Assembly: GCF_002953715.1 (NCBI RefSeq) | Contig: NZ_CP025012.1 | Location: forward strand, 3,860,501 to 3,924,500 | From: Rhizobium leguminosarum | Lineage (GTDB): Bacteria; Pseudomonadota; Alphaproteobacteria; Rhizobiales; Rhizobiaceae | DNA: 64,000 nucleotides | Reading direction: 5' to 3' | Part shown: positions 1 through 64,000 of the stretch, in pieces | How positions within the stretch are numbered: position 1 is the first letter of the stretch | Layout of the letters: each line of letters opens with the position of its first letter | Translations under genes and position numbers: made by a program | The notes under the pieces: model-generated | The model's input: the letters and a program-made list of their open reading frames with translations, nothing else | Database searches by the model: none | Told to the model about the DNA's origin: nothing

Positions 1-295
1 TCGCAAGCCCGCTGGTCGAGATGCCGACCGCCAGGAGCGCGCCGACGACGATGACGGAGGAGATCGCATTGGTGACGGCCATCAGCGGCGTATGCAGCGC
101 CGGCGTCACCGACCACACGACGTAATAGCCGACGAAGATCGACAATACGAAGATGGCGAGCTGAAAGACGAAGGGATCGATCGCCCCGCCGGTCGCAGCA
201 CTTGCCGCTTCCGGTGCCTGGGCCGCCGCCGTGATGACGGCGGTCACCGCCTGGTCGAGCTGCTCCAGCGCTCTGTCCATTGCTTCACTGGCCAT
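1..295 (-). CDS. pntAb: NAD(P) transhydrogenase subunit alpha part 2 (partial)
   Basis: This is the membrane part of the split alpha subunit of the proton-translocating transhydrogenase, which passes hydride from NADH to NADP+ using the proton gradient. Only the first 98 codons are present; the 3' end lies beyond the window start. After an Ala-rich leader a hydrophobic segment ([13 protein letters not shown], about residues 36-55) and the conserved [11 protein letters not shown] stretch, typical of this subunit, are visible, then a second hydrophobic segment. The ATG overlaps the stop of pntA part 1 by one base (TGATG), so the two are translationally coupled. pntB is expected next, off the window. 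Confidence 0.9.
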
Positions 296-1443
296 CAGAT
301 GTCTCCCTTCTTCGCGCCGCCGAAGGCGGGATGAACCACGTCGCCGGCATAGGTCAGCATCGTCGCCTTGACCAGCTCGTCGTCGAGATTGACGACGACG
401 CTCCGGGTTTCCTTGTTGACCATGGTCTCGAGGAAGGTGACGAGGTTCTTGGCGTAGAGCGCCGATGCGCTGGTCGCAACCCGGCCCGGCATGTTGGCGA
501 AACCGATCACCCTGACGCCTTCGACATCGGCAATCTCGCCGGGGACGACGCCCTCGATATTGCCGCCGCGCTCGACCGCAAGGTCGACGGCGACCGCACC
601 TGATTTCATCGAGGCGAGCATGGCGTGTGAAACGAGCCGCGGCGCCGCACGACCGGGGATCAGCGCGGTGGTGATGACGATATCTTGCTTGGTAATGTGT
701 TCGGCAACCAGAGCCGCCTGCTTCGCCTGATAGTTGGCGGACATTTCCTTGGCATAGCCACCGGCCGTTTCCGCCGCCTTGAACTCCTCGTCCTCGACGG
801 CGATGAACTTGGCGCCGAGCGAGGCGACCTGCTCCTTGGCGGCGGGGCGAACGTCGGTGGCCGAAACCGCCGCGCCGAGGCGGCGCGCGGTCGCGATCGC
901 CTGAAGACCCGCGACACCGGCGCCCATGACGAAGACCTTGGCGGCCGGCACGGTGCCGGCCGCCGTCATCATCATCGGCATGGCGCGGTCATAAACCGCC
1001 GCTGCCTCGATGACGGCCTGGTAACCGGCAAGATTGGCCTGGGACGAAAGCACATCCATAGACTGGGCGCGGGTAATGCGCGGCATCAGTTCCATCGCAA
1101 AAGCCGAAAGCCCCGCGCTTGCCAAAGCGGCGATCGCTTCGTCATTGCCGTAGGGATCCATGATGGCGATGATCACCGCGCCGCTTTTATAGCCGGAGAT
1201 TTCCGATCCGCTGGGCCGGCGCACCTTCAAGACCACGTCGGCGGAGGCTGCATCCGCAAAACTGCCGATTCGGGCACCCGCGGCCCCGAACTCCTCGTCC
1301 GGAATGCGCGAAGCTGCACCAGCACCGGCTTCGACGACGACGTCGAAGCCGAAACTCTTCATCTTCTTCACGGTCTCGGCGGAGGCGGCGACACGTGTCT
1401 CCTCCCCCGTAATTTCCCTTGCAACGAAAACGATATTGCCCAA
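295..1443 (-). CDS. pntA: NAD(P) transhydrogenase subunit alpha part 1
   Basis: This is the soluble NAD(H)-binding domain I of the proton-translocating transhydrogenase, 382 residues, acting with the membrane subunits encoded downstream. A Rossmann motif [13 protein letters not shown] and the RPAAKEQ stretch that follows it are seen, as in alanine dehydrogenase/PntA proteins. I chose the TTG start at 1443 (protein beginning [10 protein letters not shown]) because a GGAGG sits nine bases upstream; the open frame runs 18 codons further to 1497 but has no family similarity there. It is the first of at least two coupled pnt genes on this strand, with a small COX IV-like gene 130 bases upstream. 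Confidence 0.93.
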
Positions 1444-1575
1444 CTGCCCCCTCCTCCGGGTCAGCCAGACCGCCGCAGGCTCCCCTGCGCGGGCCAAGCA
1501 TCTAATTCACAAAGCTTCGGAGAAGCTCTCCTCCCCTCAGAGCGCCGTGCGCTCTGACCCTCTGAATCCACGCGG

Positions 1576-1800
1576 TCAGCGGAACAGGAAGATGCCGGCG
1601 GCAAGAAGAATGATGAAGACGAAGAGGCCGCCGAGGAGGCCGGCGCCACCGAAGAAACCGGCGGTCATCGCAAGCAGGAGGACGATGAGAAGCATCGAGC
1701 CGTATTTCGCGCCGGCGATGAACATGTCGTAGGTCTTTTCATGTTCTTTGTAATCCATCGGCGCGCCGGTCTCGACCGGTCCGGTATGATGTTCGGCCAT
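1576..1800 (-). CDS. aa3-type cytochrome c oxidase subunit IV-domain protein
   Basis: A 74-residue protein with a short polar N-terminus containing MDYKEHEKTYDMF, the hallmark of the small bacterial aa3-oxidase subunit IV family, followed by two hydrophobic stretches (about residues 33-50 and 55-73). In the family a single helix packs at the edge of cytochrome c oxidase; here there is a second, Gly-rich one. The gene lies just upstream of the transhydrogenase genes on the same strand, an arrangement that suggests a membrane-energetics role rather than membership of an oxidase operon, as no oxidase genes are nearby. Function is therefore inferred from family only. Confidence 0.8.
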   Translation of the reverse strand: MAEHHTGPVETGAPMDYKEHEKTYDMFIAGAKYGSMLLIVLLLAMTAGFFGGAGLLGGLFVFIILLAAGIFLFR

Positions 1801-2027
1801 AAATATCGTCTCCCTGAAATGCCTCTGCGCTGCCTGATTCCCTCACCTGGGCGAGGGAAGTCCCTATGTGCAGGGATTACACAATGACAGGCGAAAGCGC
1901 AATGCATGAGAATGCCGCAGGCGCACGTGGCAACCGTCACCTCAAAGCCCCGGAACAGGCCCTGAAGGACGGCTGATTTTGCCTGCTTCCGTCGCCACGT
2001 CATCTCCCCCTCGGGGGCAAGGGCAGA

Positions 2028-2780
2028 TCACAGCGGCAGATCGGTCCCGAGTTCGCCTGGCGGCACGAAACGCGCCGTCGGAATGATGGTGAGCGGCGGC
2101 AGGGTATCGTTGGGATTGCGCGAAAACATCATGCGCTGCTCGCTGGCACTGGAGATGAAGAAGGGATAGCGCGTCAGCAGCTTTCGTCCGACCTCGATCA
2201 CATTCGTCGCCATCAGCGTCACGTCAACCCCGTAACTCTCCGCCAGTCGGCCGGGCACGATGGTATCGGCATAGAAGACCCGCTTGTAGAAGGCGGCATG
2301 CGGGGGCCGGACGGACTGAATAACGCGGTCAGCCCGGAAATACGCTGCCGCAACGATGGCGGGTCTCAGCGTCAGATAGGGAACCCACGGCAGATCGGCG
2401 GTGAGCTCCGGATCGGCCGCGAAACGCGCCGGATCGATCAAGGTCAGCCCGGCGTCCAAAAGCACATCCATCGCGTCGGGAAAGGCCTCTCCGGACCGGC
2501 TGATACGATGCTCCGGCGTCACATAGTGAATTCGGATCGTACTGACTAGTTCGCCATAATAATACAGACCGAAGATATAGGCATGGCTGTCGAAATCGAC
2601 ATCGTCCAATAGGCCTTCCGGGGCAAGCGACAGCGCGTCGTGGGCCTTGTAGGCCTTGTAGCGCAGCCGCTCCACGTCCTCCATGTCTTCGCTGCTTTCG
2701 ACACGGCGATATTCGACGTGATCCAGAATTTCCAGGATTTTCCTGCTGAAATCGCTACGCGTAAAAAGTGTGTCTGACAT
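2028..2780 (-). CDS. N-acyl amino acid synthase FeeM-like GNAT protein
   Basis: A 250-residue protein resembling the FeeM/autoinducer-synthase branch of the GNAT superfamily, which joins an acyl group from acyl carrier protein to an amino acid. The region ERLRYKAYKAHDAL (about residues 38-51) matches the N-terminal R-x-R/Y-x-x-Y type motif of these enzymes, followed by ELVSTIRIHYVTP, the beta-strand that carries acyl-carrier contacts, and a long insertion with YLTLRPAIVAAAYF. It has no signal peptide. Its neighbour upstream on the same strand is a cyclic-di-GMP phosphodiesterase gene 145 bases away. The actual amino acid substrate cannot be read from sequence. Confidence 0.65.
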   Translation of the reverse strand: MSDTLFTRSDFSRKILEILDHVEYRRVESSEDMEDVERLRYKAYKAHDALSLAPEGLLDDVDFDSHAYIFGLYYYGELVSTIRIHYVTPEHRISRSGEAFPDAMDVLLDAGLTLIDPARFAADPELTADLPWVPYLTLRPAIVAAAYFRADRVIQSVRPPHAAFYKRVFYADTIVPGRLAESYGVDVTLMATNVIEVGRKLLTRYPFFISSASEQRMMFSRNPNDTLPPLTIIPTARFVPPGELGTDLPL

Positions 2781-2925
2781 TCTCTCGATCCGCTCGTTAA
2801 CGGATCATTAATCATACGCCAGCGGCACGTAGGCAAGAAAATCTAAGAATTTGCGTTGAATTTAGATTATTAAGGTTAACGGGGCGCAAGATTTTCGGCT
2901 GGATAACCAGTCACTTGCAGGCGGC

Positions 2926-5229
2926 TCAGGCGACCTTGTTGCGGCGGCGCTGGACGGTGCGGCGGCCGATGCCCTCTTGCAGCAGCCTGATGTTCTGGGA
3001 AGGGACCGGCGGCGAGAAAACGTAGCCCTGTACCAGATCGGCACTGCGGTGCTTGTTGAGCAGCGTCAGCTGCTCCTCGGTCTCCACGCCCTCGATGACG
3101 ATCTTGAGGCCCAGTTCGCGGGCGAGATTGACCGTGCCGCGCAAGAGCTTGAGGCGGCGCGCATCCTCGACGATGTTGCGCACGAAGGAGCGGTCGATCT
3201 TGACGATATCGAGCGGCAGCGTGTCGAGATAGCTGAGGCTGGAGAAGCCGGTGCCGAAATCGTCGATGGCGATGGTGATGCCGCGGGATCTGAGCTCCGC
3301 CAGGATGGCGCGCACGGCCGCCGGCTCGTCGATCAGGCAGCTCTCGGTGACTTCAAGATGCAGCCGCGCTGCGTCGAGGCCGGAATGGGCAAGCGCCTCG
3401 GCGACCACTGAGAGAATATCGGCATCGCGCAAGTCCCGCGCCGAGAGGTTGACCGAAACGGCGATATGCTCCGGCCAGTTCATGCATTCGCTGCACGCCT
3501 TGAACAGGACGAAACGGGTGATGTCGGAGATGATGCCCATATCTTCGGCGAGCCGGATGAAGACGTCGGGCGGGATCGAGCCCCTCTCCGGATGCACCCA
3601 GCGCGCCAAGGCCTCGGCGCACTCGATCCGCGAGCCGTCGGCCCGGAACATCGGCTGGAAGGCGAGATGCAGCGCCTGCGCCGAGACCGCCCCGCGCAGA
3701 TCCGCCTTCAGCTTCTGCTGCTCGATATAGCGGCCATCCATCTCCCGCTCGAAGCCGGAAATGCCGCCCTTGAAGCGCGACTTGCTTTCGAACAGCGCCA
3801 GATCCGCCTTGACGCTCCATTCATCCATCGCAAACGCGGCACTTTCGAGAATCGCGTAACCGGCGCTGAGCGAAACGAGGAAAGTCAGTTCGTCGACCGC
3901 GTAATTGCCCTGGATTGCGGCGTGCACGCGGCGGATTTCGACGTCGAGCGACGCCGGTCCCTTCGCATGCGGGAAGAACAGGATGAACTGGTCTCCCATC
4001 AACCGGCCGAGGATGGCGTTGCCGGAGGCCTGCTTGATGCGGGCGGCGATGGCGCAGAGCAGGTGGTCGCCCGTAACGTGGCCGCGCATGTCGTTGACAT
4101 GTTTGAATTCGTCGATATCGAGGACCATGAAGCCGAGCGGCCCGGACTTCCTTTGATGTTTGGCGAGATACTCCTGCACCAGCTGCCCGAAATATTCGCG
4201 GTTCGGCAGGCCGGTCAGCGCATCGAAGCGGACCATGTGCATGATCTTCTGCTCTGCCTTCACCCGGCTGGACACATCCTCGAAGATCAGCACGGCGCCG
4301 CCGTCGGCCCTTCGGCTGGCGGAAAATTCGAGCGACAGGCCCTCGGGGAAATGAATGAGCGTTCGCGACAGGTTGCCTTCGGCGACCTGGGTGAGCTGGC
4401 GCAGGATGAGCTCCGGCTGCGAGGCGTCCATGAAGCTGTAGCGCGCGCCATAGCGCAGCACGGCGCCAAGGTCGCGGTCCTTCAACCGATCCGGCGCACC
4501 GATCTTCAGAAGCTCGCAAGCCTTGCGATTGACAACCTGGATGCGGTTTTCGGCATCGACCATGACCAGGCCATGCGGCATGTTGTTGAGCGCCGTATCG
4601 AAACGGTCGGCGATGATGGTGATTTCCCGACGCGCAATGACGTTCTCGTAGAGAAACTCGCGCACGCCGTTCGCCATGGCCCGCGTCGTCAGCCAGAAAG
4701 GAATGAGTAAGATCGACAGCAGGCCGCGATAGAAATCCAGTGCTAGCAGGCTGCAGATGATCATCGGCAGGCAGCAGAAGAACGTCTGGAGGTCGACTGC
4801 GAAGCGCGAGCCGTAGTTGCGGCCGACGACGGAAACCATGGTCGCCATGGTGACGGAAATGCAGGCAAGCTCCGCAAAGGAATCGTGCACGACGAAGATG
4901 GCGTAGCCGCTGGCGATGCCGAGGAGCGCGGTGGTGCAGGCTCCACTGGCAACGAGAACCCACTCCCAACGCTCGATTCCGGCGTGCGAAAGGCTCTCCT
5001 TATCAACACGATCGAACTGCCGGAAGATAGCCATGCGAGCGCCGAAGACCAGAAGGAAGGCGACCGACAGCAGGATGTAGATGGAGTACTGCGTCTTGGC
5101 AGCCACCGCAAGGCACGTCGCAACATGCACAATCACGCCAACAAGAAGCGTCATGCGATTCCCGGAAAGGGAACTCACAAACGACAGATACACATCTATT
5201 GGGACCCTGTTCGGGTTATCTGGCTTCAT
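2926..5229 (-). CDS. membrane PAS-GGDEF-EAL protein, degenerate GGDEF
   Basis: A 767-residue cyclic-di-GMP signalling protein. The N-terminal 190 residues are hydrophobic with about six membrane segments, then come a PAS-like domain (about 225-330), a GGDEF domain (about 345-500) and an EAL domain (about 510-755). The cyclase signature reads MGDQF instead of GGDEF, so synthesis is probably lost. The EAL domain keeps the expected catalytic set: EALAR, VNLSARD, LEVTES, DDFGTG, VKIDRS and IEGVETEEQ. It is therefore most likely a phosphodiesterase with a regulatory GGDEF domain. The ATG at 5229 follows AGGGAAAG; the open frame extends 31 codons further without a ribosome site. Confidence 0.9.
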   Translation of the reverse strand: MKPDNPNRVPIDVYLSFVSSLSGNRMTLLVGVIVHVATCLAVAAKTQYSIYILLSVAFLLVFGARMAIFRQFDRVDKESLSHAGIERWEWVLVASGACTTALLGIASGYAIFVVHDSFAELACISVTMATMVSVVGRNYGSRFAVDLQTFFCCLPMIICSLLALDFYRGLLSILLIPFWLTTRAMANGVREFLYENVIARREITIIADRFDTALNNMPHGLVMVDAENRIQVVNRKACELLKIGAPDRLKDRDLGAVLRYGARYSFMDASQPELILRQLTQVAEGNLSRTLIHFPEGLSLEFSASRRADGGAVLIFEDVSSRVKAEQKIMHMVRFDALTGLPNREYFGQLVQEYLAKHQRKSGPLGFMVLDIDEFKHVNDMRGHVTGDHLLCAIAARIKQASGNAILGRLMGDQFILFFPHAKGPASLDVEIRRVHAAIQGNYAVDELTFLVSLSAGYAILESAAFAMDEWSVKADLALFESKSRFKGGISGFEREMDGRYIEQQKLKADLRGAVSAQALHLAFQPMFRADGSRIECAEALARWVHPERGSIPPDVFIRLAEDMGIISDITRFVLFKACSECMNWPEHIAVSVNLSARDLRDADILSVVAEALAHSGLDAARLHLEVTESCLIDEPAAVRAILAELRSRGITIAIDDFGTGFSSLSYLDTLPLDIVKIDRSFVRNIVEDARRLKLLRGTVNLARELGLKIVIEGVETEEQLTLLNKHRSADLVQGYVFSPPVPSQNIRLLQEGIGRRTVQRRRNKVA

Positions 5230-5557
5230 CCACACTTTCCCTGTGCGCGGGAATTCTAAGCCCAACCCTTTAAAAATTGATTTCAATGGAATCAAACATT
5301 TGGTCAAATTTTCTAAAACCATAGGATGAACAGCACAGCCTACGCGCGCTAATGCAGCCTGTCGGCGAGATTATTGAAATAATTTATCCACGCCTGGGTT
5401 GTTGAAATATTTGACGGCCATACCGCCCGGCCGGTGCATCTAAGACTATACTCCAACGCCAGGCATTTATCCTTCCAATTTCAAAGGCTGTGGTCTACAT
5501 CGATTGCAAGAGGGAAAAGCTGCCGGAAACCGGCAGGACAAGAACAAGGGGAGGCGA
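5230..5557. other. divergent intergenic region, GGDEF-EAL / TRAP genes
   Basis: This 328-base gap separates two divergently transcribed units and must hold both promoters. It is AT-rich next to the EAL gene. The octamer TTGAAATA occurs twice in the same orientation, at 5374-5381 and 5402-5409, which could be a regulator site or chance. I see no gene, tRNA or terminator in it. Confidence 0.4.
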
Positions 5558-6097
5558 ATGTCGGTACTTCTGGCAGCAAGCCGGCTGATCGATTCGATCA
5601 GTCAATTCATGGGCAAAATTTCCGAATATATGGTGCTGTTCTGCTGTCTGATCAGCGCCGGAAACGCCATCGTCCGCTATGCCTTCAACTACAGTTCGAA
5701 CGGCTGGCTTGAGATCCAGTGGTATCTCTTCGCCTTCGTCGTCATGCTCGGCGCCTCGCATGCGCTGCGCAACAACGAGCATGTCCGCGTCGATCTGATC
5801 TATGGTTCGGTTTCCGACAGGGCGAAGATCTGGATCGACATTGTCGGCCTCATCCTCTTCCTCCTCCCCGTCTGCGTCTTCCTCACCTGGGTCTGCTGGC
5901 CGTTCTTTGCACTGTCCTACCGGCAAGGGGAAATATCGGGCAACGCCGGCGGGCTGATCCGCTGGCCCGTCAAGCTGATCCTCGTCGCCGGTTTCGCGTT
6001 GCTTTCCCTTCAGGGCGTTTCCGAACTGATCAAGCGGATCGCAGCCGTTACCGGCCATATCAGCATCGATACAAAATACGAAAAACCGCTGCAGTAG
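5558..6097 (+). CDS. dctQ: TRAP transporter small permease (DctQ)
   Basis: The four-helix small membrane subunit of a tripartite ATP-independent periplasmic transporter, 179 residues. Hydrophobic segments lie at about 20-45, 55-75, 95-120 and 135-160, and the family stretch NGWLEIQWYLFAFVVMLG with ASHALRNNEHVRVDL is present. The start at 5558 is preceded by GGGGAGG; an earlier in-frame ATG at 5504 lacks a ribosome site. It is followed 21 bases later by the large permease gene and faces the likely binding-protein gene, which is on the other strand. Confidence 0.92.
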   Translation: MSVLLAASRLIDSISQFMGKISEYMVLFCCLISAGNAIVRYAFNYSSNGWLEIQWYLFAFVVMLGASHALRNNEHVRVDLIYGSVSDRAKIWIDIVGLILFLLPVCVFLTWVCWPFFALSYRQGEISGNAGGLIRWPVKLILVAGFALLSLQGVSELIKRIAAVTGHISIDTKYEKPLQ

Positions 6098-6118
6098 GGC
6101 GGGCTGGGAGAAACGGAC

Positions 6119-7609
6119 TTGTTTGATTTCGGCATCATCCCGCCGGCCATGTTTCTGGGCATGGTCATCTTCATGCTCTACGGCTTTCCGGTCGCCTTTT
6201 CGCTCGCCGCCGTCGGCCTGTTCTTCGGCATTATCGGCATCGTCACTGGCCATTTCGGCGCGGTCTGGTTACAAGCGCTGCCGCCGCGCTTCTTCGGCAT
6301 CCTTTCCAACGACCTCCTGCTCGCCATCCCCTTCTTCACCTTCATGGGCGCTGTGCTGGAGCGTTGCGGGCTAGCAGAGGACCTGCTCGAAGGCACCGGC
6401 AAACTCTTCGGTGGCATACCCGGGGGCCTCGCCTATGCCGTCATCCTCGTCGGCGCCGTGCTCGGCGCAATCACCGGCACGGTGGCGGCCTCCGTCATCA
6501 CCATGGGGGTGATCTCGCTGCCGATCATGCTGCGCTATGGCTACAATCCGCGCCTTGCCACCGGCGTCATCGCCGCCTCGGGCACGATCACTCAGGTGAT
6601 CCCGCCCTCGCTCGTGCTCGTCGTTCTTGCCGATCAGCTCGGCAAGTCGGTCGGTGACATGTATCTCGGCGCGATCGGCCCCTCGATCCTGCAGGTGACG
6701 ATCTTCGTGCTCTTCATCCTGGTGTTGTCGATCGTCCGGCCGAAATCGATGCCGCCGCTGCCCAAGGAGGTGCGCGGCGACTTCAACTGGGCGCTGCTCG
6801 TGAAGGTGCTGATGGGCATGGTGCCCTCGATCGTGCTGATCTTCCTGGTGCTCGGCACGATCTTCATGGGCCTTGCGACGCCAACCGAAGCAGGCGCGCT
6901 CGGCGTCGTCGGCGCCATGCTGCTCGCCGCTATGAATCGCCGCCTCACCTGGCCGCTGATCCGCGAGGCCATGGCATCGACCACGCACATCACATCCATG
7001 GTGGTGATGATCCTGATCGGCTCCACCTGTTTCAGCCTGGTCTTCCAGGGCATGGACGGCTCGCGCTGGATCGAGCACATGCTGTCGGGCATTCCCGGCG
7101 GCCCGGTCGGCTTCCTGATCTTCGTCAACATCTTCATCTTCGTGCTCGCCTTCTTCCTCGATTTCTTCGAGATCGCCTTCATCGTCATCCCGATGCTCGC
7201 TCCCGTCGCCTCCAGTCTCGGCATCGACCTGATCTGGTTCGGCGTCCTGATCTGCGTCAACATGCAGACGAGCTTCATGCATCCGCCCTTCGGCTTCGCG
7301 CTCTTCTATCTGCGCTCGATCGCCAGCAAGGACGTCAAGACCTCGGATATTTACATGGGTGCGCTCCCCTGGGTCGGCATGCAGCTGATCCTGGTGGCGA
7401 TCGTGATCTTCTGGCCGCAATCGGTAACCTATTGGCTGGATCACGGTCCGAAGGTCGACCCGAACTCGATCAAGATCGAAGTCCCGGGCTTCGGCGGCCA
7501 GCTCGGCCTGCCGCCGCTGGGCGGTGGCAATGGCTCACCGCAGATCCCCGGCCTGACCCTGCCGCCACTGAACGGCCTGCCGGGAGCACCGCCGCCACCG
7601 GCGAAATAG
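6119..7609 (+). CDS. dctM: TRAP transporter large permease (DctM)
   Basis: The transport-channel subunit of the TRAP system, 496 residues, with about twelve membrane segments spread over residues 5-440. It uses a TTG start eight bases after GGGAG. Conserved features include the GSVTGTVAAS-type loop (here AITGTVAASVITMG) and SGTITQVIPPS, characteristic of DctM proteins. The C-terminal 50 residues form an unusual Gly/Pro-rich tail (PPLGGGNG, LPGAPPPPAK) beyond the usual family end; larger DctM proteins of the 2-oxoacid/chlorobenzoate type often have such extensions. Substrate follows from the paired binding protein. Confidence 0.93.
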   Translation: MFDFGIIPPAMFLGMVIFMLYGFPVAFSLAAVGLFFGIIGIVTGHFGAVWLQALPPRFFGILSNDLLLAIPFFTFMGAVLERCGLAEDLLEGTGKLFGGIPGGLAYAVILVGAVLGAITGTVAASVITMGVISLPIMLRYGYNPRLATGVIAASGTITQVIPPSLVLVVLADQLGKSVGDMYLGAIGPSILQVTIFVLFILVLSIVRPKSMPPLPKEVRGDFNWALLVKVLMGMVPSIVLIFLVLGTIFMGLATPTEAGALGVVGAMLLAAMNRRLTWPLIREAMASTTHITSMVVMILIGSTCFSLVFQGMDGSRWIEHMLSGIPGGPVGFLIFVNIFIFVLAFFLDFFEIAFIVIPMLAPVASSLGIDLIWFGVLICVNMQTSFMHPPFGFALFYLRSIASKDVKTSDIYMGALPWVGMQLILVAIVIFWPQSVTYWLDHGPKVDPNSIKIEVPGFGGQLGLPPLGGGNGSPQIPGLTLPPLNGLPGAPPPPAK

Positions 7610-7625
7610 TCCAGCAAAAACAAAA

Positions 7626-7645
7626 CCCCGGACGGAAATCCGGGG
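7626..7645 (-). terminator. intrinsic terminator for TRAP binding-protein gene
   Basis: A perfect seven-base-pair stem (CCCCGGA / TCCGGGG) with a six-base loop lies between two convergent genes. Read on the minus strand it is followed by TTTTGTTTTTG, so it should end the binding-protein transcript; on the plus strand the T run is weak. Confidence 0.75.
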
Positions 7646-7693
7646 TTCTGGTATCGCATTCGTCTAAAGCGCCGAGTCTGCCGGCGGAAAGCC

Positions 7694-8950
<1,257 letters not shown>

Positions 8951-9093
8951 TCAGAATCAGCGGCTTAGCGGTAAACCGGAAAGGCAGGGCGCCGCTTCCG
9001 TCGCAATTTGGCCGCCTAATGCAGCCAAGCGTTGACTTGACGGCCGTTCAGGCGGAAGAAACGACGAGAATAAAGATTTTCACCGGGGCTGAT

Positions 9094-9873
9094 ATGACGA
9101 AACCGATCGTTGCCATTCCTGCCGATATCCGTAGCTTCGACGGCGCGACCTGGCATGCCGTGCAGCATCAATATCTGCGCGCCGCATTGAACGCATCCGG
9201 TGTCATGGCCTTCATCATCCCCGCTTTCGAGGAGGGCTACGATACCGACGCGATCCTCGACCGCGTCGACGGTCTGCTTGTCTCCGGTTCGGCCAGCAAT
9301 GTTCATCCCTTGCTCTACGGTGCCGAGGCGAATGACAAGGACGGCCCCTTCGACCCCGCCCGCGACGCCACCAGCCTGCCGCTCATCCGCCGCGCCATCG
9401 ACCGCGCCATCCCGCTGCTCGCCATCTGCCGCGGCATCCAGGAGCTGAATGTCGCCCTCGGCGGCTCGCTGGCAAGCGAGATTCAGGAGCAGCCCGGCAT
9501 CTGGGACCATCGCCGGCCAGAAGGCGTCGACCGGGACGGCATGTACGCCATTCGCCAGACCGTCCACGTCAAGGAAGGTTCCTGCATCGCAGGCATTCTC
9601 GGTCCGGGCGAGATCCGCGTGAATTCCCTGCATCGCCAGGCGATCGCCAGAACCGCCCCACGCCTGCAGGTGGAAGCGATCGCCGAGGACGGCACGGTGG
9701 AGGCCGTTTCCGTTATCGACGCCAAGGCTTTCGCCGTCGGCGTGCAATGGCATCCGGAATATTGGGCTGAAACAGACAAGTCCTCGAACCAGCTGTTCGC
9801 CGCTTTCGGCGACGCCGTCCGCAGCTATGCCGCCGGCAAGCTGCCGGTTCTCCCGGCACAGGCGATCGCCTGA
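9094..9873 (+). CDS. class I glutamine amidotransferase / gamma-glutamyl-GABA hydrolase-like (PuuD family)
   Basis: A 259-residue peptidase C26 family protein. The nucleophile elbow reads LAICRGIQELN, with the catalytic Cys at about residue 113, and the His-Glu pair is in VQWHPEYW near residue 230. PuuD proteins release GABA from gamma-glutamyl-GABA in putrescine breakdown; other members hydrolyse related gamma-glutamyl amides, so the substrate is not certain. I chose MTKPIVAIPADIR at 9094 because it fits the family N-terminus; the frame is open to an ATG at 9019 and neither start has a strong ribosome site. Next gene is convergent. Confidence 0.85.
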   Translation: MTKPIVAIPADIRSFDGATWHAVQHQYLRAALNASGVMAFIIPAFEEGYDTDAILDRVDGLLVSGSASNVHPLLYGAEANDKDGPFDPARDATSLPLIRRAIDRAIPLLAICRGIQELNVALGGSLASEIQEQPGIWDHRRPEGVDRDGMYAIRQTVHVKEGSCIAGILGPGEIRVNSLHRQAIARTAPRLQVEAIAEDGTVEAVSVIDAKAFAVGVQWHPEYWAETDKSSNQLFAAFGDAVRSYAAGKLPVLPAQAIA

Positions 9874-9942
9874 TTCCAGGCGCCCGCGAAGCGCTATGTC
9901 TGTTGCTTGGCAGCAAGCATCGTCCGCCGAGCCAACCCGCGC

Positions 9943-10899
9943 CTAAGCCTTCTGCGGAGTCTCCGGCACCGGCGTCAGCGCCGCACCCTTCTCAAACCAG
10001 GCGATGAGATTGTCGGCGACGAGATCGGCCATCGCATTGCGCGTCGGCACGGATGCGGAGGCGACGTGCGGCAGCAGCACGGCATTGGTCGGTTCCAGAA
10101 GGTCGGCCGGCACGGTCGGCTCTTCATAGAAGACGTCGAGGCCGGCTGCCCCGAGCGCGCCGGAAGCAAGGGCGGTACTCAGCGCCGCCTCGTCCACCGT
10201 CCAGCCACGGCCGACATTGACGAGAATGCCGTCAGGGCCGAGTGCTGCCAGAATATCCGCATCGATCGTCTTGTGCGTGTGCGGCGTCTTCGGAACGATG
10301 GCGATCAGCGTGTCCACTGCTTCCGCCAGCCCCTTCAACGTCGGGTGATAATCGTAGGACACATCGGCATGGCGCGAACGTGTGTGATAGCTGATCTTCA
10401 CCTTGAACGGCTCCAGCCGCTTGGCGATTTCGAGCCCGATGCGGCCAAGGCCATAAAGCCCGACATGGCGACCCTTGAGTGAGAAGCGCGACAGCGGATA
10501 GGCCGTGCCCGGCTTCCAGTTGCCCGCACGCAGCCAGGCTTCGGCCCGCGGCAACTCGCGCACCGTGTTCAGCAGCAGGCCGATCGCCGTATCGGCGACC
10601 TCGTCGTTCAGCACATCAGGCGTATTGGTGACGACGACGCCTTTTTCGGCGGCATGTTTCACGTCGACGCCGTCATAACCGACCCCGAAATTGGCGATCA
10701 CTTCGACATGCGGCAGCTGCTCCATCCAGGCGCCCGGGAAGGAACCGGAAACGGCGACGCCGCGGATGCGGCCGGCGGTCTCGCTGTCCAGCGCAAGCTT
10801 CTCCTCGCGTGCGACGGCAACAATCTCAAAACGATCCTTCAGCCTTTCGAGAACACGCTCGTGTATCTTCCCAGGAACGAGAATGGCGATGCGGGACAT
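9943..10899 (-). CDS. D-isomer-specific 2-hydroxyacid dehydrogenase
   Basis: A 318-residue NAD(P)-dependent 2-hydroxyacid dehydrogenase, most like glyoxylate/hydroxypyruvate reductases. The nucleotide-binding motif YGLGRIGLEIA is at about residues 152-162. The catalytic triad is visible as Arg in VNVGRGWTVDE (about 235), Glu in DVFYEEP (about 262) and His in LLPHVASAS (about 283). It ends close to the PuuD-like gene on the opposite strand and is 29 bases downstream of a LacI-type regulator in the same direction, so the regulator may control it. Confidence 0.9.
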   Translation of the reverse strand: MSRIAILVPGKIHERVLERLKDRFEIVAVAREEKLALDSETAGRIRGVAVSGSFPGAWMEQLPHVEVIANFGVGYDGVDVKHAAEKGVVVTNTPDVLNDEVADTAIGLLLNTVRELPRAEAWLRAGNWKPGTAYPLSRFSLKGRHVGLYGLGRIGLEIAKRLEPFKVKISYHTRSRHADVSYDYHPTLKGLAEAVDTLIAIVPKTPHTHKTIDADILAALGPDGILVNVGRGWTVDEAALSTALASGALGAAGLDVFYEEPTVPADLLEPTNAVLLPHVASASVPTRNAMADLVADNLIAWFEKGAALTPVPETPQKA

Positions 10900-10928
10900 G
10901 GCTTTTCCTCTTGGATGGCGGTCGTGGT

Positions 10929-11951
10929 TCAGGCGCGGGGCCGATGGGGACTGGTGGACTGGCGAATGCGCATTTCCGGCTTGATCAGATGCATGCCATC
11001 AGGCTCATGGCTGCCGGCAAGGCGATCGAGCAGCGCCCGGGCGGCCAGGCGCCCGACCTCTGCCTGACCGTTCCAAACGGTCGTTAGCGCAGGCGTAGCG
11101 ATCGAGGCCTCCTCGAGATCGTCATAGCCGGTAACGGAAATATCGCGTCCCGGCACCAGCCCGGCGCGCGCAATGCCGTTCATCAGCCCGATCGCCACGA
11201 GATCGTTCCAGCAGACGGCTGCCGTCGGCTTCTGCGGTAACGAAAGGAAATGCACTGCAGCCTCGAAACCGCCCTGTTTCGAGCGCGGACCGGGAATGCG
11301 CAGGTTCGGATCGACCTCGATGCCGGCCTTGCGCAGCGAATTGACATAGCCCTGGTAGCGATCGCGGCCGGTGGATGTCTGGTCCGTACCGCCGATCATG
11401 GCGATCGAGCGGTGGCCGAGACCGATCAGGTGGTTGGTAGCAAGCGAGATGCCGTAGCTGTCGTCGCCGCGATAGGTCGGCAGGTCCTGCCCTTCCATCG
11501 AGCGGGCGACCAGGATCGCCGGCATGCCGTTGTCTTCTGCCAGTTGCACGTCCTCAGGCGGCGTACCGATCGCCGGCGACATGATGACGCCGTCGCCGCC
11601 GAGCTGCAGAAGCGTCTCGATGAAGGTGCGCTGCTTCTCGACATTGTCGTAATGGTTGGAAAGGATGAAGGTGTGGCGGCTACGGTCGAGCTCGCTTTCG
11701 ATCGCCTTCAGGATCTCCCCATAGAAGGGGTTCATGATGTCGTGCACGACGACGCCGATGATGCCGGAGCGTGAGGTGCGAAGGCTGGCGGCACGGCGAT
11801 TGTAGATATAGCCGAGCGCGCGCGCCTGTTCCTTGATCTTCTCCCGCGTATTGCCGGCGACGAGCGGACTGTCGCGTAAGGCAAGCGATACGGTCGCCGT
11901 TGAAATGCCGAGCGTTTCGGCAATTGTCGAAAGCTTGATCTTCTGGACCAC
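10929..11951 (-). CDS. LacI family transcriptional regulator
   Basis: A 340-residue repressor-type regulator. The helix-turn-helix is at the N-terminus (KLSTIAETLGISTATVSLALRD), followed by the hinge region and a periplasmic-binding-protein-like effector domain with VTGYDDLEEASIATPALTTV near the end. A GTG start at 11951 is chosen because GGAGGAGG lies four to five bases upstream. The dehydrogenase gene follows 29 bases downstream, so both are likely one operon and the effector may be a hydroxy acid or sugar acid; this is inference. Confidence 0.9.
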   Translation of the reverse strand: MVQKIKLSTIAETLGISTATVSLALRDSPLVAGNTREKIKEQARALGYIYNRRAASLRTSRSGIIGVVVHDIMNPFYGEILKAIESELDRSRHTFILSNHYDNVEKQRTFIETLLQLGGDGVIMSPAIGTPPEDVQLAEDNGMPAILVARSMEGQDLPTYRGDDSYGISLATNHLIGLGHRSIAMIGGTDQTSTGRDRYQGYVNSLRKAGIEVDPNLRIPGPRSKQGGFEAAVHFLSLPQKPTAAVCWNDLVAIGLMNGIARAGLVPGRDISVTGYDDLEEASIATPALTTVWNGQAEVGRLAARALLDRLAGSHEPDGMHLIKPEMRIRQSTSPHRPRA

Positions 11952-12018
11952 GTGTCCTCCTCCAGGCAGCACGCATGCAGCAAGACCCCGCCAGCAAACC
12001 GGCGCGGCCCTTAAAATG

Positions 12019-12028
12019 TTTAATTAAA
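12019..12028. promoter_or_regulatory. possible LacI operator
   Basis: The ten-base palindrome TTTAATTAAA lies about 70 bases upstream of the LacI-type gene start, in a short AT-rich stretch after the stop of the neighbouring MarR gene. Its size and place suit autoregulation, but short AT palindromes arise by chance. Confidence 0.3.
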
Positions 12029-12068
12029 AGATTTAATCGATGGAAGCAATTCGTCTTTCGGGGAAATT

Positions 12069-12581
12069 TCAGTCTTCGTCCGGTTCTTCGATGTGAATGG
12101 CTTCAGCTTGCAGATTGGCATCGATCGCCTTCAGCAACCGGACGAGATTGCGAATTTCCTTCTCGGAGAACTCCTGCGTCGCCAGCATGTCGCAGGCCGA
12201 AGCCGCCATCTCGATCCCCTGCACGCTGCCACGGCCGAGGTCCGTGAGATAGACCTTGGTGAGGCGTGCATCCTCGGCATCGGGTTTGCGCTCGAGAAAG
12301 CCCTGCGCCTCCATGCGGCCGATCGTGCGGGTCATCGTCGGCGCCTTGACGCCGAGCTTCTGGGCAAGGCCGCCTGCCGTCATGCCGTCGCTCTCGGCAA
12401 GCGAGAGAATGACACCATCCTGGCCGGCATAGAGGCCGCTTTCAAGCAGGTTGCGCGAGAGCACCGTCCGCATGGAACGCGCCGCCTGGGTCAGAGCCGG
12501 GGAGAGATCGACGAGCGTATACTCAGTCTGGTCCTTCTTCTTGGACTTGTTCTTTTTGCCGTCCTTGTGCTTCTTTCCCAT
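12069..12581 (-). CDS. MarR family transcriptional regulator
   Basis: A 170-residue winged-helix regulator. It has an unusual Lys-rich N-terminus (KKHKDGKKNKSKKK) ahead of the MarR fold; the recognition helix region reads AQKLGVKAPTMTRTIGRMEAQGFL (split by the wing D-A-E-D-A-R-L). ATGs at 12587 and 12581 are both possible; I prefer 12581 because AAAGGG is then six bases upstream. It is divergent from the creatininase-family gene with about 85 bases between, so it may control that gene. Ligand unknown. Confidence 0.88.
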   Translation of the reverse strand: MGKKHKDGKKNKSKKKDQTEYTLVDLSPALTQAARSMRTVLSRNLLESGLYAGQDGVILSLAESDGMTAGGLAQKLGVKAPTMTRTIGRMEAQGFLERKPDAEDARLTKVYLTDLGRGSVQGIEMAASACDMLATQEFSEKEIRNLVRLLKAIDANLQAEAIHIEEPDED

Positions 12582-12666
12582 AGCCATCCCTTTGATCTTT
12601 AAGCCCCGGCGCCGCTGCGATATGACATTGCTCAGGATCTCGTCATAAACAAGAGGCAACGACCGG

Positions 12667-13455
12667 ATGATGACACCTTCGCCGCGCTTCGAGGACGGCA
12701 ACCCGGCCTTTGCACCTGACGCGCGCCGCTTGATCGCCGTGCTGCCGCTTGGCGCCCATGAACAGCACGGCCCTCACCTGCCCTTCGAAACCGACACCCT
12801 GATTGCCGAAGGCATCGCCGGGCGATTGAAGATAGGCTTGCCTGCCGGCCTGCCGGTCACCTTCCTGCCCGCCGAATCCATCGGCTATTCCATAGAGCAT
12901 ATGGATGTTGAAGGAACGAAGACGCTTGCCTTCGACGAAGCGGTAAACCGCTGGCTCGGCATCGCCGAAGGCCTGGCAAAGCAGGGCATCCGCAAATTCG
13001 TGATGCTGAACGCCCATGGGGGCAATTCGCCCATCATATCAGTCGTCGCGACCGAGGCGCGAGTCCGCTTTGCCATGCTGGCGGTGGCAACGAGCTGGAC
13101 CCGTTTCGGCGTGCCGGATGGCGTGGTCACGCCGGAGGAAAAGGCGATCGGCATTCATGGCGGCGATATCGAGACCTCGGTGATGCTGGCGCTTCATCCC
13201 GACAAGGTTGATATGGCGAAGGCGGCGGACTTTTCCTCGCGACAGACGGAATTCGCCGAGCGCTTCAAGCATCTGCGCGCTTACGGGCCACACGCCTTCG
13301 GCTGGAAGATGTCGGATCTCAACACGGAAGGCGTGGCGGGCAACGCCGCGGCTGCGACGGTGCAAAAGGGCGAGGCGCTGATTGCGCATGCGGTCAAGGG
13401 ACTGGTGGAACTGCTGGAGGATGTCGATGCATTCGACATCACTCAGCTGCGGTAA
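12667..13455 (+). CDS. creatininase family protein
   Basis: A 262-residue metal-dependent amidohydrolase of the creatininase fold. Metal-ligand motifs are seen as PLGAHEQHGPHLP (about residues 28-40), the Asp in FETDT, NAHGGNS (about 117-123) and HGGDIETS (about 160-167). The family includes creatinine amidohydrolase, formamide hydrolases in riboflavin-type pathways and the mycofactocin protein MftE; with no pathway genes nearby a precise substrate cannot be given. It is divergent from a MarR-type regulator. Confidence 0.88.
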   Translation: MMTPSPRFEDGNPAFAPDARRLIAVLPLGAHEQHGPHLPFETDTLIAEGIAGRLKIGLPAGLPVTFLPAESIGYSIEHMDVEGTKTLAFDEAVNRWLGIAEGLAKQGIRKFVMLNAHGGNSPIISVVATEARVRFAMLAVATSWTRFGVPDGVVTPEEKAIGIHGGDIETSVMLALHPDKVDMAKAADFSSRQTEFAERFKHLRAYGPHAFGWKMSDLNTEGVAGNAAAATVQKGEALIAHAVKGLVELLEDVDAFDITQLR

Positions 13456-13483
13456 ATATGGGTCGTCTGCGCCGCGCAAACGA

Positions 13484-13503
13484 TGTGATCTTATAACATT
13501 ATA
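13484..13503. promoter_or_regulatory. Zur-like operator upstream of COG0523 GTPase
   Basis: A 20-base AT-rich imperfect palindrome centred on TTATAA (left part TGTGATC, right part CATTATA) lies 100 bases before the GTPase start. Sites with a TTATAACATT core are typical of zinc-uptake regulator Zur in Gram-negative bacteria, and zinc-responsive COG0523 genes commonly carry them. The right half fits well, the left half has mismatches. Confidence 0.5.
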
Positions 13504-13603
13504 AAACCCTTTGAACTGCCACGCTCAAGCCATTATATGAGACCAACCGTTCAAGCAGCCGATCCCAAGCCGCTCGGCCGCACGCCTAATCCTAGAGGTT
13601 CTC

Positions 13604-14707
13604 ATGACCGACGCGATCTCCACCCTGAAGCCCATTCCCGTTACCGTGCTCACCGGTTATCTCGGCGCCGGCAAGACGACGTTGCTGAACCGCATTCTCT
13701 CCGAAAATCACGGCAAGAAATATGCGGTCATCGTCAATGAATTCGGCGAAATCGGCATCGACAACGACCTGATCGTCGAGTCGGACGAGGAAATCTACGA
13801 GATGAACAACGGCTGTGTCTGCTGCACGGTGCGCGGCGACCTCATCCGCGTCGTCGAAGGCCTGATGCGCCGCCCTGGCCGCTTCGACGGCATCATCGTC
13901 GAGACGACCGGCCTTGCCGATCCGGTGCCGGTCGCCCAGACCTTCTTCATGGATGACGATGTGCGCGCCAAGACCGAGCTCGACGCCGTCGTCGCCCTCG
14001 TCGATGCCAAGCACCTGCCGCTGCGCCTGAAAGACAGCCGTGAGGCCGAAGACCAGATCGCCTTCGCCGACGTCGTCATCATCAACAAGAGCGACCTGGT
14101 GACTCCGGAAGAACTTGATGTGATCGAGGATATCGTCCGCGCCATCAACCCGGCCGCCCGCGTCTACAAAACCAGCCGCTCCGGCGTCGACCTCGCCCGC
14201 GTGCTCGATCAGGGGGCCTTCAACCTGGAGCGCGCGCTCGAAAACGATCCGCATTTCCTGGAGCACGGCCATGACGACCACGTCTGCGGCCCCGATTGCG
14301 ATCACGACCACCACCATCATGACCATGATCATCACGGTCATCAGCATGGTGACCACGACCATCACCATGGCGCCCATCAACATGGCGCGATGTCGGCGAT
14401 CCACGATGTGACGGTGCAGTCGGTCTCGCTGCGCGGCGGCGAGATGAACCCGGAGCGCTTCTTCCCCTGGGTCCAGAAGGTCACCCAGACGCAGGGGCCG
14501 AATATTCTGCGTCTCAAGGGCATCATCGCCTTCAAGGACGATCCCGAGCGTTACGTCGTTCAGGGCGTGCACATGATCATCGAGGGCGATCACCAGCGGC
14601 CGTGGAAGGAAGGCGAAAAGCACGAGAGCCGTCTCGTCTTCATCGGCCGCGAACTCGACCGCGAGAAGCTCGAAGCCTCCTTCAAGGCCTGCGAGGCAGC
14701 CGCCTGA
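13604..14707 (+). CDS. COG0523 (CobW/ZNG1-like) GTPase, His-rich zinc metallochaperone
   Basis: A 367-residue G3E-family GTPase. The P-loop [12 protein letters not shown] is at residues 18-29, the metal-binding CxCC motif (GCVCC) at 70-74, and the guanine-specificity motif NKSD near 160. A histidine-rich loop of about 40 residues (around 222-262) with some 20 His, several Asp and a CGPDC motif separates the GTPase and CobW C-terminal domains. This combination and the Zur-like site upstream point to zinc supply to a client protein under zinc limitation rather than to cobalamin synthesis. It overlaps the next gene by one base. Confidence 0.92.
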
Positions 14708-15696
14708 TGCCGACAGTTGCACCGCTTGATCTCGACGGCCACGTTCTGGCCGTCGAATTTTTAGGTGATGTTCCCTTCTTCGCAAGCGCAAACGGTACAT
14801 TCCACCGGCTGGACGGCGGCGACAGGGTTTCTGAAGCCCATCAGGGCATGCTCACCGCCATTCGTGATCCCTACAGCGAGAGCCTGATCTCGGGCGGCGA
14901 GGACGGCAAGGTGCTGCGCATTGCCGCCGACGGCAGCGTCAGCGAAATCGCGACCGCGCCGCGCAAGTGGATTTCGCAGGTGGCGGCCGGCCCGCAGGGT
15001 GCCGTTGCCTATTCCTACGGCAAGAGTTCGCTCGTGCGTCTTGCCGACGGCACGACCAAGGAATTCCCCGAGGAGCGCACGGTCGAAGGCCTTGCCTTTG
15101 CACCAAAAGGCCTGCGCATCGCGGCGGCGCGCTACAACGGTGTGTCGCTGCACTGGATCGGGATGAACGCCAAGCCGGTCGATCTGGAATGGAAGGGTGC
15201 GCATACCGGCGTCACCTTCTCGCCTGATGGTAATTTCCTCGTCACCTCGATGCAGGAAAACGCACTGCACGGCTGGAAGCTCGACATCAAGCCCGGCACC
15301 GAAGCCCGCCACATGCGTATGACCGGCTACCCCTCCAAGGTGAAATCGCTCTCCTGGTCGGTCAAGGGCAAGTGGCTCGCGTCTTCAGGCGCGCCTGCGG
15401 CAATCGTCTGGCCCTTCCAGGGCAAGGACGGGCCGATGGGCAAGGCGCCGCTGGAGCTCGGCACCCGCGCCAATATCATGGCGACCGCGGTGAAGTTCCA
15501 TCCGCTCGAGGATATCCTTGCCATCGGCTTCATCGACGGCATGATCCTCGCCGTGCGCATCGCCGACAGCAAGGAAGCGCTGCTGCGCCGACCTGGTAAG
15601 GGCGCGATCACGGCGATGAGCTGGAGCAAAAACGGTAAGCTGCTCGCCTTCGGCTCCGAAGCCGGCGACTGCGGCGTCATCGATATTTCGGCCTGA
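14707..15696 (+). CDS. WD40 repeat protein coupled to zinc GTPase
   Basis: A 329-residue protein built of beta-propeller blades; repeat signatures such as GVTFSPDGNFLVT, LSWSVKGKWLASSG and AMSWSKNGKLLAFG show four or more WD40-like units. There is no signal peptide, so it is cytoplasmic. Its ATG shares one base with the stop of the COG0523 GTPase gene (TGATG), so translation is coupled and a stable stoichiometry or complex with the GTPase is likely. Exact role is unknown; a scaffold or client-recruiting function is my inference. Confidence 0.85.
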   Translation: MPTVAPLDLDGHVLAVEFLGDVPFFASANGTFHRLDGGDRVSEAHQGMLTAIRDPYSESLISGGEDGKVLRIAADGSVSEIATAPRKWISQVAAGPQGAVAYSYGKSSLVRLADGTTKEFPEERTVEGLAFAPKGLRIAAARYNGVSLHWIGMNAKPVDLEWKGAHTGVTFSPDGNFLVTSMQENALHGWKLDIKPGTEARHMRMTGYPSKVKSLSWSVKGKWLASSGAPAAIVWPFQGKDGPMGKAPLELGTRANIMATAVKFHPLEDILAIGFIDGMILAVRIADSKEALLRRPGKGAITAMSWSKNGKLLAFGSEAGDCGVIDISA

Positions 15697-15711
15697 GCCC
15701 CGCTGCCGGTA

Positions 15712-16161
15712 ATGGACGACGCCCTGACGGAACCCGAAATCGTGGCGCTGACGGCCGACCACATGCAAGCCGCAGCCGAAATCAGACGTGTCGCCCTGTG
15801 GCAGCGGCTGCCCTGGCTGCCGGATGTGCATACGCCCGAGGAAGAAGAGCACTACTGGCGCATGCATCTGCTGCCGAATTGCTCGATCCTCGGCGCTGCC
15901 ATGGGAAACCGGCTCGTCGGCGTCATCGCCTATGGCGACAACTGGATAGAGCAGCTTTACGTTCTTCCCGACTTTCAGGGCATGGGCATTGGCTCCTTGC
16001 TTCTTGGCTGCGCCAAGGAAGAGATGGACGAGATCAGGCTCTGGACGTTCCAGCGTAATGCGGGCGCTCGTGCGTTCTACCAACGGCACGGTTTTACCGC
16101 CGAAGAGGAGACCGATGGCGCCGACAATGAAGAACGGGAGCCGGATGTGCTCTATTACTGA
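15712..16161 (+). CDS. GNAT family N-acetyltransferase
   Basis: A 149-residue acetyltransferase. The acetyl-CoA motif reads VLPDFQGMGIGSLLL (about residues 84-98), followed by the RNAGARAFYQRHGF stretch that ends most GNAT proteins. It starts 16 bases after the WD40 gene and probably belongs to the same transcript. The acceptor substrate cannot be inferred. Confidence 0.88.
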   Translation: MDDALTEPEIVALTADHMQAAAEIRRVALWQRLPWLPDVHTPEEEEHYWRMHLLPNCSILGAAMGNRLVGVIAYGDNWIEQLYVLPDFQGMGIGSLLLGCAKEEMDEIRLWTFQRNAGARAFYQRHGFTAEEETDGADNEEREPDVLYY

Positions 16162-16305
16162 CGCCGGCTTCCGGAGCGGACACCTGACCTGCAACCGTCG
16201 GACGGCTAGACTATAATCGGGGCTTGCCAAACGCCTGGCCCGGGCGAAACATGAACCACACCGGAAGCGCTTTGCGCGCCACCCTGGCTGACAGAGGAAA
16301 CGGGA

Positions 16306-17124
16306 ATGTCGAAATCGACCGGCCTCGGTTTGACCGAACAACGGCCGCAGCCTTTGGGCGACGCATCCGTCTGGACCGTGATCCGCGCCGAGGCCGTTGA
16401 GCTTGCCGCACGCGAGCCGATATTACAGCAGCTGCTTGCCGCTCAGGTAACGGACACTGCCGGCAACGATGAGATCATCGCCCGCGTGCTGGCCGCGCGG
16501 CTCTCCGTGGCGCAGGTGGAAACGGGTGATCTGTTCGATCTCATCCGGTCCACACTTGATGGCGATATCATGCGGAAGGTCGAGGCCGATCTCATCGCCG
16601 TGCGCGAGCGCGATCCGGCCTGCACGACATTTCTGCACGCGCTTCTTAATCTCAAGGGCTTTCATGCGCTTGAGACGCATCGTATCGCCCATGCGCTCTG
16701 GATCTCCGGCCGTCCGGAGATCGCCAGTTGGCTCGCCAATCTCGTTTCGCTGGTCTTCGGCCCGGATATCCATCCGGCGGCACGGATCGGCGCGTCCATC
16801 ATGCTCGACCACGGTTCGGGCATCGTCATCGGCGAAACGGCTGTCATCGAGGATGAAGTATCCATCCTGCAGAACGTCACGCTCGGCGGCACTGGCAAGG
16901 AGACCGGCGACCGCCACCCGAAGATCCGCCACGGTGTGATGATCGGCGCCGGTGCCAAGATCCTCGGCAATATCGAAATCGGCGCCTTCAGCAAAGTCGC
17001 GGCCGGCAGCGTCGTGCTCAAATCGGTTCCCACGCATTGCACAGTCGCCGGCGTTCCGGCGACGCTCGTGCGCGTCCACCGCGTCGACGAAATCCCGGCC
17101 GAGACGATGGACCAGAATATCTAG
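16306..17124 (+). CDS. cysE: serine O-acetyltransferase
   Basis: A 272-residue enzyme that makes O-acetylserine, the carbon skeleton for cysteine. An alpha-helical N-terminal domain (about 20-150) is followed by left-handed parallel beta-helix hexapeptide repeats: HPAARIGASIMLDHGSG, VIGETAVIEDE and VTLGGTGKETGDRHPKI, the last being the catalytic and acetyl-CoA region. The length equals the usual CysE length. The ATG follows GAGGAAACGGGA. Downstream lies an intergenic repeat and a convergent diguanylate cyclase gene. Confidence 0.95.
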   Translation: MSKSTGLGLTEQRPQPLGDASVWTVIRAEAVELAAREPILQQLLAAQVTDTAGNDEIIARVLAARLSVAQVETGDLFDLIRSTLDGDIMRKVEADLIAVRERDPACTTFLHALLNLKGFHALETHRIAHALWISGRPEIASWLANLVSLVFGPDIHPAARIGASIMLDHGSGIVIGETAVIEDEVSILQNVTLGGTGKETGDRHPKIRHGVMIGAGAKILGNIEIGAFSKVAAGSVVLKSVPTHCTVAGVPATLVRVHRVDEIPAETMDQNI

Positions 17125-17126
17125 AG

Positions 17127-17195
17127 CTATTCCAGCAAAAGTGCGCAGCGGTTTTGCGTCCGGAATTGCGCGAAGGCAATGAGATAGAGCCGCTC
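17127..17195. repeat. rhizobial intergenic palindromic repeat, family B copy 1
   Basis: This 70-base element after cysE contains ATTCCAGCAAAAGTG, GCGGTTTTGCGTCC and GGAATTGCG, and recurs in reverse orientation at 48633-48733. The terminal parts of the two copies are complementary (ATTCC/GGAAT), giving a foldable element. Such short interspersed repeats are common between genes in Rhizobium chromosomes. Confidence 0.7.
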
Positions 17196-17220
17196 CGAGA
17201 TAGGAACATTCGCCCCGTTC

Positions 17221-18378
17221 CTACGCGGCCTGCTGATTTTCTCCGAAGACTTCGACCCGGTTGCGGCCTTCGCGCTTCGAACGATAGAGCGCTTCGTCCG
17301 CCTTCTGCATCAGCCGTTCAAAATCTCCGCCGCTTTCCGCACGCGCGGCAACGCCGATGCTCAGCGTCGGAAAGACGGCCAGATCCGTCCGCTGCAGGAC
17401 GGCGGCGGCGAAGGCGAGACGGATGCGCTCTGCAATCGCCACTGCATCCTCCCGGGAAACATTTTTCAGCACCGCCAGGAACTCATCCCCACCTTGACGG
17501 GCGAGCAGGTCGTCGGAGCGCATGATGCTTCTCGAAACACTGGCGAAAAGCCGCAGGATATCGTCGCCGGCGGCATGGCCATGCCTGTCGTTCAGTTGTT
17601 TGAAATGGTCGATATCGATGATCAGCAGCGAGACCGGCTGGGAACCGAGAGCCGGCAGATGCTGGGCAAGGCCACCGCGATTGAGCGCGCCGGTCAGCGG
17701 ATCGTGGTGAGCGAGTTCCGTCAGCTGATTTCGGCTGCGCTCGGCGGCCATCAGCACCATGGCCATGCTGCGAAGCATGATGAACGCGACCGCCGATACC
17801 GCCATCCAGCTATGAATTGCACTGCCGCCGAAAGGATCCGGCCCACCGATCTCACCGGTCGCCGCGAGAATGCTGCGAACCGCAAAGATCGCCGCAGTGC
17901 AAATATAGAGGCCGACAAGCAAGGCTGCCGAATAAAGCCTCTCGCGCCGGACAATGCTGATTGCCTCCCATGCGACGGCAAGATCGCAGAGGCAGCAGAT
18001 GACGGAGACGTAGAGGAGCCTCGCCGAGACTGCCGATGGATCGCTGACGATGAGGACGACAGGAACGCTGACGAGCAAGATGGCAAGCCAGAAAGTGCGC
18101 TGGTCGAGCGCTCGTCCCGAAAACACCCGCACGGCAAAGAACATCAGCATGTAGCCGGCGATGGTGACGATATTGCCGCCGTCGATCGAGACGGAGGTTG
18201 GAACGAGATTGCGCAACGCGACGAGGAAGGACCCGACGCCGACAAGAAGGTTGCTCAAACCCCACCAGAGCGGCCACCTCTCGAAGCGGCCGGTCGCATA
18301 GGCTGCAAGCTGGAGAATGCCCAGCACGAAACAACTCACGGCAACAATGAAATAGATTGTCCTGAGATCCAGTAGCAT
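17221..18378 (-). CDS. membrane diguanylate cyclase (GGDEF)
   Basis: A 385-residue protein with about six or seven membrane helices in residues 5-205 and a C-terminal GGDEF domain. The catalytic signature RQGGDEFL is intact and the product-inhibition site RSDD lies five residues before it, so an active, feedback-inhibited cyclic-di-GMP synthase is expected. The domain opens with HDPLTGALNRGGL. There is no EAL domain and no recognisable extracellular sensor loop of size. It stands alone between cysE and a serine hydrolase gene. Confidence 0.92.
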   Translation of the reverse strand: MLLDLRTIYFIVAVSCFVLGILQLAAYATGRFERWPLWWGLSNLLVGVGSFLVALRNLVPTSVSIDGGNIVTIAGYMLMFFAVRVFSGRALDQRTFWLAILLVSVPVVLIVSDPSAVSARLLYVSVICCLCDLAVAWEAISIVRRERLYSAALLVGLYICTAAIFAVRSILAATGEIGGPDPFGGSAIHSWMAVSAVAFIMLRSMAMVLMAAERSRNQLTELAHHDPLTGALNRGGLAQHLPALGSQPVSLLIIDIDHFKQLNDRHGHAAGDDILRLFASVSRSIMRSDDLLARQGGDEFLAVLKNVSREDAVAIAERIRLAFAAAVLQRTDLAVFPTLSIGVAARAESGGDFERLMQKADEALYRSKREGRNRVEVFGENQQAA

Positions 18379-18474
18379 GGCGCTTTCCCGAAATTCTTGC
18401 GGAATTTACAGGAAGCGTTTTGCGGTTTGATTGGGCGCTTCGCTAAGAATTTAACGATTGCGGGGTTTTCCTGC

Positions 18475-18540
18475 GGCATAATGCAGCAATTCAAGCGTTA
18501 CAGCGTCCTTTACGCGTCTGCAAAGACGCGCGGCGCTGTC
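18475..18540. repeat. rhizobial intergenic palindromic repeat, family A copy 1
   Basis: An element containing CATAATGCAG, GTTACAGCGTCC and an inverted repeat GCGTCT...AGACGCG. It is a shortened copy of the repeat at 19799-19904, 23181-23284 and 46841-46940, here in the reverse orientation, directly abutting the stop codon of the serine hydrolase gene. Confidence 0.65.
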
Positions 18541-18541
18541 T

Positions 18542-19582
18542 TCAGGCGGCCCGCACAGCGCCGATAATGTCCGCCAACAGACCGTGCAGCAAGTCCCTGT
18601 AGCCGTTTTGGGCAGAGGGACCGCTCTCTTCCGAGGTCATGACGACGGTGAGATCGAGTGACGGCACGATATAGAGCATCTGCCCGCCATAACCCCAGGC
18701 GAAATGCACGTGCTCGCCGCCGATCTGCCGCGTGAACCAGCCATAGCCATATTCATCGCCCGAGAAGCGCGAGTTTGTGCGCTGCTGCCACGACTGCGAG
18801 ATCCAGTCGGCAGATACGATCTGGCGGCCGTCGGCGGTCTTGCCGCCGTTGCGGTAGAGTTCGCCGAAGGCAAGCAGCGACCGGGCGCTCATCGCCATCT
18901 GATTGCCCCCGAGATAGATGCCCTGCGGATCGCGTTCCCATGCACCGATGCGGAAACCTTCGACAGGACCCAGCCATTCGCGCGCCAGCGCCAGTGTCGA
19001 CCGCCGGCCGACCTTGGTAAGAATGGCCGAAAGCAGATGCGTGGATGCGGTGGAATAAAGCATCTCGCCACCGGGCTGATCGACGAAAGGCTGCGACAGC
19101 GCAAAGCGCACCCAGTTGCGCGAGGAGACCCAGCGGCCGTAGTTCGCCCCCGACATGCGATCGAGCCCGGCCTGCATCGAGAGAAGATTGCCGATGGTGA
19201 TGTCGTTGATGCGCGGGTCGGGCGTTACAGGGAGATCGGCCTTTAGGATCGGCGCGATCTTCTGATCCGGCCCCGTCAGCAGGCCTTTGTCGATGGCGAT
19301 ACCGACCAGCGCCGAGATGATCGACTTCGAAGCGGATTTGATATTGGTCGATTCCGACGGCGAATGACCATGGAACCCACGTTCGCTGAGCACGCGTCCG
19401 TCGCGAGCGACAATCAATGTCTTCAGAGGTCGCATCGCGGGGTCGCTCACCGCGCGATCGAGACGCTGACCAAGCCCGCCGACGCCGGAAGCCGTGCTCT
19501 GGGCAGCCGCCGGCCCCGTTGCGGCAAGCGGCAGGCAGAGGAGAAACAGAAGGGAGAGAAGGCGGATCATGCGGCGCAACAT
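18542..19582 (-). CDS. serine hydrolase, beta-lactamase/class C-like
   Basis: A 346-residue secreted or anchored hydrolase of the beta-lactamase-related (class C, penicillin-binding) superfamily. A signal peptide (LLSLLFLLCLPLAATG, cut near AAAQ) opens the protein. The catalytic SxxK is SASK in NIKSASKSIISA, and the second-motif Tyr is in YSTASTH. Family members include esterases, peptidases and true lactamases; nothing here indicates antibiotic hydrolysis. I take the ATG at 19582 or the one at 19570; the upstream extension to 19711 lacks family features. Confidence 0.85.
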   Translation of the reverse strand: MLRRMIRLLSLLFLLCLPLAATGPAAAQSTASGVGGLGQRLDRAVSDPAMRPLKTLIVARDGRVLSERGFHGHSPSESTNIKSASKSIISALVGIAIDKGLLTGPDQKIAPILKADLPVTPDPRINDITIGNLLSMQAGLDRMSGANYGRWVSSRNWVRFALSQPFVDQPGGEMLYSTASTHLLSAILTKVGRRSTLALAREWLGPVEGFRIGAWERDPQGIYLGGNQMAMSARSLLAFGELYRNGGKTADGRQIVSADWISQSWQQRTNSRFSGDEYGYGWFTRQIGGEHVHFAWGYGGQMLYIVPSLDLTVVMTSEESGPSAQNGYRDLLHGLLADIIGAVRAA

Positions 19583-19798
19583 AAGATATCGCCGCGATAT
19601 GTTCGCGTGTCGGCGCCACTTTTCACGCGATTGTGTTTCCGCGTGCGCCGGGGAGTTAGCGACCACGCGCCGCTTCACCCGCCAAAGAGACAATCCGCGC
19701 CGCAACCACACCAGGCCCGCCTGCCTGGGTGGTCAAACGGCGCGGACATTACCAGCCGGGGGAAAATTCCCAACCTGGCTGGCCGGTCGGCGCAGCCT

Positions 19799-19904
19799 TA
19801 CAGCGCCGCGCGTCTTTTCAGACGCGCAAAGGACGCTGTAACACTTTGAATCGACGCACCGTGCTTTCCGAAAAACAATTCCGATTTTCGGGCCGATGCG
19901 CTAG
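19799..19904. repeat. rhizobial intergenic palindromic repeat, family A copy 2
   Basis: A 106-base element starting TTACAGCGCCGCGCGTC, with GCGTCT/AGACGC hairpin arms and a second palindrome around AATTCCGATTTTCGG. It nearly equals the copy at 23181. It ends on the stop codon of the following minus-strand acetyltransferase gene, so it may act as its 3' structure. Confidence 0.75.
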
Positions 19905-20491
19905 GCTGCGCGGCGAGCCGGCGCGCTGGCCAGCATGCGTCCCGAGGGGACGATCATGCCGGCCGCGCCGTCAAGCCAGCCTTCCGTGAGTTCGAGCGCA
20001 AGAAAGCGCGAACGTTCGAACGGACCCGGCATGACAAGATGGCGAGCCTTCTCGGCAAAGAAGCCGAAACGCTCGTAATAGGCAGCATCGCCGACGAGCA
20101 GGACGGCGCCATGCCCGCGCTTCTTCGCTTCGAGGATCGCCGCGCGCATCAGCGCCGAACCGATGCCCTTGCCGCCGTGATGGGGCGCAACGGCGAGCGG
20201 TCCAAGCAGCAGCGCATTGATCGGCGTGCCTTCGTCATTGACGCCGGCCTCGATGTTCCAGAGCCGCACCGAGCCGATGACATGGCCGTCGCGATCGCGC
20301 GCGACGAGCGCAAGGCCCTCTGCCGGAACGCGGTTGCGGCGGATCTTCTCCGACGACTTCTTGCGGCGATCCGGTCCCATGACGCGATCGAGCAGGTTTT
20401 CACGAGCAACGACATCCGAAGGATTTTCGGCGTCGATGGCAAAAGTGGTAGGCGCAAAGAATGCGCGGACAGAATCAAGAACAGCGGCCAT
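19901..20491 (-). CDS. GNAT family N-acetyltransferase
   Basis: A 196-residue YhbS-like acetyltransferase. The acetyl-CoA loop is seen in LAVAPHHGGKGIGSALM (about residues 97-113) and the C-terminal AAYYERFGF motif (about 136-144) is typical. It lies between a repeat element and the ornithine decarboxylase gene on the same strand, separated from the latter by about 95 bases. Substrate unknown; polyamine acetylation would be attractive given the neighbour but has no direct support. Confidence 0.88.
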   Translation of the reverse strand: MAAVLDSVRAFFAPTTFAIDAENPSDVVARENLLDRVMGPDRRKKSSEKIRRNRVPAEGLALVARDRDGHVIGSVRLWNIEAGVNDEGTPINALLLGPLAVAPHHGGKGIGSALMRAAILEAKKRGHGAVLLVGDAAYYERFGFFAEKARHLVMPGPFERSRFLALELTEGWLDGAAGMIVPSGRMLASAPARRAA

Positions 20492-20585
20492 CTTGGCCTC
20501 CCGTACCCAATACCGTTATCAGCGGCGATGAAGGAAAATTGTGAAGTTGCCGCCCCGGCTGGTTACGGGGCCGGCGGAAACGACC

Positions 20586-21719
20586 TTAGATGACGTAGGC
20601 CTTCAACGGGTCGAAACCGTTGAAAGCGACCGCCGAATAGGTCGTCGTATAGGCGCCGGTGCCTTCGATCAGGACCTCGTCGCCGATCGAAAGGGAGATC
20701 GGCAGCGGATAGAGGTTCTTCTCGTAGAGCACGTCGGCCGAATCGCAGGTCGGACCGGCAATAACGCAGGGCTCCATCTCGTCGCCGTCGTGATCCGTAC
20801 GGATCGGATAGCGGATGGCTTCGTCCATCGTCTCGGCGAGACCGCCGAACTTGCCGATGTCGAGGAATACCCAGCGGGCATCGTCATTGTCCGACTTCTT
20901 CGAAATCAGCACGACTTCCGCCTTGATGACACCGGCATTGCCGACCATGCCGCGGCCCGGCTCGATGATCGTCTGCGGGATCTGGTTGCCGAAATGCGTG
21001 CGCAGCGCCTGGTAGATCGACTTGCCGTAAGCTTCTGCGGACGGGACGTCGCGCAGGTACTTGGTCGGGAAGCCGCCGCCCATGTTGACCATCTGCAGGT
21101 GGATGCCCTGCTTGGCAAGCGATACGAAGACGCGCTTGGCATCGGCGAGTGCCGAATCCCAGGCGTCGACCTTGGTCATCTGCGAACCGACATGGAACGA
21201 GACGCCATAGGACTGCAGGCCGAGCTGATGGGCGTAGACGAGAACGTCGACAGCCATCTGCGGAACGCAGCCGAACTTGCGCGACAGCGGCCATTCAGCG
21301 CCTTCACCATCCGTGAGCACGCGGCAGAAGACACGGGCGCCGGGAGCGGCGCGCGAGATCTTCTCGACTTCCTCGTGGCTGTCGACGGCAAAGAGGCTGA
21401 CGCCGAGCGCATGCGCGCGGGCAACGTCACGTTCCTTCTTGATCGTGTTGCCGTAGGAGATGCGGGCGGCGGTCGCACCGGCTTCGAGCGCCATTTCGAT
21501 TTCGGCAACGGATGCGCAATCGAAATTGGAGCCGAGGCCTGCAAGCAGCTTCAGCACTTCAGGGGCCGGGTTGGCCTTGACGGCATAATAGATGGCGCTG
21601 TCCGGCATAGCGTGACGGAAGGCGTGGAAATTGTCGCGAACGACGTCGAGGTCAACCACGAGGCAGGGACCATCGGGACGTCGGGTTGCGAGAAAGTCGC
21701 GGATGCGCTGGGTGGTCAT
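20586..21719 (-). CDS. odc: ornithine/lysine decarboxylase (alanine racemase fold)
   Basis: A 377-residue PLP-dependent decarboxylase of the eukaryotic-type fold, making putrescine from ornithine (some relatives also accept lysine). The PLP lysine is K48 in YAVKANPAP; the glycine-rich phosphate loop is MGGGFPTKY; the C-terminal active-site Cys is in GPTCDSADVLY. The ATG at 21719 follows GAGGG at seven bases. The frame is open for 131 codons further upstream but that segment is a leader, not protein. Expression is probably controlled by the roughly 400-nt leader. Confidence 0.93.
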   Translation of the reverse strand: MTTQRIRDFLATRRPDGPCLVVDLDVVRDNFHAFRHAMPDSAIYYAVKANPAPEVLKLLAGLGSNFDCASVAEIEMALEAGATAARISYGNTIKKERDVARAHALGVSLFAVDSHEEVEKISRAAPGARVFCRVLTDGEGAEWPLSRKFGCVPQMAVDVLVYAHQLGLQSYGVSFHVGSQMTKVDAWDSALADAKRVFVSLAKQGIHLQMVNMGGGFPTKYLRDVPSAEAYGKSIYQALRTHFGNQIPQTIIEPGRGMVGNAGVIKAEVVLISKKSDNDDARWVFLDIGKFGGLAETMDEAIRYPIRTDHDGDEMEPCVIAGPTCDSADVLYEKNLYPLPISLSIGDEVLIEGTGAYTTTYSAVAFNGFDPLKAYVI

Positions 21720-21775
21720 ATCGATTCCCTCTTCCAATTCCAGAGCTCCGGTTTGAACCGGAGGACAAAGGGCAT
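21716..21775 (-). CDS. possible leader peptide overlapping odc start
   Basis: A short open frame in another frame of the odc leader ends with TGA sharing ATGA with the odc ATG. From the ATG at 21775 it gives 19 residues (MPFVLRFKPELWNWKRESI); in-frame starts at 21820 (34 residues) or a TTG at 21925 (69 residues, GAGG ten bases upstream) are also possible. The overlap would couple its translation to odc. No clear ribosome site precedes the shorter versions, so translation is unproven and it may be a by-product of a structured RNA. Confidence 0.25.
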   Translation of the reverse strand: MPFVLRFKPELWNWKRESI

Positions 21776-22125
21776 ACGATAGCTCGCATTGGAACCAGCC
21801 GGTGGAGACCCCGGAACCATAGCAAGCGCTCGATGCGCAGATCGTGAACCAACGCCGCGATGCGGTGTAAGTTCGGCTTTGTCTGCCATGGATTGGAGGG
21901 AGAATCCCAACCGCACTTCCGGCAATGATGGTGTGCCTCTTCAGTAACCCCCGCTGATGGAAAGCAGGGAGAGAACAAAAAGGCCCGCACCGTCGTTGCT
22001 TCAGGCGTCCTCGCATTTTCCGGTTGGCCGGAATAGCGACTGGAGGGGTTAATTCCAGGTACCTTACCGATTTCCTCACCAATTCGAGGGTTCGGCGGAC
22101 ACCCATGGGCACGTGCGACTTTGGG
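21720..22125 (-). ncRNA. candidate speF-type structured leader of ornithine decarboxylase
   Basis: The 400 bases before odc on the minus strand contain strong local pairing, including a perfect stem CTCCGGTT/AACCGGAG (21746-21763) about 27 bases before the start codon, and CCGG arms near 21800-21813. Alphaproteobacterial ornithine decarboxylase genes are known to carry a conserved structured leader, the Rfam speF element, in this place. I infer the same here from position and pairing; I could not run a covariance search. Confidence 0.45.
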
Positions 22126-22246
22126 CTGAGTGGGAAATAAGAATATTCGCCTTCATAATCAAGCGATTTTTTAATCTCAGGCTAAAAAAATAATTGAACA
22201 AGACGAGCCAATTTGTTCAACATTCCGAAACAGCCTGAGGGGTGCC
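22126..22246. promoter_or_regulatory. divergent promoter region, odc leader / LysR
   Basis: Very AT-rich stretch (TTTTTTAATC, GCTAAAAAAATAATTG) between the start of the LysR gene and the odc leader. It is likely to hold both promoters. The LysR regulator could bind here, but no obvious T-N11-A palindrome stands out. Confidence 0.4.
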
Positions 22247-23140
22247 ATGGATACCTTGACCCGCATACGTGCCTTCATCGATGTCGTCGAGGCCGAAGGC
22301 TTCTCCGCCGCGGCACGACGCACCGGCCGCTCAAAGGCGCTGCTCTCCAAATATGTGCGCGAACTGGAGGATGAGCTCGGCGCCCTGCTGCTCAACCGCA
22401 CCACCCGGCAATTCTCCATGACCGAAGCCGGCCACACCTATTACCGCACCGCCTCCGATATCTTAAAGGAGATCGACAACCTTGCCGATCTCGTGCGTGA
22501 GAACAATGCACAGCTCAAAGGACGGCTGCGCATTTCCGTGCCGCGCACCTTCGTTGATGCCGATGTCGGCCAGTCGCTGATCGATTTCGCCAAGGAGAAC
22601 CCGGATCTTTCACTGGAGATCGCCGCCGATGACCGGTTCGTCGATCTGATCGAGGAAGGCTTCGACGTCGCGATCCGCATCACCAAGCTCGAAGATTCCG
22701 GCATGATCGCCCGCAAGATCTCGGATTTCCGCATCCATATCTGCGCCACCCCTGAATTTCTCGAGCGTTATCCCGATCTCGATCACCCAACGGCCCTTTC
22801 CAGCGTCCCCTTCATCGTCGATACCAATGCGCGCACCCAGGCAAGCATCCGCTTCCACAATCCTGACAACACCTCGTTCGCCGTCGCCGTTTCCGGACCG
22901 ATAGAGGTCAACAGCCCGCATGCGACATTACGCGCGGCACTTGCCGGCATCGGCGTAGCCTTCATCCCGGATTTCATCGCCCGCAAGCCGATCGAGAGCG
23001 GCGAACTGGTGACCCTGTTCAACGATTACACCCCGACCGACCGCGGCATCTATGCCGTCTATCCGCACCGGCGCTACCTGCCGGCCAAGGTGAGGATCTT
23101 CGTCGACTACCTGCACAACTGGTTCAAGAAGCATCCATAG
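22247..23140 (+). CDS. LysR family transcriptional regulator
   Basis: A 297-residue regulator with the LysR winged helix at residues 1-60 (FIDVVEAEGFSAAARR, then SKALLSKYVRELEDELGALLLNR split over two helices) and a substrate-binding domain from about 90. The ATG follows CTGAGGGG. It belongs to the branch with a short linker similar to many stand-alone LysR proteins. It is divergent from the ornithine decarboxylase gene with 527 bases between start codons, so control of odc is possible but unproven. Confidence 0.92.
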   Translation: MDTLTRIRAFIDVVEAEGFSAAARRTGRSKALLSKYVRELEDELGALLLNRTTRQFSMTEAGHTYYRTASDILKEIDNLADLVRENNAQLKGRLRISVPRTFVDADVGQSLIDFAKENPDLSLEIAADDRFVDLIEEGFDVAIRITKLEDSGMIARKISDFRIHICATPEFLERYPDLDHPTALSSVPFIVDTNARTQASIRFHNPDNTSFAVAVSGPIEVNSPHATLRAALAGIGVAFIPDFIARKPIESGELVTLFNDYTPTDRGIYAVYPHRRYLPAKVRIFVDYLHNWFKKHP

Positions 23141-23180
23141 GGTAGCGCCCTTGCGAAGCGATGCGACATTCCGCCCTGCT

Positions 23181-23284
23181 CTACAGCGCCGCGCGTCTTT
23201 TCAGACGCGCAAAGGACGCTGTAGCACTTTAAATCGCTGCATAATTTTATCCTTAAATCGATTCCGATTTAAGGAATTATGCAG
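23181..23284. repeat. rhizobial intergenic palindromic repeat, family A copy 3
   Basis: A 104-base element with arms CTACAGCGCCGCGCG...GCGCAAAGGACGCTGTAG and a second hairpin CTGCATAATT...AATTATGCAG. It is the most symmetrical copy of family A in the window and sits between the LysR gene and the DUF1007 gene. Confidence 0.75.
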
Positions 23285-23381
23285 TGGCATCCGCTCCCGC
23301 GAAACCGATGCTGAGCCCGGTCCCAATTCCGTCCCAATTTCTGGCAAGAAGTCAGGGGCAGCGAACAGGGCAGCGGGATAA

Positions 23382-24023
23382 ATGAGACATTCAACGATAC
23401 TGATCGCCGCGCTTCTTTCGCTGGCGCCGGCGGCCGCCTTTGCCCATCCGCACATCTTCGTGGAGGCGCGTCTCGAAGTCGTGGCCGGCAAGGACGGCAG
23501 CGTCGAGGAACTGCGCAATGTCTGGCGCTTCGACGAGGTCTTTTCGTCCTCTGTGGTCATGGATTTCGACAAGAACACAGACCTGAAGCTGGAGCCGAAC
23601 GAGCTGACCGACGTCGGCAACACGGTCAAAAAGTCGCTTGCCGATTACGACTACTACATGAATCTGACGATCAACGGGAAGAACATCACCGTCCAGAAGC
23701 CCGACATCATCCATGTCGACTACAAGGATGGCCAGCTGCTGATGTTCTTCGCGGTCAAGCCGGTGGAGAAGATGCCGCTGAAGGGCAGGCTCACCTTCGG
23801 CGTCTACGACCCGACGCTCTACACCTCGATCGATTTTCCCACAGACAACGAGCTTGCGATCGTCGGAGACGGCTTCAAGGCCTGCAAACATCAGGTGGTG
23901 CGGCCGGATGCCGACGAGGTGATCTCGCAAAACAAACAGTCGCTGACGGACGCCTTCTTCAACGATCCCACCGGCACCAACATGTCCAAACTCTTCGCCA
24001 CCCGGCTGGAGGTCACATGCTGA
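23382..24023 (+). CDS. DUF1007 family periplasmic protein
   Basis: A 213-residue exported protein. A signal peptide (ILIAALLSLAPAAAFA) is followed at once by HPHIFVEARLEV, so the mature N-terminus starts with His-Pro-His, a likely metal-binding end. DUF1007 proteins are regularly found beside NicO-type nickel/cobalt transporters, as here: its stop overlaps the start of the next gene by seven bases. It probably handles the metal on the periplasmic side; the mechanism is not known. Confidence 0.88.
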   Translation: MRHSTILIAALLSLAPAAAFAHPHIFVEARLEVVAGKDGSVEELRNVWRFDEVFSSSVVMDFDKNTDLKLEPNELTDVGNTVKKSLADYDYYMNLTINGKNITVQKPDIIHVDYKDGQLLMFFAVKPVEKMPLKGRLTFGVYDPTLYTSIDFPTDNELAIVGDGFKACKHQVVRPDADEVISQNKQSLTDAFFNDPTGTNMSKLFATRLEVTC

Positions 24024-25093
24024 CGAAACGCCTGCCCCTCATCCTTTCCGCTGCGACCCTTGCGCTGGTGACGGCTGCAAGTCTCGCTCATGCGCAATCG
24101 CCGCTCGGCATCGGCACGGCGGAGCCGAGCTTCCAGCCGACAGGCGGGCCGTTTGCGCCGCTATTTCTCTACGTCAATTACGAGCAGCAAGCCTTCTACC
24201 GGGCGCTGACCGGTGCCTTGAAGGCCATGCGCCAAGACCCCTGGCAGCTGGCATCGCTGATCGGCCTCTCCTTCGCCTATGGCGTCTTCCATGCCGCCGG
24301 CCCGGGCCACGGCAAGGCGGTCATCTCTTCCTACATGATCGCCAACGAGGTCGAGCTGAAGCGCGGCGTGGTGATTTCCTTCATTTCGGCCTCCGTCCAG
24401 GGCGTCATGGCGGTGGCGCTGGTCGGCGGTGCCTGGCTGGTGCTGCGCGGCACCGGCATCACGCTGACGGCGGCGACCCACGCGATGGAGATCTCAAGCT
24501 TCGTCATGGTCATCCTCTTCGGCGGCTGGCTGCTGTTCCGCAAACTGCGCTCGCTGGTGGGCAACATGCCGCGCCGCCGGCTGATGGCGACGCCGGCCGG
24601 TCCGGTCAGCATGATGCTCGACTGGAAGGACAATGCCGCCGAACGCCAGGCCTATGCCTTCAACGGCAAGGCGCAGGCTGTGGAAGCCGGCCATACCTTC
24701 GTTCCCGGCATGGTCTGCGAGACCTGCGGCAACGCCCATGTGCCTGATCCGGCCCTGCTCGCCGGCGACAGGTTCAGCGCCCGCGAGGCTTGGTCGGCGA
24801 TCGTGGCCGTCGGTCTGCGCCCCTGCTCCGGCGCATTGCTGGTCATGACCTTCTCGCTGCTCAACGGGCTCTATCTCGGCGGCGTGCTTTCGGTCGCCGC
24901 CATGTCGCTTGGCACGGCGATCACCGTTTCCCTGCTTGCCACACTTGCCGTCACCGCCAAGAGTGCAGCCGTCCGCCTCTCCGGACGCGGCTCGACCGCC
25001 TCGATCTGGATCGGCAACGCCATCGAAATCCTCGGCGCCGTGCTCGTCATGCTGATGGGCGCCTTGCTGCTCGGGGCCTCGCTGCAGGGATAA
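24017..25093 (+). CDS. NicO family nickel/cobalt transporter
   Basis: A 358-residue inner-membrane protein of the NicO/RcnA family. A signal-like N-terminus ends near SLAHAQ; membrane segments lie at about 75-95, 110-135, 150-175, 250-280, 285-310 and 330-355. The family motif GPGHGKAVISSY is at about 95-106. The central loop carries a CETC motif (VCETCGNAHVPD), a plausible metal site. RcnA members export Ni/Co; direction cannot be proven here. It is coupled to the DUF1007 gene by a seven-base overlap. Confidence 0.9.
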   Translation: MLTKRLPLILSAATLALVTAASLAHAQSPLGIGTAEPSFQPTGGPFAPLFLYVNYEQQAFYRALTGALKAMRQDPWQLASLIGLSFAYGVFHAAGPGHGKAVISSYMIANEVELKRGVVISFISASVQGVMAVALVGGAWLVLRGTGITLTAATHAMEISSFVMVILFGGWLLFRKLRSLVGNMPRRRLMATPAGPVSMMLDWKDNAAERQAYAFNGKAQAVEAGHTFVPGMVCETCGNAHVPDPALLAGDRFSAREAWSAIVAVGLRPCSGALLVMTFSLLNGLYLGGVLSVAAMSLGTAITVSLLATLAVTAKSAAVRLSGRGSTASIWIGNAIEILGAVLVMLMGALLLGASLQG

Positions 25094-25095
25094 AA

Positions 25096-25302
25096 CTACT
25101 TTCCCCGGCGGCGCTGGTAGCGCGCCCGCAGCCAGAAGACTGCGAAAAACGCCAGGATCAGGCAGACGCCGACGACGATCGCCAGCGTCGGCGAGAAATT
25201 GCCAATCCACAGCACAATGGTCGGCAGGAAATAGATGACGAGGGCGGCGCTAAGCAGGATGATGCCGGCGGCGGTCGCCTGCGAGCGGCTTTCCGGGCTC
25301 AC
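25096..25302 (-). CDS. small two-helix membrane protein
   Basis: A 68-residue hypothetical protein with two hydrophobic stretches (about residues 11-33 and 38-58) and a basic C-terminus (RARYQRRRGK). The ATG overlaps the stop of the acetyltransferase gene by four bases (ATGA), supporting that it is a real, coupled gene. No function can be assigned. Confidence 0.65.
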   Translation of the reverse strand: MSPESRSQATAAGIILLSAALVIYFLPTIVLWIGNFSPTLAIVVGVCLILAFFAVFWLRARYQRRRGK

Positions 25303-25994
25303 GCGAGTCTTTCCTTTTCAAGATCGGCGCGGATGTCCTGCAGGCGGCGGATCTGGTTGCCCTCGGCATCGAAATTGCCAGGCGAAAGCCAGGTTTCGAA
25401 GGCCGCATTGATCAGCGGCCATTCATCGTCGATTATCGAGAACCAGGCGGTATCGCGGTTGCGACGCTTTGAAATCATGTGCTGGCGGAAGACGCCTTCG
25501 AAGCTGAAGCCGTAGCGCGCGGCCGTCGTCTTGCTCGCCTCGTTCTTATTGTCGCATTTCCATTCGTAGCGGCGGTAGCCGAGATCCTCGAAGACATGTT
25601 TAGCCATCAGGTAATGCACCTCGGTCGACAGCGGCGACCGCTTCATCTCGGCCCCGTGCGCCACCCCGCCGATCTCAACCACGCCGTTTGCCGGGTCGGC
25701 GCGCATGTAATTCGCCATGCCGACAATCTTGCCGGTGGCGTTGTCGCGAAAGATGTGGGTGAGCCAGCCGGACTTGGTATTGACGGTTTCCAGCCAGTTG
25801 GCGAAATCGTCGATACCGGAGAAATCGTCCTGGGCGAAATAGAGAAGCAGCGGATTGATGCCCATGCCGCCAAGCCCATCCCACAGCGCCTCAAGATGTT
25901 CGGCGCGCTGATAAGGCTCGACCGTGACGAAACGGCCCTTCAGCGTGACCGGCTTCGGTGCCGGGCAGCCCTTGAAATTTGCAAGATCGCGCAT
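25299..25994 (-). CDS. GNAT family acetyltransferase, RimJ/RimL-like
   Basis: A 231-residue acetyltransferase of the Acetyltransf_3 type. Features include VTLKGRFVTVEPY at the N-terminus, the RRYEWKCDNKNEASKTTAARYGFSF-type stretch (about residues 140-165; only key part quoted: EWKCDNKNEAS) and FEGVFRQH, which mark the RimJ/RimL group and the related putative hydrolase-like acetyltransferases. ATG at 25994 has GGGGAG five bases upstream. It is followed by the small membrane protein gene. Substrate unknown. Confidence 0.87.
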   Translation of the reverse strand: MRDLANFKGCPAPKPVTLKGRFVTVEPYQRAEHLEALWDGLGGMGINPLLLYFAQDDFSGIDDFANWLETVNTKSGWLTHIFRDNATGKIVGMANYMRADPANGVVEIGGVAHGAEMKRSPLSTEVHYLMAKHVFEDLGYRRYEWKCDNKNEASKTTAARYGFSFEGVFRQHMISKRRNRDTAWFSIIDDEWPLINAAFETWLSPGNFDAEGNQIRRLQDIRADLEKERLA

Positions 25995-26058
25995 GTCCAC
26001 TCCCCTTTTCGGAAGAGTGGATAGGCCAGCCGCCCGACAAAGGCAACCGGCCTAGATG

Positions 26059-26778
26059 TCACTGTGACAAGGTCACCTTGGCGGAGGACACCGTTGCCTC
26101 GATATGGTCGACCAGCGGGTCGGCAAGGCCGAGGCGGCCGGCCAGCAGATCGAGATAACCGCGCTCGGCGCGCGAATCCGGGTCGATGGTGAGCCGCGAG
26201 GCGGTGTAAAGCTCGACGCGCTGTTCTTCCGTCGTCGCGGCGGCAACGAGCGCATCGATATCCGTCGGCGAAGCGAGTTCATGCTCGATAAAGGCAGCAG
26301 CCTCGCCGCTAACGTCGGCAGCCTTGACCTTGTCCATGATGAGGGCGCGTTCGGCATCGTCGATATGACCGTCGGCCTTGGCGGCGGCGATCATCGCGCG
26401 GATCAGCACCAGCACGAATTCATTGCTGCCGGCAGGCGACGTCGGCCCGAAACCGGACTCGGCAGGCGGCGGCAGAAGAACCGGATTGTTTGCCGACGGC
26501 GCATCCGAGGGGGCTGCGGGCGCCTGCCCCGCCTGGTAATTCTTGTAGGCCTGGTAGCCGAGGCCGGCAATCGCGGCAAGACCGCCGATCGCCAGTGCAT
26601 TGCCGGCAATACCGCGGCCGGTCTTGGTGCCGAGAAGTACGGCGGCAATGGCGCCAGTCGCCAGCGGATTGTTCTTTGCCGTCTGCACGGCGTCGCCGGC
26701 CCTGTCGCGGACCGAACCGCCGAGACCTGGCATCTGTGAACCCAAGAACTGGTCGAGAAGCTTCTTTGCGTCGAACAT
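26059..26778 (-). CDS. DUF533 family (TerB-fold) membrane-associated protein
   Basis: A 239-residue protein. The first 90 residues contain Gly/Ala-rich hydrophobic segments (TGAIAAVLLG, IAGNALAIGGLAAIAGLGY), a Pro-rich linker follows (about 90-125), and the C-terminal half is helical and resembles the TerB fold (AMIAAAKADGHIDDAERALIM). DUF533/YebE proteins are inner-membrane proteins of unknown function. It has its own ribosome site and stands apart from the KDPG aldolase gene by 111 bases. Confidence 0.85.
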   Translation of the reverse strand: MFDAKKLLDQFLGSQMPGLGGSVRDRAGDAVQTAKNNPLATGAIAAVLLGTKTGRGIAGNALAIGGLAAIAGLGYQAYKNYQAGQAPAAPSDAPSANNPVLLPPPAESGFGPTSPAGSNEFVLVLIRAMIAAAKADGHIDDAERALIMDKVKAADVSGEAAAFIEHELASPTDIDALVAAATTEEQRVELYTASRLTIDPDSRAERGYLDLLAGRLGLADPLVDHIEATVSSAKVTLSQ

Positions 26779-26889
26779 TCCTCGTCGTCTCCCTGTTTGA
26801 AACTGGAGGAGAACATAGGTTTGCGACGGCTGAAATACAAATAGAGGGAGCGGGATTGAGCTGCGGGGCCCACCCGCTCCTGCCGAAAC

Positions 26890-27528
26890 TCAGGCCTTCA
26901 GCGCCGCCGCCTCTGCCGCGAGCTTGGTAATGCCAGCCCAGTCGCCGGCCGCGACCAGTTCCTTCGGCGCCACCCACGAGCCGCCGACGCAGATGACGTT
27001 CGGCAGCGAGAGATAATCATGGGCGTTCTTCAGCGAAATGCCGCCGGTCGGGCAGAACAGCGTGCCGGCAAGCGGTGAGGACAGCGCCTTGAGATAGGCG
27101 GCGCCACCGGCCTGCTCGGCCGGGAAGAATTTCAGTACCTGATAGCCTTCTTCGCGCAGCGCCATGACTTCGCTGGCAGTCGCGGCCCCCGGAAGCAGCG
27201 GCACATCGGAATCGGCGGCGGCATCGAGCAGTTCCTGCGTCGTGCCCGGGCTGACGATGAACTTCGAACCGGCCGCGACAGCGGCTTCCCAATGGGCGAC
27301 ATTGAGGATCGTGCCGGCGCCGACTTCGGCGCCCTCGACCTCGGCGGCGACGGCGCGCACGGCCTCGAGGGCTGCCGGCGTGCGCATGGTGATCTCGATC
27401 GCCTTCAGCCCGCCCGCGACGAGCGCCCGGGCCAGCGGCACCGCCGACTTGGCATCGTCGACGATCAAAACCGGAACGACCGGCTGGAGCTTCAGGATGG
27501 AAAGGAGCTTTTCTGTTTTCTCGCCCAT
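26890..27528 (-). CDS. eda: KDPG/KHG aldolase
   Basis: 2-dehydro-3-deoxy-phosphogluconate aldolase, 212 residues, which splits KDPG into pyruvate and glyceraldehyde 3-phosphate in the Entner-Doudoroff pathway. The catalytic Glu is in IEITMRT (about residue 45), the phosphate/pyruvate loop in FIVSPGTTQ and the Schiff-base Lys in LKFFPAEQAGG (about residue 134). The start at 27528 gives the family N-terminus; the upstream extension to 27660 does not. It is divergent from the CYTH gene. Confidence 0.94.
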   Translation of the reverse strand: MGEKTEKLLSILKLQPVVPVLIVDDAKSAVPLARALVAGGLKAIEITMRTPAALEAVRAVAAEVEGAEVGAGTILNVAHWEAAVAAGSKFIVSPGTTQELLDAAADSDVPLLPGAATASEVMALREEGYQVLKFFPAEQAGGAAYLKALSSPLAGTLFCPTGGISLKNAHDYLSLPNVICVGGSWVAPKELVAAGDWAGITKLAAEAAALKA

Positions 27529-27682
27529 GGTCGTGCGACTTCCTTGAAACGATTGAATTCGGATCCCGAATAACGCCCCCGCGGAACCTTGTCGAGATAA
27601 AACCAGACCGCAGGACAAGATGGGTATGAAATGCGTGGAAATTGGTCTACCGTGCCGCAATCGTCACAAAAGGTTCACCGGT

Positions 27683-28171
27683 ATGGCGAAAGAGATCGAG
27701 CGGAAGTTTCTTGTACGCAGCGATGGATGGCGTTCCGCCGTCGAGACGAAGTCTGTCCTCAGGCAGGGCTACATCGCCTCGATGGACGACCGTTCCGTGC
27801 GGGTACGCATCCTCGACGACAGGAAAGCGAAACTGACGATCAAGATCGGCCGCAGCACCATCACCCGTGACGAATTCGAATACGACATCCCGATCACCGA
27901 TGCCGAGGAGCTGTTGCAGAACGCGATCGGCGTCGTCATCGAGAAGACGCGCTATCGCGTTCCGCATGAGGGTTTCGTCTGGGAAGTCGACGTCTTTACC
28001 GGCGAGCATCGCGGACTGGTGATTGCCGAGGTGGAGATGACGGCGGAAACCGACGATCCGGCCCTGCCCGCTTGGCTCGGCCGCGAAGTAACCGGAGACT
28101 TCCGTTATTCCAACCAGGCCCTTGCCACTGAATACGGGCACGACAGGCATGGCCTATCGCATTCGGCCTGA
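27683..28171 (+). CDS. CYTH domain protein (triphosphate tunnel metalloenzyme)
   Basis: A 162-residue stand-alone CYTH protein. The signature ExExK appears as EIERKFLV at residues 4-11, and charged strands characteristic of the tunnel (VRVRILDDRKAKLTIK, EFEYDIP, EVDVFTGEHRGLVIAEVEM split across the protein) follow. Such enzymes hydrolyse inorganic triphosphate or related triphosphates. The 3' end overlaps the CHAD gene by 23 bases, so the two act as a split version of the common CYTH-CHAD fusion. Confidence 0.9.
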   Translation: MAKEIERKFLVRSDGWRSAVETKSVLRQGYIASMDDRSVRVRILDDRKAKLTIKIGRSTITRDEFEYDIPITDAEELLQNAIGVVIEKTRYRVPHEGFVWEVDVFTGEHRGLVIAEVEMTAETDDPALPAWLGREVTGDFRYSNQALATEYGHDRHGLSHSA

Positions 28172-29057
28172 CGCCGATTTCACCGAAGCGTTCCGTAACG
28201 CCGCGACCAGGCAGCTGGAACACGCCATCACTGTCCTCGGGGAACGCCCGGACGGCGCGCATGAGGCGATCCATTCTTTCCGCAAGAACCTGAAGCGACT
28301 GCGCTCGCTCTACCGCCTCGTGGCCCGCGAGGTGCCGGATTTTCAGGCCCAGGAAAATGCGAGGCTGCGCGATGCCGCACGCTCGCTTTCGGCGATCCGC
28401 GATGCTGCTGCCCTCATCGGCACCGCGCAATATCTGCAGCATGCTGCCCGCGGGAACGAGGAGAGCGAGGCGCTCGGCCGCATCGTCACCATTCTCGAAG
28501 GGCGCCGTGACTGGATGGCGGAAGCCGAAAGCGGCCTGGAACAGCGGCTCGCGGAAACCGCCGACGTTTTGAAGGAGGCGATCACCGCCTTGGACGCAGT
28601 CTCCTTTGATCGCGGCCACCGCAAGAATGCACGCATGCTGGCAAAAAGCTGGCGCCGCACCGCACGCAAGGCCAAGACCGCGCTTGCAACCTGCCACGGC
28701 GAGGCATCGGCCGACGATTTCCACGATCTGCGCAAACGCACCTACGACTATCGGCTCTACCATGCCCTTTTGCGCGACGTCTGGCCGGGCGCGATGAAGG
28801 CCAAACGCGACGCGGCCAAGGAACTCGTCGAGGATCTCGGCCACATCCACGATCTGACCGTACTCTCCGAACTGGTCGAGGCCGAACCGCAGCTCTTCAC
28901 TCGCAATGACGACCTGGCGCGTCTGCTCGACATGATCATCTTCCGCCAGCAGGAAGACCGGCGGCAAGCGCTGATCAAAGCCGAAGCCGTCTTCGCCGAT
29001 GATGCCGACGAGGAAGCCCAGCGCATCGAGCTTCTCTGGCTGATGGCCGGGAGTTGA
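28149..29057 (+). CDS. CHAD domain protein
   Basis: A 302-residue all-helical CHAD protein with the conserved histidine pattern: HEAIHSFRKNLKRLRSL (about residues 38-54), and later DDFHDLRKRTYDYRLYH and DLGHIHDLTVL. CHAD domains bind polyphosphate. Its start lies inside the end of the CYTH gene, which ensures co-expression. The ATG at 28149 gives MAYRIRPDADF, the usual N-terminus; the open frame begins earlier at 28122. Confidence 0.9.
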   Translation: MAYRIRPDADFTEAFRNAATRQLEHAITVLGERPDGAHEAIHSFRKNLKRLRSLYRLVAREVPDFQAQENARLRDAARSLSAIRDAAALIGTAQYLQHAARGNEESEALGRIVTILEGRRDWMAEAESGLEQRLAETADVLKEAITALDAVSFDRGHRKNARMLAKSWRRTARKAKTALATCHGEASADDFHDLRKRTYDYRLYHALLRDVWPGAMKAKRDAAKELVEDLGHIHDLTVLSELVEAEPQLFTRNDDLARLLDMIIFRQQEDRRQALIKAEAVFADDADEEAQRIELLWLMAGS

Positions 29058-29139
29058 GAGACGGCGAAACCGGAAGCGCTTGTGCGCTGCTCTGCATTTC
29101 CGATTGCTCCAGCATCTGAAGATTTCGCAAGGAACGTTA

Positions 29140-29170
29140 TTGACCTCAACCAATCTTGAGGTCCTAGCTT
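29140..29170 (+). promoter_or_regulatory. SoxR/MerR-type promoter and operator
   Basis: TTGACC (29140-29145) and TAGCTT (29165-29170) form -35 and -10 boxes with a 19-base spacer, the over-long spacing typical of MerR-family activators. Inside it lies the perfect inverted repeat ACCTCAA...TTGAGGT (29143-29162, six-base centre), which matches the CCTCAAG/CTTGAGG pattern of SoxR sites. The start codon of the VOC gene is 42 bases after the -10 box. Confidence 0.75.
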
Positions 29171-29211
29171 GCGGTGGTCGAACAAGCAGAGACTTGATCC
29201 GCGAGGAAAAA

Positions 29212-29688
29212 ATGACCGCCGAAAATGCCGCGATGCCGAGGGTGCTCGGGCTCTACGAGACCCATCTGACCGTTGCCGATCTCAAGACCTCTACCGATTT
29301 CTACCGCGATGTCGTCGGCCTCGAACCCGCAGCGTCGTTCGAGGAGCGCAAAGTCGCTTTCCTCTGGGTGGACGACAGGAAGACCGGCATGCTCGGCCTC
29401 TGGGAAACCGGAACCGGGCCGCTGAAGATGCGGCTGCACATCGCCTTCCGCATGACCGCCGATGGTGTGCTTCAGGCACCCGCCACTCTCAAGGCAAAGG
29501 GTGTGGAACCTCTCGGCTTTACCGGCGAACCGGTAACGGAGCCGGTGGTTCTCGGCTGGATGCCGGCGCTGTCGATCTATTTCAAGGATCCGGACGGGCA
29601 CTCGATCGAGTTCATCAGCCTTCTCGACGACATCCCCGACCGGAGTTTCGGCGTGCGGCCGTTTTCCGCGTGGCAGGCGCGGGCGTAA
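29212..29688 (+). CDS. VOC superfamily (glyoxalase/fosfomycin-resistance-like) protein
   Basis: A 158-residue vicinal-oxygen-chelate protein. Metal-ligand residues are suggested by the His in [10 protein letters not shown] (N-terminal module), RLHIAFRM in the middle, and the Glu in [12 protein letters not shown] near residue 140. The ATG at 29212 follows GAGGAAAAA. It sits behind a SoxR-type promoter, suggesting induction by redox-active compounds and a detoxifying role. The exact substrate is unknown. Confidence 0.88.
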
Positions 29689-29759
29689 TCGGTCAGCGGT
29701 CAAAGCCGCCGCTGGCGAAGGCAATTGCGCGGTCCGCCGATTTTCTGTATTTCCGGCCC

Positions 29760-30689
29760 ATGACCGACAGCCTGACACACACCAGCCCGTTCCTCGTGGC
29801 CGCACTTTACCATTTCGTTTCCGTGCCGCGCTTTGCCAGCCTGCAAGCGCCGCTGCAGACGCTTTGCGAGGAGAACGGCGTCAAGGGAACGCTGCTTCTG
29901 GCGCATGAAGGCATTAACGGGACGATCGCGGGCCCGGATGCCGGCATTCACGCCGCGCTCGCCTTCCTGCGCGCCCAGCCGGAATTTTCGGGCCTGGAGC
30001 ACAAGGAAAGCCGCGCCTCGAAAATGCCCTTCCTGCGCATGAAGGTAAAGCTGAAGAAGGAAATCGTCGCCATGGGCGTCGAGGACATCGACCCCAACAA
30101 GGTGGTCGGCACCTACGTGGCGGCCAAGGACTGGAACGCGCTGATCTCCGATCCTGATACCATCGTCATCGACACCCGCAACGATTACGAGACGGCAATC
30201 GGCACCTTTCGCGGCGCGCTCGACCCGAAGACCAAGACTTTCCGTGAATTTCCCGATTGGGTGCGCAACAATCCCGGCCTGCACAACAAGCCGAAGGTCG
30301 CCATGTACTGCACCGGCGGCATACGCTGCGAGAAGGCCACCGCTTTCATGAAGGCTGAGGGCTTCGACGAGGTCTATCATCTGAAGGGCGGCATCCTGAA
30401 ATATCTGGAGGAAGTGCCGCAGGAGGAAAGCCTCTGGGATGGCGCCTGCTTCGTCTTCGACGAGCGCGTCTCCGTCGAGCACGGTCTGAAGCAAGGCGAA
30501 CACAGGCTGTGCCACGCCTGCCGCAACCCGATCACCGCCGAGGAAATCACCTCGCCGCTCTACGAGGAAGGCGTTTCCTGCAGCCACTGCTACCACTCGC
30601 GCACGGAGGAAGACCGGCTGCGCTACCGTCAGCGTCAGCACCAGATCGCCCTCGCCAAAAAGCGTGGCCAACGGCATATCGGCAGCTAA
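29760..30689 (+). CDS. trhO: tRNA uridine(34) hydroxylase, rhodanese-like
   Basis: A 309-residue TrhO/YceA family enzyme that makes 5-hydroxyuridine at the wobble position of certain tRNAs. An N-terminal acylphosphatase-like domain (about 10-100) is followed by a rhodanese domain with the active-site loop [10 protein letters not shown] (Cys near residue 182), and a C-terminal Cys-rich tail ([15 protein letters not shown]) seen in longer members. I chose [11 protein letters not shown] at 29760; the open frame runs further upstream through the VOC gene in another frame, which is not coding. Confidence 0.92.
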
Positions 30690-30715
30690 CCCGGACTTCT
30701 GATTGGATCAGCCTT

Positions 30716-30746
30716 GCTGTCTGAAGATCGCTACCGGTCAGACAGC
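30716..30746. other. inverted repeat at convergent gene ends
   Basis: Nine-base perfect arms GCTGTCTGA / TCAGACAGC with a 13-base loop. The right arm includes the stop codon of the minus-strand GGDEF-EAL gene. There is no T run, so it is a weak candidate bidirectional terminator. Confidence 0.4.
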
Positions 30747-32951
30747 GCCGATACGGCGCCGAGTTTCCGGCCCGGCTGCACGCCGCTCGTTCAGCATCTC
30801 GGTGATAAGGTCTGATGTCACAGGCTTTCCGAACCAATAGCCCTGCAGGCAGTCGCAGCCGAAAAGGCGCATGGCTATCGCCTGCTCCTCGGTCTCGATG
30901 CCTTCGGCCGTCACCGGAATGTCGAGCGAGCGGGCGAGCGCTACCGTCGCCTGCAGCATCTCGCGCTGGCGTTTGTCTTCGTTGACACCCATGACCAGCG
31001 AGCGGTCGATCTTGATGCGGTCGAAGCCGAACTGCCTGAGATAACCGATCGAGGAGAAGCCGGAACCAAAATCGTCGAGCGCCACCTTTACCCCCAGCCC
31101 CTTCAGCCGTTCGATCGACTGGCGGGTGCGCTGCGGATTCTGGATCATGTAGCCTTCGGTGATCTCGAGCGTGATGCGACCGGCCTCGATCTCCGTCTGC
31201 TTCAGCACGTAGCGCACGTAGTCGGTAAAGGCGGGATTGCGGAACTGGCCGGGCGAGACGTTGACCGAGACGTTGAGTTCCGGCCATTGCTTGGCTGTCT
31301 CACAGGCTTTACGCAGCACGAACAGGCCAAGCGATTCGATGAGGCCGCTGGTTTCGGCGATTGGGATGAACAGCTCGGGCGACACAGGGCCATGGCCCGG
31401 ACGGTTCCAGCGCACCAGCGCCTCGACGCCGGTCATCGCATGCGTCGCCGCATCGATCAGCGGCTGGTAGGCAAGCGTCAAGTCGCCGCTTTCGATGGCG
31501 ATCCGCAAATCGAGTTCCAGCGCATTGCGCTGCTCTCGATCGGCGTCCATCGACGGATCGTAGAGCGTCATGCGCGCGCGGCCGGCCTCCTTCGCCTTGT
31601 ACATGGCAAGGTCGGAACGGCGCACCAGCTCCTCACGCCCGATCGCCCCGAAAGGCGACATGGCGATACCAATGCTTGCCCCGACGACGACGACACGGCG
31701 ACCGATCTCCAATGGCTCGACGAGAAAATCGAGGATCTGCTCGGCAAGCTGGAGGGCTGCGGCATTCTCGCTGTCGGAGAGAAAGGCGATCGCAAATTCA
31801 TCGCCGCCAATACGGGCGAGAACCGCACCTTGCGGAATGAGTACATCGAGCCCGGCTGCGACCGCGCGGATCAACTGGTCACCGGTGCCGTGGCCATAGC
31901 TGTCATTGACTTCCTTGAAGCCATCGAGGTCGAGATAGAGGAGCAGCACGTTGCGCTTGGTCTGGCGTGCCTCGACGACAAAACGATCGACGGCGAGCCC
32001 GAGACCGTCGCGATTGGAAAGGCCGCTCAGCCTGTCGCGCAGCGCCTCTTCGCGGGCGCTGCCTTCCTCTGCCTTCAGGCGGCGGCCGGCAAGCCAGCCG
32101 ATAACCAGCAGCACTGCGAAAAACAATCCGACGAGGCCGAGCGCCTGAATGACCATCGGCCGCACCTGTGCATAGGCGATATCGCCGGGTGAACGCGAGG
32201 CCCAGACGAGCTTGCCGAGCGTTGCCCCCGTCGGATCGACGATCGGTACGAGATAGTCGGCCTCAAAACTCGGCGGCGCCAGCCGCAGCCCACCGATGAC
32301 ATAGGTCTGGCCGAGAGCGGCCACCCTGTCGTCATCGAGATGGCGAGCGAAAACGAGATAGCGGTGCTGGCCGGCGGGCACGTCAAGCGCACCGGACTTT
32401 TTCCGAACCAACGCCACGCCGACGGCGGCAATGCCCCGCTTGGTGGTGACGAAACCGATCGCCTGAGGACGATCGGCCGGACCGGCAGCCTTCACCGTGT
32501 CGAGCAGGGTCCAGAGCGACGGCGTGAAGAAATCCGTGAGCGGCTCCTCCATCGGCTTGCCGTCGCGATAGGCCATGATCGCCTTCTTCTCACCATCGAT
32601 GACGATCGCCATGTCGAACAGCGAGCTGTTGACCGACATCTCGCCGTAATTGCTCACCGTCCAGGCCATGCCGTCAGGCGCGTAGACGTTGACGGCGGCG
32701 TCGTCCCAAGCGGCGTAATCGTCGAGCGTCGCGCCGAGCTGATCCTCGAAGGTCTTCAGCGCACCGACAGTCGTTTCGCGCGAGCGCTCGTCATCGAGGA
32801 GATTGGCATTTTCGGCCACGCGTTCGAGCGCCGTCAGCACCATGACGGTGACGACTGCGACGATGACTGCGAAGGAAAAAAGCACGCCCGTGACGGTGAT
32901 GTGACGGCCTATTCCCAATCCTTTGCTCTGCGACTTTCCGGTGGTCTGCAT
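30738..32951 (-). CDS. CHASE4-GGDEF-EAL cyclic-di-GMP protein
   Basis: A 737-residue membrane protein. One helix at about 20-42, an extracytoplasmic CHASE4-type sensor (about 50-260, with YAAWDDAAVNVY), a second helix at about 268-292, then GGDEF (about 310-465) and EAL (about 480-725). The cyclase signature RIGGDEF is intact but no RxxD inhibition site precedes it. The EAL domain keeps GVEALVRW, VNVSPGQF, LEITEG, DDFGSGFS, IKIDRS and EGIETEEQ. Both activities are therefore possible. The ATG at 32951 follows GGGAG. Confidence 0.92.
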   Translation of the reverse strand: MQTTGKSQSKGLGIGRHITVTGVLFSFAVIVAVVTVMVLTALERVAENANLLDDERSRETTVGALKTFEDQLGATLDDYAAWDDAAVNVYAPDGMAWTVSNYGEMSVNSSLFDMAIVIDGEKKAIMAYRDGKPMEEPLTDFFTPSLWTLLDTVKAAGPADRPQAIGFVTTKRGIAAVGVALVRKKSGALDVPAGQHRYLVFARHLDDDRVAALGQTYVIGGLRLAPPSFEADYLVPIVDPTGATLGKLVWASRSPGDIAYAQVRPMVIQALGLVGLFFAVLLVIGWLAGRRLKAEEGSAREEALRDRLSGLSNRDGLGLAVDRFVVEARQTKRNVLLLYLDLDGFKEVNDSYGHGTGDQLIRAVAAGLDVLIPQGAVLARIGGDEFAIAFLSDSENAAALQLAEQILDFLVEPLEIGRRVVVVGASIGIAMSPFGAIGREELVRRSDLAMYKAKEAGRARMTLYDPSMDADREQRNALELDLRIAIESGDLTLAYQPLIDAATHAMTGVEALVRWNRPGHGPVSPELFIPIAETSGLIESLGLFVLRKACETAKQWPELNVSVNVSPGQFRNPAFTDYVRYVLKQTEIEAGRITLEITEGYMIQNPQRTRQSIERLKGLGVKVALDDFGSGFSSIGYLRQFGFDRIKIDRSLVMGVNEDKRQREMLQATVALARSLDIPVTAEGIETEEQAIAMRLFGCDCLQGYWFGKPVTSDLITEMLNERRAAGPETRRRIGAV

Positions 32952-33065
32952 TACGACTCCCTGACCGTCGGACTTTGCCAGCCAAGGGTTCAAAAACGTT
33001 TAAGCAACCGGCTGTTGCATGCCTCTGATGAGCTATTTTTGTCCCGCCGCCTGGGGACGCGCCCC

Positions 33066-34439
33066 CTAACCCGGCTTGTGATTGCCCTTCGGGAATTTGG
33101 CCGCGAGTTGGCGATACCACTTGCCGCTCTTCTTCACCGTGCGTAGCTGGGTCTCATAATCGACATGGACCAGGCCGAAGCGCATGCGGTAGCCCTCCGC
33201 CCATTCGAAATTGTCCATCAGGCTCCAGGCGAAATAGCCGCGTAGGGGATAGCCGTCCTTGATGAGGCCGGCAACGATTTCGAGGTGATCGCTGACATAG
33301 TCGAGGCGCATCGTGTCGTCGACCTCGCCGTCGATGACATCGGTGTTGTCGCAGGCGCCGTTCTCGGTGATGTAGCATTCCGGCAGTTCGTAGCGACGGT
33401 AGAGATCCTCGATCGAGAGCTTCAGGCCCGGCGCATAGATTTCCCAGCCGATATCGGTCTTGACGTCGCTTGCCGGCGGCGCTTCCACCGTCCAGGGGAA
33501 ATCGCCTTTGCGTTCGGCATCATCAGTGACCCGCTCGGGCTTGTAATAGTTCAGGCCCCACCAGTCGAGTTTCTGGCTGATGAGCTTCAAGTCGCCATCT
33601 TCGATGACAGGCATGCGGTCGCCGAGCGCCTCGACGAATTCCTTCGGATATTCGCCCTTGAAGACGGGATCGAAGAAGGCGCCGTTGTGGAACTGATGCG
33701 CACGCTCGCCGGCGGCAAGATCGGCCGGGCTGTCGGAGCCGGGAATGACCGAAGCGGCGTTGAGCACAAGCCCGACGGGCACGTTGGGGGCTTCCGAGCG
33801 GATCGCCTCGACGCCGAGACCGTGGGCAAGGTTCATGTAATGCATGGCGTGGAGGGCGGCCTGCATGTTGCGCTCGCCCGGAGCATGGATGCCGTAGAGG
33901 TGGCTGAGCCAGACGATGCACCAGGGTTCGTTGAAAGTCGCGACCCGGTCGAGGCGATCGCCAAGGCGGTTCATCACCGTCTTGGCATAGCGCTGAAACG
34001 CATAGGCGGTCGAGCGCGCGGTCCAGCCGCCCTCGCCGGCGAGCAATAGAGGCAGATCCCAGTGGTAGAGCGTCGCGAAGGTCTTGATGCCACGCGCCTT
34101 GCAGCCGTCGACCAGCCGGTCGTAGAAATCGAGGCCGGCCTCGTTCACCGGACCCGTGCCGTCCGGGATAATGCGCGGCCAGGCAATCGAGAACCGGTAG
34201 GCTTCGACACCCATCTCCTTGATCAGATCAATGTCCTGTTCCAGGCGATTGTAGTGATCGCAGGCAACGTCGCCGTTATCGCGATTATGGACGCGGCCGG
34301 GCATATTGCAGAAAGCATCCCAGATGGACGGTTTACGGCCATCGGCCTTGCTGGCGCCTTCGATCTGGAAGGCAGCGGTGGCAACGCCGAAAGTGAAGTC
34401 GCCGGGAAAGCGCTCCGCGAGTTTCTTCGGATCGATCAT
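33066..34439 (-). CDS. bglA: GH1 beta-glucosidase
   Basis: A 457-residue family 1 glycoside hydrolase. The acid/base Glu is in TFNEPWC (about residue 170) and the nucleophile Glu in YITENGA (about residue 362). The N-terminal FTFGVATAAFQIEG and C-terminal WSLMDNFEWAEGY signatures are complete. There is no signal peptide, so it acts on imported oligosaccharides such as cellobiose. No transporter directly adjoins it. The divergent DoxX gene starts 238 bases away. Confidence 0.94.
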   Translation of the reverse strand: MIDPKKLAERFPGDFTFGVATAAFQIEGASKADGRKPSIWDAFCNMPGRVHNRDNGDVACDHYNRLEQDIDLIKEMGVEAYRFSIAWPRIIPDGTGPVNEAGLDFYDRLVDGCKARGIKTFATLYHWDLPLLLAGEGGWTARSTAYAFQRYAKTVMNRLGDRLDRVATFNEPWCIVWLSHLYGIHAPGERNMQAALHAMHYMNLAHGLGVEAIRSEAPNVPVGLVLNAASVIPGSDSPADLAAGERAHQFHNGAFFDPVFKGEYPKEFVEALGDRMPVIEDGDLKLISQKLDWWGLNYYKPERVTDDAERKGDFPWTVEAPPASDVKTDIGWEIYAPGLKLSIEDLYRRYELPECYITENGACDNTDVIDGEVDDTMRLDYVSDHLEIVAGLIKDGYPLRGYFAWSLMDNFEWAEGYRMRFGLVHVDYETQLRTVKKSGKWYRQLAAKFPKGNHKPG

Positions 34440-34677
34440 CTGGAAATCCTATCTCTCAGGTTGAGCCGTTTGCGCCGGATTTAGCCAAGCCTGACGGCAA
34501 AGTACAGGCTGGCCGGAAGAAAAACTGCAACGTTGTAGGAAGAAAAACAGAACAGCTGCAACGCCGCTCCCTCACCGCGCTGCCGCCCTCATAACGGCAA
34601 TGTCAGCAGTCGTGATTTGGCCGTTGAGACCGCGATCCTTACACGGGAAATGGCATCACAAATATGAAAGGGATCCA

Positions 34678-35082
34678 ATGCTCTCTTCGGTCCATTCGCT
34701 GCAGCCTCATCTGCTGAGCCTGTTGCGCATTGTCTCGTCACTTGTACTTTTCAGCTACGGAACACAGAAGATCCTGCATTTTCCGGCTGCGGCAAGCGTG
34801 CCGCCCGCGGGCTCGCTCTCCTGGATTGCCAGGCTGCTCGAACTCACCCTCGGCTTCCTGGTCCTGGTGGGATTCCAGACCCGTATCGCAGCCTTCGTGC
34901 TCTCCGGCCTGATGGCCGTCGCCTATTTCATCGGGCATGCATCGAAGGGCATCTACCCCGCCCAGAACGGCGGCGTCGCGGCGATCCTGTTCTGTTTCGT
35001 GTTTCTTTATCTGGTGGCGGCAGGTGCGGGACCGTTGAGCGTCGACAACCTGCTGAAGCGCGGCCGCACTGCTGCGGTCTGA
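34678..35082 (+). CDS. DoxX family membrane protein
   Basis: A 134-residue protein with four membrane helices (about 10-30, 48-68, 72-92, 98-120). The motif FSYGTQKILHFP after helix 1 is typical of the DoxX/YphA group. The ATG at 34678 has AAGGGA four bases before. Members are linked to redox or thiosulfate metabolism in some bacteria, but no function can be deduced here. Confidence 0.85.
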   Translation: MLSSVHSLQPHLLSLLRIVSSLVLFSYGTQKILHFPAAASVPPAGSLSWIARLLELTLGFLVLVGFQTRIAAFVLSGLMAVAYFIGHASKGIYPAQNGGVAAILFCFVFLYLVAAGAGPLSVDNLLKRGRTAAV

Positions 35083-35095
35083 CCAAAATACAAAA

Positions 35096-35129
35096 CGCCG
35101 AGGCGACTTGAGACCGCCTCGGCGTTTTT
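35096..35129. terminator. bidirectional intrinsic terminator
   Basis: A ten-base-pair perfect stem CGCCGAGGCG / CGCCTCGGCG, nine-base loop, followed by TTTTT on the plus strand; on the minus strand the stem is followed by TTTTGTATTTTG. It separates the convergent DoxX and Gfo/Idh genes and should serve both. Confidence 0.85.
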
Positions 35130-35163
35130 CATTGGGCGATGCCAATGACGCGGATCGGCAAAT

Positions 35164-36351
35164 TCAGACCTTGATCCAGGCGCCGTTCCTCTTCGAAGAC
35201 GCGACGCAGGCTTCGACGAAAGCCACGCCCTTCACGCCGTCATCGACTGTGGGGTAGACCACTGCCTTGTCGACGGCCTTGCTCTTTTTGCGGGCGTTGA
35301 TCGCATGCGCGGCTTCGGTATAGATCGTCGCAAAGGCTTCGAGATAACCTTCCGGATGCCCTGACGGCACGCGCGTGACACGGCCGGCAGCAGCGCCTGA
35401 ACCGGCGCCGCCCCGAGTGATCAGCCGCTTCGGCTCGCCGAAAGGTGTGTACCACAGGTAGTTCGGGTCCTTCTGGGTCCATTCCAGCCCGCCCTTGGTG
35501 CCGTAGACACGCACCATCAGGCCGTTTTCATGGCCGGGCGCCACCTGGCTGCACCAGAGCATACCCTTGGCCGGCTTCTCCGAGCCCTTCGCCTTGAAGC
35601 GCAGCATGACATGCGCATTATCGTCCAGCCGGCGGCCGGGAACGAAACTGTCGAGATCGGCGGCGAGGCTGTCGAGTTCCAGGCCAGTGATGAAGGCGGC
35701 GAGATTATAGGCATGCGTGCCGATATCGCCGGTCGAGCCGCCGACGCCGGACTGCGCCGGATCGGTGCGCCAGGCGGCCTGCTTCTGGCCGGTTTGCTCG
35801 ACCGCTTCCGTCAGCCAGTCCTGCGGATATTCGGCCTGGACGACACGGATGTCACCGAGTTCGCCATTCGCGATCATCTCGCGCGCCTGACGGACCATCG
35901 GATAGCCGGTGTAATTATGCGTCAGCACGAAGAGTGCCCCGCTCTCGTCGGCGATCTTCTTCAGCTTCTTCGCATCGGCAAGGTTGGATGTCAGCGGCTT
36001 GTCGCAGATCACATGAATGCCGCGCTTCAGGAATTCCTTGGCTGCATCGTAGTGAACATGGTTCGGCGTGACGATCGCCACCGCCTCGATGCCGTTCTTC
36101 AACTTCGCCTCGCGGATCGCCATCTCGCGATAGCTGGAATAGGTCCGCGACGGATCGAGGCCGAGGTCGCGGCCGGATGCGATCGCCTTTTCGGGCGAAG
36201 CCGACAGCGCGCCGGCGATGAGATCGTACTGATCATCAATGCGTGCCGCGATACGGTGCACCGCGCCGATAAACGCGCCCGCGCCGCCGCCCACCATGCC
36301 GAGCCGGATGCGCGGCTCGCGTGTCTGTTCGGATGATGCTTCGATTGCCAT
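35164..36351 (-). CDS. Gfo/Idh/MocA family oxidoreductase
   Basis: A 395-residue NAD(P)-dependent sugar/polyol dehydrogenase. The Rossmann motif GMVGGGAGAFIGAVHR is at about residues 18-33, the catalytic Lys in CDKPLTSN (about 118), and the second-domain GGSTGDIGTHAYNLA around 195. The ATG follows AGGAGGAATCA. It is the second gene of an operon with the TIM-barrel isomerase, next to a sugar ABC transporter, so it likely acts on the transported sugar or polyol. Substrate is not deducible. Confidence 0.9.
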   Translation of the reverse strand: MAIEASSEQTREPRIRLGMVGGGAGAFIGAVHRIAARIDDQYDLIAGALSASPEKAIASGRDLGLDPSRTYSSYREMAIREAKLKNGIEAVAIVTPNHVHYDAAKEFLKRGIHVICDKPLTSNLADAKKLKKIADESGALFVLTHNYTGYPMVRQAREMIANGELGDIRVVQAEYPQDWLTEAVEQTGQKQAAWRTDPAQSGVGGSTGDIGTHAYNLAAFITGLELDSLAADLDSFVPGRRLDDNAHVMLRFKAKGSEKPAKGMLWCSQVAPGHENGLMVRVYGTKGGLEWTQKDPNYLWYTPFGEPKRLITRGGAGSGAAAGRVTRVPSGHPEGYLEAFATIYTEAAHAINARKKSKAVDKAVVYPTVDDGVKGVAFVEACVASSKRNGAWIKV

Positions 36352-36509
36352 TGATTCCTCCTGAAATTTAACTTGGTGCGGACGTATGCCCCTCATCCGG
36401 CTGCCGCCACCGACCGGGGTCGAGCCACAGGCCTCAACCCGTCCTTCGGACCCCGCTAGCGGGGCGAAGGGATATGCCGCTATGTGTGCGGCATTCTCTG
36501 CGTTTGGTG

Positions 36510-36562
36510 TGGCAAGTCCCCTCTCCCCGTCAAAACGGGGAGAGGGTTAGGGTGAGGGGCAG
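36510..36562. repeat. palindromic repeat, CCCTCTCCCC family
   Basis: A perfect 12-base-pair hairpin (arms CCCTCTCCCCGT and ACGGGGAGAGGG, loop CAAA, 36519-36546) with the trailing TTAGGGTGAGGGGC common to a widespread proteobacterial interspersed repeat. It lies between the two dehydrogenase-operon genes; a related longer element is at 60996-61134. Confidence 0.7.
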
Positions 36563-36582
36563 CATCACGGCACCCCTATGCG

Positions 36583-37635
36583 TTAGAGCCCCAGCATCCG
36601 CCGGTTCGCCGCCTGGTCCGTGCCGCTGCCGGCGAAATCGTCGAAGGCTTTCTCGGTGACGCGGATGATATGGGCGGCAACGAATTCGGCGCCTTCGCGG
36701 GCGCCGTCCTCCGGATGCTTCAGCGCGCATTCCCATTCGACCACGGCCCAGCCGTCGAAATTATTCGCCGTCATCTTCGAGAACACCGCGCCGAAATCGA
36801 CCTGGCCGTCGCCGAGCGAACGGAACCGGCCGGCGCGTTCGACCCAGCCCTGATAGCCACCGTAGACGCCCTGGCGCCCGGTCGGATTGAACTCAGCATC
36901 CTTGACGTGGAACATCTTGATGCGGTCTTTGTAGATGTCGATATTGTCGAGATAATCGAGGCACTGCAGGACGTAGTGCGAGGGATCGTAGAGCATGTTG
37001 GCGCGCGGATGGTTCTTCACCCGCTCCAGGAACATCTCGAAGGTGATGCCGTCATGCAGGTCCTCGCCCGGATGGATCTCGTAGCAGACGTCGATACCGT
37101 TCTCGTCCGCATGGTTGAGGATCGGCGTCCAGCGGCGGGCGAGTTCGTCGAAGGCAGTCTCGACCAGACCGGCAGGACGCTGCGGCCAGGGATAGATGAA
37201 GGGCCAGGCAAGCGCGCCGGAAAAGGTCGCATGCGCCTTGAGACCGAGGTTTTTGGATGCCGTCAGTGCCATCTTGACCTGCTCGACCGCCCATTCCTGA
37301 CGCGCCTTCGGATTGCCGCGCACCTCCGGTGCAGCAAACCCGTCGAAGGCTTCGTCATAGGCCGGGTGAACGGCGACGAGCTGTCCTTGCAGATGAGTGG
37401 AGAGTTCGGTGATCTCGATGCCGTTTTCACGCGCCTTGCCGGCGAATTCGTCGCAATAATCCTTGGACGTGGCAGCCTTCTTCAGATCGATCAGCTGGCT
37501 GGCCCAGGTCGGCACCTGGACGCCCTTGTAACCGATGTCGGCCGCCCATTTGGTAATCGCGTCCCACGAGTTGAAAGGAGCAGTATCGCCCGCGAACTGG
37601 CCAAGGAAAAGGCCGGGGCCCTTGATCGTCTTCAT
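36583..37635 (-). CDS. sugar phosphate isomerase/epimerase family TIM-barrel protein
   Basis: A 350-residue AP-endonuclease-2-like TIM barrel. Metal-site residues are suggested by CYEIHPGEDLHDG (about residue 185), YDPSHYVLQ and FHVKDAEF, all common in xylose-isomerase-like epimerases. ATG at 37635 follows AGGGAGGAATCTGAC. It is first in an operon with the Gfo/Idh gene and separated from the ABC transporter genes by a terminator, with a LacI-type half-palindrome upstream. The reaction probably isomerises the product of the dehydrogenase; this is inference. Confidence 0.88.
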   Translation of the reverse strand: MKTIKGPGLFLGQFAGDTAPFNSWDAITKWAADIGYKGVQVPTWASQLIDLKKAATSKDYCDEFAGKARENGIEITELSTHLQGQLVAVHPAYDEAFDGFAAPEVRGNPKARQEWAVEQVKMALTASKNLGLKAHATFSGALAWPFIYPWPQRPAGLVETAFDELARRWTPILNHADENGIDVCYEIHPGEDLHDGITFEMFLERVKNHPRANMLYDPSHYVLQCLDYLDNIDIYKDRIKMFHVKDAEFNPTGRQGVYGGYQGWVERAGRFRSLGDGQVDFGAVFSKMTANNFDGWAVVEWECALKHPEDGAREGAEFVAAHIIRVTEKAFDDFAGSGTDQAANRRMLGL

Positions 37636-37663
37636 GTCAGATTCCTCCCTGAATATCGACCGT

Positions 37664-37671
37664 AAACGTTT
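37664..37671. promoter_or_regulatory. LacI-type operator upstream of isomerase-dehydrogenase operon
   Basis: The palindrome AAACGTTT within GTAAACGTTTCTG lies 29 bases before the isomerase gene start. One half (GTAAAC) is identical to half of the two operators at 41589-41623, so the same LacI-type repressor may bind both regions. Confidence 0.45.
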
Positions 37672-37842
37672 CTGAAGTGTTGTAGCACGCAATTTGGCGG
37701 GAGCAAGGCGCCTCCTCGCCCTTGGCTCGTGATTTGGCGCGAAGCCAGATGCGATATGGCGGCGAGCTAATCATGATGGGCTTTGGCGGGCAAGAGGTAC
37801 GTGCAGCATTTTCGGCCACCCGCTCTATTGGAAGCATAAAAA

Positions 37843-37870
37843 ATGCGCCCATCCTTACGAATGGGCGCAT
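37843..37870 (-). terminator. intrinsic terminator of sugar ABC operon
   Basis: A ten-base-pair perfect stem ATGCGCCCAT / ATGGGCGCAT with an eight-base loop. On the minus strand it is followed by TTTTTTATG. It lies 17 bases after the binding-protein gene stop and should end the transporter transcript. Confidence 0.85.
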
Positions 37871-37886
37871 GTCTCCAGTCAATGGA

Positions 37887-38834
37887 TCAGAACGGAGAAT
37901 CCGGGAAGTAGAAGTCCTTGGCATTGTCCTTGGTGACGAGCGTCGCGTCGAGGATGTAGCTGCCGTGAACCGGAACCTGATCATAAAGTGCCGCCGCCGT
38001 CAGTTCCATCGCTGTGCCGACCATTGCCGGCGGATAGAGGACGTCGACCGGGATCAGCTTATCGCCGTCCATGACCTTCTTGACCATGTCCTTGGAGCCG
38101 GCGCCGGCGACGACATACTTGATGTCGGTGCGCTTGGCCTGCTCGATCGCCTGCAGAACGCCGACGGCCATGTCGTCGTCCTGGCACCATACGACGTCGA
38201 TCTTCTGATACTTGGTCAGGTAGTCCTGCATGACCTTGAAGGCATCGTCGCGGTTCCAGTTGCCGTACTGGCGGTCGAGAACCTTGACGTTCGAGCCGGC
38301 AATGCCCTTGTCGAAGCCGTCCTGGCGCTGCTGGTCGATCGGGATCGGCAGACCGCGGATGATGACCACTTCGGCGTCCGGCGTGGTGTCCTTGATGTAC
38401 TTGCCGGCGACTTCGCCGAGAGCCGGGTTGTTGCCGGCGACATAGAGATCGCGCACGGAATTGTCGTTGTTGCTCGGCGCACGGTCGACGAGGGCGACGA
38501 ACTTGCCCTTGCCCTTGACTTCCTTGATGGCGTTGACGAGCGGATCCGGATCCGACGGCAGGATGACGAGGGCGTCGATGCCCTGCGTATCGAGATCCTG
38601 CACGGCATTGGCCTGGCTTGCGGCGTCCGGCGAGGTCTTGACGATGACGTTGAGACCGGGATGTTCGGCCATCAGCAGCTTGGCGACGCGTTCGGCATGG
38701 AACACCACGCCCGACGTCCAACCGTGGTCGGCGGCCGGAATGGACACGCCGATCGTGAATTTCTTGTCCTGGGCGTGAGCGGCGCCGGCGAACGTCACCG
38801 CCGCAACCGCCAGGCCCAACATCAATTTACGCAT
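37887..38834 (-). CDS. CUT2 sugar ABC transporter substrate-binding protein
   Basis: A 315-residue periplasmic protein of the ribose/galactose-binding type. A signal peptide (LMLGLAVAAVTFAGAAHA) is followed by a type-I binding fold with VSIPAADHGWTSG at the ligand-facing start and QDDDMAVGVLQAIEQA in the second lobe. ATG at 38834 follows GGGAGGAAATAGC. It is last in the order ATPase-permease-binding protein on the minus strand and is ended by a terminator. Ligand unknown; a pentose or polyol is likely from neighbours. Confidence 0.92.
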   Translation of the reverse strand: MRKLMLGLAVAAVTFAGAAHAQDKKFTIGVSIPAADHGWTSGVVFHAERVAKLLMAEHPGLNVIVKTSPDAASQANAVQDLDTQGIDALVILPSDPDPLVNAIKEVKGKGKFVALVDRAPSNNDNSVRDLYVAGNNPALGEVAGKYIKDTTPDAEVVIIRGLPIPIDQQRQDGFDKGIAGSNVKVLDRQYGNWNRDDAFKVMQDYLTKYQKIDVVWCQDDDMAVGVLQAIEQAKRTDIKYVVAGAGSKDMVKKVMDGDKLIPVDVLYPPAMVGTAMELTAAALYDQVPVHGSYILDATLVTKDNAKDFYFPDSPF

Positions 38835-38935
38835 GCTATTTCCTCCCAATAACTTCAGGGACTTTTCCATATCGGGACCGGACGCCCTGTAAGCCCGATC
38901 AATTGTAAGCCTGGCCAGTTTCAAGCCCGGTCAAT

Positions 38936-39940
38936 TCATGATTTGCGCACAAGCGAGCGCTGGACGAACATGGCGATGATGATGATCGCACCCTGGATGG
39001 CGCCGATCAGATACTCGCTGATGAAATTCGAAAGCAGCATGATGTTGCCGACCAGTTCGAGAATGAAGGCGCCGCAGATCGTGCCCCAGACCCTGCCCGC
39101 GCCACCCTTGAGCGCCGTGCCGCCGACGACGACGGCCGTGATCGCCTGCAGCTCCCACAGGATGCCCGTCGTCGCCGACGTCGAGCCGAGCCGGGGAACA
39201 TAGAGCAGCACGGCGATGGCGACGCACAATCCCTGGATGACGAAGGCGATCGTCCGCACACGGTTGACCGCGATACCGGAATAGCGGGCGACATCGCTGT
39301 TTGATCCCACAGCGACGACGTGGCGCCCGTAGCGGGTGCGATAGAGGATGAAGGCTGCAACCGCGGTCACGGCCAGGATCACCACGATCGGTACCGGTAT
39401 GCCGGCGACATTGCCGAAATAAGCAGGGCGATAGAGCGTCTGGATATCGGCAGAGCGAAGCGTGATCGCGCCGCCCTGCGATAGCCATGTCGTCAGGCCG
39501 CGATAGATGCCCATCGTGCCGAGCGTGGCGATGAAGGGCTCGATCCGGCCCACCGTCGTGATCAGGCCGTTTGCCAGACCGCAGAGCGCGCCGGCGACGA
39601 TCGTGAAGACAGCGGCGACCGTCAGCATCAAAGCCGGGTTTTCGATGGCACCCGAATTCATCAGCAGGATCATCAGGCTGGCGACGAAGGCCACCATGGA
39701 GCCGACGGATAGATCGAGATCCCCTGCTGATATCACGAAGGTCGCACCGACCGCGATGATGGCGATGAAAGCGCTGCGCGTCGCGACATTGGCAAGGTTG
39801 GTAATGCCGATGAAATTGGGATTGACCAGGGCTCCGACGATCAGCAGCAGCGCCAGGGCGACGAAGGGCGCGACCGCACGCAGGTCGACATCCCGCCAGG
39901 ATCGGCGCCGGATTTCCCTGGTCTCCTCGTTGACACTCAT
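38936..39940 (-). CDS. CUT2 sugar ABC transporter permease (RbsC-like)
   Basis: A 334-residue permease with eight to ten membrane helices; the BPD_transp_2 signature ISAGDLDLSVGSMVAF and the late loop VVVGGTALKGGAGRVWGT are present. I chose MSVNEETREIR at 39940, 12 bases after GGGAGGTTG; a TTG at 39952 is too close to the ribosome site. It lies between the ATPase gene (79 bases upstream) and the binding-protein gene (about 100 bases downstream). Confidence 0.92.
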   Translation of the reverse strand: MSVNEETREIRRRSWRDVDLRAVAPFVALALLLIVGALVNPNFIGITNLANVATRSAFIAIIAVGATFVISAGDLDLSVGSMVAFVASLMILLMNSGAIENPALMLTVAAVFTIVAGALCGLANGLITTVGRIEPFIATLGTMGIYRGLTTWLSQGGAITLRSADIQTLYRPAYFGNVAGIPVPIVVILAVTAVAAFILYRTRYGRHVVAVGSNSDVARYSGIAVNRVRTIAFVIQGLCVAIAVLLYVPRLGSTSATTGILWELQAITAVVVGGTALKGGAGRVWGTICGAFILELVGNIMLLSNFISEYLIGAIQGAIIIIAMFVQRSLVRKS

Positions 39941-40018
39941 TTCCAAAATCAACCTCCCGTCCCATATTTTCTGGGCATCTTATGTGTCGTCCTGATCGGC
40001 AAAGCCCTGCTTCAGCCT

Positions 40019-41545
40019 TCAGGCGGCCGCCTTTTTCTTGAGCCCGGCGGCGTAACGCATGATCTCCTGCTCGGAAATCTCGTCTCCTTCGAGCACGCCG
40101 ACGATACGCCCTTCGCGCATCACCGCCACTCTCGTGCAGAGGCCGATGACCTCCGGCATCTCCGAGGACACGACGATGATCGACCGGCCGTCCCGGGCGA
40201 GCGCCGAGATGAAATGATAGATCTGCTGCTTGGTGCCGACATCGATGCCGCGCGTCGGCTCGTCGATGATGATGATATCAGGATCGGTCTCCATGACCTT
40301 GGCCAGCAGCAGCTTCTGCTGGTTTCCCCCCGACATCCGGCCGGCGACGATATTGCCATCACGAACCCTGATATCGAAGCGGCGCTTGGCCTTTGCCATC
40401 GCGGCCGCTTCGCTGCCCGGGCTCAGATAGCCGTGACGCGCGTGCCTTCCGAGCGATTGCAGTGTCAGATTGGTCACCATGCCGGAGCGCAGCAGCAGGC
40501 CTTTCGACTTGCGGTCCTTGGTCATGTAGGCGAGCCCGCAGCGATTGGCGGCATGCACGTCGCCGGAGGGAACCGTTTCCCCCTTGATGACCACCTCGCC
40601 CTCGAGACGGGTCCGCAACCCGGCGATCGCTTCCATCAGTTCGGTGCGGCCGGAGCCGATCATGCCTGAAAAACCGATGATCTCGCCCTTGCGCACCTCG
40701 AAGCTCGCATCCTTCACATAACCCGTCGACACCGAGGCGACGCTGAGGACGACCTCCTCGTCGACATCAGGCTCGACCTTGGCGGGATAGAGGCTGGAGA
40801 GTTCGCGGCCAACCATCAGCTGCGCGATCGATTCCCCGTCCAGAATGGACGTCGCCGAAGTCTTGATCCATTGGCCGTCGCGCAGCACCGTGACGCGGTC
40901 GGTCAATTCCATCACCTCGTCGAGCTTGTGGGACACGAAGACGAAGCTGGTACCCTGGTCGCGAAGCTTGCGAACCTGCTTGAACAGCATATTGGTCTCT
41001 TCCCGCGACAGCACCGCGGTCGGTTCGTCCATGAACACCACCCGCGCATCGCGGCTGATCGCCTTGGCGATTTCGACCATCTGCTTGTCGGCGATGGAAA
41101 GCGTGCTGATCAGCGCATTCTCATCGACATGCGAACCGAGCACGTCGAGAACCTTGCGTGTCTCCGACCGCATATATTTGCGATCGAGCATGCCGAAACG
41201 GGTGACTTCGCGCCCGAGAAAGAGGCTCTCCGTCACGGTCAGATGTTCGGCGAGGTTGAATTCCTGGTGAATGATGACGATGCCGAGCGCCTCGGCGGCG
41301 CCGTTGGGCGGCAGCACGACGGGCTTGCCGTCGAGCAGGATTTCGCCGGAACTCGGCTGTTCGAAACCGGACAAAACCTTGACAAGCGTGGATTTGCCGG
41401 CGCCATTTTCACCCATGAGCGCATGGATTTCGCCGGCGCGGAGATCGAAGTTCACGCTGAAGAGGACCTGCACTCCACTGAAGGATTTGCATATGCGCCT
41501 GGCGGACAGCACCACGGGTGCGGTGTCGGCGATCTCCACGGTCAT
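40019..41545 (-). CDS. CUT2 sugar ABC transporter ATP-binding protein (RbsA-like)
   Basis: A 508-residue double ATPase. The first cassette has Walker A GENGAGKSTL (about residue 45), a signature region reading STLSIADKQMVEIAKA and Walker B VVFMDEPTA. The second cassette has the degenerate P-loop GMIGSGRTELMEA, the signature MSGGNQQKLLLAK and Walker B IIIIDEPTRG, as usual for RbsA-type proteins. ATG at 41545 follows GGGGAGGG. It is the first gene of the transporter operon and is divergent from a LacI-type gene, with two palindromic operators between. Confidence 0.93.
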   Translation of the reverse strand: MTVEIADTAPVVLSARRICKSFSGVQVLFSVNFDLRAGEIHALMGENGAGKSTLVKVLSGFEQPSSGEILLDGKPVVLPPNGAAEALGIVIIHQEFNLAEHLTVTESLFLGREVTRFGMLDRKYMRSETRKVLDVLGSHVDENALISTLSIADKQMVEIAKAISRDARVVFMDEPTAVLSREETNMLFKQVRKLRDQGTSFVFVSHKLDEVMELTDRVTVLRDGQWIKTSATSILDGESIAQLMVGRELSSLYPAKVEPDVDEEVVLSVASVSTGYVKDASFEVRKGEIIGFSGMIGSGRTELMEAIAGLRTRLEGEVVIKGETVPSGDVHAANRCGLAYMTKDRKSKGLLLRSGMVTNLTLQSLGRHARHGYLSPGSEAAAMAKAKRRFDIRVRDGNIVAGRMSGGNQQKLLLAKVMETDPDIIIIDEPTRGIDVGTKQQIYHFISALARDGRSIIVVSSEMPEVIGLCTRVAVMREGRIVGVLEGDEISEQEIMRYAAGLKKKAAA

Positions 41546-41588
41546 CTGGCCCTCCCCAAAGCGGCTCCCCGTCCGCTCTGAAGCCTTA

Positions 41589-41602
41589 TGTAAACCTTTA
41601 CA
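41589..41602. promoter_or_regulatory. LacI operator O1, sugar ABC / lacI intergenic
   Basis: Perfect 14-base inverted repeat in which arms TGTAAA and TTTACA flank CC. It is 44 bases upstream of the ABC ATPase gene and lies exactly 21 bases (two helix turns) from a second copy. Confidence 0.75.
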
Positions 41603-41609
41603 TACATCG

Positions 41610-41623
41610 TGTAAAGGTTTACA
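41610..41623. promoter_or_regulatory. LacI operator O2, sugar ABC / lacI intergenic
   Basis: Same 14-base palindrome with GG in the centre, which is O1 read on the other strand. The 21-base centre spacing suggests cooperative binding by one regulator controlling both the transporter operon and its own gene at 41716. Confidence 0.75.
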
Positions 41624-41715
41624 TCGTTGATTTACACAAATCAGTTGAAGCCTGCCTTTGACCTCTCGACAAGTCTGTGTAGTGTCGCGGCGAAGACAGC
41701 CCAAGGCAGAGCTCA

Positions 41716-42747
41716 GTGTCGAATTCCACGCCCGCAACCATCGAAGACGTCGCCCGGATCGCCGAGGTCTCCATCGCGACGGTTTCCCGGGCAATCCACA
41801 TGCCGGAGAAGGTCGCCAACTCCACGCGCCTCAAGGTCAACCAGGCAATCGCCATCACCGGCTACACGACCAACGCCATGGCGCGCAGCCTGAGGCTCGG
41901 CCGCTCCAACATGATCCTTGTCGTGGCGCCCGATATCGGCGATCCCAATTTCTCCAACATTCTCGTCGGGCTGGAGAACGAAGCGCGCGCGCACGGTTAC
42001 GGCATCCTGATCGGCCACACGCAGAACGATGCCCAGCGCGGCCTGGAATATCTGAAATTCTTCAATTCCAACCAGGCGGCCGGATTGATCCTCTTCACCG
42101 GTATCCTGCCCTTCGGGCATCAGACGATGACCGCGCGGCTGCCGCCGAGCGTCGGTGTTTTCGAGCCCGTCTTCAACGGCGGCATTCCCTATGTCGGCGT
42201 CGACGATACCGAGGGCGCTCGCAAAGCGGTGGACCTGCTGCTGGCCGAAGGGCATCGCAAGATCGCTTTCATCGGCGATTCGCGCACCCGACTTGCCTAT
42301 ACCAGGCGCCGCATGGGTTACGATGCCGGTCTCGATGCCGCCGGCATCCCGCCCGACACCAGGATCGTGCTCGAAGGTGACGGCACCATCGAAAGCGGGC
42401 GGCATGCCGTCGAACAGCTTTTCATGCGTGACACGCTTCCGACCGCCTTCATGTGCGTCAACGACCAGACGGCGATCGGCGTCATGGTCGGGCTTGGCGC
42501 GCGAGGTTACGATATTCCGCGGGATTTCTCGGTGACCGGTTTCGACGACGTGCCGCAGGCGGTCTTCATATCCCCGCCGCTGACCACGATCCGCCAGCCG
42601 AGAACGGCGATCGGCAAGCAGGCGATGGCGCTGCTGCTGGAACTCCTGTCCGATGGCCGGCCGACCGAGACGGAAATCCTGCTGCGGCCGGATCTGGTGG
42701 TCCGAAACTCCGTCTCGGCACCGTCGCGCAACTGGTCGAAGCGTTGA
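41716..42747 (+). CDS. LacI family regulator of the sugar ABC locus
   Basis: A 343-residue regulator. The helix-turn-helix is TIEDVARIAEVSIATVSRAIH at residues 8-28 (shown in part: DVARIAEVSIATVSR), followed by the hinge NAMARSLRLG and a sugar-binding domain with VTGFDDVPQAVF near the end. It begins with GTG; AAGGCAGAG nearby is a weak ribosome site. It is divergent from the ABC ATPase gene and two matched palindromes lie in between, so it very likely represses that operon and itself. Confidence 0.92.
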   Translation: MSNSTPATIEDVARIAEVSIATVSRAIHMPEKVANSTRLKVNQAIAITGYTTNAMARSLRLGRSNMILVVAPDIGDPNFSNILVGLENEARAHGYGILIGHTQNDAQRGLEYLKFFNSNQAAGLILFTGILPFGHQTMTARLPPSVGVFEPVFNGGIPYVGVDDTEGARKAVDLLLAEGHRKIAFIGDSRTRLAYTRRRMGYDAGLDAAGIPPDTRIVLEGDGTIESGRHAVEQLFMRDTLPTAFMCVNDQTAIGVMVGLGARGYDIPRDFSVTGFDDVPQAVFISPPLTTIRQPRTAIGKQAMALLLELLSDGRPTETEILLRPDLVVRNSVSAPSRNWSKR

Positions 42748-42791
42748 ACCAGTATCACTGAGCGCTTAAGGCGCATTTAGCCGGCAAAATT

Positions 42792-42818
42792 GCGCCGGCG
42801 ACCAATGGCCGCCGGCGC
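42792..42818. terminator. hairpin between convergent lacI and xylA
   Basis: Nine-base-pair GC stem GCGCCGGCG / CGCCGGCGC with a nine-base loop, followed by GCTTTA on the plus strand and AATTTTG on the minus strand. It lies between the two convergent stops and can end both transcripts. Confidence 0.65.
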
Positions 42819-42824
42819 GCTTTA

Positions 42825-44135
42825 TCAAACGTAACGATTGACGACGTTCTCAAGCAATTCCTGCTTGCCCGACCTTGGCTGCGGGTTCACGTCGTGGCTC
42901 TCGACATAGTGGCTGATCTCATCCAGCGAATACTCGCCGCGGAAGAGCTTCTGCGCCTCGGCGGATTCCCAGCCGGCATAACGATCGGCGAGCGGCTGCG
43001 ACAGAGCCTTGTCCTCGATCATCTTGGCGGCGGCCTTCAGGCCGCGGGCACAGCAATCCATGCCGCCGATATGGCCGATCAGCAGGTCCGCCGGGTCGAG
43101 AGACTGACGGCGCAGCTTCGAGTCGAAGTTGGTGCCGCCGGTCTTGAAGCCGCCGCCTGCCAGAACATGGTAGTAGGCGAGCGCCATTTCGGGAACATTG
43201 TTCGGGAACTGGTCGGTATCCCAGCCGGACTGGTAGTCGTTGCGGTTCATGTCGATCGAGCCGAAGATGCCGAGCGCATTGGCAAGCGCCAACTCGTGCT
43301 CGAAGGAGTGGCCGGCAAGGATCGCGTGGCCCTGCTCGATATTGAGCTTCACCTCGTTTTCAAGGCCGTGCTTCTTGAGGAAGCCGTAGACGGTCGCGAC
43401 GTCGTAATCATACTGATGCTTGGTCGGCTCCTGCGGCTTCGGCTCGATCAGGATCGTGCCCTTGTAGCCGATCTTGTGCTTGTATTCGACGACGAGGTTG
43501 AGGAAGCGGCCGAGCTGGTCGAGCTCGCGGCCGATATCGGTGTTGAGCAGCGTCTCGTAACCTTCGCGGCCGCCCCACAGCACGTAGTTTTCGCCGCCGA
43601 GCTTCTGCGTGGCATCGATGCAGGTCTTTACCGTCGCGGCTGCGAAAGCAAAGACATCGGGATCCGGATTGGTCGCAGCGCCCGACATATAGCGGCGGTG
43701 GGAGAAGAGGTTCGCCGTGCCCCAGAGCAGCTTGGTGCCGGTTGCGGCCTGCTTCTCGGCGAAATAATCGACGATCTCGTTGAGGTTTTTGGTGTTCTCG
43801 GCGAAAGTCTTGCCTTCGGGACGCACGTCGGCGTCATGGAAGCAGTAGTAGGGCGAGCCGAGCAGCGAGAAGAATTCGAAGGCAACGTCGGCCTTGAGCT
43901 TGGCGGCCTTCATCGTGTCCTCGAACCAGGGACGCAGGAAGGTCTGGCCGCCAAAGGGATCGCCGCCCGGCCAGGTGAAGGTGTGCCAATAGGCCACCGC
44001 AAAGCGCAGATGGTCTTCCATGCGCTTGCCCATGACGATCTCGTCCGGCTGGTAATGGCGGAAGGCCAGCGGATTGGTGCTGTCGGGGCCTTCGTATTTT
44101 ACTTTCTGGATATCGCCGAAAAATCCGGTGCTCAT
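42825..44135 (-). CDS. xylA: xylose isomerase
   Basis: A 436-residue class II xylose isomerase converting D-xylose to D-xylulose. The catalytic His is in [11 protein letters not shown] (about residue 102), the signature [16 protein letters not shown] is at about 186-201, and metal ligands are in [14 protein letters not shown] (about 232). Length is as usual. It is the last gene of a lacI-xylB-xylA operon, 89 bases after xylB. Confidence 0.96.
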
Positions 44136-44224
44136 GTTGGTTCTCCTTGGGTTCGTATCTTTTCGAAGTTCTGAATTGTCGGTCTACGCCAGAGGCTCCC
44201 TCATCCGCCTGCCGGCACCAGTTC

Positions 44225-45679
44225 TCAATGCGCCAGCGACTTGATCGCCGGGTAGAGCGCACGGTAGCGCTTGTAAGCATCCTCATAAGCGCCGCTCAGT
44301 GCCGACACCGGCTCGATCGTGCCGGCCGTCACCGGCGGCGTGCAGACGGCAATCGGATCCGCGCCCGTTGCCGCGATCAGCCCGAGGCGGGCGGCGCCGA
44401 AGGCCGCGCCGAAATCGCCGTCAGCCGGCAGGTCGACAGGAACGCCGAGCGCGGTCGCGATCGACGCCAGCCAGTAACGCGAGCGCGAACCACCACCGAT
44501 CGCCGTGACCCGGGATATGCCGGTGCCGGCCGAACGCAGCGCTTCGAGATTGTCGCGAATGGCGAAGGCGACACCTTCGAGCACCGCCTGGGTGAGAACG
44601 GCACGGCTGCTTTCATGCTCAAGGCCGATGAAGGCGCCGCGGATGACGGCATCATTGTGCGGCGTGCGCTCGCCGGAGAGATAGGGCAGGAAGGTAACGC
44701 CGGTGGGAGCCCTCAGCGTCTCGCCGAGTTCGCCGGTGAGATCGGCAGCCGACTTCCCGGTCACACCGGAATGCCAGTTCAGCGCATCGGTGGCCGACAG
44801 GATGACACCCATCTGATGCCACGTGTTCGGCAGCGCGTGGCAGAAGGCATGCACGGCGCTTTCCGGCTTCGGCAAATAGGAAGCGTTGGCAGCAAAAAGC
44901 ACGCCCGAGGTGCCGAGGGAGACGAAGGCAGCACCATCGCTGACCGTACCCATGCCGCAGGCCGATGCCGCATTGTCGCCGGCGCCGCCGGCAACGACGA
45001 CATCACCTGATATGCCCCATTGCGTCGCCAGTTCGGACCGCAGCTTGCCGGCCTGCTCGGTGCCTTCGACAAGCGCCGGCATCTGCTCCTCGGACAGGTT
45101 GGTGACGGCGAGCAGTTCGGAGGACCAGACGCGCTTGCCGGTGTCGAGCCAGGAGGTGCCGGCCGAATCCGACATTTCCGAAATATATTCGCCGGTCAGC
45201 CAAAGACGCAGATAATCCTTCGGCAAGAGCACCTTGGCGATCTTGCCGAAGACATCGGGCTCATGTTTTGCGACCCAGGCGAGCTTCGGTGCCGTGAAAC
45301 CGGGAAAGACGATATTGCCGGTGAGCGCGCGAAAGCGCGGATCGGCATCGAGTGCCGCAGCCTCGACGTAGCTGCGGGTGTCGTTCCAGAGGATGCACGG
45401 GCGCAGGACCTTGTCGGTGGCATCGATGAGCGTTGCGCCGTGCATCTGGCCGGAAAGGCCGATGCCCTTGACCGCCGCCAACTCCTTCGGATGTTTTGCC
45501 TTGAGGCCGGCGACGGCCTCTTCCGTGGCGCGCACCCAGTGAGCCGGCTCCTGCTCCGACCAGCCGGAATGCGGACGCGAGACGTCGAGCGAACCATTGG
45601 CCGAGCCGACGATCTTCTGATCACCGTCGATCAGCATCGCCTTGACGCCGGAGGTTCCGAGATCGAGACCCAGATACAT
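44225..45679 (-). CDS. xylB: xylulokinase
   Basis: A 484-residue FGGY-family kinase that phosphorylates D-xylulose to feed the pentose phosphate pathway. N-terminal GLDLGTSGVKAML is the phosphate-1 motif, IGLSGQMHGATLID the substrate motif of xylulokinases, and AIGGGSRSRYWLAS the adenosine motif. It starts 21 bases after the regulator stop and precedes xylA. Confidence 0.95.
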   Translation of the reverse strand: MYLGLDLGTSGVKAMLIDGDQKIVGSANGSLDVSRPHSGWSEQEPAHWVRATEEAVAGLKAKHPKELAAVKGIGLSGQMHGATLIDATDKVLRPCILWNDTRSYVEAAALDADPRFRALTGNIVFPGFTAPKLAWVAKHEPDVFGKIAKVLLPKDYLRLWLTGEYISEMSDSAGTSWLDTGKRVWSSELLAVTNLSEEQMPALVEGTEQAGKLRSELATQWGISGDVVVAGGAGDNAASACGMGTVSDGAAFVSLGTSGVLFAANASYLPKPESAVHAFCHALPNTWHQMGVILSATDALNWHSGVTGKSAADLTGELGETLRAPTGVTFLPYLSGERTPHNDAVIRGAFIGLEHESSRAVLTQAVLEGVAFAIRDNLEALRSAGTGISRVTAIGGGSRSRYWLASIATALGVPVDLPADGDFGAAFGAARLGLIAATGADPIAVCTPPVTAGTIEPVSALSGAYEDAYKRYRALYPAIKSLAH

Positions 45680-45700
45680 GTGGTATTTCTCCCTTTGCCG

Positions 45701-46723
45701 TTACGGCAGATTGTCTTTCAGGAATATGTCGAGGCGGATGCGCTCCTGCGCTTCGATGACGGCAAGCCCGTCCGCCTTGGCCTTCAGCACGCGGATCGCG
45801 CTGCGCACCTCATGGCCGGCGTCCTGGTTGAGGATCGCGTCGATCGTATTGTCGATGAGTGCTGCGCGCGTATGGACGGTCAGCTCGTGGGCAATCACGG
45901 TCAGCACGCGGTCGACGGCCTTCTCCTTCAACGCCCGGATCAGACCGCGATTGCCGGCGCCGAGGCTGTAGACGCCGATAATGCCGGCATTCCCGAGCGC
46001 GTCGGCAACGAGCCTATGGGCGACCTCGGGGTCATCGCGGCCTTCGAGAACCGGCAGGATCGCAAGATCGGGAAACTCCTCGGCCATGACAGCGGTGAAT
46101 CCCTCAAGCCGCTCGCGATGGTCGCGCACGAGCATGGAACCGGCGAGCACGGCGATTTCGCCCTTTCGCGGCCCAAGGAATCGTCCGAGCAGGCGGGCGG
46201 CTGTGCGGCCGGCGGCGATATTGTCGACGCCGGCATAGTGATGGCGCAGCGACCCCGTGAGATCGGAAACCAGGGTGACGATGGGAAAACGCTCGCGCAC
46301 CAGCCTGTCGACGGCGGCGCGTACTTCGGGCGCATCGGTCGCAACCAGCGCAATGCCGCAGGGCTTTTCCCGGGAAAGCCCTTCCAGCACGGCAACAAGG
46401 GCGGCCGGATCGAAGGCCGGCACCTCGATGGTGCGGATATCGGTGCGCTCGGCCGACGAACGGACGATCGCCTGCCGGATCTCGGCATTGAGCCCGTGCA
46501 TGAAGGAATTGTCGCTGGCCGGAAGGATGAAGACCAGCGGATAGGTGCGCCCCTTGGCAAGATTGGCGGCGGCGACGTCTCTGACATAACCGAGCTCGCG
46601 GATCGCAGTCTCGACCTTTTCCCGCGTGACTTGGCGCACACCGGGCCGCTGGTTGAGAACCCGGTCGACAGTCGCGAGACTGACACCGGCGGCAGCGGCG
46701 ATATCGTGAACGGTTGGCCTCAT
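45701..46723 (-). CDS. LacI family regulator of the xyl operon
   Basis: A 340-residue LacI-type regulator whose helix-turn-helix reads TVHDIAAAAGVSLATVDRVLN, the ATVDRVLN variant typical of a subgroup with a periplasmic-binding domain for sugars. ATGs at 46726 and 46723 follow AGGAGG; the second has better spacing. It is the first gene of the operon with xylB and xylA (21-base gap), so xylose or a derivative is the likely effector. A 22-base palindrome lies 31 bases upstream. Confidence 0.9.
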   Translation of the reverse strand: MRPTVHDIAAAAGVSLATVDRVLNQRPGVRQVTREKVETAIRELGYVRDVAAANLAKGRTYPLVFILPASDNSFMHGLNAEIRQAIVRSSAERTDIRTIEVPAFDPAALVAVLEGLSREKPCGIALVATDAPEVRAAVDRLVRERFPIVTLVSDLTGSLRHHYAGVDNIAAGRTAARLLGRFLGPRKGEIAVLAGSMLVRDHRERLEGFTAVMAEEFPDLAILPVLEGRDDPEVAHRLVADALGNAGIIGVYSLGAGNRGLIRALKEKAVDRVLTVIAHELTVHTRAALIDNTIDAILNQDAGHEVRSAIRVLKAKADGLAVIEAQERIRLDIFLKDNLP

Positions 46724-46753
46724 CATTCCTCCTGACGAGACCATTAGCGCCAA

Positions 46754-46775
46754 TTTTGATGTACGTAAATCAAAA
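46754..46775. promoter_or_regulatory. 22-bp palindromic operator of lacI-xylBA operon
   Basis: TTTTGAT and ATCAAAA arms flank a TACGTA core, with only one mismatched base pair in 22 positions. Its position 31 bases upstream of the regulator start suits autoregulation of the xyl operon by the LacI-type protein. Confidence 0.7.
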
Positions 46776-46840
46776 AATCCAACAGGCCGGTTTCCACGTC
46801 GTTTTTCCGATCCGACCGGCAACCATCCGACGGATGGCGT

Positions 46841-46940
46841 AGCGCATAACCCCGAAAATCGGAATCCATTTTCGGGGTTATGCGCAGATTTAAAGTGTTA
46901 GGGCCTCCTTAGCGCGTCTGAGAAGACGCGCGGCGCTCTA
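46841..46940. repeat. rhizobial intergenic palindromic repeat, family A copy 4
   Basis: A 100-base element: GCGCATAACCCCGAAAATCGG paired with CGGGGTTATGCGC (only arms quoted), then GTTAGGGC and GCGTCTGAGAAGACGCGCGGCGCTCTAG-like hairpin (shown in part: GCGTCTGAGAAGACGC). Same architecture as copies at 18475, 19799 and 23181. Confidence 0.7.
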
Positions 46941-46961
46941 GAGGCCGAAAAACGGCAAACA

Positions 46962-46987
46962 AAAAGGCCCTCCGGAGAGGGCCTTTT
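46962..46987 (-). terminator. intrinsic terminator of emrB-like gene
   Basis: Eleven-base-pair stem AAAAGGCCCTC / GAGGGCCTTTT with loop CGGA. On the minus strand TTTTTGTTT follows, 22 bases after the efflux gene stop. Confidence 0.88.
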
Positions 46988-47008
46988 CAAGGGGCGGCAG
47001 GCCGGAGG

Positions 47009-48607
47009 TCAGTGGCCGCCACCGCCTCCCCCGCCTTGCGGCGCGGGTTTCTTGATCATGGCGACACCGAGGATCATCGCGAGGAAAAGCGCGGTCAGGA
47101 TCAGGAACACGTCGCTGAAGGAAAGGATGATCGCCTGCTTGGTGGCAAGCCCGACCATCTGCTTGATCGCGACCGAGGCGCCATCCATCCCATAGGTGTT
47201 GAAATTGGCGGCCATGTTGTTCATCTGGTCGATCGCCGCCGGATTGCCCCAGTCCATATTCTCCCGCAGCCGCTCGTAGTGCACGTCCTGCCGGTTGGTG
47301 AGCACGGTGTTGATGACGGCAAGGCCGACGGCGCCGCCGAGGTTTCTGGTCAGATTGAACAGGCCGGAAGCGCCGCGAATGCGCGAGGGCGGCATCGTGC
47401 CGAGCGCGATGTTGTTGATCGGCACCATGCACATCATCAGCCCGAAGCCGCGCAGGATCTGCGGGATGAACAGCTCGTAGAAATCCCAATCCGCCGTCAG
47501 ATGCATCATGATGAAGGTGCCGGCGGCGAAGCTGACGAAGCCGATCACCATCATCAGGCGCAGGTCCATCTTGGTCGACAAACGGCCGGCGATCGGCGCG
47601 GTGAAGAACATCGCAAGCCCGGAGACGAACATCGTCTCGCCGATCATCAATGAGTCATAGCCACGGATGCGCCCGAGATAGACCGGGTAGATATAGGTGA
47701 GGCCATAGAGGCCGATGCCCATGACGAAAGAAAACACCGAGCCGAAGGAGAAATTCCGGTTCGCGAAAGCCTTCAGGTCGACGACGGGGAAATCCACCGT
47801 GAAGGCGCGATAGAAGAAGATGATGGCTGCAACGCCTGAGGCAACCGCTGCGATGGTGATGGAACTGTCGTTGAACCAGTCGTTCGAATTGCCCTCTTCG
47901 AGCACATATTCCAGCGCGCCGAGGAAGACGCCCATCGAGATCAGCCCCCACCAGTCGAATTTCTTGAAGAGCGACAGTTCCGGCTTGTCGAAATCGATGA
48001 AGTTCCAGGTGACGATCGTGACGATGATGCCGGGAACGATGTTGACGAGGAACAGCCAGTGCCAGGAAAAGGCGTGGCTGAGATAACCGCCGACGGTCGG
48101 GCCGATGGTCGGTGCCAGCGTCGCGATCAGGCCGATGATCGGCGAGACGATGCTGCGCTTCGAGGGCGGGAAGATGGTGAAGGCGGCCGCAAAGACCGAC
48201 GGGATCATGCCGCCGCCGATGAAGCCCTGGATGACCCGGTAGACGATCATCTGGTCGATATTCGTCGCCGTCGCCGCAAGCGCGCTCGCCATGGTGAAGC
48301 CGGCGGCCGAGATCGCGAAGAGATAACGCGTCGAGATGATGCGCGCCAACGTGCCGGAAAGCGGGATCATGATCACTTCCGCGATCAGATAGGACGTCTG
48401 CACCCAGCCGATCTCGTCGCTGCCGGCCGAAAGGCCGGCCTGGATCTCCGCAAGCGAGGCCGAGACGATCTGGATGTCGAGGATCGACATGAACATGCCG
48501 AGCACCATCGCGAAGAAGGCGATGAGCTTCTTCGGATCCATGCGCTCGTCGGCATGGGCGGGTGCCGCCGGAATCGTCCCCGCCGTTGCTGTCGCGCTGC
48601 CGGCCAT
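47009..48607 (-). CDS. emrB: DHA2 family multidrug efflux MFS transporter (EmrB-like)
   Basis: A 532-residue inner-membrane drug/proton antiporter with about 14 helices. The motif LDIQIVSASLAEIQ in helix 1 and the antiporter motif C region GPTVGGYLSHAFSWHWLFLVN are characteristic of EmrB/QacA proteins. A Gly/His tail (PQGGGGGGGH) ends the protein. AGAGGTGATCTG precedes the ATG. It follows the membrane-fusion-protein gene by 129 bases that hold a repeat element, and both are divergent from a TetR gene. Confidence 0.93.
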   Translation of the reverse strand: MAGSATATAGTIPAAPAHADERMDPKKLIAFFAMVLGMFMSILDIQIVSASLAEIQAGLSAGSDEIGWVQTSYLIAEVIMIPLSGTLARIISTRYLFAISAAGFTMASALAATATNIDQMIVYRVIQGFIGGGMIPSVFAAAFTIFPPSKRSIVSPIIGLIATLAPTIGPTVGGYLSHAFSWHWLFLVNIVPGIIVTIVTWNFIDFDKPELSLFKKFDWWGLISMGVFLGALEYVLEEGNSNDWFNDSSITIAAVASGVAAIIFFYRAFTVDFPVVDLKAFANRNFSFGSVFSFVMGIGLYGLTYIYPVYLGRIRGYDSLMIGETMFVSGLAMFFTAPIAGRLSTKMDLRLMMVIGFVSFAAGTFIMMHLTADWDFYELFIPQILRGFGLMMCMVPINNIALGTMPPSRIRGASGLFNLTRNLGGAVGLAVINTVLTNRQDVHYERLRENMDWGNPAAIDQMNNMAANFNTYGMDGASVAIKQMVGLATKQAIILSFSDVFLILTALFLAMILGVAMIKKPAPQGGGGGGGH

Positions 48608-48632
48608 CAGATCACCTCTGCCTTTCCCAGAG

Positions 48633-48733
48633 CAATTCCGTTTTTCTTCGAATCACGGAATTGCTCTATCTCTTTGTTTTCACGCAATTCCGGACGCAAA
48701 ACCGCTGCACACTTTTGCTGGAATTGCTCTGAA
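48633..48733. repeat. rhizobial intergenic palindromic repeat, family B copy 2
   Basis: A 101-base element filling the gap between the emrA- and emrB-like genes. Outer arms AGAGCAATTCC / GGAATTGCTCT recur twice, and the inner part (GGACGCAAAACCGC, CACTTTTGCTGGAAT) is the reverse of the copy at 17127-17195. It could affect the relative expression of the two efflux genes. Confidence 0.75.
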
Positions 48734-48736
48734 GGC

Positions 48737-49951
48737 TTACTTGCTCGGCGCCGTACGGGTGTCGACGTCGACGACGACGCTCAGGCCGGCGCGCAGACGG
48801 CCGCTGTCGAGCGCATCCTGCGGCAGCGCGATGCGCACCGGCACGCGCTGGATCACCTTGGTGAAGTTGCCGGTGGCGTTCTCCGGCGGCAGCATCGAAA
48901 AGACCGAGCCGGAAGCCGGTGAGATCGATTCGACGGTGCCGACGATCGGATGATCGCTATAGGCATCGACCTGGACGTTGACCTTCGAGCCCGGCACCAG
49001 ATGCTGGATCTGCGTTTCCTTGAAATTGGCGTCGATGTAGAGCTGGCGCACCGGAACGAGTGCCATCAGGCGCTGGCCGGGAGAGACGAGGTCGCCTTCC
49101 TGGACGGAGCGGTTGCCGACAATGCCGTCATAAGGCGCCTTGAGCACGGTGAAGGAAAGGTCACGGAGGGCCTTGTCGCGCGAGATCTCAAGCGAACGGA
49201 CCGAGCCTTCTGCTTCCTTGCGCTGTGCCCGGAGGATGGTGATGTTGGCTTGTGCAGCGGTGATGTTGGCGTCGCCGCCGGCAAGATTGGCCTTGGCCTG
49301 GTCGAGGGCGATATTGGCGTTGTCGAGATCGGCGGCGGTCCCGACCGACTTCGCCTGAAGGTCGCTCTGGCGCTTCTGAGTGATCTCGGCACCGCGAACG
49401 GCCGCTTCGAGTGCCACCTTCTGCGCCTGCGCCTGCACGAGGCTCGCATTCGCGCCTTCGATCTGCGCGTCGATACGCTGCAGCGAAAGCTGTTCGGTGA
49501 CGATCTGGGCCTGGGCCAAGTCGAGGGCGTTCTGATAGTCGCCGTTATCAAGCGTGGCAAGCACGTCGCCCGCTTTGACTTCCTGGTTGGCGACAACGTT
49601 CACCTTCGCGACGTAGCCCGTGACCTTCGGCGAAATCGTTGCGATATCGCCTTCGATATAGGCGTCGTCGGTCGACACCATGAAGCGGCCGTTCGTCCAC
49701 CATTCGTAACCATACCAGCCGCCGCCTGCGAGAAGGGCGAGCACGACGATCGGCAGCACCGGGCTGCGGCGCTTCTTAGCAGCCGCAGGTGCGGCGGCGA
49801 CCGAAGCCGGCGCCGACTGCGCGGGAGCAGAGGGAACTTCGCGGGCTTCCGCCGTCGGAGCTTCTACGGCCGCGACCTCGGCCTTTACCTCTTCGGTCCC
49901 GGCGTTTTCGCTGACGATACGCGCGACGTTGCTCTTCTGGTTGCTCGACAT
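48737..49951 (-). CDS. emrA: HlyD/EmrA membrane fusion protein
   Basis: A 404-residue periplasmic adaptor. A 70-residue Ala/Pro/Glu-rich N-terminal cytoplasmic part precedes a single helix (PVLPIVVLALLAGGGWYGY), then the biotinyl-lipoyl-like halves (FMVSTDDAYIEGDIATISPKV in part: STDDAYIEGDIA; GIVGNRSVQEGDLV) and a coiled coil rich in Ala, Gln and Leu (about 160-240). ATG at 49951 is preferred over the GTG at 49957. It forms an efflux complex with the EmrB-like transporter and an outer-membrane channel encoded elsewhere. Confidence 0.93.
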   Translation of the reverse strand: MSSNQKSNVARIVSENAGTEEVKAEVAAVEAPTAEAREVPSAPAQSAPASVAAAPAAAKKRRSPVLPIVVLALLAGGGWYGYEWWTNGRFMVSTDDAYIEGDIATISPKVTGYVAKVNVVANQEVKAGDVLATLDNGDYQNALDLAQAQIVTEQLSLQRIDAQIEGANASLVQAQAQKVALEAAVRGAEITQKRQSDLQAKSVGTAADLDNANIALDQAKANLAGGDANITAAQANITILRAQRKEAEGSVRSLEISRDKALRDLSFTVLKAPYDGIVGNRSVQEGDLVSPGQRLMALVPVRQLYIDANFKETQIQHLVPGSKVNVQVDAYSDHPIVGTVESISPASGSVFSMLPPENATGNFTKVIQRVPVRIALPQDALDSGRLRAGLSVVVDVDTRTAPSK

Positions 49952-49982
49952 AGCCACTTTACCGATCTGGAGTAAATAATCG

Positions 49983-50004
49983 AACTGAACGGTTCGGTTC
50001 AGTT
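49983..50004. promoter_or_regulatory. TetR operator 1, emrA / tetR intergenic
   Basis: Perfect arms AACTGAAC and GTTCAGTT separated by GGTTCG, with an inner GAAC...GGTTC copy (49987-50000) that matches operator 2 apart from one base. It lies 32 bases before the efflux gene start. Confidence 0.7.
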
Positions 50005-50041
50005 GACTTAAACCTGTTTTATCGTCATATCAAGATGTATA

Positions 50042-50055
50042 GAACCAATCGGTTC
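50042..50055. promoter_or_regulatory. TetR operator 2, emrA / tetR intergenic
   Basis: Perfect inverted repeat GAACC-AATC-GGTTC, 55 bases from operator 1 (centre to centre) and 47 bases before the TetR gene start. The pair indicates that one regulator controls both divergent promoters. Confidence 0.7.
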
Positions 50056-50102
50056 GATTTCTTTTAAAGACCATACGAAACCGTCAACACGGTTAAGAGG
50101 AC

Positions 50103-50783
50103 ATGACGCTGAAACCCGACCACGCCGCCGTATTCAGTCCTCCCGCTGCCGGAGGCCGATTTGCCGCAGGCGAAGATCCGGCCAAGCGCCAGCAGATCCT
50201 CGCCGGCGCCAAGCGCGTTTTCATGAAGATGGGTTTCGACGCCGCCAGCATGAACGACGTGACGCGCGAGGCCGGTGTCTCCAAGGGAACGCTCTATGTC
50301 TATTTCACCAACAAGGAAGAACTTTTTTCGGCGATGATCGAGACCGAGCGCGCTGCCTTCGTGGCCGCCGTGCGCACGGCGCTTGCCGAACATGACGATC
50401 CCGAAGCCGGCCTGTATGAATTCGGGATAAGCTTCGTCACCCATATGACCGATGAAAAGGTCATCAGCGCGATGCGCACCGTTCTCGGCGTTCGCGACCG
50501 CATGCCGGTGCTCTGTCAACGCTTCTTCAAGGGTCCGGAAAACCTGCGCACCATCATGCGCGACTTCCTGGAACGCCACATCGCCGAAGGCAGGTTTGAG
50601 ATCGACGACATCGATCTGGCCGCCGGCCAGTTCCTCGATCTCGCCAGCGGTAGTTTTTTCAAACTCCGCCTGTTCGGAAGCATGGAAGAGCCGCCGTCGC
50701 GTGACGAAATCGAGCGCGTCATCCGCGGCGCGATCCGGGTCTTCATGGCCGCCTACGGCGCGCGCCGACACGAGACCGCCTGA
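50103..50783 (+). CDS. TetR family repressor of the efflux operon
   Basis: A 226-residue regulator. The helix-turn-helix lies at about residues 45-65 (NDVTREAGVSKGTLYVYFTNKEELF, in part: REAGVSKGTLYVYF). The long polar N-terminus before RQQILAGAKRVF is not unusual. It has AAGAGG close to its ATG. It is divergent from the emrAB-like genes with two matched operators between, so it very likely represses them and itself and responds to an exported compound. Confidence 0.92.
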   Translation: MTLKPDHAAVFSPPAAGGRFAAGEDPAKRQQILAGAKRVFMKMGFDAASMNDVTREAGVSKGTLYVYFTNKEELFSAMIETERAAFVAAVRTALAEHDDPEAGLYEFGISFVTHMTDEKVISAMRTVLGVRDRMPVLCQRFFKGPENLRTIMRDFLERHIAEGRFEIDDIDLAAGQFLDLASGSFFKLRLFGSMEEPPSRDEIERVIRGAIRVFMAAYGARRHETA

Positions 50784-50887
50784 CCGCATCCTTGACTGCC
50801 GCGCTCCATCGGCCAAAATCCCGCAATAGCGATCAAATCCGGCTGCCGGCTTTTCTTTAAGGAAGAGTCGCAACCAGGAGAATAAGG

Positions 50888-51727
50888 ATGAGCGCCGTCG
50901 GACGGGCGATCTGGTTCATCGAGAGCCATTTCGAAAGCGATATATCGCTGGAAGAGATATCGGAAGCAGCCGGATTGTCGCGCTACCATCTGTCGCGCGT
51001 CTTCGGGCTCGTCACCGGCTACTCGATCAGCGGCTATATAAGAGGGCGGCGCCTCAGCCGCGCCGTGCCCACACTGGTCGGCGGTTCATCCACCATTCTC
51101 GAGGTTGCGCTTTGCGCGGGCTACGGCTCGCACGAGGCCTTCACCCGTGCCTTCCGCGACCAGTTCGGCATGACGCCGGATGCGGTGCGCAGACAGGGGC
51201 ACGCCCGTAACCTTGTCTTGCTGGAGCCGATCAGAATGGACCCCGCCCACCTCAACGACCTCGAACCGCCCCGCTTCGAAACCCTTCAACCGATGCTGTT
51301 TGCCGGCTTGCAGGAGATCTACCCCTATGGCGGCAATGCCGCCATTCCCTCTCTCTGGCAGAAGTTCAATGCCCATTTCGGACATATCTCCGGCCAGAAA
51401 GGCAGCGTCGCCTACGGCATCTGCACGCATATCGACGGCGAAGCGGAGAAATTCCGCTATATGGCCGCGGTCGAAATTTCCGATGCCGGCGATCTGCCGG
51501 GAGATTTTGCAACGCTCAAGCTTCCAGGTCAGCGCTACGTCGTCTTTGCCCATCGCGGCCACGTCTCCGGCATTCCGGCGACGATGAACCGGATTTTTGG
51601 CGCATGGTGGCCGACCTCGGGCCTGGAGCACGGCGAGACACCCGACATGTTCGAACGCTACGACGAGCGCTTCGACCCCTACACCGGCATGGGCGTCACC
51701 GAAATCTGGTTGCCGATCAGAGCATGA
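50888..51727 (+). CDS. AraC family regulator with GyrI-like effector domain
   Basis: A 279-residue protein with an N-terminal AraC-type double helix-turn-helix (about residues 8-105: ISEAAGLSRYHLSRVF, then EVALCAGYGSHEAFTRAF) and a C-terminal GyrI/SOUL-type small-molecule-binding domain (about 125-279, FAGLQEIYPYGG, VFAHRGHVSGIPATM, ITEIWLPI-like end). This is the Rob/SoxS-like MarA arrangement of E. coli Rob. The ATG has AGGAGAATAAGG upstream. Target genes are not apparent locally. Confidence 0.9.
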   Translation: MSAVGRAIWFIESHFESDISLEEISEAAGLSRYHLSRVFGLVTGYSISGYIRGRRLSRAVPTLVGGSSTILEVALCAGYGSHEAFTRAFRDQFGMTPDAVRRQGHARNLVLLEPIRMDPAHLNDLEPPRFETLQPMLFAGLQEIYPYGGNAAIPSLWQKFNAHFGHISGQKGSVAYGICTHIDGEAEKFRYMAAVEISDAGDLPGDFATLKLPGQRYVVFAHRGHVSGIPATMNRIFGAWWPTSGLEHGETPDMFERYDERFDPYTGMGVTEIWLPIRA

Positions 51728-51830
51728 TGCCGAAAAGTGCGAGCGGTTTTCGGACGACATCATGCCCTAACTCTTTAATGTAGAACAGGATTCAAATTTA
51801 AGGCCGACCCGGCCTTAAATTCTGTTCTAG
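51722..51830. repeat. rhizobial intergenic palindromic repeat, family C
   Basis: Element beginning at the end of the AraC gene: GCATGATG...CATCATGC arms around GAAAAGTGCGAGCGGTTTTC-like centre, followed by a second palindrome TAGAACAG...CTGTTCTAG around TAAGGCC/GGCCTTA. It differs in sequence from families A and B but has the same two-hairpin plan. Confidence 0.65.
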
Positions 51831-51943
51831 GGAATAAAAGTCACATCGGTTTCGTATACCCCGTTGCGGCGCTTGCTTGGCAGGCCGGCAACATTACATT
51901 GCGAGCGTCATTCACGCATGTGACGCGAAAGGGATATACGCTG

Positions 51944-52693
51944 ATGCAGGAAATCATGACGCTCATTCAGGATCCGGCCGCCTGGGTGGCGCTCATCACG
52001 CTGGTGGTGATGGAAGTCGTTCTCGGGATCGACAACCTGATCTTCATTTCCATTCTCACCAACAAACTGCCGCCTGAGCACCGGGAGAAGGCCCGCAAGA
52101 TCGGCATAGGTCTTGCGCTCGTCATGCGTCTCGCCCTGCTCGGCACCATCGCCTGGATCGTGCAGCTGACCGAACCGCTGTTTGAAGCCTTCGGCCACGG
52201 TTTCTCCTGGAAGGATCTGATCCTGATTGCCGGCGGTCTGTTCCTCGTCTGGAAGGCCACCAAGGAAATCCACCACAGCGTCGATCCGGAAGATCACGGC
52301 GAGGACTTCATCGCAAGTTCGGCCACGACAGGCTTTGCATCGGCCATCGGCCAGATCCTGCTGCTCGACCTCGTCTTCTCCGTCGACAGCATCATCACCG
52401 CCGTCGGTATGACGCCGCATCTGCCGATCATGGTGGTCGCCGTCGTTGCCGCCGTCACCGTCATGCTTGTTGCCGCGACGCCGCTTGCCAACTTCATCGA
52501 GAGGAACCCGACGATCGTCATGCTGGCGCTCGCCTTCCTGCTGATGATCGGCACGACGCTAATCGCCGAAGGCATGGGCTTCCATGTGCCGAAGGGCTAC
52601 GTCTACGCCGCCATGGCCTTCTCGGCGCTGGTGGAGGTGCTGAACATGTTCGCGCGCAATGCCCGCAAACGCAAACGCGACGCCGCCCATTGA
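51944..52693 (+). CDS. TerC family integral membrane protein
   Basis: A 249-residue protein with seven or so membrane helices. The motif [14 protein letters not shown] (about residues 21-34) and the later [14 protein letters not shown] (about 146-159), each with a conserved Asp in a helix, are the hallmark of TerC/Alx proteins, which are linked to metal (Mn) efflux and tellurium resistance. Starts at 51944 and 51956 are both plausible; the latter has AGGAAATC. I saw no manganese-riboswitch motif upstream. Confidence 0.9.
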
Positions 52694-52704
52694 GACTTGG
52701 GCAG

Positions 52705-52732
52705 GAGGGCGCGGCGGAACCGCCGCGCCCTC
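52705..52732. other. strong hairpin after terC
   Basis: Thirteen-base-pair perfect GC stem GAGGGCGCGGCGG / CCGCCGCGCCCTC with a two-base AA centre, 12 bases after the TerC stop. Without a T run it is not a standard intrinsic terminator but may end transcription or protect the 3' end. Confidence 0.5.
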
Positions 52733-52938
52733 ACGCGCTGCCATCAGGCCTTTGCAGGCGTGGTTTTTCTTGACGCGCCCGGTTGAATATGGCCTAAGGC
52801 CAGCCGAACGGACGATCGGCGGATAGTGCGGGCGCATGCCCTTTTCCGGCCGGTTTGCCGATGAAGATATCTGCATCCTTCGGCCGAACGTCGCTTTCCC
52901 CATGAAAGCCGTCCGGCATTCATTGACGGGCACACACA

Positions 52939-54405
52939 ATGACAGTTTCCGGGACAGCCACCGGCGTCCGCGTCCGCATCGCTCCCTCGCCGACCGGCGA
53001 GCCGCATGTCGGCACCGCTTACATCGCTCTCTTCAACTACCTTTTCGCCAAGAAGCATGGCGGCGAGTTCATCCTGCGCATCGAGGATACCGATGCGACG
53101 CGCTCGACCCCGGAATTCGAAACGAAGGTGTTGGACGCACTGAAATGGTGTGGGCTGGAATGGAAGGAAGGCCCTGATATCGGCGGCCCCTACGGCCCCT
53201 ATCGCCAGTCCGACCGCAAGGAAATGTACCAGCCTTACGGGCAGGAATTGCTGGACAAGGGCCATGCCTTCCGCTGTTTCTGCACACCCGCGCGGCTGGA
53301 GCAGATGCGCGAAACCCAGCGCGCCGCCGGCAAGCCGCCGAAGTACGATGGTCTCTGCCTCAACCTCACGGCCGAGGAAGTCACCTCGCGCATGGCCGCC
53401 GGCGAGACGACCGTCATCCGCATGAAGATCCCGGCCGAAGGCTCCTGCGACTTCACGGACGGCGTTTACGGCGATGTCTCCATTCCGTGGGATTCGGTCG
53501 ACATGCAGGTCCTCATCAAGGCCGACGGCATGCCGACCTATCATATGGCCAACGTCATCGACGACCATCTGATGAAGATCACACACGTCGCGCGCGGCGA
53601 AGAATGGCTGGCGTCCGTGCCGAAGCACATCCTTCTCTATCGCTATTTCGACTGGGACCAGCCGGTCTTCATGCATCTGTCGCTGATGCGCAATGCCGAC
53701 AAGTCGAAGCTGTCGAAGCGCAAGAATCCGACCTCGATCTCCTATTATTCCGCGCTTGGCTACATTCCCGAAGCGTTGATGAACTTCCTCGGTCTGTTCT
53801 TCGTCCAGATCGCCGAGGGCGAAGAACTCCTGACGATGGACGAGCTCTCCGAGAAGTTTGACCCGGAAAACCTCTCCAAGGCCGGTGCGATCTTTGACAT
53901 TCAGAAGCTCGATTGGCTGAACGGCCGCTGGATCCGCGAGAAGCTGTCCGAAGAGGAGTTCCAAGCGCGTGTGCTGAGCTGGGCGATGGAAAACGACCGT
54001 CTGAAGGAAGGTCTGCGCCTGTCGCAGACGCGCATTTCCAAGCTCGGCGAGCTGCCCGATCTCGCCGGCTTCCTGCTGAAGTCCGATCTCGGCCTGCAGC
54101 CTTCCGACTTCGCCAAGATCAAGTCACCGCCGGAGGAGATCCTCGAGATCCTCAACACCGTTCAGCCGGATCTCGAAAAGATCCTGGAATGGAACGTCGA
54201 GACGATCGAGGCGGAGCTGCGCGCGATCGCCGACCGCATGGGCAAGAAGCTGAAAGTCGTGGTCTCGCCGCTCTTCGTCGCCGTATCCGGCTCATCGCGT
54301 TCCCTGCCGCTCTTCGATTCCATGGCGATCCTCGGCCGGTCCGTCGTGCGCCAGCGCCTGAAGCTCGCCTCGCAGGCGGTCGCCGCCCTCGTCGGCTCGA
54401 AGTAA
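52939..54405 (+). CDS. gltX: glutamyl-tRNA synthetase
   Basis: A 488-residue class I aminoacyl-tRNA synthetase. The HIGH-like signature is PSPTGEPHVGTAY (residues 16-28), the Glu-specific insert FILRIEDTD follows, and the KMSKS-like loop is SKLSKRKNP (about residue 258). Rhizobia usually carry two gltX paralogues, one of which charges tRNA-Gln precursors for GatCAB; which type this is cannot be settled by eye. It is followed 22 bases later by lysS, so the two synthetase genes form an operon. Confidence 0.93.
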   Translation: MTVSGTATGVRVRIAPSPTGEPHVGTAYIALFNYLFAKKHGGEFILRIEDTDATRSTPEFETKVLDALKWCGLEWKEGPDIGGPYGPYRQSDRKEMYQPYGQELLDKGHAFRCFCTPARLEQMRETQRAAGKPPKYDGLCLNLTAEEVTSRMAAGETTVIRMKIPAEGSCDFTDGVYGDVSIPWDSVDMQVLIKADGMPTYHMANVIDDHLMKITHVARGEEWLASVPKHILLYRYFDWDQPVFMHLSLMRNADKSKLSKRKNPTSISYYSALGYIPEALMNFLGLFFVQIAEGEELLTMDELSEKFDPENLSKAGAIFDIQKLDWLNGRWIREKLSEEEFQARVLSWAMENDRLKEGLRLSQTRISKLGELPDLAGFLLKSDLGLQPSDFAKIKSPPEEILEILNTVQPDLEKILEWNVETIEAELRAIADRMGKKLKVVVSPLFVAVSGSSRSLPLFDSMAILGRSVVRQRLKLASQAVAALVGSK

Positions 54406-54427
54406 GAACAGTCAGAGGATTTCGACA

Positions 54428-55924
54428 GTGGCTGACAACAAGACCGAAAACACCCTTTCCTCCGACGCGACGGAAGTGCGCGCCCAGAAGCTGAAGCTGC
54501 TGCGCGAGCAGATCGGCGAGGTCTATCCGGCGCATTTCCACCGCACGATGACCAATGCCGAGCTCATCGCGAAATATGAGAACCTGGAACCTGACGTCGA
54601 GACGCAGGATGTCGTCACCGTCGCCGGCCGCGTCTACTCGTCGCGCAACTCCGGCATGTTCATGGACATCCACGATGCCGGCGGCAAGATCCAGATTTTC
54701 AGTCACAAGGACACGACCCCGGAAGAAGCCCGCGCGCTGCTGCCGATGATCGACATCGGCGACATCATCGGCGTCACCGGTATCGTCCGCCGCACCAAGC
54801 GTGGCGAGCTGACGATCAACGCGCAGACGATCACCATGCTGACGAAGTCGCTGCTGCCGATGCCCGAGAAGTGGCACGGTCTCTCCGACATCGAGCTGCG
54901 TTATCGCAAGCGCCATCTCGACATCATGACCAACGAGGATTCGAAGCTGCGCTTCCAGCAGCGCTCGAAGATCCTCTCCGGCATCCGCCGCTTCATGGAA
55001 AATGACGGCTTCATGGAAGTCGAGACGCCGATGCTGCATTCGGTCTATGGCGGCGCCACCGCCGAGCCGTTCAAGACCCATCACAACACGCTGAAGCTCG
55101 ACATGTACCTGCGCATCGCGCCGGAACTGTTCCTCAAGCGCACGCTGGTCTCGGGGCTGACCGACAAGGTCTTCGAGATCAACCGGAACTTCCGCAACGA
55201 AGGCGTCTCCACCCGGCACAATCCCGAATTCACCATGATGGAGTGTTACTGGGCCTATGCCGACTACGAGGACATCATGGACCTCGTCGAGCGGCTGTTC
55301 GAGAGCTTGGCGTTCTCCATTCACGGCGCGACGGAATTCCCCTTCGGCGACAAGACCATGTCCTTCAAGGGTCCGTTCAAGCGCGTGCCGATGCCCGATG
55401 CCGTCAAGGAAGCGACCGGCATCGACTTCCTCGCCATCAAGACCGATGAAGAGGCGCGCACTGCCGCCAAGGCTGCCGGTTTCGCGGTCGAGAAGGATTG
55501 GACCTGGGGCGAATGCCTTGCCTTCATCTTCGAGGAAAGGGTCGAATCCACCCTGATCCAGCCGTCGCATGTCACGCATTTCCCGAAGGACATTTCGCCC
55601 TTCGCCAAGGAAGTGCCGGGCGAGCCGCGCCTCGTCGAGCGCTTCGAGACCTATTGCAACGCCTGGGAACTCGGCAACGCCTTCTCGGAGCTGAACGATC
55701 CCGAAGAGCAGCGCCGCCGCATGGTCGAGCAGCTCGAACAGGCGCATGCCCGCGGCGAAAAGGAAAAGCAGCTGGACGAGGAATTCCTTGACGCGATCGA
55801 CCAGGGCATGCCGCCGGCAGGTGGCCTCGGCATCGGCGTCGACCGTCTCATCATGCTTCTGACCAATGCGCCGTCGATCCGCGACGTCATCCTCTTCCCG
55901 GCCCGCCGCAACAAAGCCGACTGA
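54428..55924 (+). CDS. lysS: class II lysyl-tRNA synthetase
   Basis: A 498-residue class II synthetase. An N-terminal OB-fold domain (about 60-160, VAGRVYSSRNSGMFMDIHD) binds the anticodon; the catalytic domain has motif 2 NRNFRNEGVSTRHNPEF (about 255) and motif 3 GLGIGVDRLIMLLTN (about 464-478). GTG start with AGAGGATTTCGACA upstream. It follows gltX by 22 bases and ends at a terminator. Confidence 0.94.
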   Translation: MADNKTENTLSSDATEVRAQKLKLLREQIGEVYPAHFHRTMTNAELIAKYENLEPDVETQDVVTVAGRVYSSRNSGMFMDIHDAGGKIQIFSHKDTTPEEARALLPMIDIGDIIGVTGIVRRTKRGELTINAQTITMLTKSLLPMPEKWHGLSDIELRYRKRHLDIMTNEDSKLRFQQRSKILSGIRRFMENDGFMEVETPMLHSVYGGATAEPFKTHHNTLKLDMYLRIAPELFLKRTLVSGLTDKVFEINRNFRNEGVSTRHNPEFTMMECYWAYADYEDIMDLVERLFESLAFSIHGATEFPFGDKTMSFKGPFKRVPMPDAVKEATGIDFLAIKTDEEARTAAKAAGFAVEKDWTWGECLAFIFEERVESTLIQPSHVTHFPKDISPFAKEVPGEPRLVERFETYCNAWELGNAFSELNDPEEQRRRMVEQLEQAHARGEKEKQLDEEFLDAIDQGMPPAGGLGIGVDRLIMLLTNAPSIRDVILFPARRNKAD

Positions 55925-55946
55925 GAACCACATTCCTTAAAATGAA

Positions 55947-55985
55947 AAAACGGGGCGCCCGAAAGGACGCTCCGTTTTGTTTTAA
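55947..55985 (+). terminator. intrinsic terminator after lysS
   Basis: Stem AACGGGGCGCCC / GGACGCTCCGTT with two mismatches, loop GAAA, then TTGTTTT. It follows the lysS stop by 23 bases. Confidence 0.8.
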
Positions 55986-56011
55986 GCAGACTGGTGAAAA
56001 ACCGAGCCGAT

Positions 56012-56065
56012 GAACCAAGACACCGTGGTTTGGTCGATCACGGAGTGACGTTATTTCGTTGGTTC
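56012..56065. other. nested inverted repeats between lysS and SDR gene
   Basis: Outer arms GAACCAA / TTGGTTC (56012-56018, 56059-56065) enclose inner arms CCGTG / CACGG (56023-56027, 56039-56043). It is within 30 bases of the SDR gene stop on the other strand; it is not a tRNA and has no T run. Confidence 0.35.
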
Positions 56066-56092
56066 TTGTTATGACCGAGTTCGTCGTCACAC

Positions 56093-56845
56093 TCAGATCA
56101 TGTAGCCGCCGGCGACCTCGATTGTCTGCGCATTGATCCATGCGCTGTCGTCGGACGCGAGTATGGCGATGACGCGGCCGACATCCTCGGCTTCGCCGAT
56201 ACGACCGAGAGCCGTCTGTGAGGCAAGCAACGCGGCGAACTCCGGGTTCTTGTCCAGCGCAGCGTCGGCAAGATTGGTGCGGATAGGACCGGGCGAGATA
56301 GCATTGGCGCGGATCCTGCGATCGCCGAACTCCTTCGCCTGATAGCGGGTCAACGTCTCAAGTCCGGACTTGAGGGCTGCATAGGGCGCAACACCTGCTG
56401 TTGCGACGCGAACGGAAGCGCTCGTTACATTGAGGATCACGCCGCCATCGACCATCAGCGGCAGCAAGGCCTGCGTCAGGAAGAACGGCCCTTTCAGGTG
56501 GACATTCATCAAAGCGTCGAACTGGTCCGTCGTCACCGTCTCCATGAGATTGAACATGCCGAAACCGGCATTGTTGACGAGGCAGTCAAACGTATTCCGG
56601 CCCCAATAAGTGGAAAGCAGCCGTTTCACCTCCGCCACGAAGGCCGGAAAGCTGTCGGCATCACCGACATCGAGGGCAAGCGCAACGGCTTGACCACCGT
56701 CTGCCTTGATCGCGGCGATGACTTCATCCGCACCTGGCTTGTGGCTGTTATAGGTGAGGATGACACCCATGCCGCGCCTTGCGCATTCCTGCGCTGCCGA
56801 TTGACCAATGCCACGGCTGCCGCCGGTAATGATTGCGATTTTCAT
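56093..56845 (-). CDS. SDR family oxidoreductase
   Basis: A 250-residue classical short-chain dehydrogenase. The cofactor motif TGGSRGIG is at residues 7-14, NNAG near 92, the catalytic Ser in NVTSASVR and the YxxxK pair in YAALKSG (about residues 156-160). The Arg-rich N-terminal helix suggests NADP. It is divergent from an AraC-type gene (132 bases), a common regulator-target arrangement. Substrate unknown. Confidence 0.92.
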   Translation of the reverse strand: MKIAIITGGSRGIGQSAAQECARRGMGVILTYNSHKPGADEVIAAIKADGGQAVALALDVGDADSFPAFVAEVKRLLSTYWGRNTFDCLVNNAGFGMFNLMETVTTDQFDALMNVHLKGPFFLTQALLPLMVDGGVILNVTSASVRVATAGVAPYAALKSGLETLTRYQAKEFGDRRIRANAISPGPIRTNLADAALDKNPEFAALLASQTALGRIGEAEDVGRVIAILASDDSAWINAQTIEVAGGYMI

Positions 56846-56977
56846 CTCTGTCTCCTTCGCTTCGATGGCCGGAAGCTATGGGAAACAGTCGGCCTGCACT
56901 CCGCCGGAAACTGCCTCGTTCTTGCCTATTCCTGCTTTTGCCTTGCGCCGTGTCACTTGCTGGGTCAGGATTTCGCC

Positions 56978-57868
56978 ATGCAAACAATGCTCGAAGAGAT
57001 GCGCCGCTTGACGGCCCACGCTGAAAACCACCCGACGGAAACCAGCATACCCGGCATACTGATGGTCAAGGGGGAGATCCCCGAACACAAGCTCGGCGCC
57101 GTTTATGAGCCGATGGTCAACCTGATCCTTGATGGCAGCAAGACGCTGACGATCGCCGGGCAGGATTATTATTACGATCCAGCGAGCTACTTCGTGATAT
57201 CGATCGATGTGCCGGCGACGGGCATGGTGCAGCAGGCAGGTTCCGACCGGCCCTATATCGGCGTCAGCCTATCGCTTGATCCGGCAAAGGTCGCAGCGCT
57301 TCTCCTGGATCTTCCGCCGCAATCCTATCAGGAGGGACAAAGCGGTGGCTATTCCGTCTGTCGCATGACGCCGGAACTTCTGGGTGCCTGGCTGAGGATG
57401 CTGCAACTCATGGAGCGCCCGCAGGATATCCCTGCCCTTGCCCCGGCCTACGAACGCGAAATCCTCTATCGCGTGCTGCAGGGACCGCAGGGCTGGATGC
57501 TGCGGGATATCGCAGCACCCGATAGCGCCCTGTCGCGGATACGGCTCGCCATTCGCTGGGTTCGCGAGCACTATGCCGAAGCGGTCGAGGTCGAAAAACT
57601 CGCCGCCCTCACCGCCATGAGCGTCTCGGCCTTTCATCGCCATTTCAAAGCTGTGACGGCGATGAGCCCGATCCAGTTCCAGAAGCGTATCCGCCTGCTG
57701 CAGGCCCGCCAGCTTCTGATTTCCCAATCCGGAAACGCCTCCTCGGTCGCCTATTCGGTGGGCTACGAAAGCGTCTCGCAATTCACCAGGGAATATGCAC
57801 GTTTCTTCGGCCAGCCGCCGGCGCGCGACGCCTCGCTGATAAGGGAAAATATCAGGCCTGCCGCCTGA
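56978..57868 (+). CDS. AraC family transcriptional regulator
   Basis: A 296-residue regulator with an AraC_N (cupin-like) domain in residues 10-170 (ILMVKGEIPEHKLGAVYEPM in part: EIPEHKLGAVYEP) and two helix-turn-helix motifs at the C-terminus (KLAALTAMSVSAFHRHFKA and SSVAYSVGYESVSQFTREYARFFG in part). The ATG at 56978 has AGGA eight bases before; the frame is open 160 codons further upstream but that part lies opposite the SDR gene and is not coding. It probably controls the divergent SDR gene. Confidence 0.92.
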   Translation: MQTMLEEMRRLTAHAENHPTETSIPGILMVKGEIPEHKLGAVYEPMVNLILDGSKTLTIAGQDYYYDPASYFVISIDVPATGMVQQAGSDRPYIGVSLSLDPAKVAALLLDLPPQSYQEGQSGGYSVCRMTPELLGAWLRMLQLMERPQDIPALAPAYEREILYRVLQGPQGWMLRDIAAPDSALSRIRLAIRWVREHYAEAVEVEKLAALTAMSVSAFHRHFKAVTAMSPIQFQKRIRLLQARQLLISQSGNASSVAYSVGYESVSQFTREYARFFGQPPARDASLIRENIRPAA

Positions 57869-57880
57869 TGCTTTTTGGGT

Positions 57881-58594
57881 TTAGTGCCCGCTCTTGGCCG
57901 GCGGTTCTTCTGCGGGAGCGTCTGCATCCTTGGGAGCCTGCTCCTTAGCAGACGGTTCCTTGGTCTCCGGTGCTGCGCCGTGTCCACCGGCTGCTGCCTT
58001 GCCCTCACCCTTTGTGGAAGCAACCGCGACCGGGTCGACGCAATCCTCGGGATCCTTGAAAGCGGCGCTGATCATGGCGATCTCGTCGAACGGCATCTCT
58101 ATCCGCTCGCCGAAGAATAGCCCGTTTTCGCTGGCCTTGCCGTCGTAGTAGCGCGCTGTATAAGACTTGTCGTCGAGGCCGGGAACGGTCTTGTCGGGAT
58201 GCGGGATATAGACGACATCGGCGCCGATCGCCCGGCCGCGAATGTCGGCGCGCAACGTCGGTCCGTTCTCGTCGAGAACCACCACCTGGACCAGGTCCGG
58301 CTTCTGCGCGGCATAAACGGCCTGGGCGACACGAAGCGCGGTCTTGACGCGCGTCATCCCGTCGGTCGGTTCAGTCTTGATGTATTTGCGCACCCAGACG
58401 TGATCCTGCTTCCTGATCGTCACCAGGTTGACGTCGCTGCATTCGAGTCCGTAGCCACCACCAGCGGCACCGATCAGCCTGTCCTTGCCGACATAGACCG
58501 CCGCACCGCCGGAAACGCCCGCCAGAAGAGCGACTCCACCGATGATGATTGCCAATTTCCGGGAAGGCCGGAAGATGCGCAGTAAGGCCTTCAC
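57881..58594 (-). CDS. hypothetical protein with one membrane segment
   Basis: A 237-residue protein I do not recognise as a characterised family. A single hydrophobic segment (LAIIIGGVALLAGVSGGAAVYVG, about residues 13-35; key part LAIIIGGVALL) suggests an anchor or signal, then a compact alpha/beta region to about 175 with VVVLDENGPTL, and a low-complexity Ala/Pro/Lys/Glu tail of about 55 residues. A GTG start at 58594 has GGAG eight bases upstream. It is convergent with the AraC gene (12-base gap). Confidence 0.75.
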   Translation of the reverse strand: MKALLRIFRPSRKLAIIIGGVALLAGVSGGAAVYVGKDRLIGAAGGGYGLECSDVNLVTIRKQDHVWVRKYIKTEPTDGMTRVKTALRVAQAVYAAQKPDLVQVVVLDENGPTLRADIRGRAIGADVVYIPHPDKTVPGLDDKSYTARYYDGKASENGLFFGERIEMPFDEIAMISAAFKDPEDCVDPVAVASTKGEGKAAAGGHGAAPETKEPSAKEQAPKDADAPAEEPPAKSGH

Positions 58595-58772
58595 GCCAAC
58601 TGCTCCGCCATCTGAAACTCCAACGCAGGACAAGTGCTAAGAACGCTAAAGAAATGACGTTTCCGAAAGTTTAAGTGGGCGTGTGAAGCCTGCGCCATTT
58701 TGAGAAAACACCAAAAAAGGTCCGCTTTCCGGGCCGCTTGCCACGGCCTATTCCGCCATGCTCTAAACGCCC

Positions 58773-59681
58773 ATGGCCTTCACGCTTCGCCAGGTTCAAT
58801 ATTTCATCGCCGTCGCCGAACAGGGTTCGGTGACGCGAGCCGCACAGAACCTTTCGATCTCGCAATCCTCGGTGACGGAAGCACTAAAGGAGCTCGAAAC
58901 CGACCTCGGCGTCGAACTCTTCGAGCGCCATCCGCGCGGCCTGACGATCACCCATAACGGCCACCAGTTCCTGCGTCACGCGACGAAGATCCTGGCCTCT
59001 GTCTCCGATGCACGGACCAGTTTTTCCGGCCAGCAAGGCGCCCTCTCCGGCACGCTGAACATCGGCGTCACCTCGCTTGTCGCCGGCTACGTCCTCTCCG
59101 ACCTGCTGGCGCGATATCGGCGCGCCTGTCCGGGCATCGAGGTCAGCGCCATCGAGGACAATGGTGGTTACCTCGAACATCTCCTGGTCGGCGGCGAACT
59201 TGATGTCGCCGTCATGGTGATTTCCAACCTGCGCGACCGGATGGCGCTGCAGGCGGAGATCTTGGAAACCTCGCCCTATCGACTATGGCTGCCGATGGGC
59301 CATCCGCTGGTTTCGGCCGACATCATCTCGGTCGCCGACATCGCCCGCGAACCGCTGATCATGCTGACGGTCGACGAAATCGAGGAGAACACCGGCAAGC
59401 TGCTCTCAGCCCTCGGCGCCCGCCCGCATGTCGCCTTCCGCACCCGCTCGGTGGAGGCGGTGCGCAGCCTGGTTGCAACAGGAGCCGGCGTGGCCCTGCT
59501 TCCCGATCTCGTCTACCGACCATGGTCGCTGGAAGGCGACCGCATCGAGAGCCGCGACGTCTCCGGTTCGCTGCCGGTCGTCCAGGTCGGCATGGTCTGG
59601 CGCAAGGGCTCCAGCCTGCCGCAGGCGGCGCGCGACTTCGTCGGTATCGCCGAAACCTTAAGATCCGGCCGCATTCGCTGA
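58773..59681 (+). CDS. LysR family transcriptional regulator
   Basis: A 302-residue LysR-type regulator with the winged helix at residues 1-62 (FIAVAEQGSVTRAAQNLSISQSSVTEALK, in part: AAQNLSISQSSVTEAL) and an effector domain from about 90 (LSGTLNIGVTSLVAGYVL). It precedes a ydc-type polyamine transporter operon on the same strand by about 115 bases, so it is the likely regulator of that cluster, though LysR genes more often lie divergently to targets. Confidence 0.9.
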   Translation: MAFTLRQVQYFIAVAEQGSVTRAAQNLSISQSSVTEALKELETDLGVELFERHPRGLTITHNGHQFLRHATKILASVSDARTSFSGQQGALSGTLNIGVTSLVAGYVLSDLLARYRRACPGIEVSAIEDNGGYLEHLLVGGELDVAVMVISNLRDRMALQAEILETSPYRLWLPMGHPLVSADIISVADIAREPLIMLTVDEIEENTGKLLSALGARPHVAFRTRSVEAVRSLVATGAGVALLPDLVYRPWSLEGDRIESRDVSGSLPVVQVGMVWRKGSSLPQAARDFVGIAETLRSGRIR

Positions 59682-59794
59682 TATCGGAATTTCCGATACC
59701 GTCTTTCTGATAAATGAATTTGCGAAAGCGGCCTTTTCGCGTCACCTTTTCATCCGGGAACAAACCGCCACAGAAGTGGCAAACCGGGAGACGG

Positions 59795-60958
59795 ATGATG
59801 ACGAATCTGTTGAAATCCTGCACGGCAGCGCTCGCCTGCCTGAGCTTCGCGACGCAGGTGATCGCCGCCGAACCGCTGAAGGCGCTCGGCAAGGGCGAAG
59901 GTGCGGTCAGCATTGTCGCCTGGGCCGGCTATATCGAACGCGGCGAAACCGACAAGAACTACGACTGGGTCACCGATTTCGAAAAGGAGACCAGCTGCAA
60001 GGTTTCCGTCAAGACCGCCGCCACTTCGGATGAAATGGTTTCGCTGATGAACGAAGGGGGCTTCGATCTCGTCACGGCATCGGGCGACGCCTCGCTCCGT
60101 CTCATCGCCGGCAAGCGTGTCCAGCCGATCAACACCGATCTGATCCCGAGCTTCAAGACTGTCGACGAGCGTCTGCAGAACGGTCCGTGGTATACGGTCG
60201 GCGGCGTGCATTACGGCGTCCCTTATCTCTGGGGGCCGAATGTGCTGATGTACAATACCGATGCCTTCAAGGACAAGGCGCCAACCAGCTGGAACGTCGT
60301 CTTCGAGGAGCAGACGCTGCCCGACGGCAAGTCGAACAAGGGCCGCGTCCAGGCCTATGACGGCGCGATCTACATCGCCGATGCCGCCATGTACCTAATG
60401 GCCCACAAGCCGGATCTCGGCATCAAGGATCCCTACGAATTGAACGAGGATCAGTACAAGGCCGCCCTCGACCTGTTGCGCGGCCAGCGCAAGCTCGTCT
60501 CCCGCTACTGGCACGATGCAATGATCCAGATCGACGACTTCAAGAACGAAGGCGTCGTCGCCTCCGGCTCCTGGCCTTTCCAGGTGAACCTGCTGCAAGC
60601 CGACAAGCAGAAGATCGCCTCCACCTTTCCGGATGAAGGCGTCACCGGCTGGGCCGACACCACCATGCTGCACGCCGACAGCGAACATCCGAACTGCGCC
60701 TATATGTGGATGGAACATTCGCTGAAGGCCAAGGTCCAGGGCGACGCCGCCGCCTGGTTCGGCGCCGTGCCCTCCGTTCCCGCGGCCTGCAAGGGCAATG
60801 AACTGATGGGTGATAGCGGCTGCGCCACCAACGGCTTCGATCACTTCGACAAGATCAAGTTCTGGAAAACCCCGGTCGCCAAATGCACGACGCAGGGCGA
60901 ATGCGTGCCCTATCACCGCTGGGTGTCGGATTATATCGGCGTGATCGGCGGACGGTAA
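59795..60958 (+). CDS. ydcS: polyamine-type ABC transporter substrate-binding protein (YdcS-like)
   Basis: A 387-residue periplasmic binding protein of the PotD/YdcS group. A signal peptide (SCTAALACLSFATQVIAA) leads to SIVAWAGYIERGETDKNYDW and FDLVTASGDASLRLI, stretches characteristic of YdcS-type proteins. In E. coli ydcS belongs to ydcSTUVW, and the present operon has the same order. Starts at 59795 and 59798 are adjacent ATGs after GGGAGACGG. Ligand is probably putrescine or GABA-like. Confidence 0.88.
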   Translation: MMTNLLKSCTAALACLSFATQVIAAEPLKALGKGEGAVSIVAWAGYIERGETDKNYDWVTDFEKETSCKVSVKTAATSDEMVSLMNEGGFDLVTASGDASLRLIAGKRVQPINTDLIPSFKTVDERLQNGPWYTVGGVHYGVPYLWGPNVLMYNTDAFKDKAPTSWNVVFEEQTLPDGKSNKGRVQAYDGAIYIADAAMYLMAHKPDLGIKDPYELNEDQYKAALDLLRGQRKLVSRYWHDAMIQIDDFKNEGVVASGSWPFQVNLLQADKQKIASTFPDEGVTGWADTTMLHADSEHPNCAYMWMEHSLKAKVQGDAAAWFGAVPSVPAACKGNELMGDSGCATNGFDHFDKIKFWKTPVAKCTTQGECVPYHRWVSDYIGVIGGR

Positions 60959-60995
60959 CTTGCGTTCTCACTGAGGGGACTGTTGTAGCGTAGGA

Positions 60996-61134
60996 CCCCT
61001 TCCCAACCCCTCCCCATACGGGGGAGGGGCTTCAGCGGCGCCGCCTCGTCCCTGCTGTATGCAGCAGTAAGGTTGTATCCGGAGGGTGCCGCAGGTTAAG
61101 TCCCTCCCCCTTCCGGGGAGGGGTTGGGGAGGAG
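60996..61134. repeat. G/C-rich inverted-repeat element between ydcS and ydcT
   Basis: About 140 bases bounded by nearly matching arms: CCCAACCCCTCCCC on the left (to 61015) and GGGGAGGGGTTGGG on the right (from 61115), giving a non-autonomous-element-like shape. An inner palindrome around CTGTATGCAGCAG is also present. It splits the binding-protein gene from the ATPase gene. The repeat is related in sequence to 36510-36562. Confidence 0.6.
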
Positions 61135-61190
61135 TTTTTGCGTCTGCAAGAATCTCACCCGTTCAGTGCATCCCAAGAACCGGAGCCCCC

Positions 61191-62177
61191 ATGACGTCAG
61201 CCGTCCGTTTCCAGCAGGTATCGCGCCATTTCGGCCAGGTTCGCGCCGTCGACGGCGTCGATCTCGAGATCGCGCCCGGCGAATTCTTTGCCATGCTCGG
61301 GCCATCCGGCTCCGGCAAGACGACGTGCCTGAGATTGATCGCCGGCTTCGAGCAGCCAACCGCGGGCCATATCCAGATCTTCGGCGAAACGGCCGACGGC
61401 ATTCCGCCCTATCGCCGCAACGTCAACACCGTGTTTCAGGACTACGCACTCTTTCCGCATCTCAATATCCTCGACAATGTTGCCTATGGGCTGATGGTCA
61501 AGGGCGTCGGCAAGGCGGAGCGGATGAAGGCGGCAGGCGATGCCCTCGAACTCGTCAAGCTGCCGGGCTACGGCGCCCGCCGCCCCGGCCAGCTGTCCGG
61601 CGGCCAGCGGCAGCGCGTGGCGCTCGCCCGCGCGCTCGTCAACAAGCCGAAGGTGCTGCTGCTCGACGAGCCGCTCGGCGCGCTGGACCTGAAGCTGCGC
61701 GAGCAGATGCAGGAGGAATTGAAGAGCCTGCAGCGCGCGCTCGGCATCACCTTCGTCTTCGTCACCCACGATCAGGGCGAGGCGCTGTCCATGGCCGACC
61801 GCGTCGCCGTCTTCAACGATGGCAACATCGTCCAGCAAGGCACGCCGCAGGATATCTACCGCTGCCCGAAGACCCGCTTCGTCGCCGATTTCGTCGGCTC
61901 GTCGAACGTCATCGCGCCTGATCTGATGGCCCTGCTCGGCGGCGAGAAACGCTGGGCGAGCCTCCGTCCCGAGGCGATCCGGCTGGCAAGCGACGGCGTC
62001 GAGGCGAAAGTCGAAAATGCAAGCTTCCTCGGCGCGGCCACACGTCTCAGCGTCGATCTCAAGGGCAGCCGGCTGCATGTCATGCTGCCGGCGGGCGCGC
62101 CGGTGCCGGATGTCGGCGCCGGTATCCGCCTCGCCTGGCAACCGGCCGATATCCACTACATGGATGATGCGGCATGA
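61191..62177 (+). CDS. ydcT: polyamine-type ABC transporter ATP-binding protein (YdcT-like)
   Basis: A 328-residue PotA-type ATPase. Walker A GPSGSGKTTCL (about residue 39), signature LSGGQRQRVALARAL, Walker B LLLDEPLGALD and the H-loop VTHDQGEAL are complete; a C-terminal TOBE-like domain follows from about 250. The ATG at 61191 has GGAG five bases upstream and lies after the inverted-repeat element. Its stop overlaps the next gene by four bases (ATGA). Confidence 0.93.
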   Translation: MTSAVRFQQVSRHFGQVRAVDGVDLEIAPGEFFAMLGPSGSGKTTCLRLIAGFEQPTAGHIQIFGETADGIPPYRRNVNTVFQDYALFPHLNILDNVAYGLMVKGVGKAERMKAAGDALELVKLPGYGARRPGQLSGGQRQRVALARALVNKPKVLLLDEPLGALDLKLREQMQEELKSLQRALGITFVFVTHDQGEALSMADRVAVFNDGNIVQQGTPQDIYRCPKTRFVADFVGSSNVIAPDLMALLGGEKRWASLRPEAIRLASDGVEAKVENASFLGAATRLSVDLKGSRLHVMLPAGAPVPDVGAGIRLAWQPADIHYMDDAA

Positions 62178-63136
62178 CGGCGCTCACCATCACAGGCGGC
62201 AAGACATCGATCCTTCCGGGACGCGGCGGGTTCTTCGGCCAGCTGTCGGATGCCTTCTGGCGGCACCCGAAGCTCTTGCTCTTCCTGATGCTGACGCCGC
62301 CGCTGCTCTGGCTCGGCATCATCTATATCGGCTCACTGATCGCCCTGCTTCTGCAGAGCTTCTTCTCGATCGACGATTTCTCCGGGCTGGTGAATACCGA
62401 ATTCACCCTCTCGACCTATGCCCAACTGCTGAATCCTGCGAATTTCGACATCATCATCCGCACCCTGGTCATGTCGGCGCTGGTCACCGTCGCTGCCGCC
62501 CTGATCGGCTTCCCCATCGCCTATTATGCGGCGCGTTATGCGCAAGGCAAATGGAAGGCGCTCTTCTATCTCGGCGTCATGCTGCCGCTCTGGTCGAGCT
62601 ATCTCGTCAAGATCTACGCCTGGAAGCTGATCCTCGCCAAGGAGGGCATCCTCACCTGGATCTTCGAGAAGCTCCATCTCTCCTGGCTGCTCGATGCCAT
62701 CCTGAACCTGCCCGTCATCGGCGGAAACTCGCTGTCGGTCAGCTATCTCGGCACCTTCATCGTCTTCGTCTATATCTGGCTCCCCTATATGATCCTGCCG
62801 ACGCAGGCGGCCCTCGAGCGGGTGCCCGGCAACCTGATCGAGGCCTCGGCGGATCTCGGCGCCACGCCGCGTCAGACCTTCCGCACCGTGCTCCTGCCCT
62901 TGGCGCTGCCCGGCATCGTCGCCGGTTCGATCTTCACCTTCTCGCTGACATTGGGTGATTACATCATCCCGCAGATCATCGGCTCGTCCAGGCTCTTCAT
63001 CGGCCAGGCGGTCTATGCCCAGCAGGGAACGGCCGGTAATGTGCCGCTCGCCGCCGCCTTCTCCGTCGTGCCGATCGTCATCATGGCGCTTTATCTGTCG
63101 CTCGCCAGGAAATTGGGGGCGTTCGATGCGCTCTGA
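62174..63136 (+). CDS. ydcU: polyamine-type ABC transporter permease (YdcU-like)
   Basis: A 320-residue permease with six helices (about 35-60, 95-118, 128-150, 175-200, 235-258 and 285-305). The EAA loop reads [25 protein letters not shown], quoted here in part as [14 protein letters not shown]. It overlaps the ATPase gene by four bases and the second permease gene by eleven, so the operon is translationally coupled. Confidence 0.92.
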
Positions 63137-63938
63137 CCTCAAGAGATCGCCACTGCCCCTGAAGATCGCCGCAGCCGGCGGGCTGCTCTTCCTGCACCTG
63201 CCGATCCTGCTGATCTTCGTCTATGCCTTCACGACGGAGGAAAAGAGCTATCAATGGCCGCCGCCCGGGCTGACGCTGCGGTGGTTTGCCGTCGCCTGGA
63301 ACCGGCCGGACGTCTGGTCGGCGCTTGGCCTTTCCGTGCAGGTCGCCGTCATCGCCACGGCGATCGCGCTGGTCCTCGGCACGCTCTGTGCAGCAGCCGT
63401 CAGCCAGACGAAATTCTTCGGCCGCGAGGCGATCTCGCTGCTGGTCATCCTGCCGATCGCCCTTCCCGGCATCATCACCGGCATTGCCCTGCGCTCCGCC
63501 TTCAGTCTGTTCGACATCCCGTTTTCGGTCTGGACCATCGTGCTCGGCCACGCTACCTTCTGCGTGGTCGTCGTCTACAACAATGCGGTTGCCCGCTTCC
63601 GCCGCACCTCAGGCTCGCTGATCGAGGCCTCGATGGATCTCGGCGCCGACGGCTTCCAGACCTTCCGTCATGTCATCCTGCCGAATATCGGCACCGCCCT
63701 TCTTGCTGGCGGCATGCTTGCCTTCGCCCTGTCTTTCGACGAGGTCATCGTCACCACCTTCACCGGCGGCCAGCAATCGACCTTGCCGATCTGGATGCTC
63801 GAAGAACTCATCCGCCCGCGCCAGCGCCCTGTCACCAATGTGGTCGCCATGGTCGTGGTGCTCGTCACCTTCCTGCCGATCCTGGCAGCCTATTACCTCA
63901 CCCGCGATGGCGACCAGATCGCCGGCGCCGGCAAATGA
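63126..63938 (+). CDS. ydcV: polyamine-type ABC transporter permease (YdcV-like)
   Basis: A 270-residue permease, six helices, with EAA loop [20 protein letters not shown] (quoted in part [14 protein letters not shown]). The ATG at 63126 overlaps the first permease stop (63134-63136); the longer open frame from 62955 overlaps the first permease in another frame and is not coding. It is followed 13 bases later by the next gene. Confidence 0.92.
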
Positions 63939-63951
63939 AAGGGAGAACATC

Positions 63952-64000
63952 ATGGATATCCAAATGCTGATCGGTTCCCGCTTCGAAAGAGGCACGGAGA
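63952..64000 (+). CDS. aldehyde dehydrogenase start, likely gamma-aminobutyraldehyde dehydrogenase (partial)
   Basis: Only 16 codons are in the window (MDIQMLIGSRFERGTE). They follow GGGAGAAC and resemble the N-terminus of NAD-dependent aldehyde dehydrogenases of the YdcW/PatD type, which oxidise gamma-aminobutyraldehyde to GABA. The position after ydcSTUV-like genes matches E. coli ydcW. The call rests mostly on context. Confidence 0.55.
   Translation, partial: MDIQMLIGSRFERGTE

Follow-up and report, generated by a model that had tools for sequence, protein, structure and literature searches.

The leader of the ornithine decarboxylase gene (odc) of Alphaproteobacteria is probably a single composite cis-regulatory RNA, in which an attenuator is joined to the speF leader. 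The window, the whole stretch of 64,000 nucleotides from Rhizobium leguminosarum analysed here, gave two matches above curated cut-offs when compared in full with Rfam 15, both on the minus strand ahead of odc: (i) ar45 (RF02347), the 5' module of the leader, at 21979–22126, with 165.4 bits against a cut-off of 40 (E 2e-38, model positions 1–148 of 148), and (ii) the speF leader element (RF00518) at 21815–21970, with 108.3 bits against a cut-off of 37 (E 6.2e-26, model positions 1–153 of 153). The gap between them is 8 nt. The initial annotation had described a structured minus-strand leader before odc and had suggested that it was speF. A leader of about 400 nt, from about 22126 to the odc ATG, is indeed present, and the covariance model confirms the speF identity; the span then proposed, 21716–22125, corresponds to the ar45/speF pair plus the untranslated rest, its first half having been missed as a second family, ar45. 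Upstream, at 22135–22163 on the minus strand, the sequence carries a −35-like CTTGAT (22163–22158) and a −10-like TTATTT (22140–22135) separated by a 17-nt spacer, and a U-run (21977–21981, minus strand) follows the ar45 stem and is the presumed point of termination. The leader thus belongs to two known families and is better read as one attenuator plus leader, a mechanism that we infer. The observations reported are of its anatomy, the co-occurrence of its parts, their covariation, the promoter position and the absence of a conserved ORF.

The gene behind the leader (20586–21719, minus strand, ATG at 21719–21717) encodes a 377-aa PLP-dependent decarboxylase of the ornithine/DAP/arginine type, which places the speF element of the window in the leader of an ornithine-decarboxylase-type gene. 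The product matches Pfam PF02784 and PF00278 and its closest PDB relatives are lysine/ornithine decarboxylases (5gjm), while no NCBIfam model reached its cut-off (lysA, 184 bits against 298 required); the name odc is based on the Pfam and PDB matches together with the gene reported to follow speF in the literature. A GNAT acetyltransferase gene (19901–20491) begins about 95 nt beyond the end of odc, on the same strand, and is possibly co-transcribed with it. A divergent LysR-type regulator gene (22247–23140, plus strand) has the intergenic region in common with the odc promoter. The odc/LysR region is flanked by a 101-nt direct repeat, 81% identical between its copies (19787–19887 and 23170–23270), which may be a dispersed intergenic element.

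The ar45 core and a proposed attenuator

The conserved part of ar45 was defined in a survey of 181 distinct leaders, which combined a set of 173 with 8 from other orders. Both halves of the core were found in 177 of the 181, a count that, like the others over leaders, is not one of independent events because many leaders come from close relatives, and 14–249 nt are inserted between the halves. The core is a terminator-like stem holding near-invariant internal-loop strands: of the 177 core-bearing leaders, 170 match UCGCACGUGCC exactly and 173 match AAGCAACGACG exactly. At its base, the GCCC at 22126–22123 of the window pairs with GGGC, and the same GCCC/GGGC stem is present in 175 of the 177 leaders, 13 of which have a longer spacer; the remaining two have compensated changes (ACC/GGT in L175, ACCC/GGGT in L196). 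In the extension helix of five pairs, represented by 37 distinct combinations, pair 2 can form in 35, with six pair types, compared to a shuffled mean of 16.8 and maximum of 26. Pairs 3 and 5 lie narrowly above the shuffled maximum (31 against 30 and 32 against 31), while pairs 1 (35, maximum 35) and 4 (29, maximum 30) do not exceed it, which counts against an attenuator.

A run of 5–6 T follows the core in 155 of the 177 leaders and is shorter or absent in 22. In the window leader the stem runs directly into the U-run, as expected of an intrinsic attenuator, and the MFE structure of its ar45 (−55.8 kcal/mol) reproduces the Rfam structure. Two natural forms of 58 nt, L156 and L164, take up the predicted structure at −13.4 kcal/mol. 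Two of the seven ar45 forms folded, L175 (58 nt, −6.5 kcal/mol) and L113 (88 nt), adopt other structures, and this too argues against attenuation. A simple pattern scan lists no terminator at ar45, the stem of which is interrupted by internal loops. Compact natural forms occur in L156, L164, L166 and L175, where only 14–15 nt separate the core halves and the branched insert is absent.

A promoter scan using an E. coli-type consensus found no promoter before ar45, and both negative scans count against the model set out below. A CTTG-type −35 motif at a distance of 32–40 nt before the ar45 GCCC was present in 154 of 173 distinct leaders, where about 1% would be expected from its density downstream of ar45. 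From these promoter signals, the odc mRNA most likely begins with ar45.

These data have led us to propose a model whereby transcription would start at the first nucleotides of ar45 and the 5' end of the transcript, GCCC, would close the stem just before the U-run, generating an intrinsic terminator with near-invariant internal-loop strands. When the ar45 stem is stable, transcription would stop and release the "sRNA" ar45/SmrC45; when it is unstable, the polymerase would continue across speF into odc. Control of odc translation would be added in this longer RNA by speF and the hairpins with UCCA loops described below, and in Rhizobium also by the stem over the ribosome site. Termination may be regulated by an effector acting at the conserved internal loops, with the end product favouring termination.

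Hairpins P1 and C and the ribosome site

The first hairpin of the speF element in the window, P1 (21950–21968, minus strand), carries a 7-nt loop of the UUUCCAU type (NUCCANN). A script detected P1 in 129 of 173 distinct leaders. In an alignment of all 46 distinct P1 sequences, six of six pairs show changes on both sides, a result reached by 41 of 500 shuffles, and the covariation score is 0.757 compared to 0.248 after shuffling, a value reached by none of 500 shuffles. Directly after speF, and outside both Rfam models, lies a further hairpin, C, which in the window's family takes the form CCGGGGUCUCCACCGGCUGG (21795–21814, minus strand). A version with a 7-nt loop occurs in 88 of 173 distinct leaders, 47–174 nt before the ATG and never in the window's family, and repeats the NUCCANN loop type of P1. 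The hairpin C alignment comprises 81 of 82 distinct hairpins, that of L175 having been left out as the script had taken P1 there; eight of eight pairs are changed on both sides, as happens in 2 of 500 shuffles, 84.3% of the cells pair against 59.6% in shuffled alignments, and covariation is 0.646 against 0.207 (0 of 500 shuffles), with slid pairings at 0.12–0.20. In the genus, CCGGGGUCUCCACCGGCUGG occupies the place of hairpin C and its stretch CCGGGGTCTCCACCGGCTGG is invariant in the alignment. Position and loop suggest that this hairpin, with its UCCA/CUCC loop, is homologous to hairpin C.

The invariance of the loop motif in both alignments stems from the searches, which demanded TCCA. The hairpins were therefore sought again with that demand removed: of the 114 leaders that do not belong to the window's family, 74 have UCCA in their best 7-nt-loop hairpin at −130 to −46 and 40 do not, and in 71 of the 74 the motif occupies the same loop position. 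The control regions yielded no such loop, with 0 of 114 at the start of odc and 0 of 41 in sequence far upstream.

Two separate hairpins with covarying stems and an identical loop type, one that recurs where it was not demanded, would be expected if an RNA-binding protein recognized P1 and C and thereby set termination or translation, without direct binding of a small molecule to the RNA. This explanation, which is compatible with attenuation, also agrees with in-line probing of the Agrobacterium tumefaciens leader, for which the 2005 study reports in vitro binding by none of six metabolites (PMC1273637), a result that counts against the composite model. We consider it a somewhat doubtful account, as no candidate protein has been identified, hairpin C is altered in the window's own family, and the loops could pair with RNA instead. 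Indeed, C loops are complementary to ribosome sites generally: the duplex energy averages −6.9 kcal/mol in 88 leaders, compared to −5.0 with shuffled sites and −3.7 with the stretch from −50 to −26. Covariation between loop C and the ribosome site was not seen, since a loop and a site from one leader pair no better than those combined across genomes (permutation P = 0.26). The hairpin C loop of L085, L087, L120 and L126 reads GUCCACA and finds its best partner in a GGAC about 20 nt upstream of the ATG, not in the ribosome site. Some P1 and C hairpins have the loop CUCCAAA, which presumably resembles the anticodon loop of tRNA-Trp.

Closer to odc, the initial annotation had pointed to a perfect CTCCGGTT/AACCGGAG stem, which is present at 21763–21756 and 21753–21746. 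In the MFE of the window leader (L064) it lies inside a predicted stem at 21727–21772 (minus strand), in which CCCUUUGUCC (21772–21763) pairs with GGAAGAGGG (21735–21727), the ribosome site. Within the genus the CTCCGG/CCGGAG stem is largely conserved while its loop varies, and CCCUUU stands opposite RRRGGG in all 56 genus leaders. The ribosome site of these leaders has a mean openness of 0.188, compared to 0.307 with shuffled upstream sequence, and is less open in 41 of 56. Six genus leaders were folded; the MFE pairs CCCUUU with the ribosome site in two (L064 and L034) and takes other forms in L002, L030, L021 and L038. A structure over the ribosome site, partly kept in the genus, is plausible, and the CTCCGG/CCGGAG pairing is predicted to lie inside a Rhizobium-specific stem that hides this site. 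That leaders in general hide the ribosome site was rejected, since 122 leaders from outside the genus show no trend (0.275 against 0.274, lower in 63 of 122). This result, like the missing covariation of loop C with the ribosome site, counts against the composite model.

Linkage of ar45 to speF and the published small RNA

Co-occurrence was examined in 297 genomes of the order at E ≤ 0.001, with stricter filters under which weak matches are lost. Matches to ar45 were found in 127 genomes, 113 of them above the family cut-off, and matches to speF in 145 (146 places), 118 of them above the cut-off; a single match to each lies in the window's genome. Of the 127 ar45 sites, 123 are followed by speF 6–12 nt downstream in the same orientation, with a distance of exactly 8 nt in 96. 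Among the sites with no adjacent speF match, those in G244 and G321 are weak 33-bit ar45 matches, while those in G110 and G147 are above cut-off, and G110 (L196) has an odc leader with the ar45 core. Conversely, 23 speF places have no adjacent ar45 match, and at least five of these carry the ar45 core with inserts of 207–249 nt (L107, L128, L131, L135 and L140). In a class-wide survey of 289 genomes, run with the same stricter filters and loss of weak matches, speF was found in 12, of which 4 belong to the window's order (the window's own genome included); in the other orders it precedes odc in 8 of 8 cases. Three of the 23 order-level speF places without adjacent ar45 (L194, L195 and L197) had no odc in the stretch fetched and fell below the cut-off at E of about 1e-4, and were taken as false.

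In the literature, ar45 is known as a small RNA. SmrC45 of Sinorhizobium meliloti was described by del Val et al. in 2007 as 181 nt long with its end at an intrinsic terminator, increased about 2-fold by luteolin and undetectable in nodules (PMC2780559), while a table in a 2020 review gives coordinates spanning 148 nt and lists RpoH1/2 (PMC7143759). The window element belongs to the same family by covariance model and likewise ends in a U-run. Discrete small RNAs of this family are thus published for S. meliloti and for Bartonella bacilliformis, in which ar45 is reported as a separate RNA and speF within a transcript of more than 700 bases (PMC2780559, PMC7717549). SmrC45 is also reported to bind Hfq (PMC2848018), which would fit a role in trans, and a study from 2025 treats ar45 as an intergenic sRNA whose role is unclear (PMC12403871). 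Valverde et al. (2008), in turn, give smrC45 and speF as one locus (PMC2573895).

A discrete, Hfq-bound RNA, separate from speF in Bartonella and classed as intergenic, would be accounted for if ar45 were an independent gene for a trans-acting sRNA that merely adjoins speF-odc. We regard this as unlikely, given that spacing to speF is fixed at nearly all ar45 sites, that the promoter signals stand before ar45, and that a gap of 6–12 nt is too small to hold a second promoter. On the strength of this spacing and promoter position, the published "sRNA" is most simply explained as an attenuated 5' end of the odc mRNA, although its terminated product may act in trans. Short RNAs of such origin have precedents in ChiZ and IspZ of E. 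coli, which are stable RNAs from an mRNA 5' end, made in the case of IspZ likely via intrinsic termination; they derive from unrelated genes, and function in trans is reported for them (PMC7815308).

The speF leader of Corbino et al. (2005) is the same as that of the window in family, by covariance model, and in gene context, and its description already includes a 5' stem with a large insertion on top, which corresponds to the later ar45 part (PMC1273637). The Rfam speF model covers the 3' part only and ends just before hairpin C, and the last 150 nt are described by Corbino et al. as being without a confidently assigned structure (PMC1273637). New relative to 2005 are the two-strand ar45 core with its inserts of widely varying length, hairpin C, and the repeated UCCA loop. 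The literature searched, in which subscription journals are thinly covered, gave no account of an ar45-speF attenuator, of a unified anatomy or of hairpin C.

The short ORF and what the leader may sense

A translation-coupled sensor had originally been suggested by an out-of-frame ORF at 21716–21925 (minus strand), of 69, 34 or 19 codons depending on the start, whose TGA overlaps the odc ATG in ATGA. These features are present in the window, at no more than the level expected by chance. A close odc is found in all 60 genus genomes examined, and its product starts MTT in 59 and MAT in one; the overlap follows from this Met-Thr N-terminus. Among the 57 leaders distinct over the last 220 nt, ATGA is kept in 56 and an open frame of 19 codons or more in 51, which favours the ORF, while ATG occurs at codon 19 in 16 and at codon 34 in 14. 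The invariant CCCTTTGTCCTC stands 50 to 56 nt from the ATG, a variation that distributes the leaders over the three frames as 29, 16 and 12, and L038, L048, L059 and L060 have a stop one sense codon upstream. When 59 leaders that differ over a longer stretch were aligned, gaps occupied 20 of the 63 columns before the ATG, and the columns of the codon-19 and codon-34 starts read ATG in 25 and 21 leaders, respectively; all 59 retain the TTG that belongs to the 69-codon form, yet it falls within the invariant RNA part of speF. No codon periodicity was seen in the 19-codon ORF of this alignment, with variabilities of 0.139, 0.160 and 0.136 at codon positions 1, 2 and 3, compared to 0.002, 0.000 and 0.194 for odc codons 2–10. 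Start, frame and peptide thus vary within the genus, and the alignment that was proposed as a check on the ORF revealed no conservation of it.

The enterobacterial speF leader with orf34/SpeFL resembles the rhizobial one in being a long ornithine decarboxylase leader with premature termination and structure over the ribosome site, and is reported to contain a conserved translated ORF near its 5' end and to use Rho-dependent termination (PMC6386406); the rhizobial leader, in contrast, has a terminator of the intrinsic type and lacks the conserved upstream ORF that the SpeFL/orf34 system needs. It is thus very improbable that a leader peptide with the C-terminus WNWKRESI acts like SpeFL, sensing ornithine or arginine and passing ribosomes on to odc via ATGA, however regularly the overlap and open frame recur, and the ORF, with neither start nor frame kept, no codon periodicity and an overlap forced by Met-Thr, is judged to be a product of chance outside the system.

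What the speF leader senses has been a question since 2005. Most rhizobia are said to have putrescine and homospermidine as their soluble polyamines, and in S. meliloti the polyamine supply is reported to influence symbiosis as well as growth and exopolysaccharide (PMC13293326). The compounds that the 2005 passage names do not include homospermidine (PMC1273637). Tentatively, ar45 and speF could be halves of one sensor, in which the internal loops of ar45 would form a receptor of the polyamine state, with homospermidine as a candidate ligand, and the UCCA-loop hairpins flanking speF would provide a second recognition module for the read-through RNA. If this were true, the natural 58-nt forms would unite a complete receptor and terminator in one stem. 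Reading ar45-speF as one transcript offers an explanation in cis for a supposed sRNA and yields a short RNA with a near-invariant terminator core, whose termination can be assayed directly, and the repeated-loop hairpin offers a concrete bait with which to look for a protein or RNA partner.
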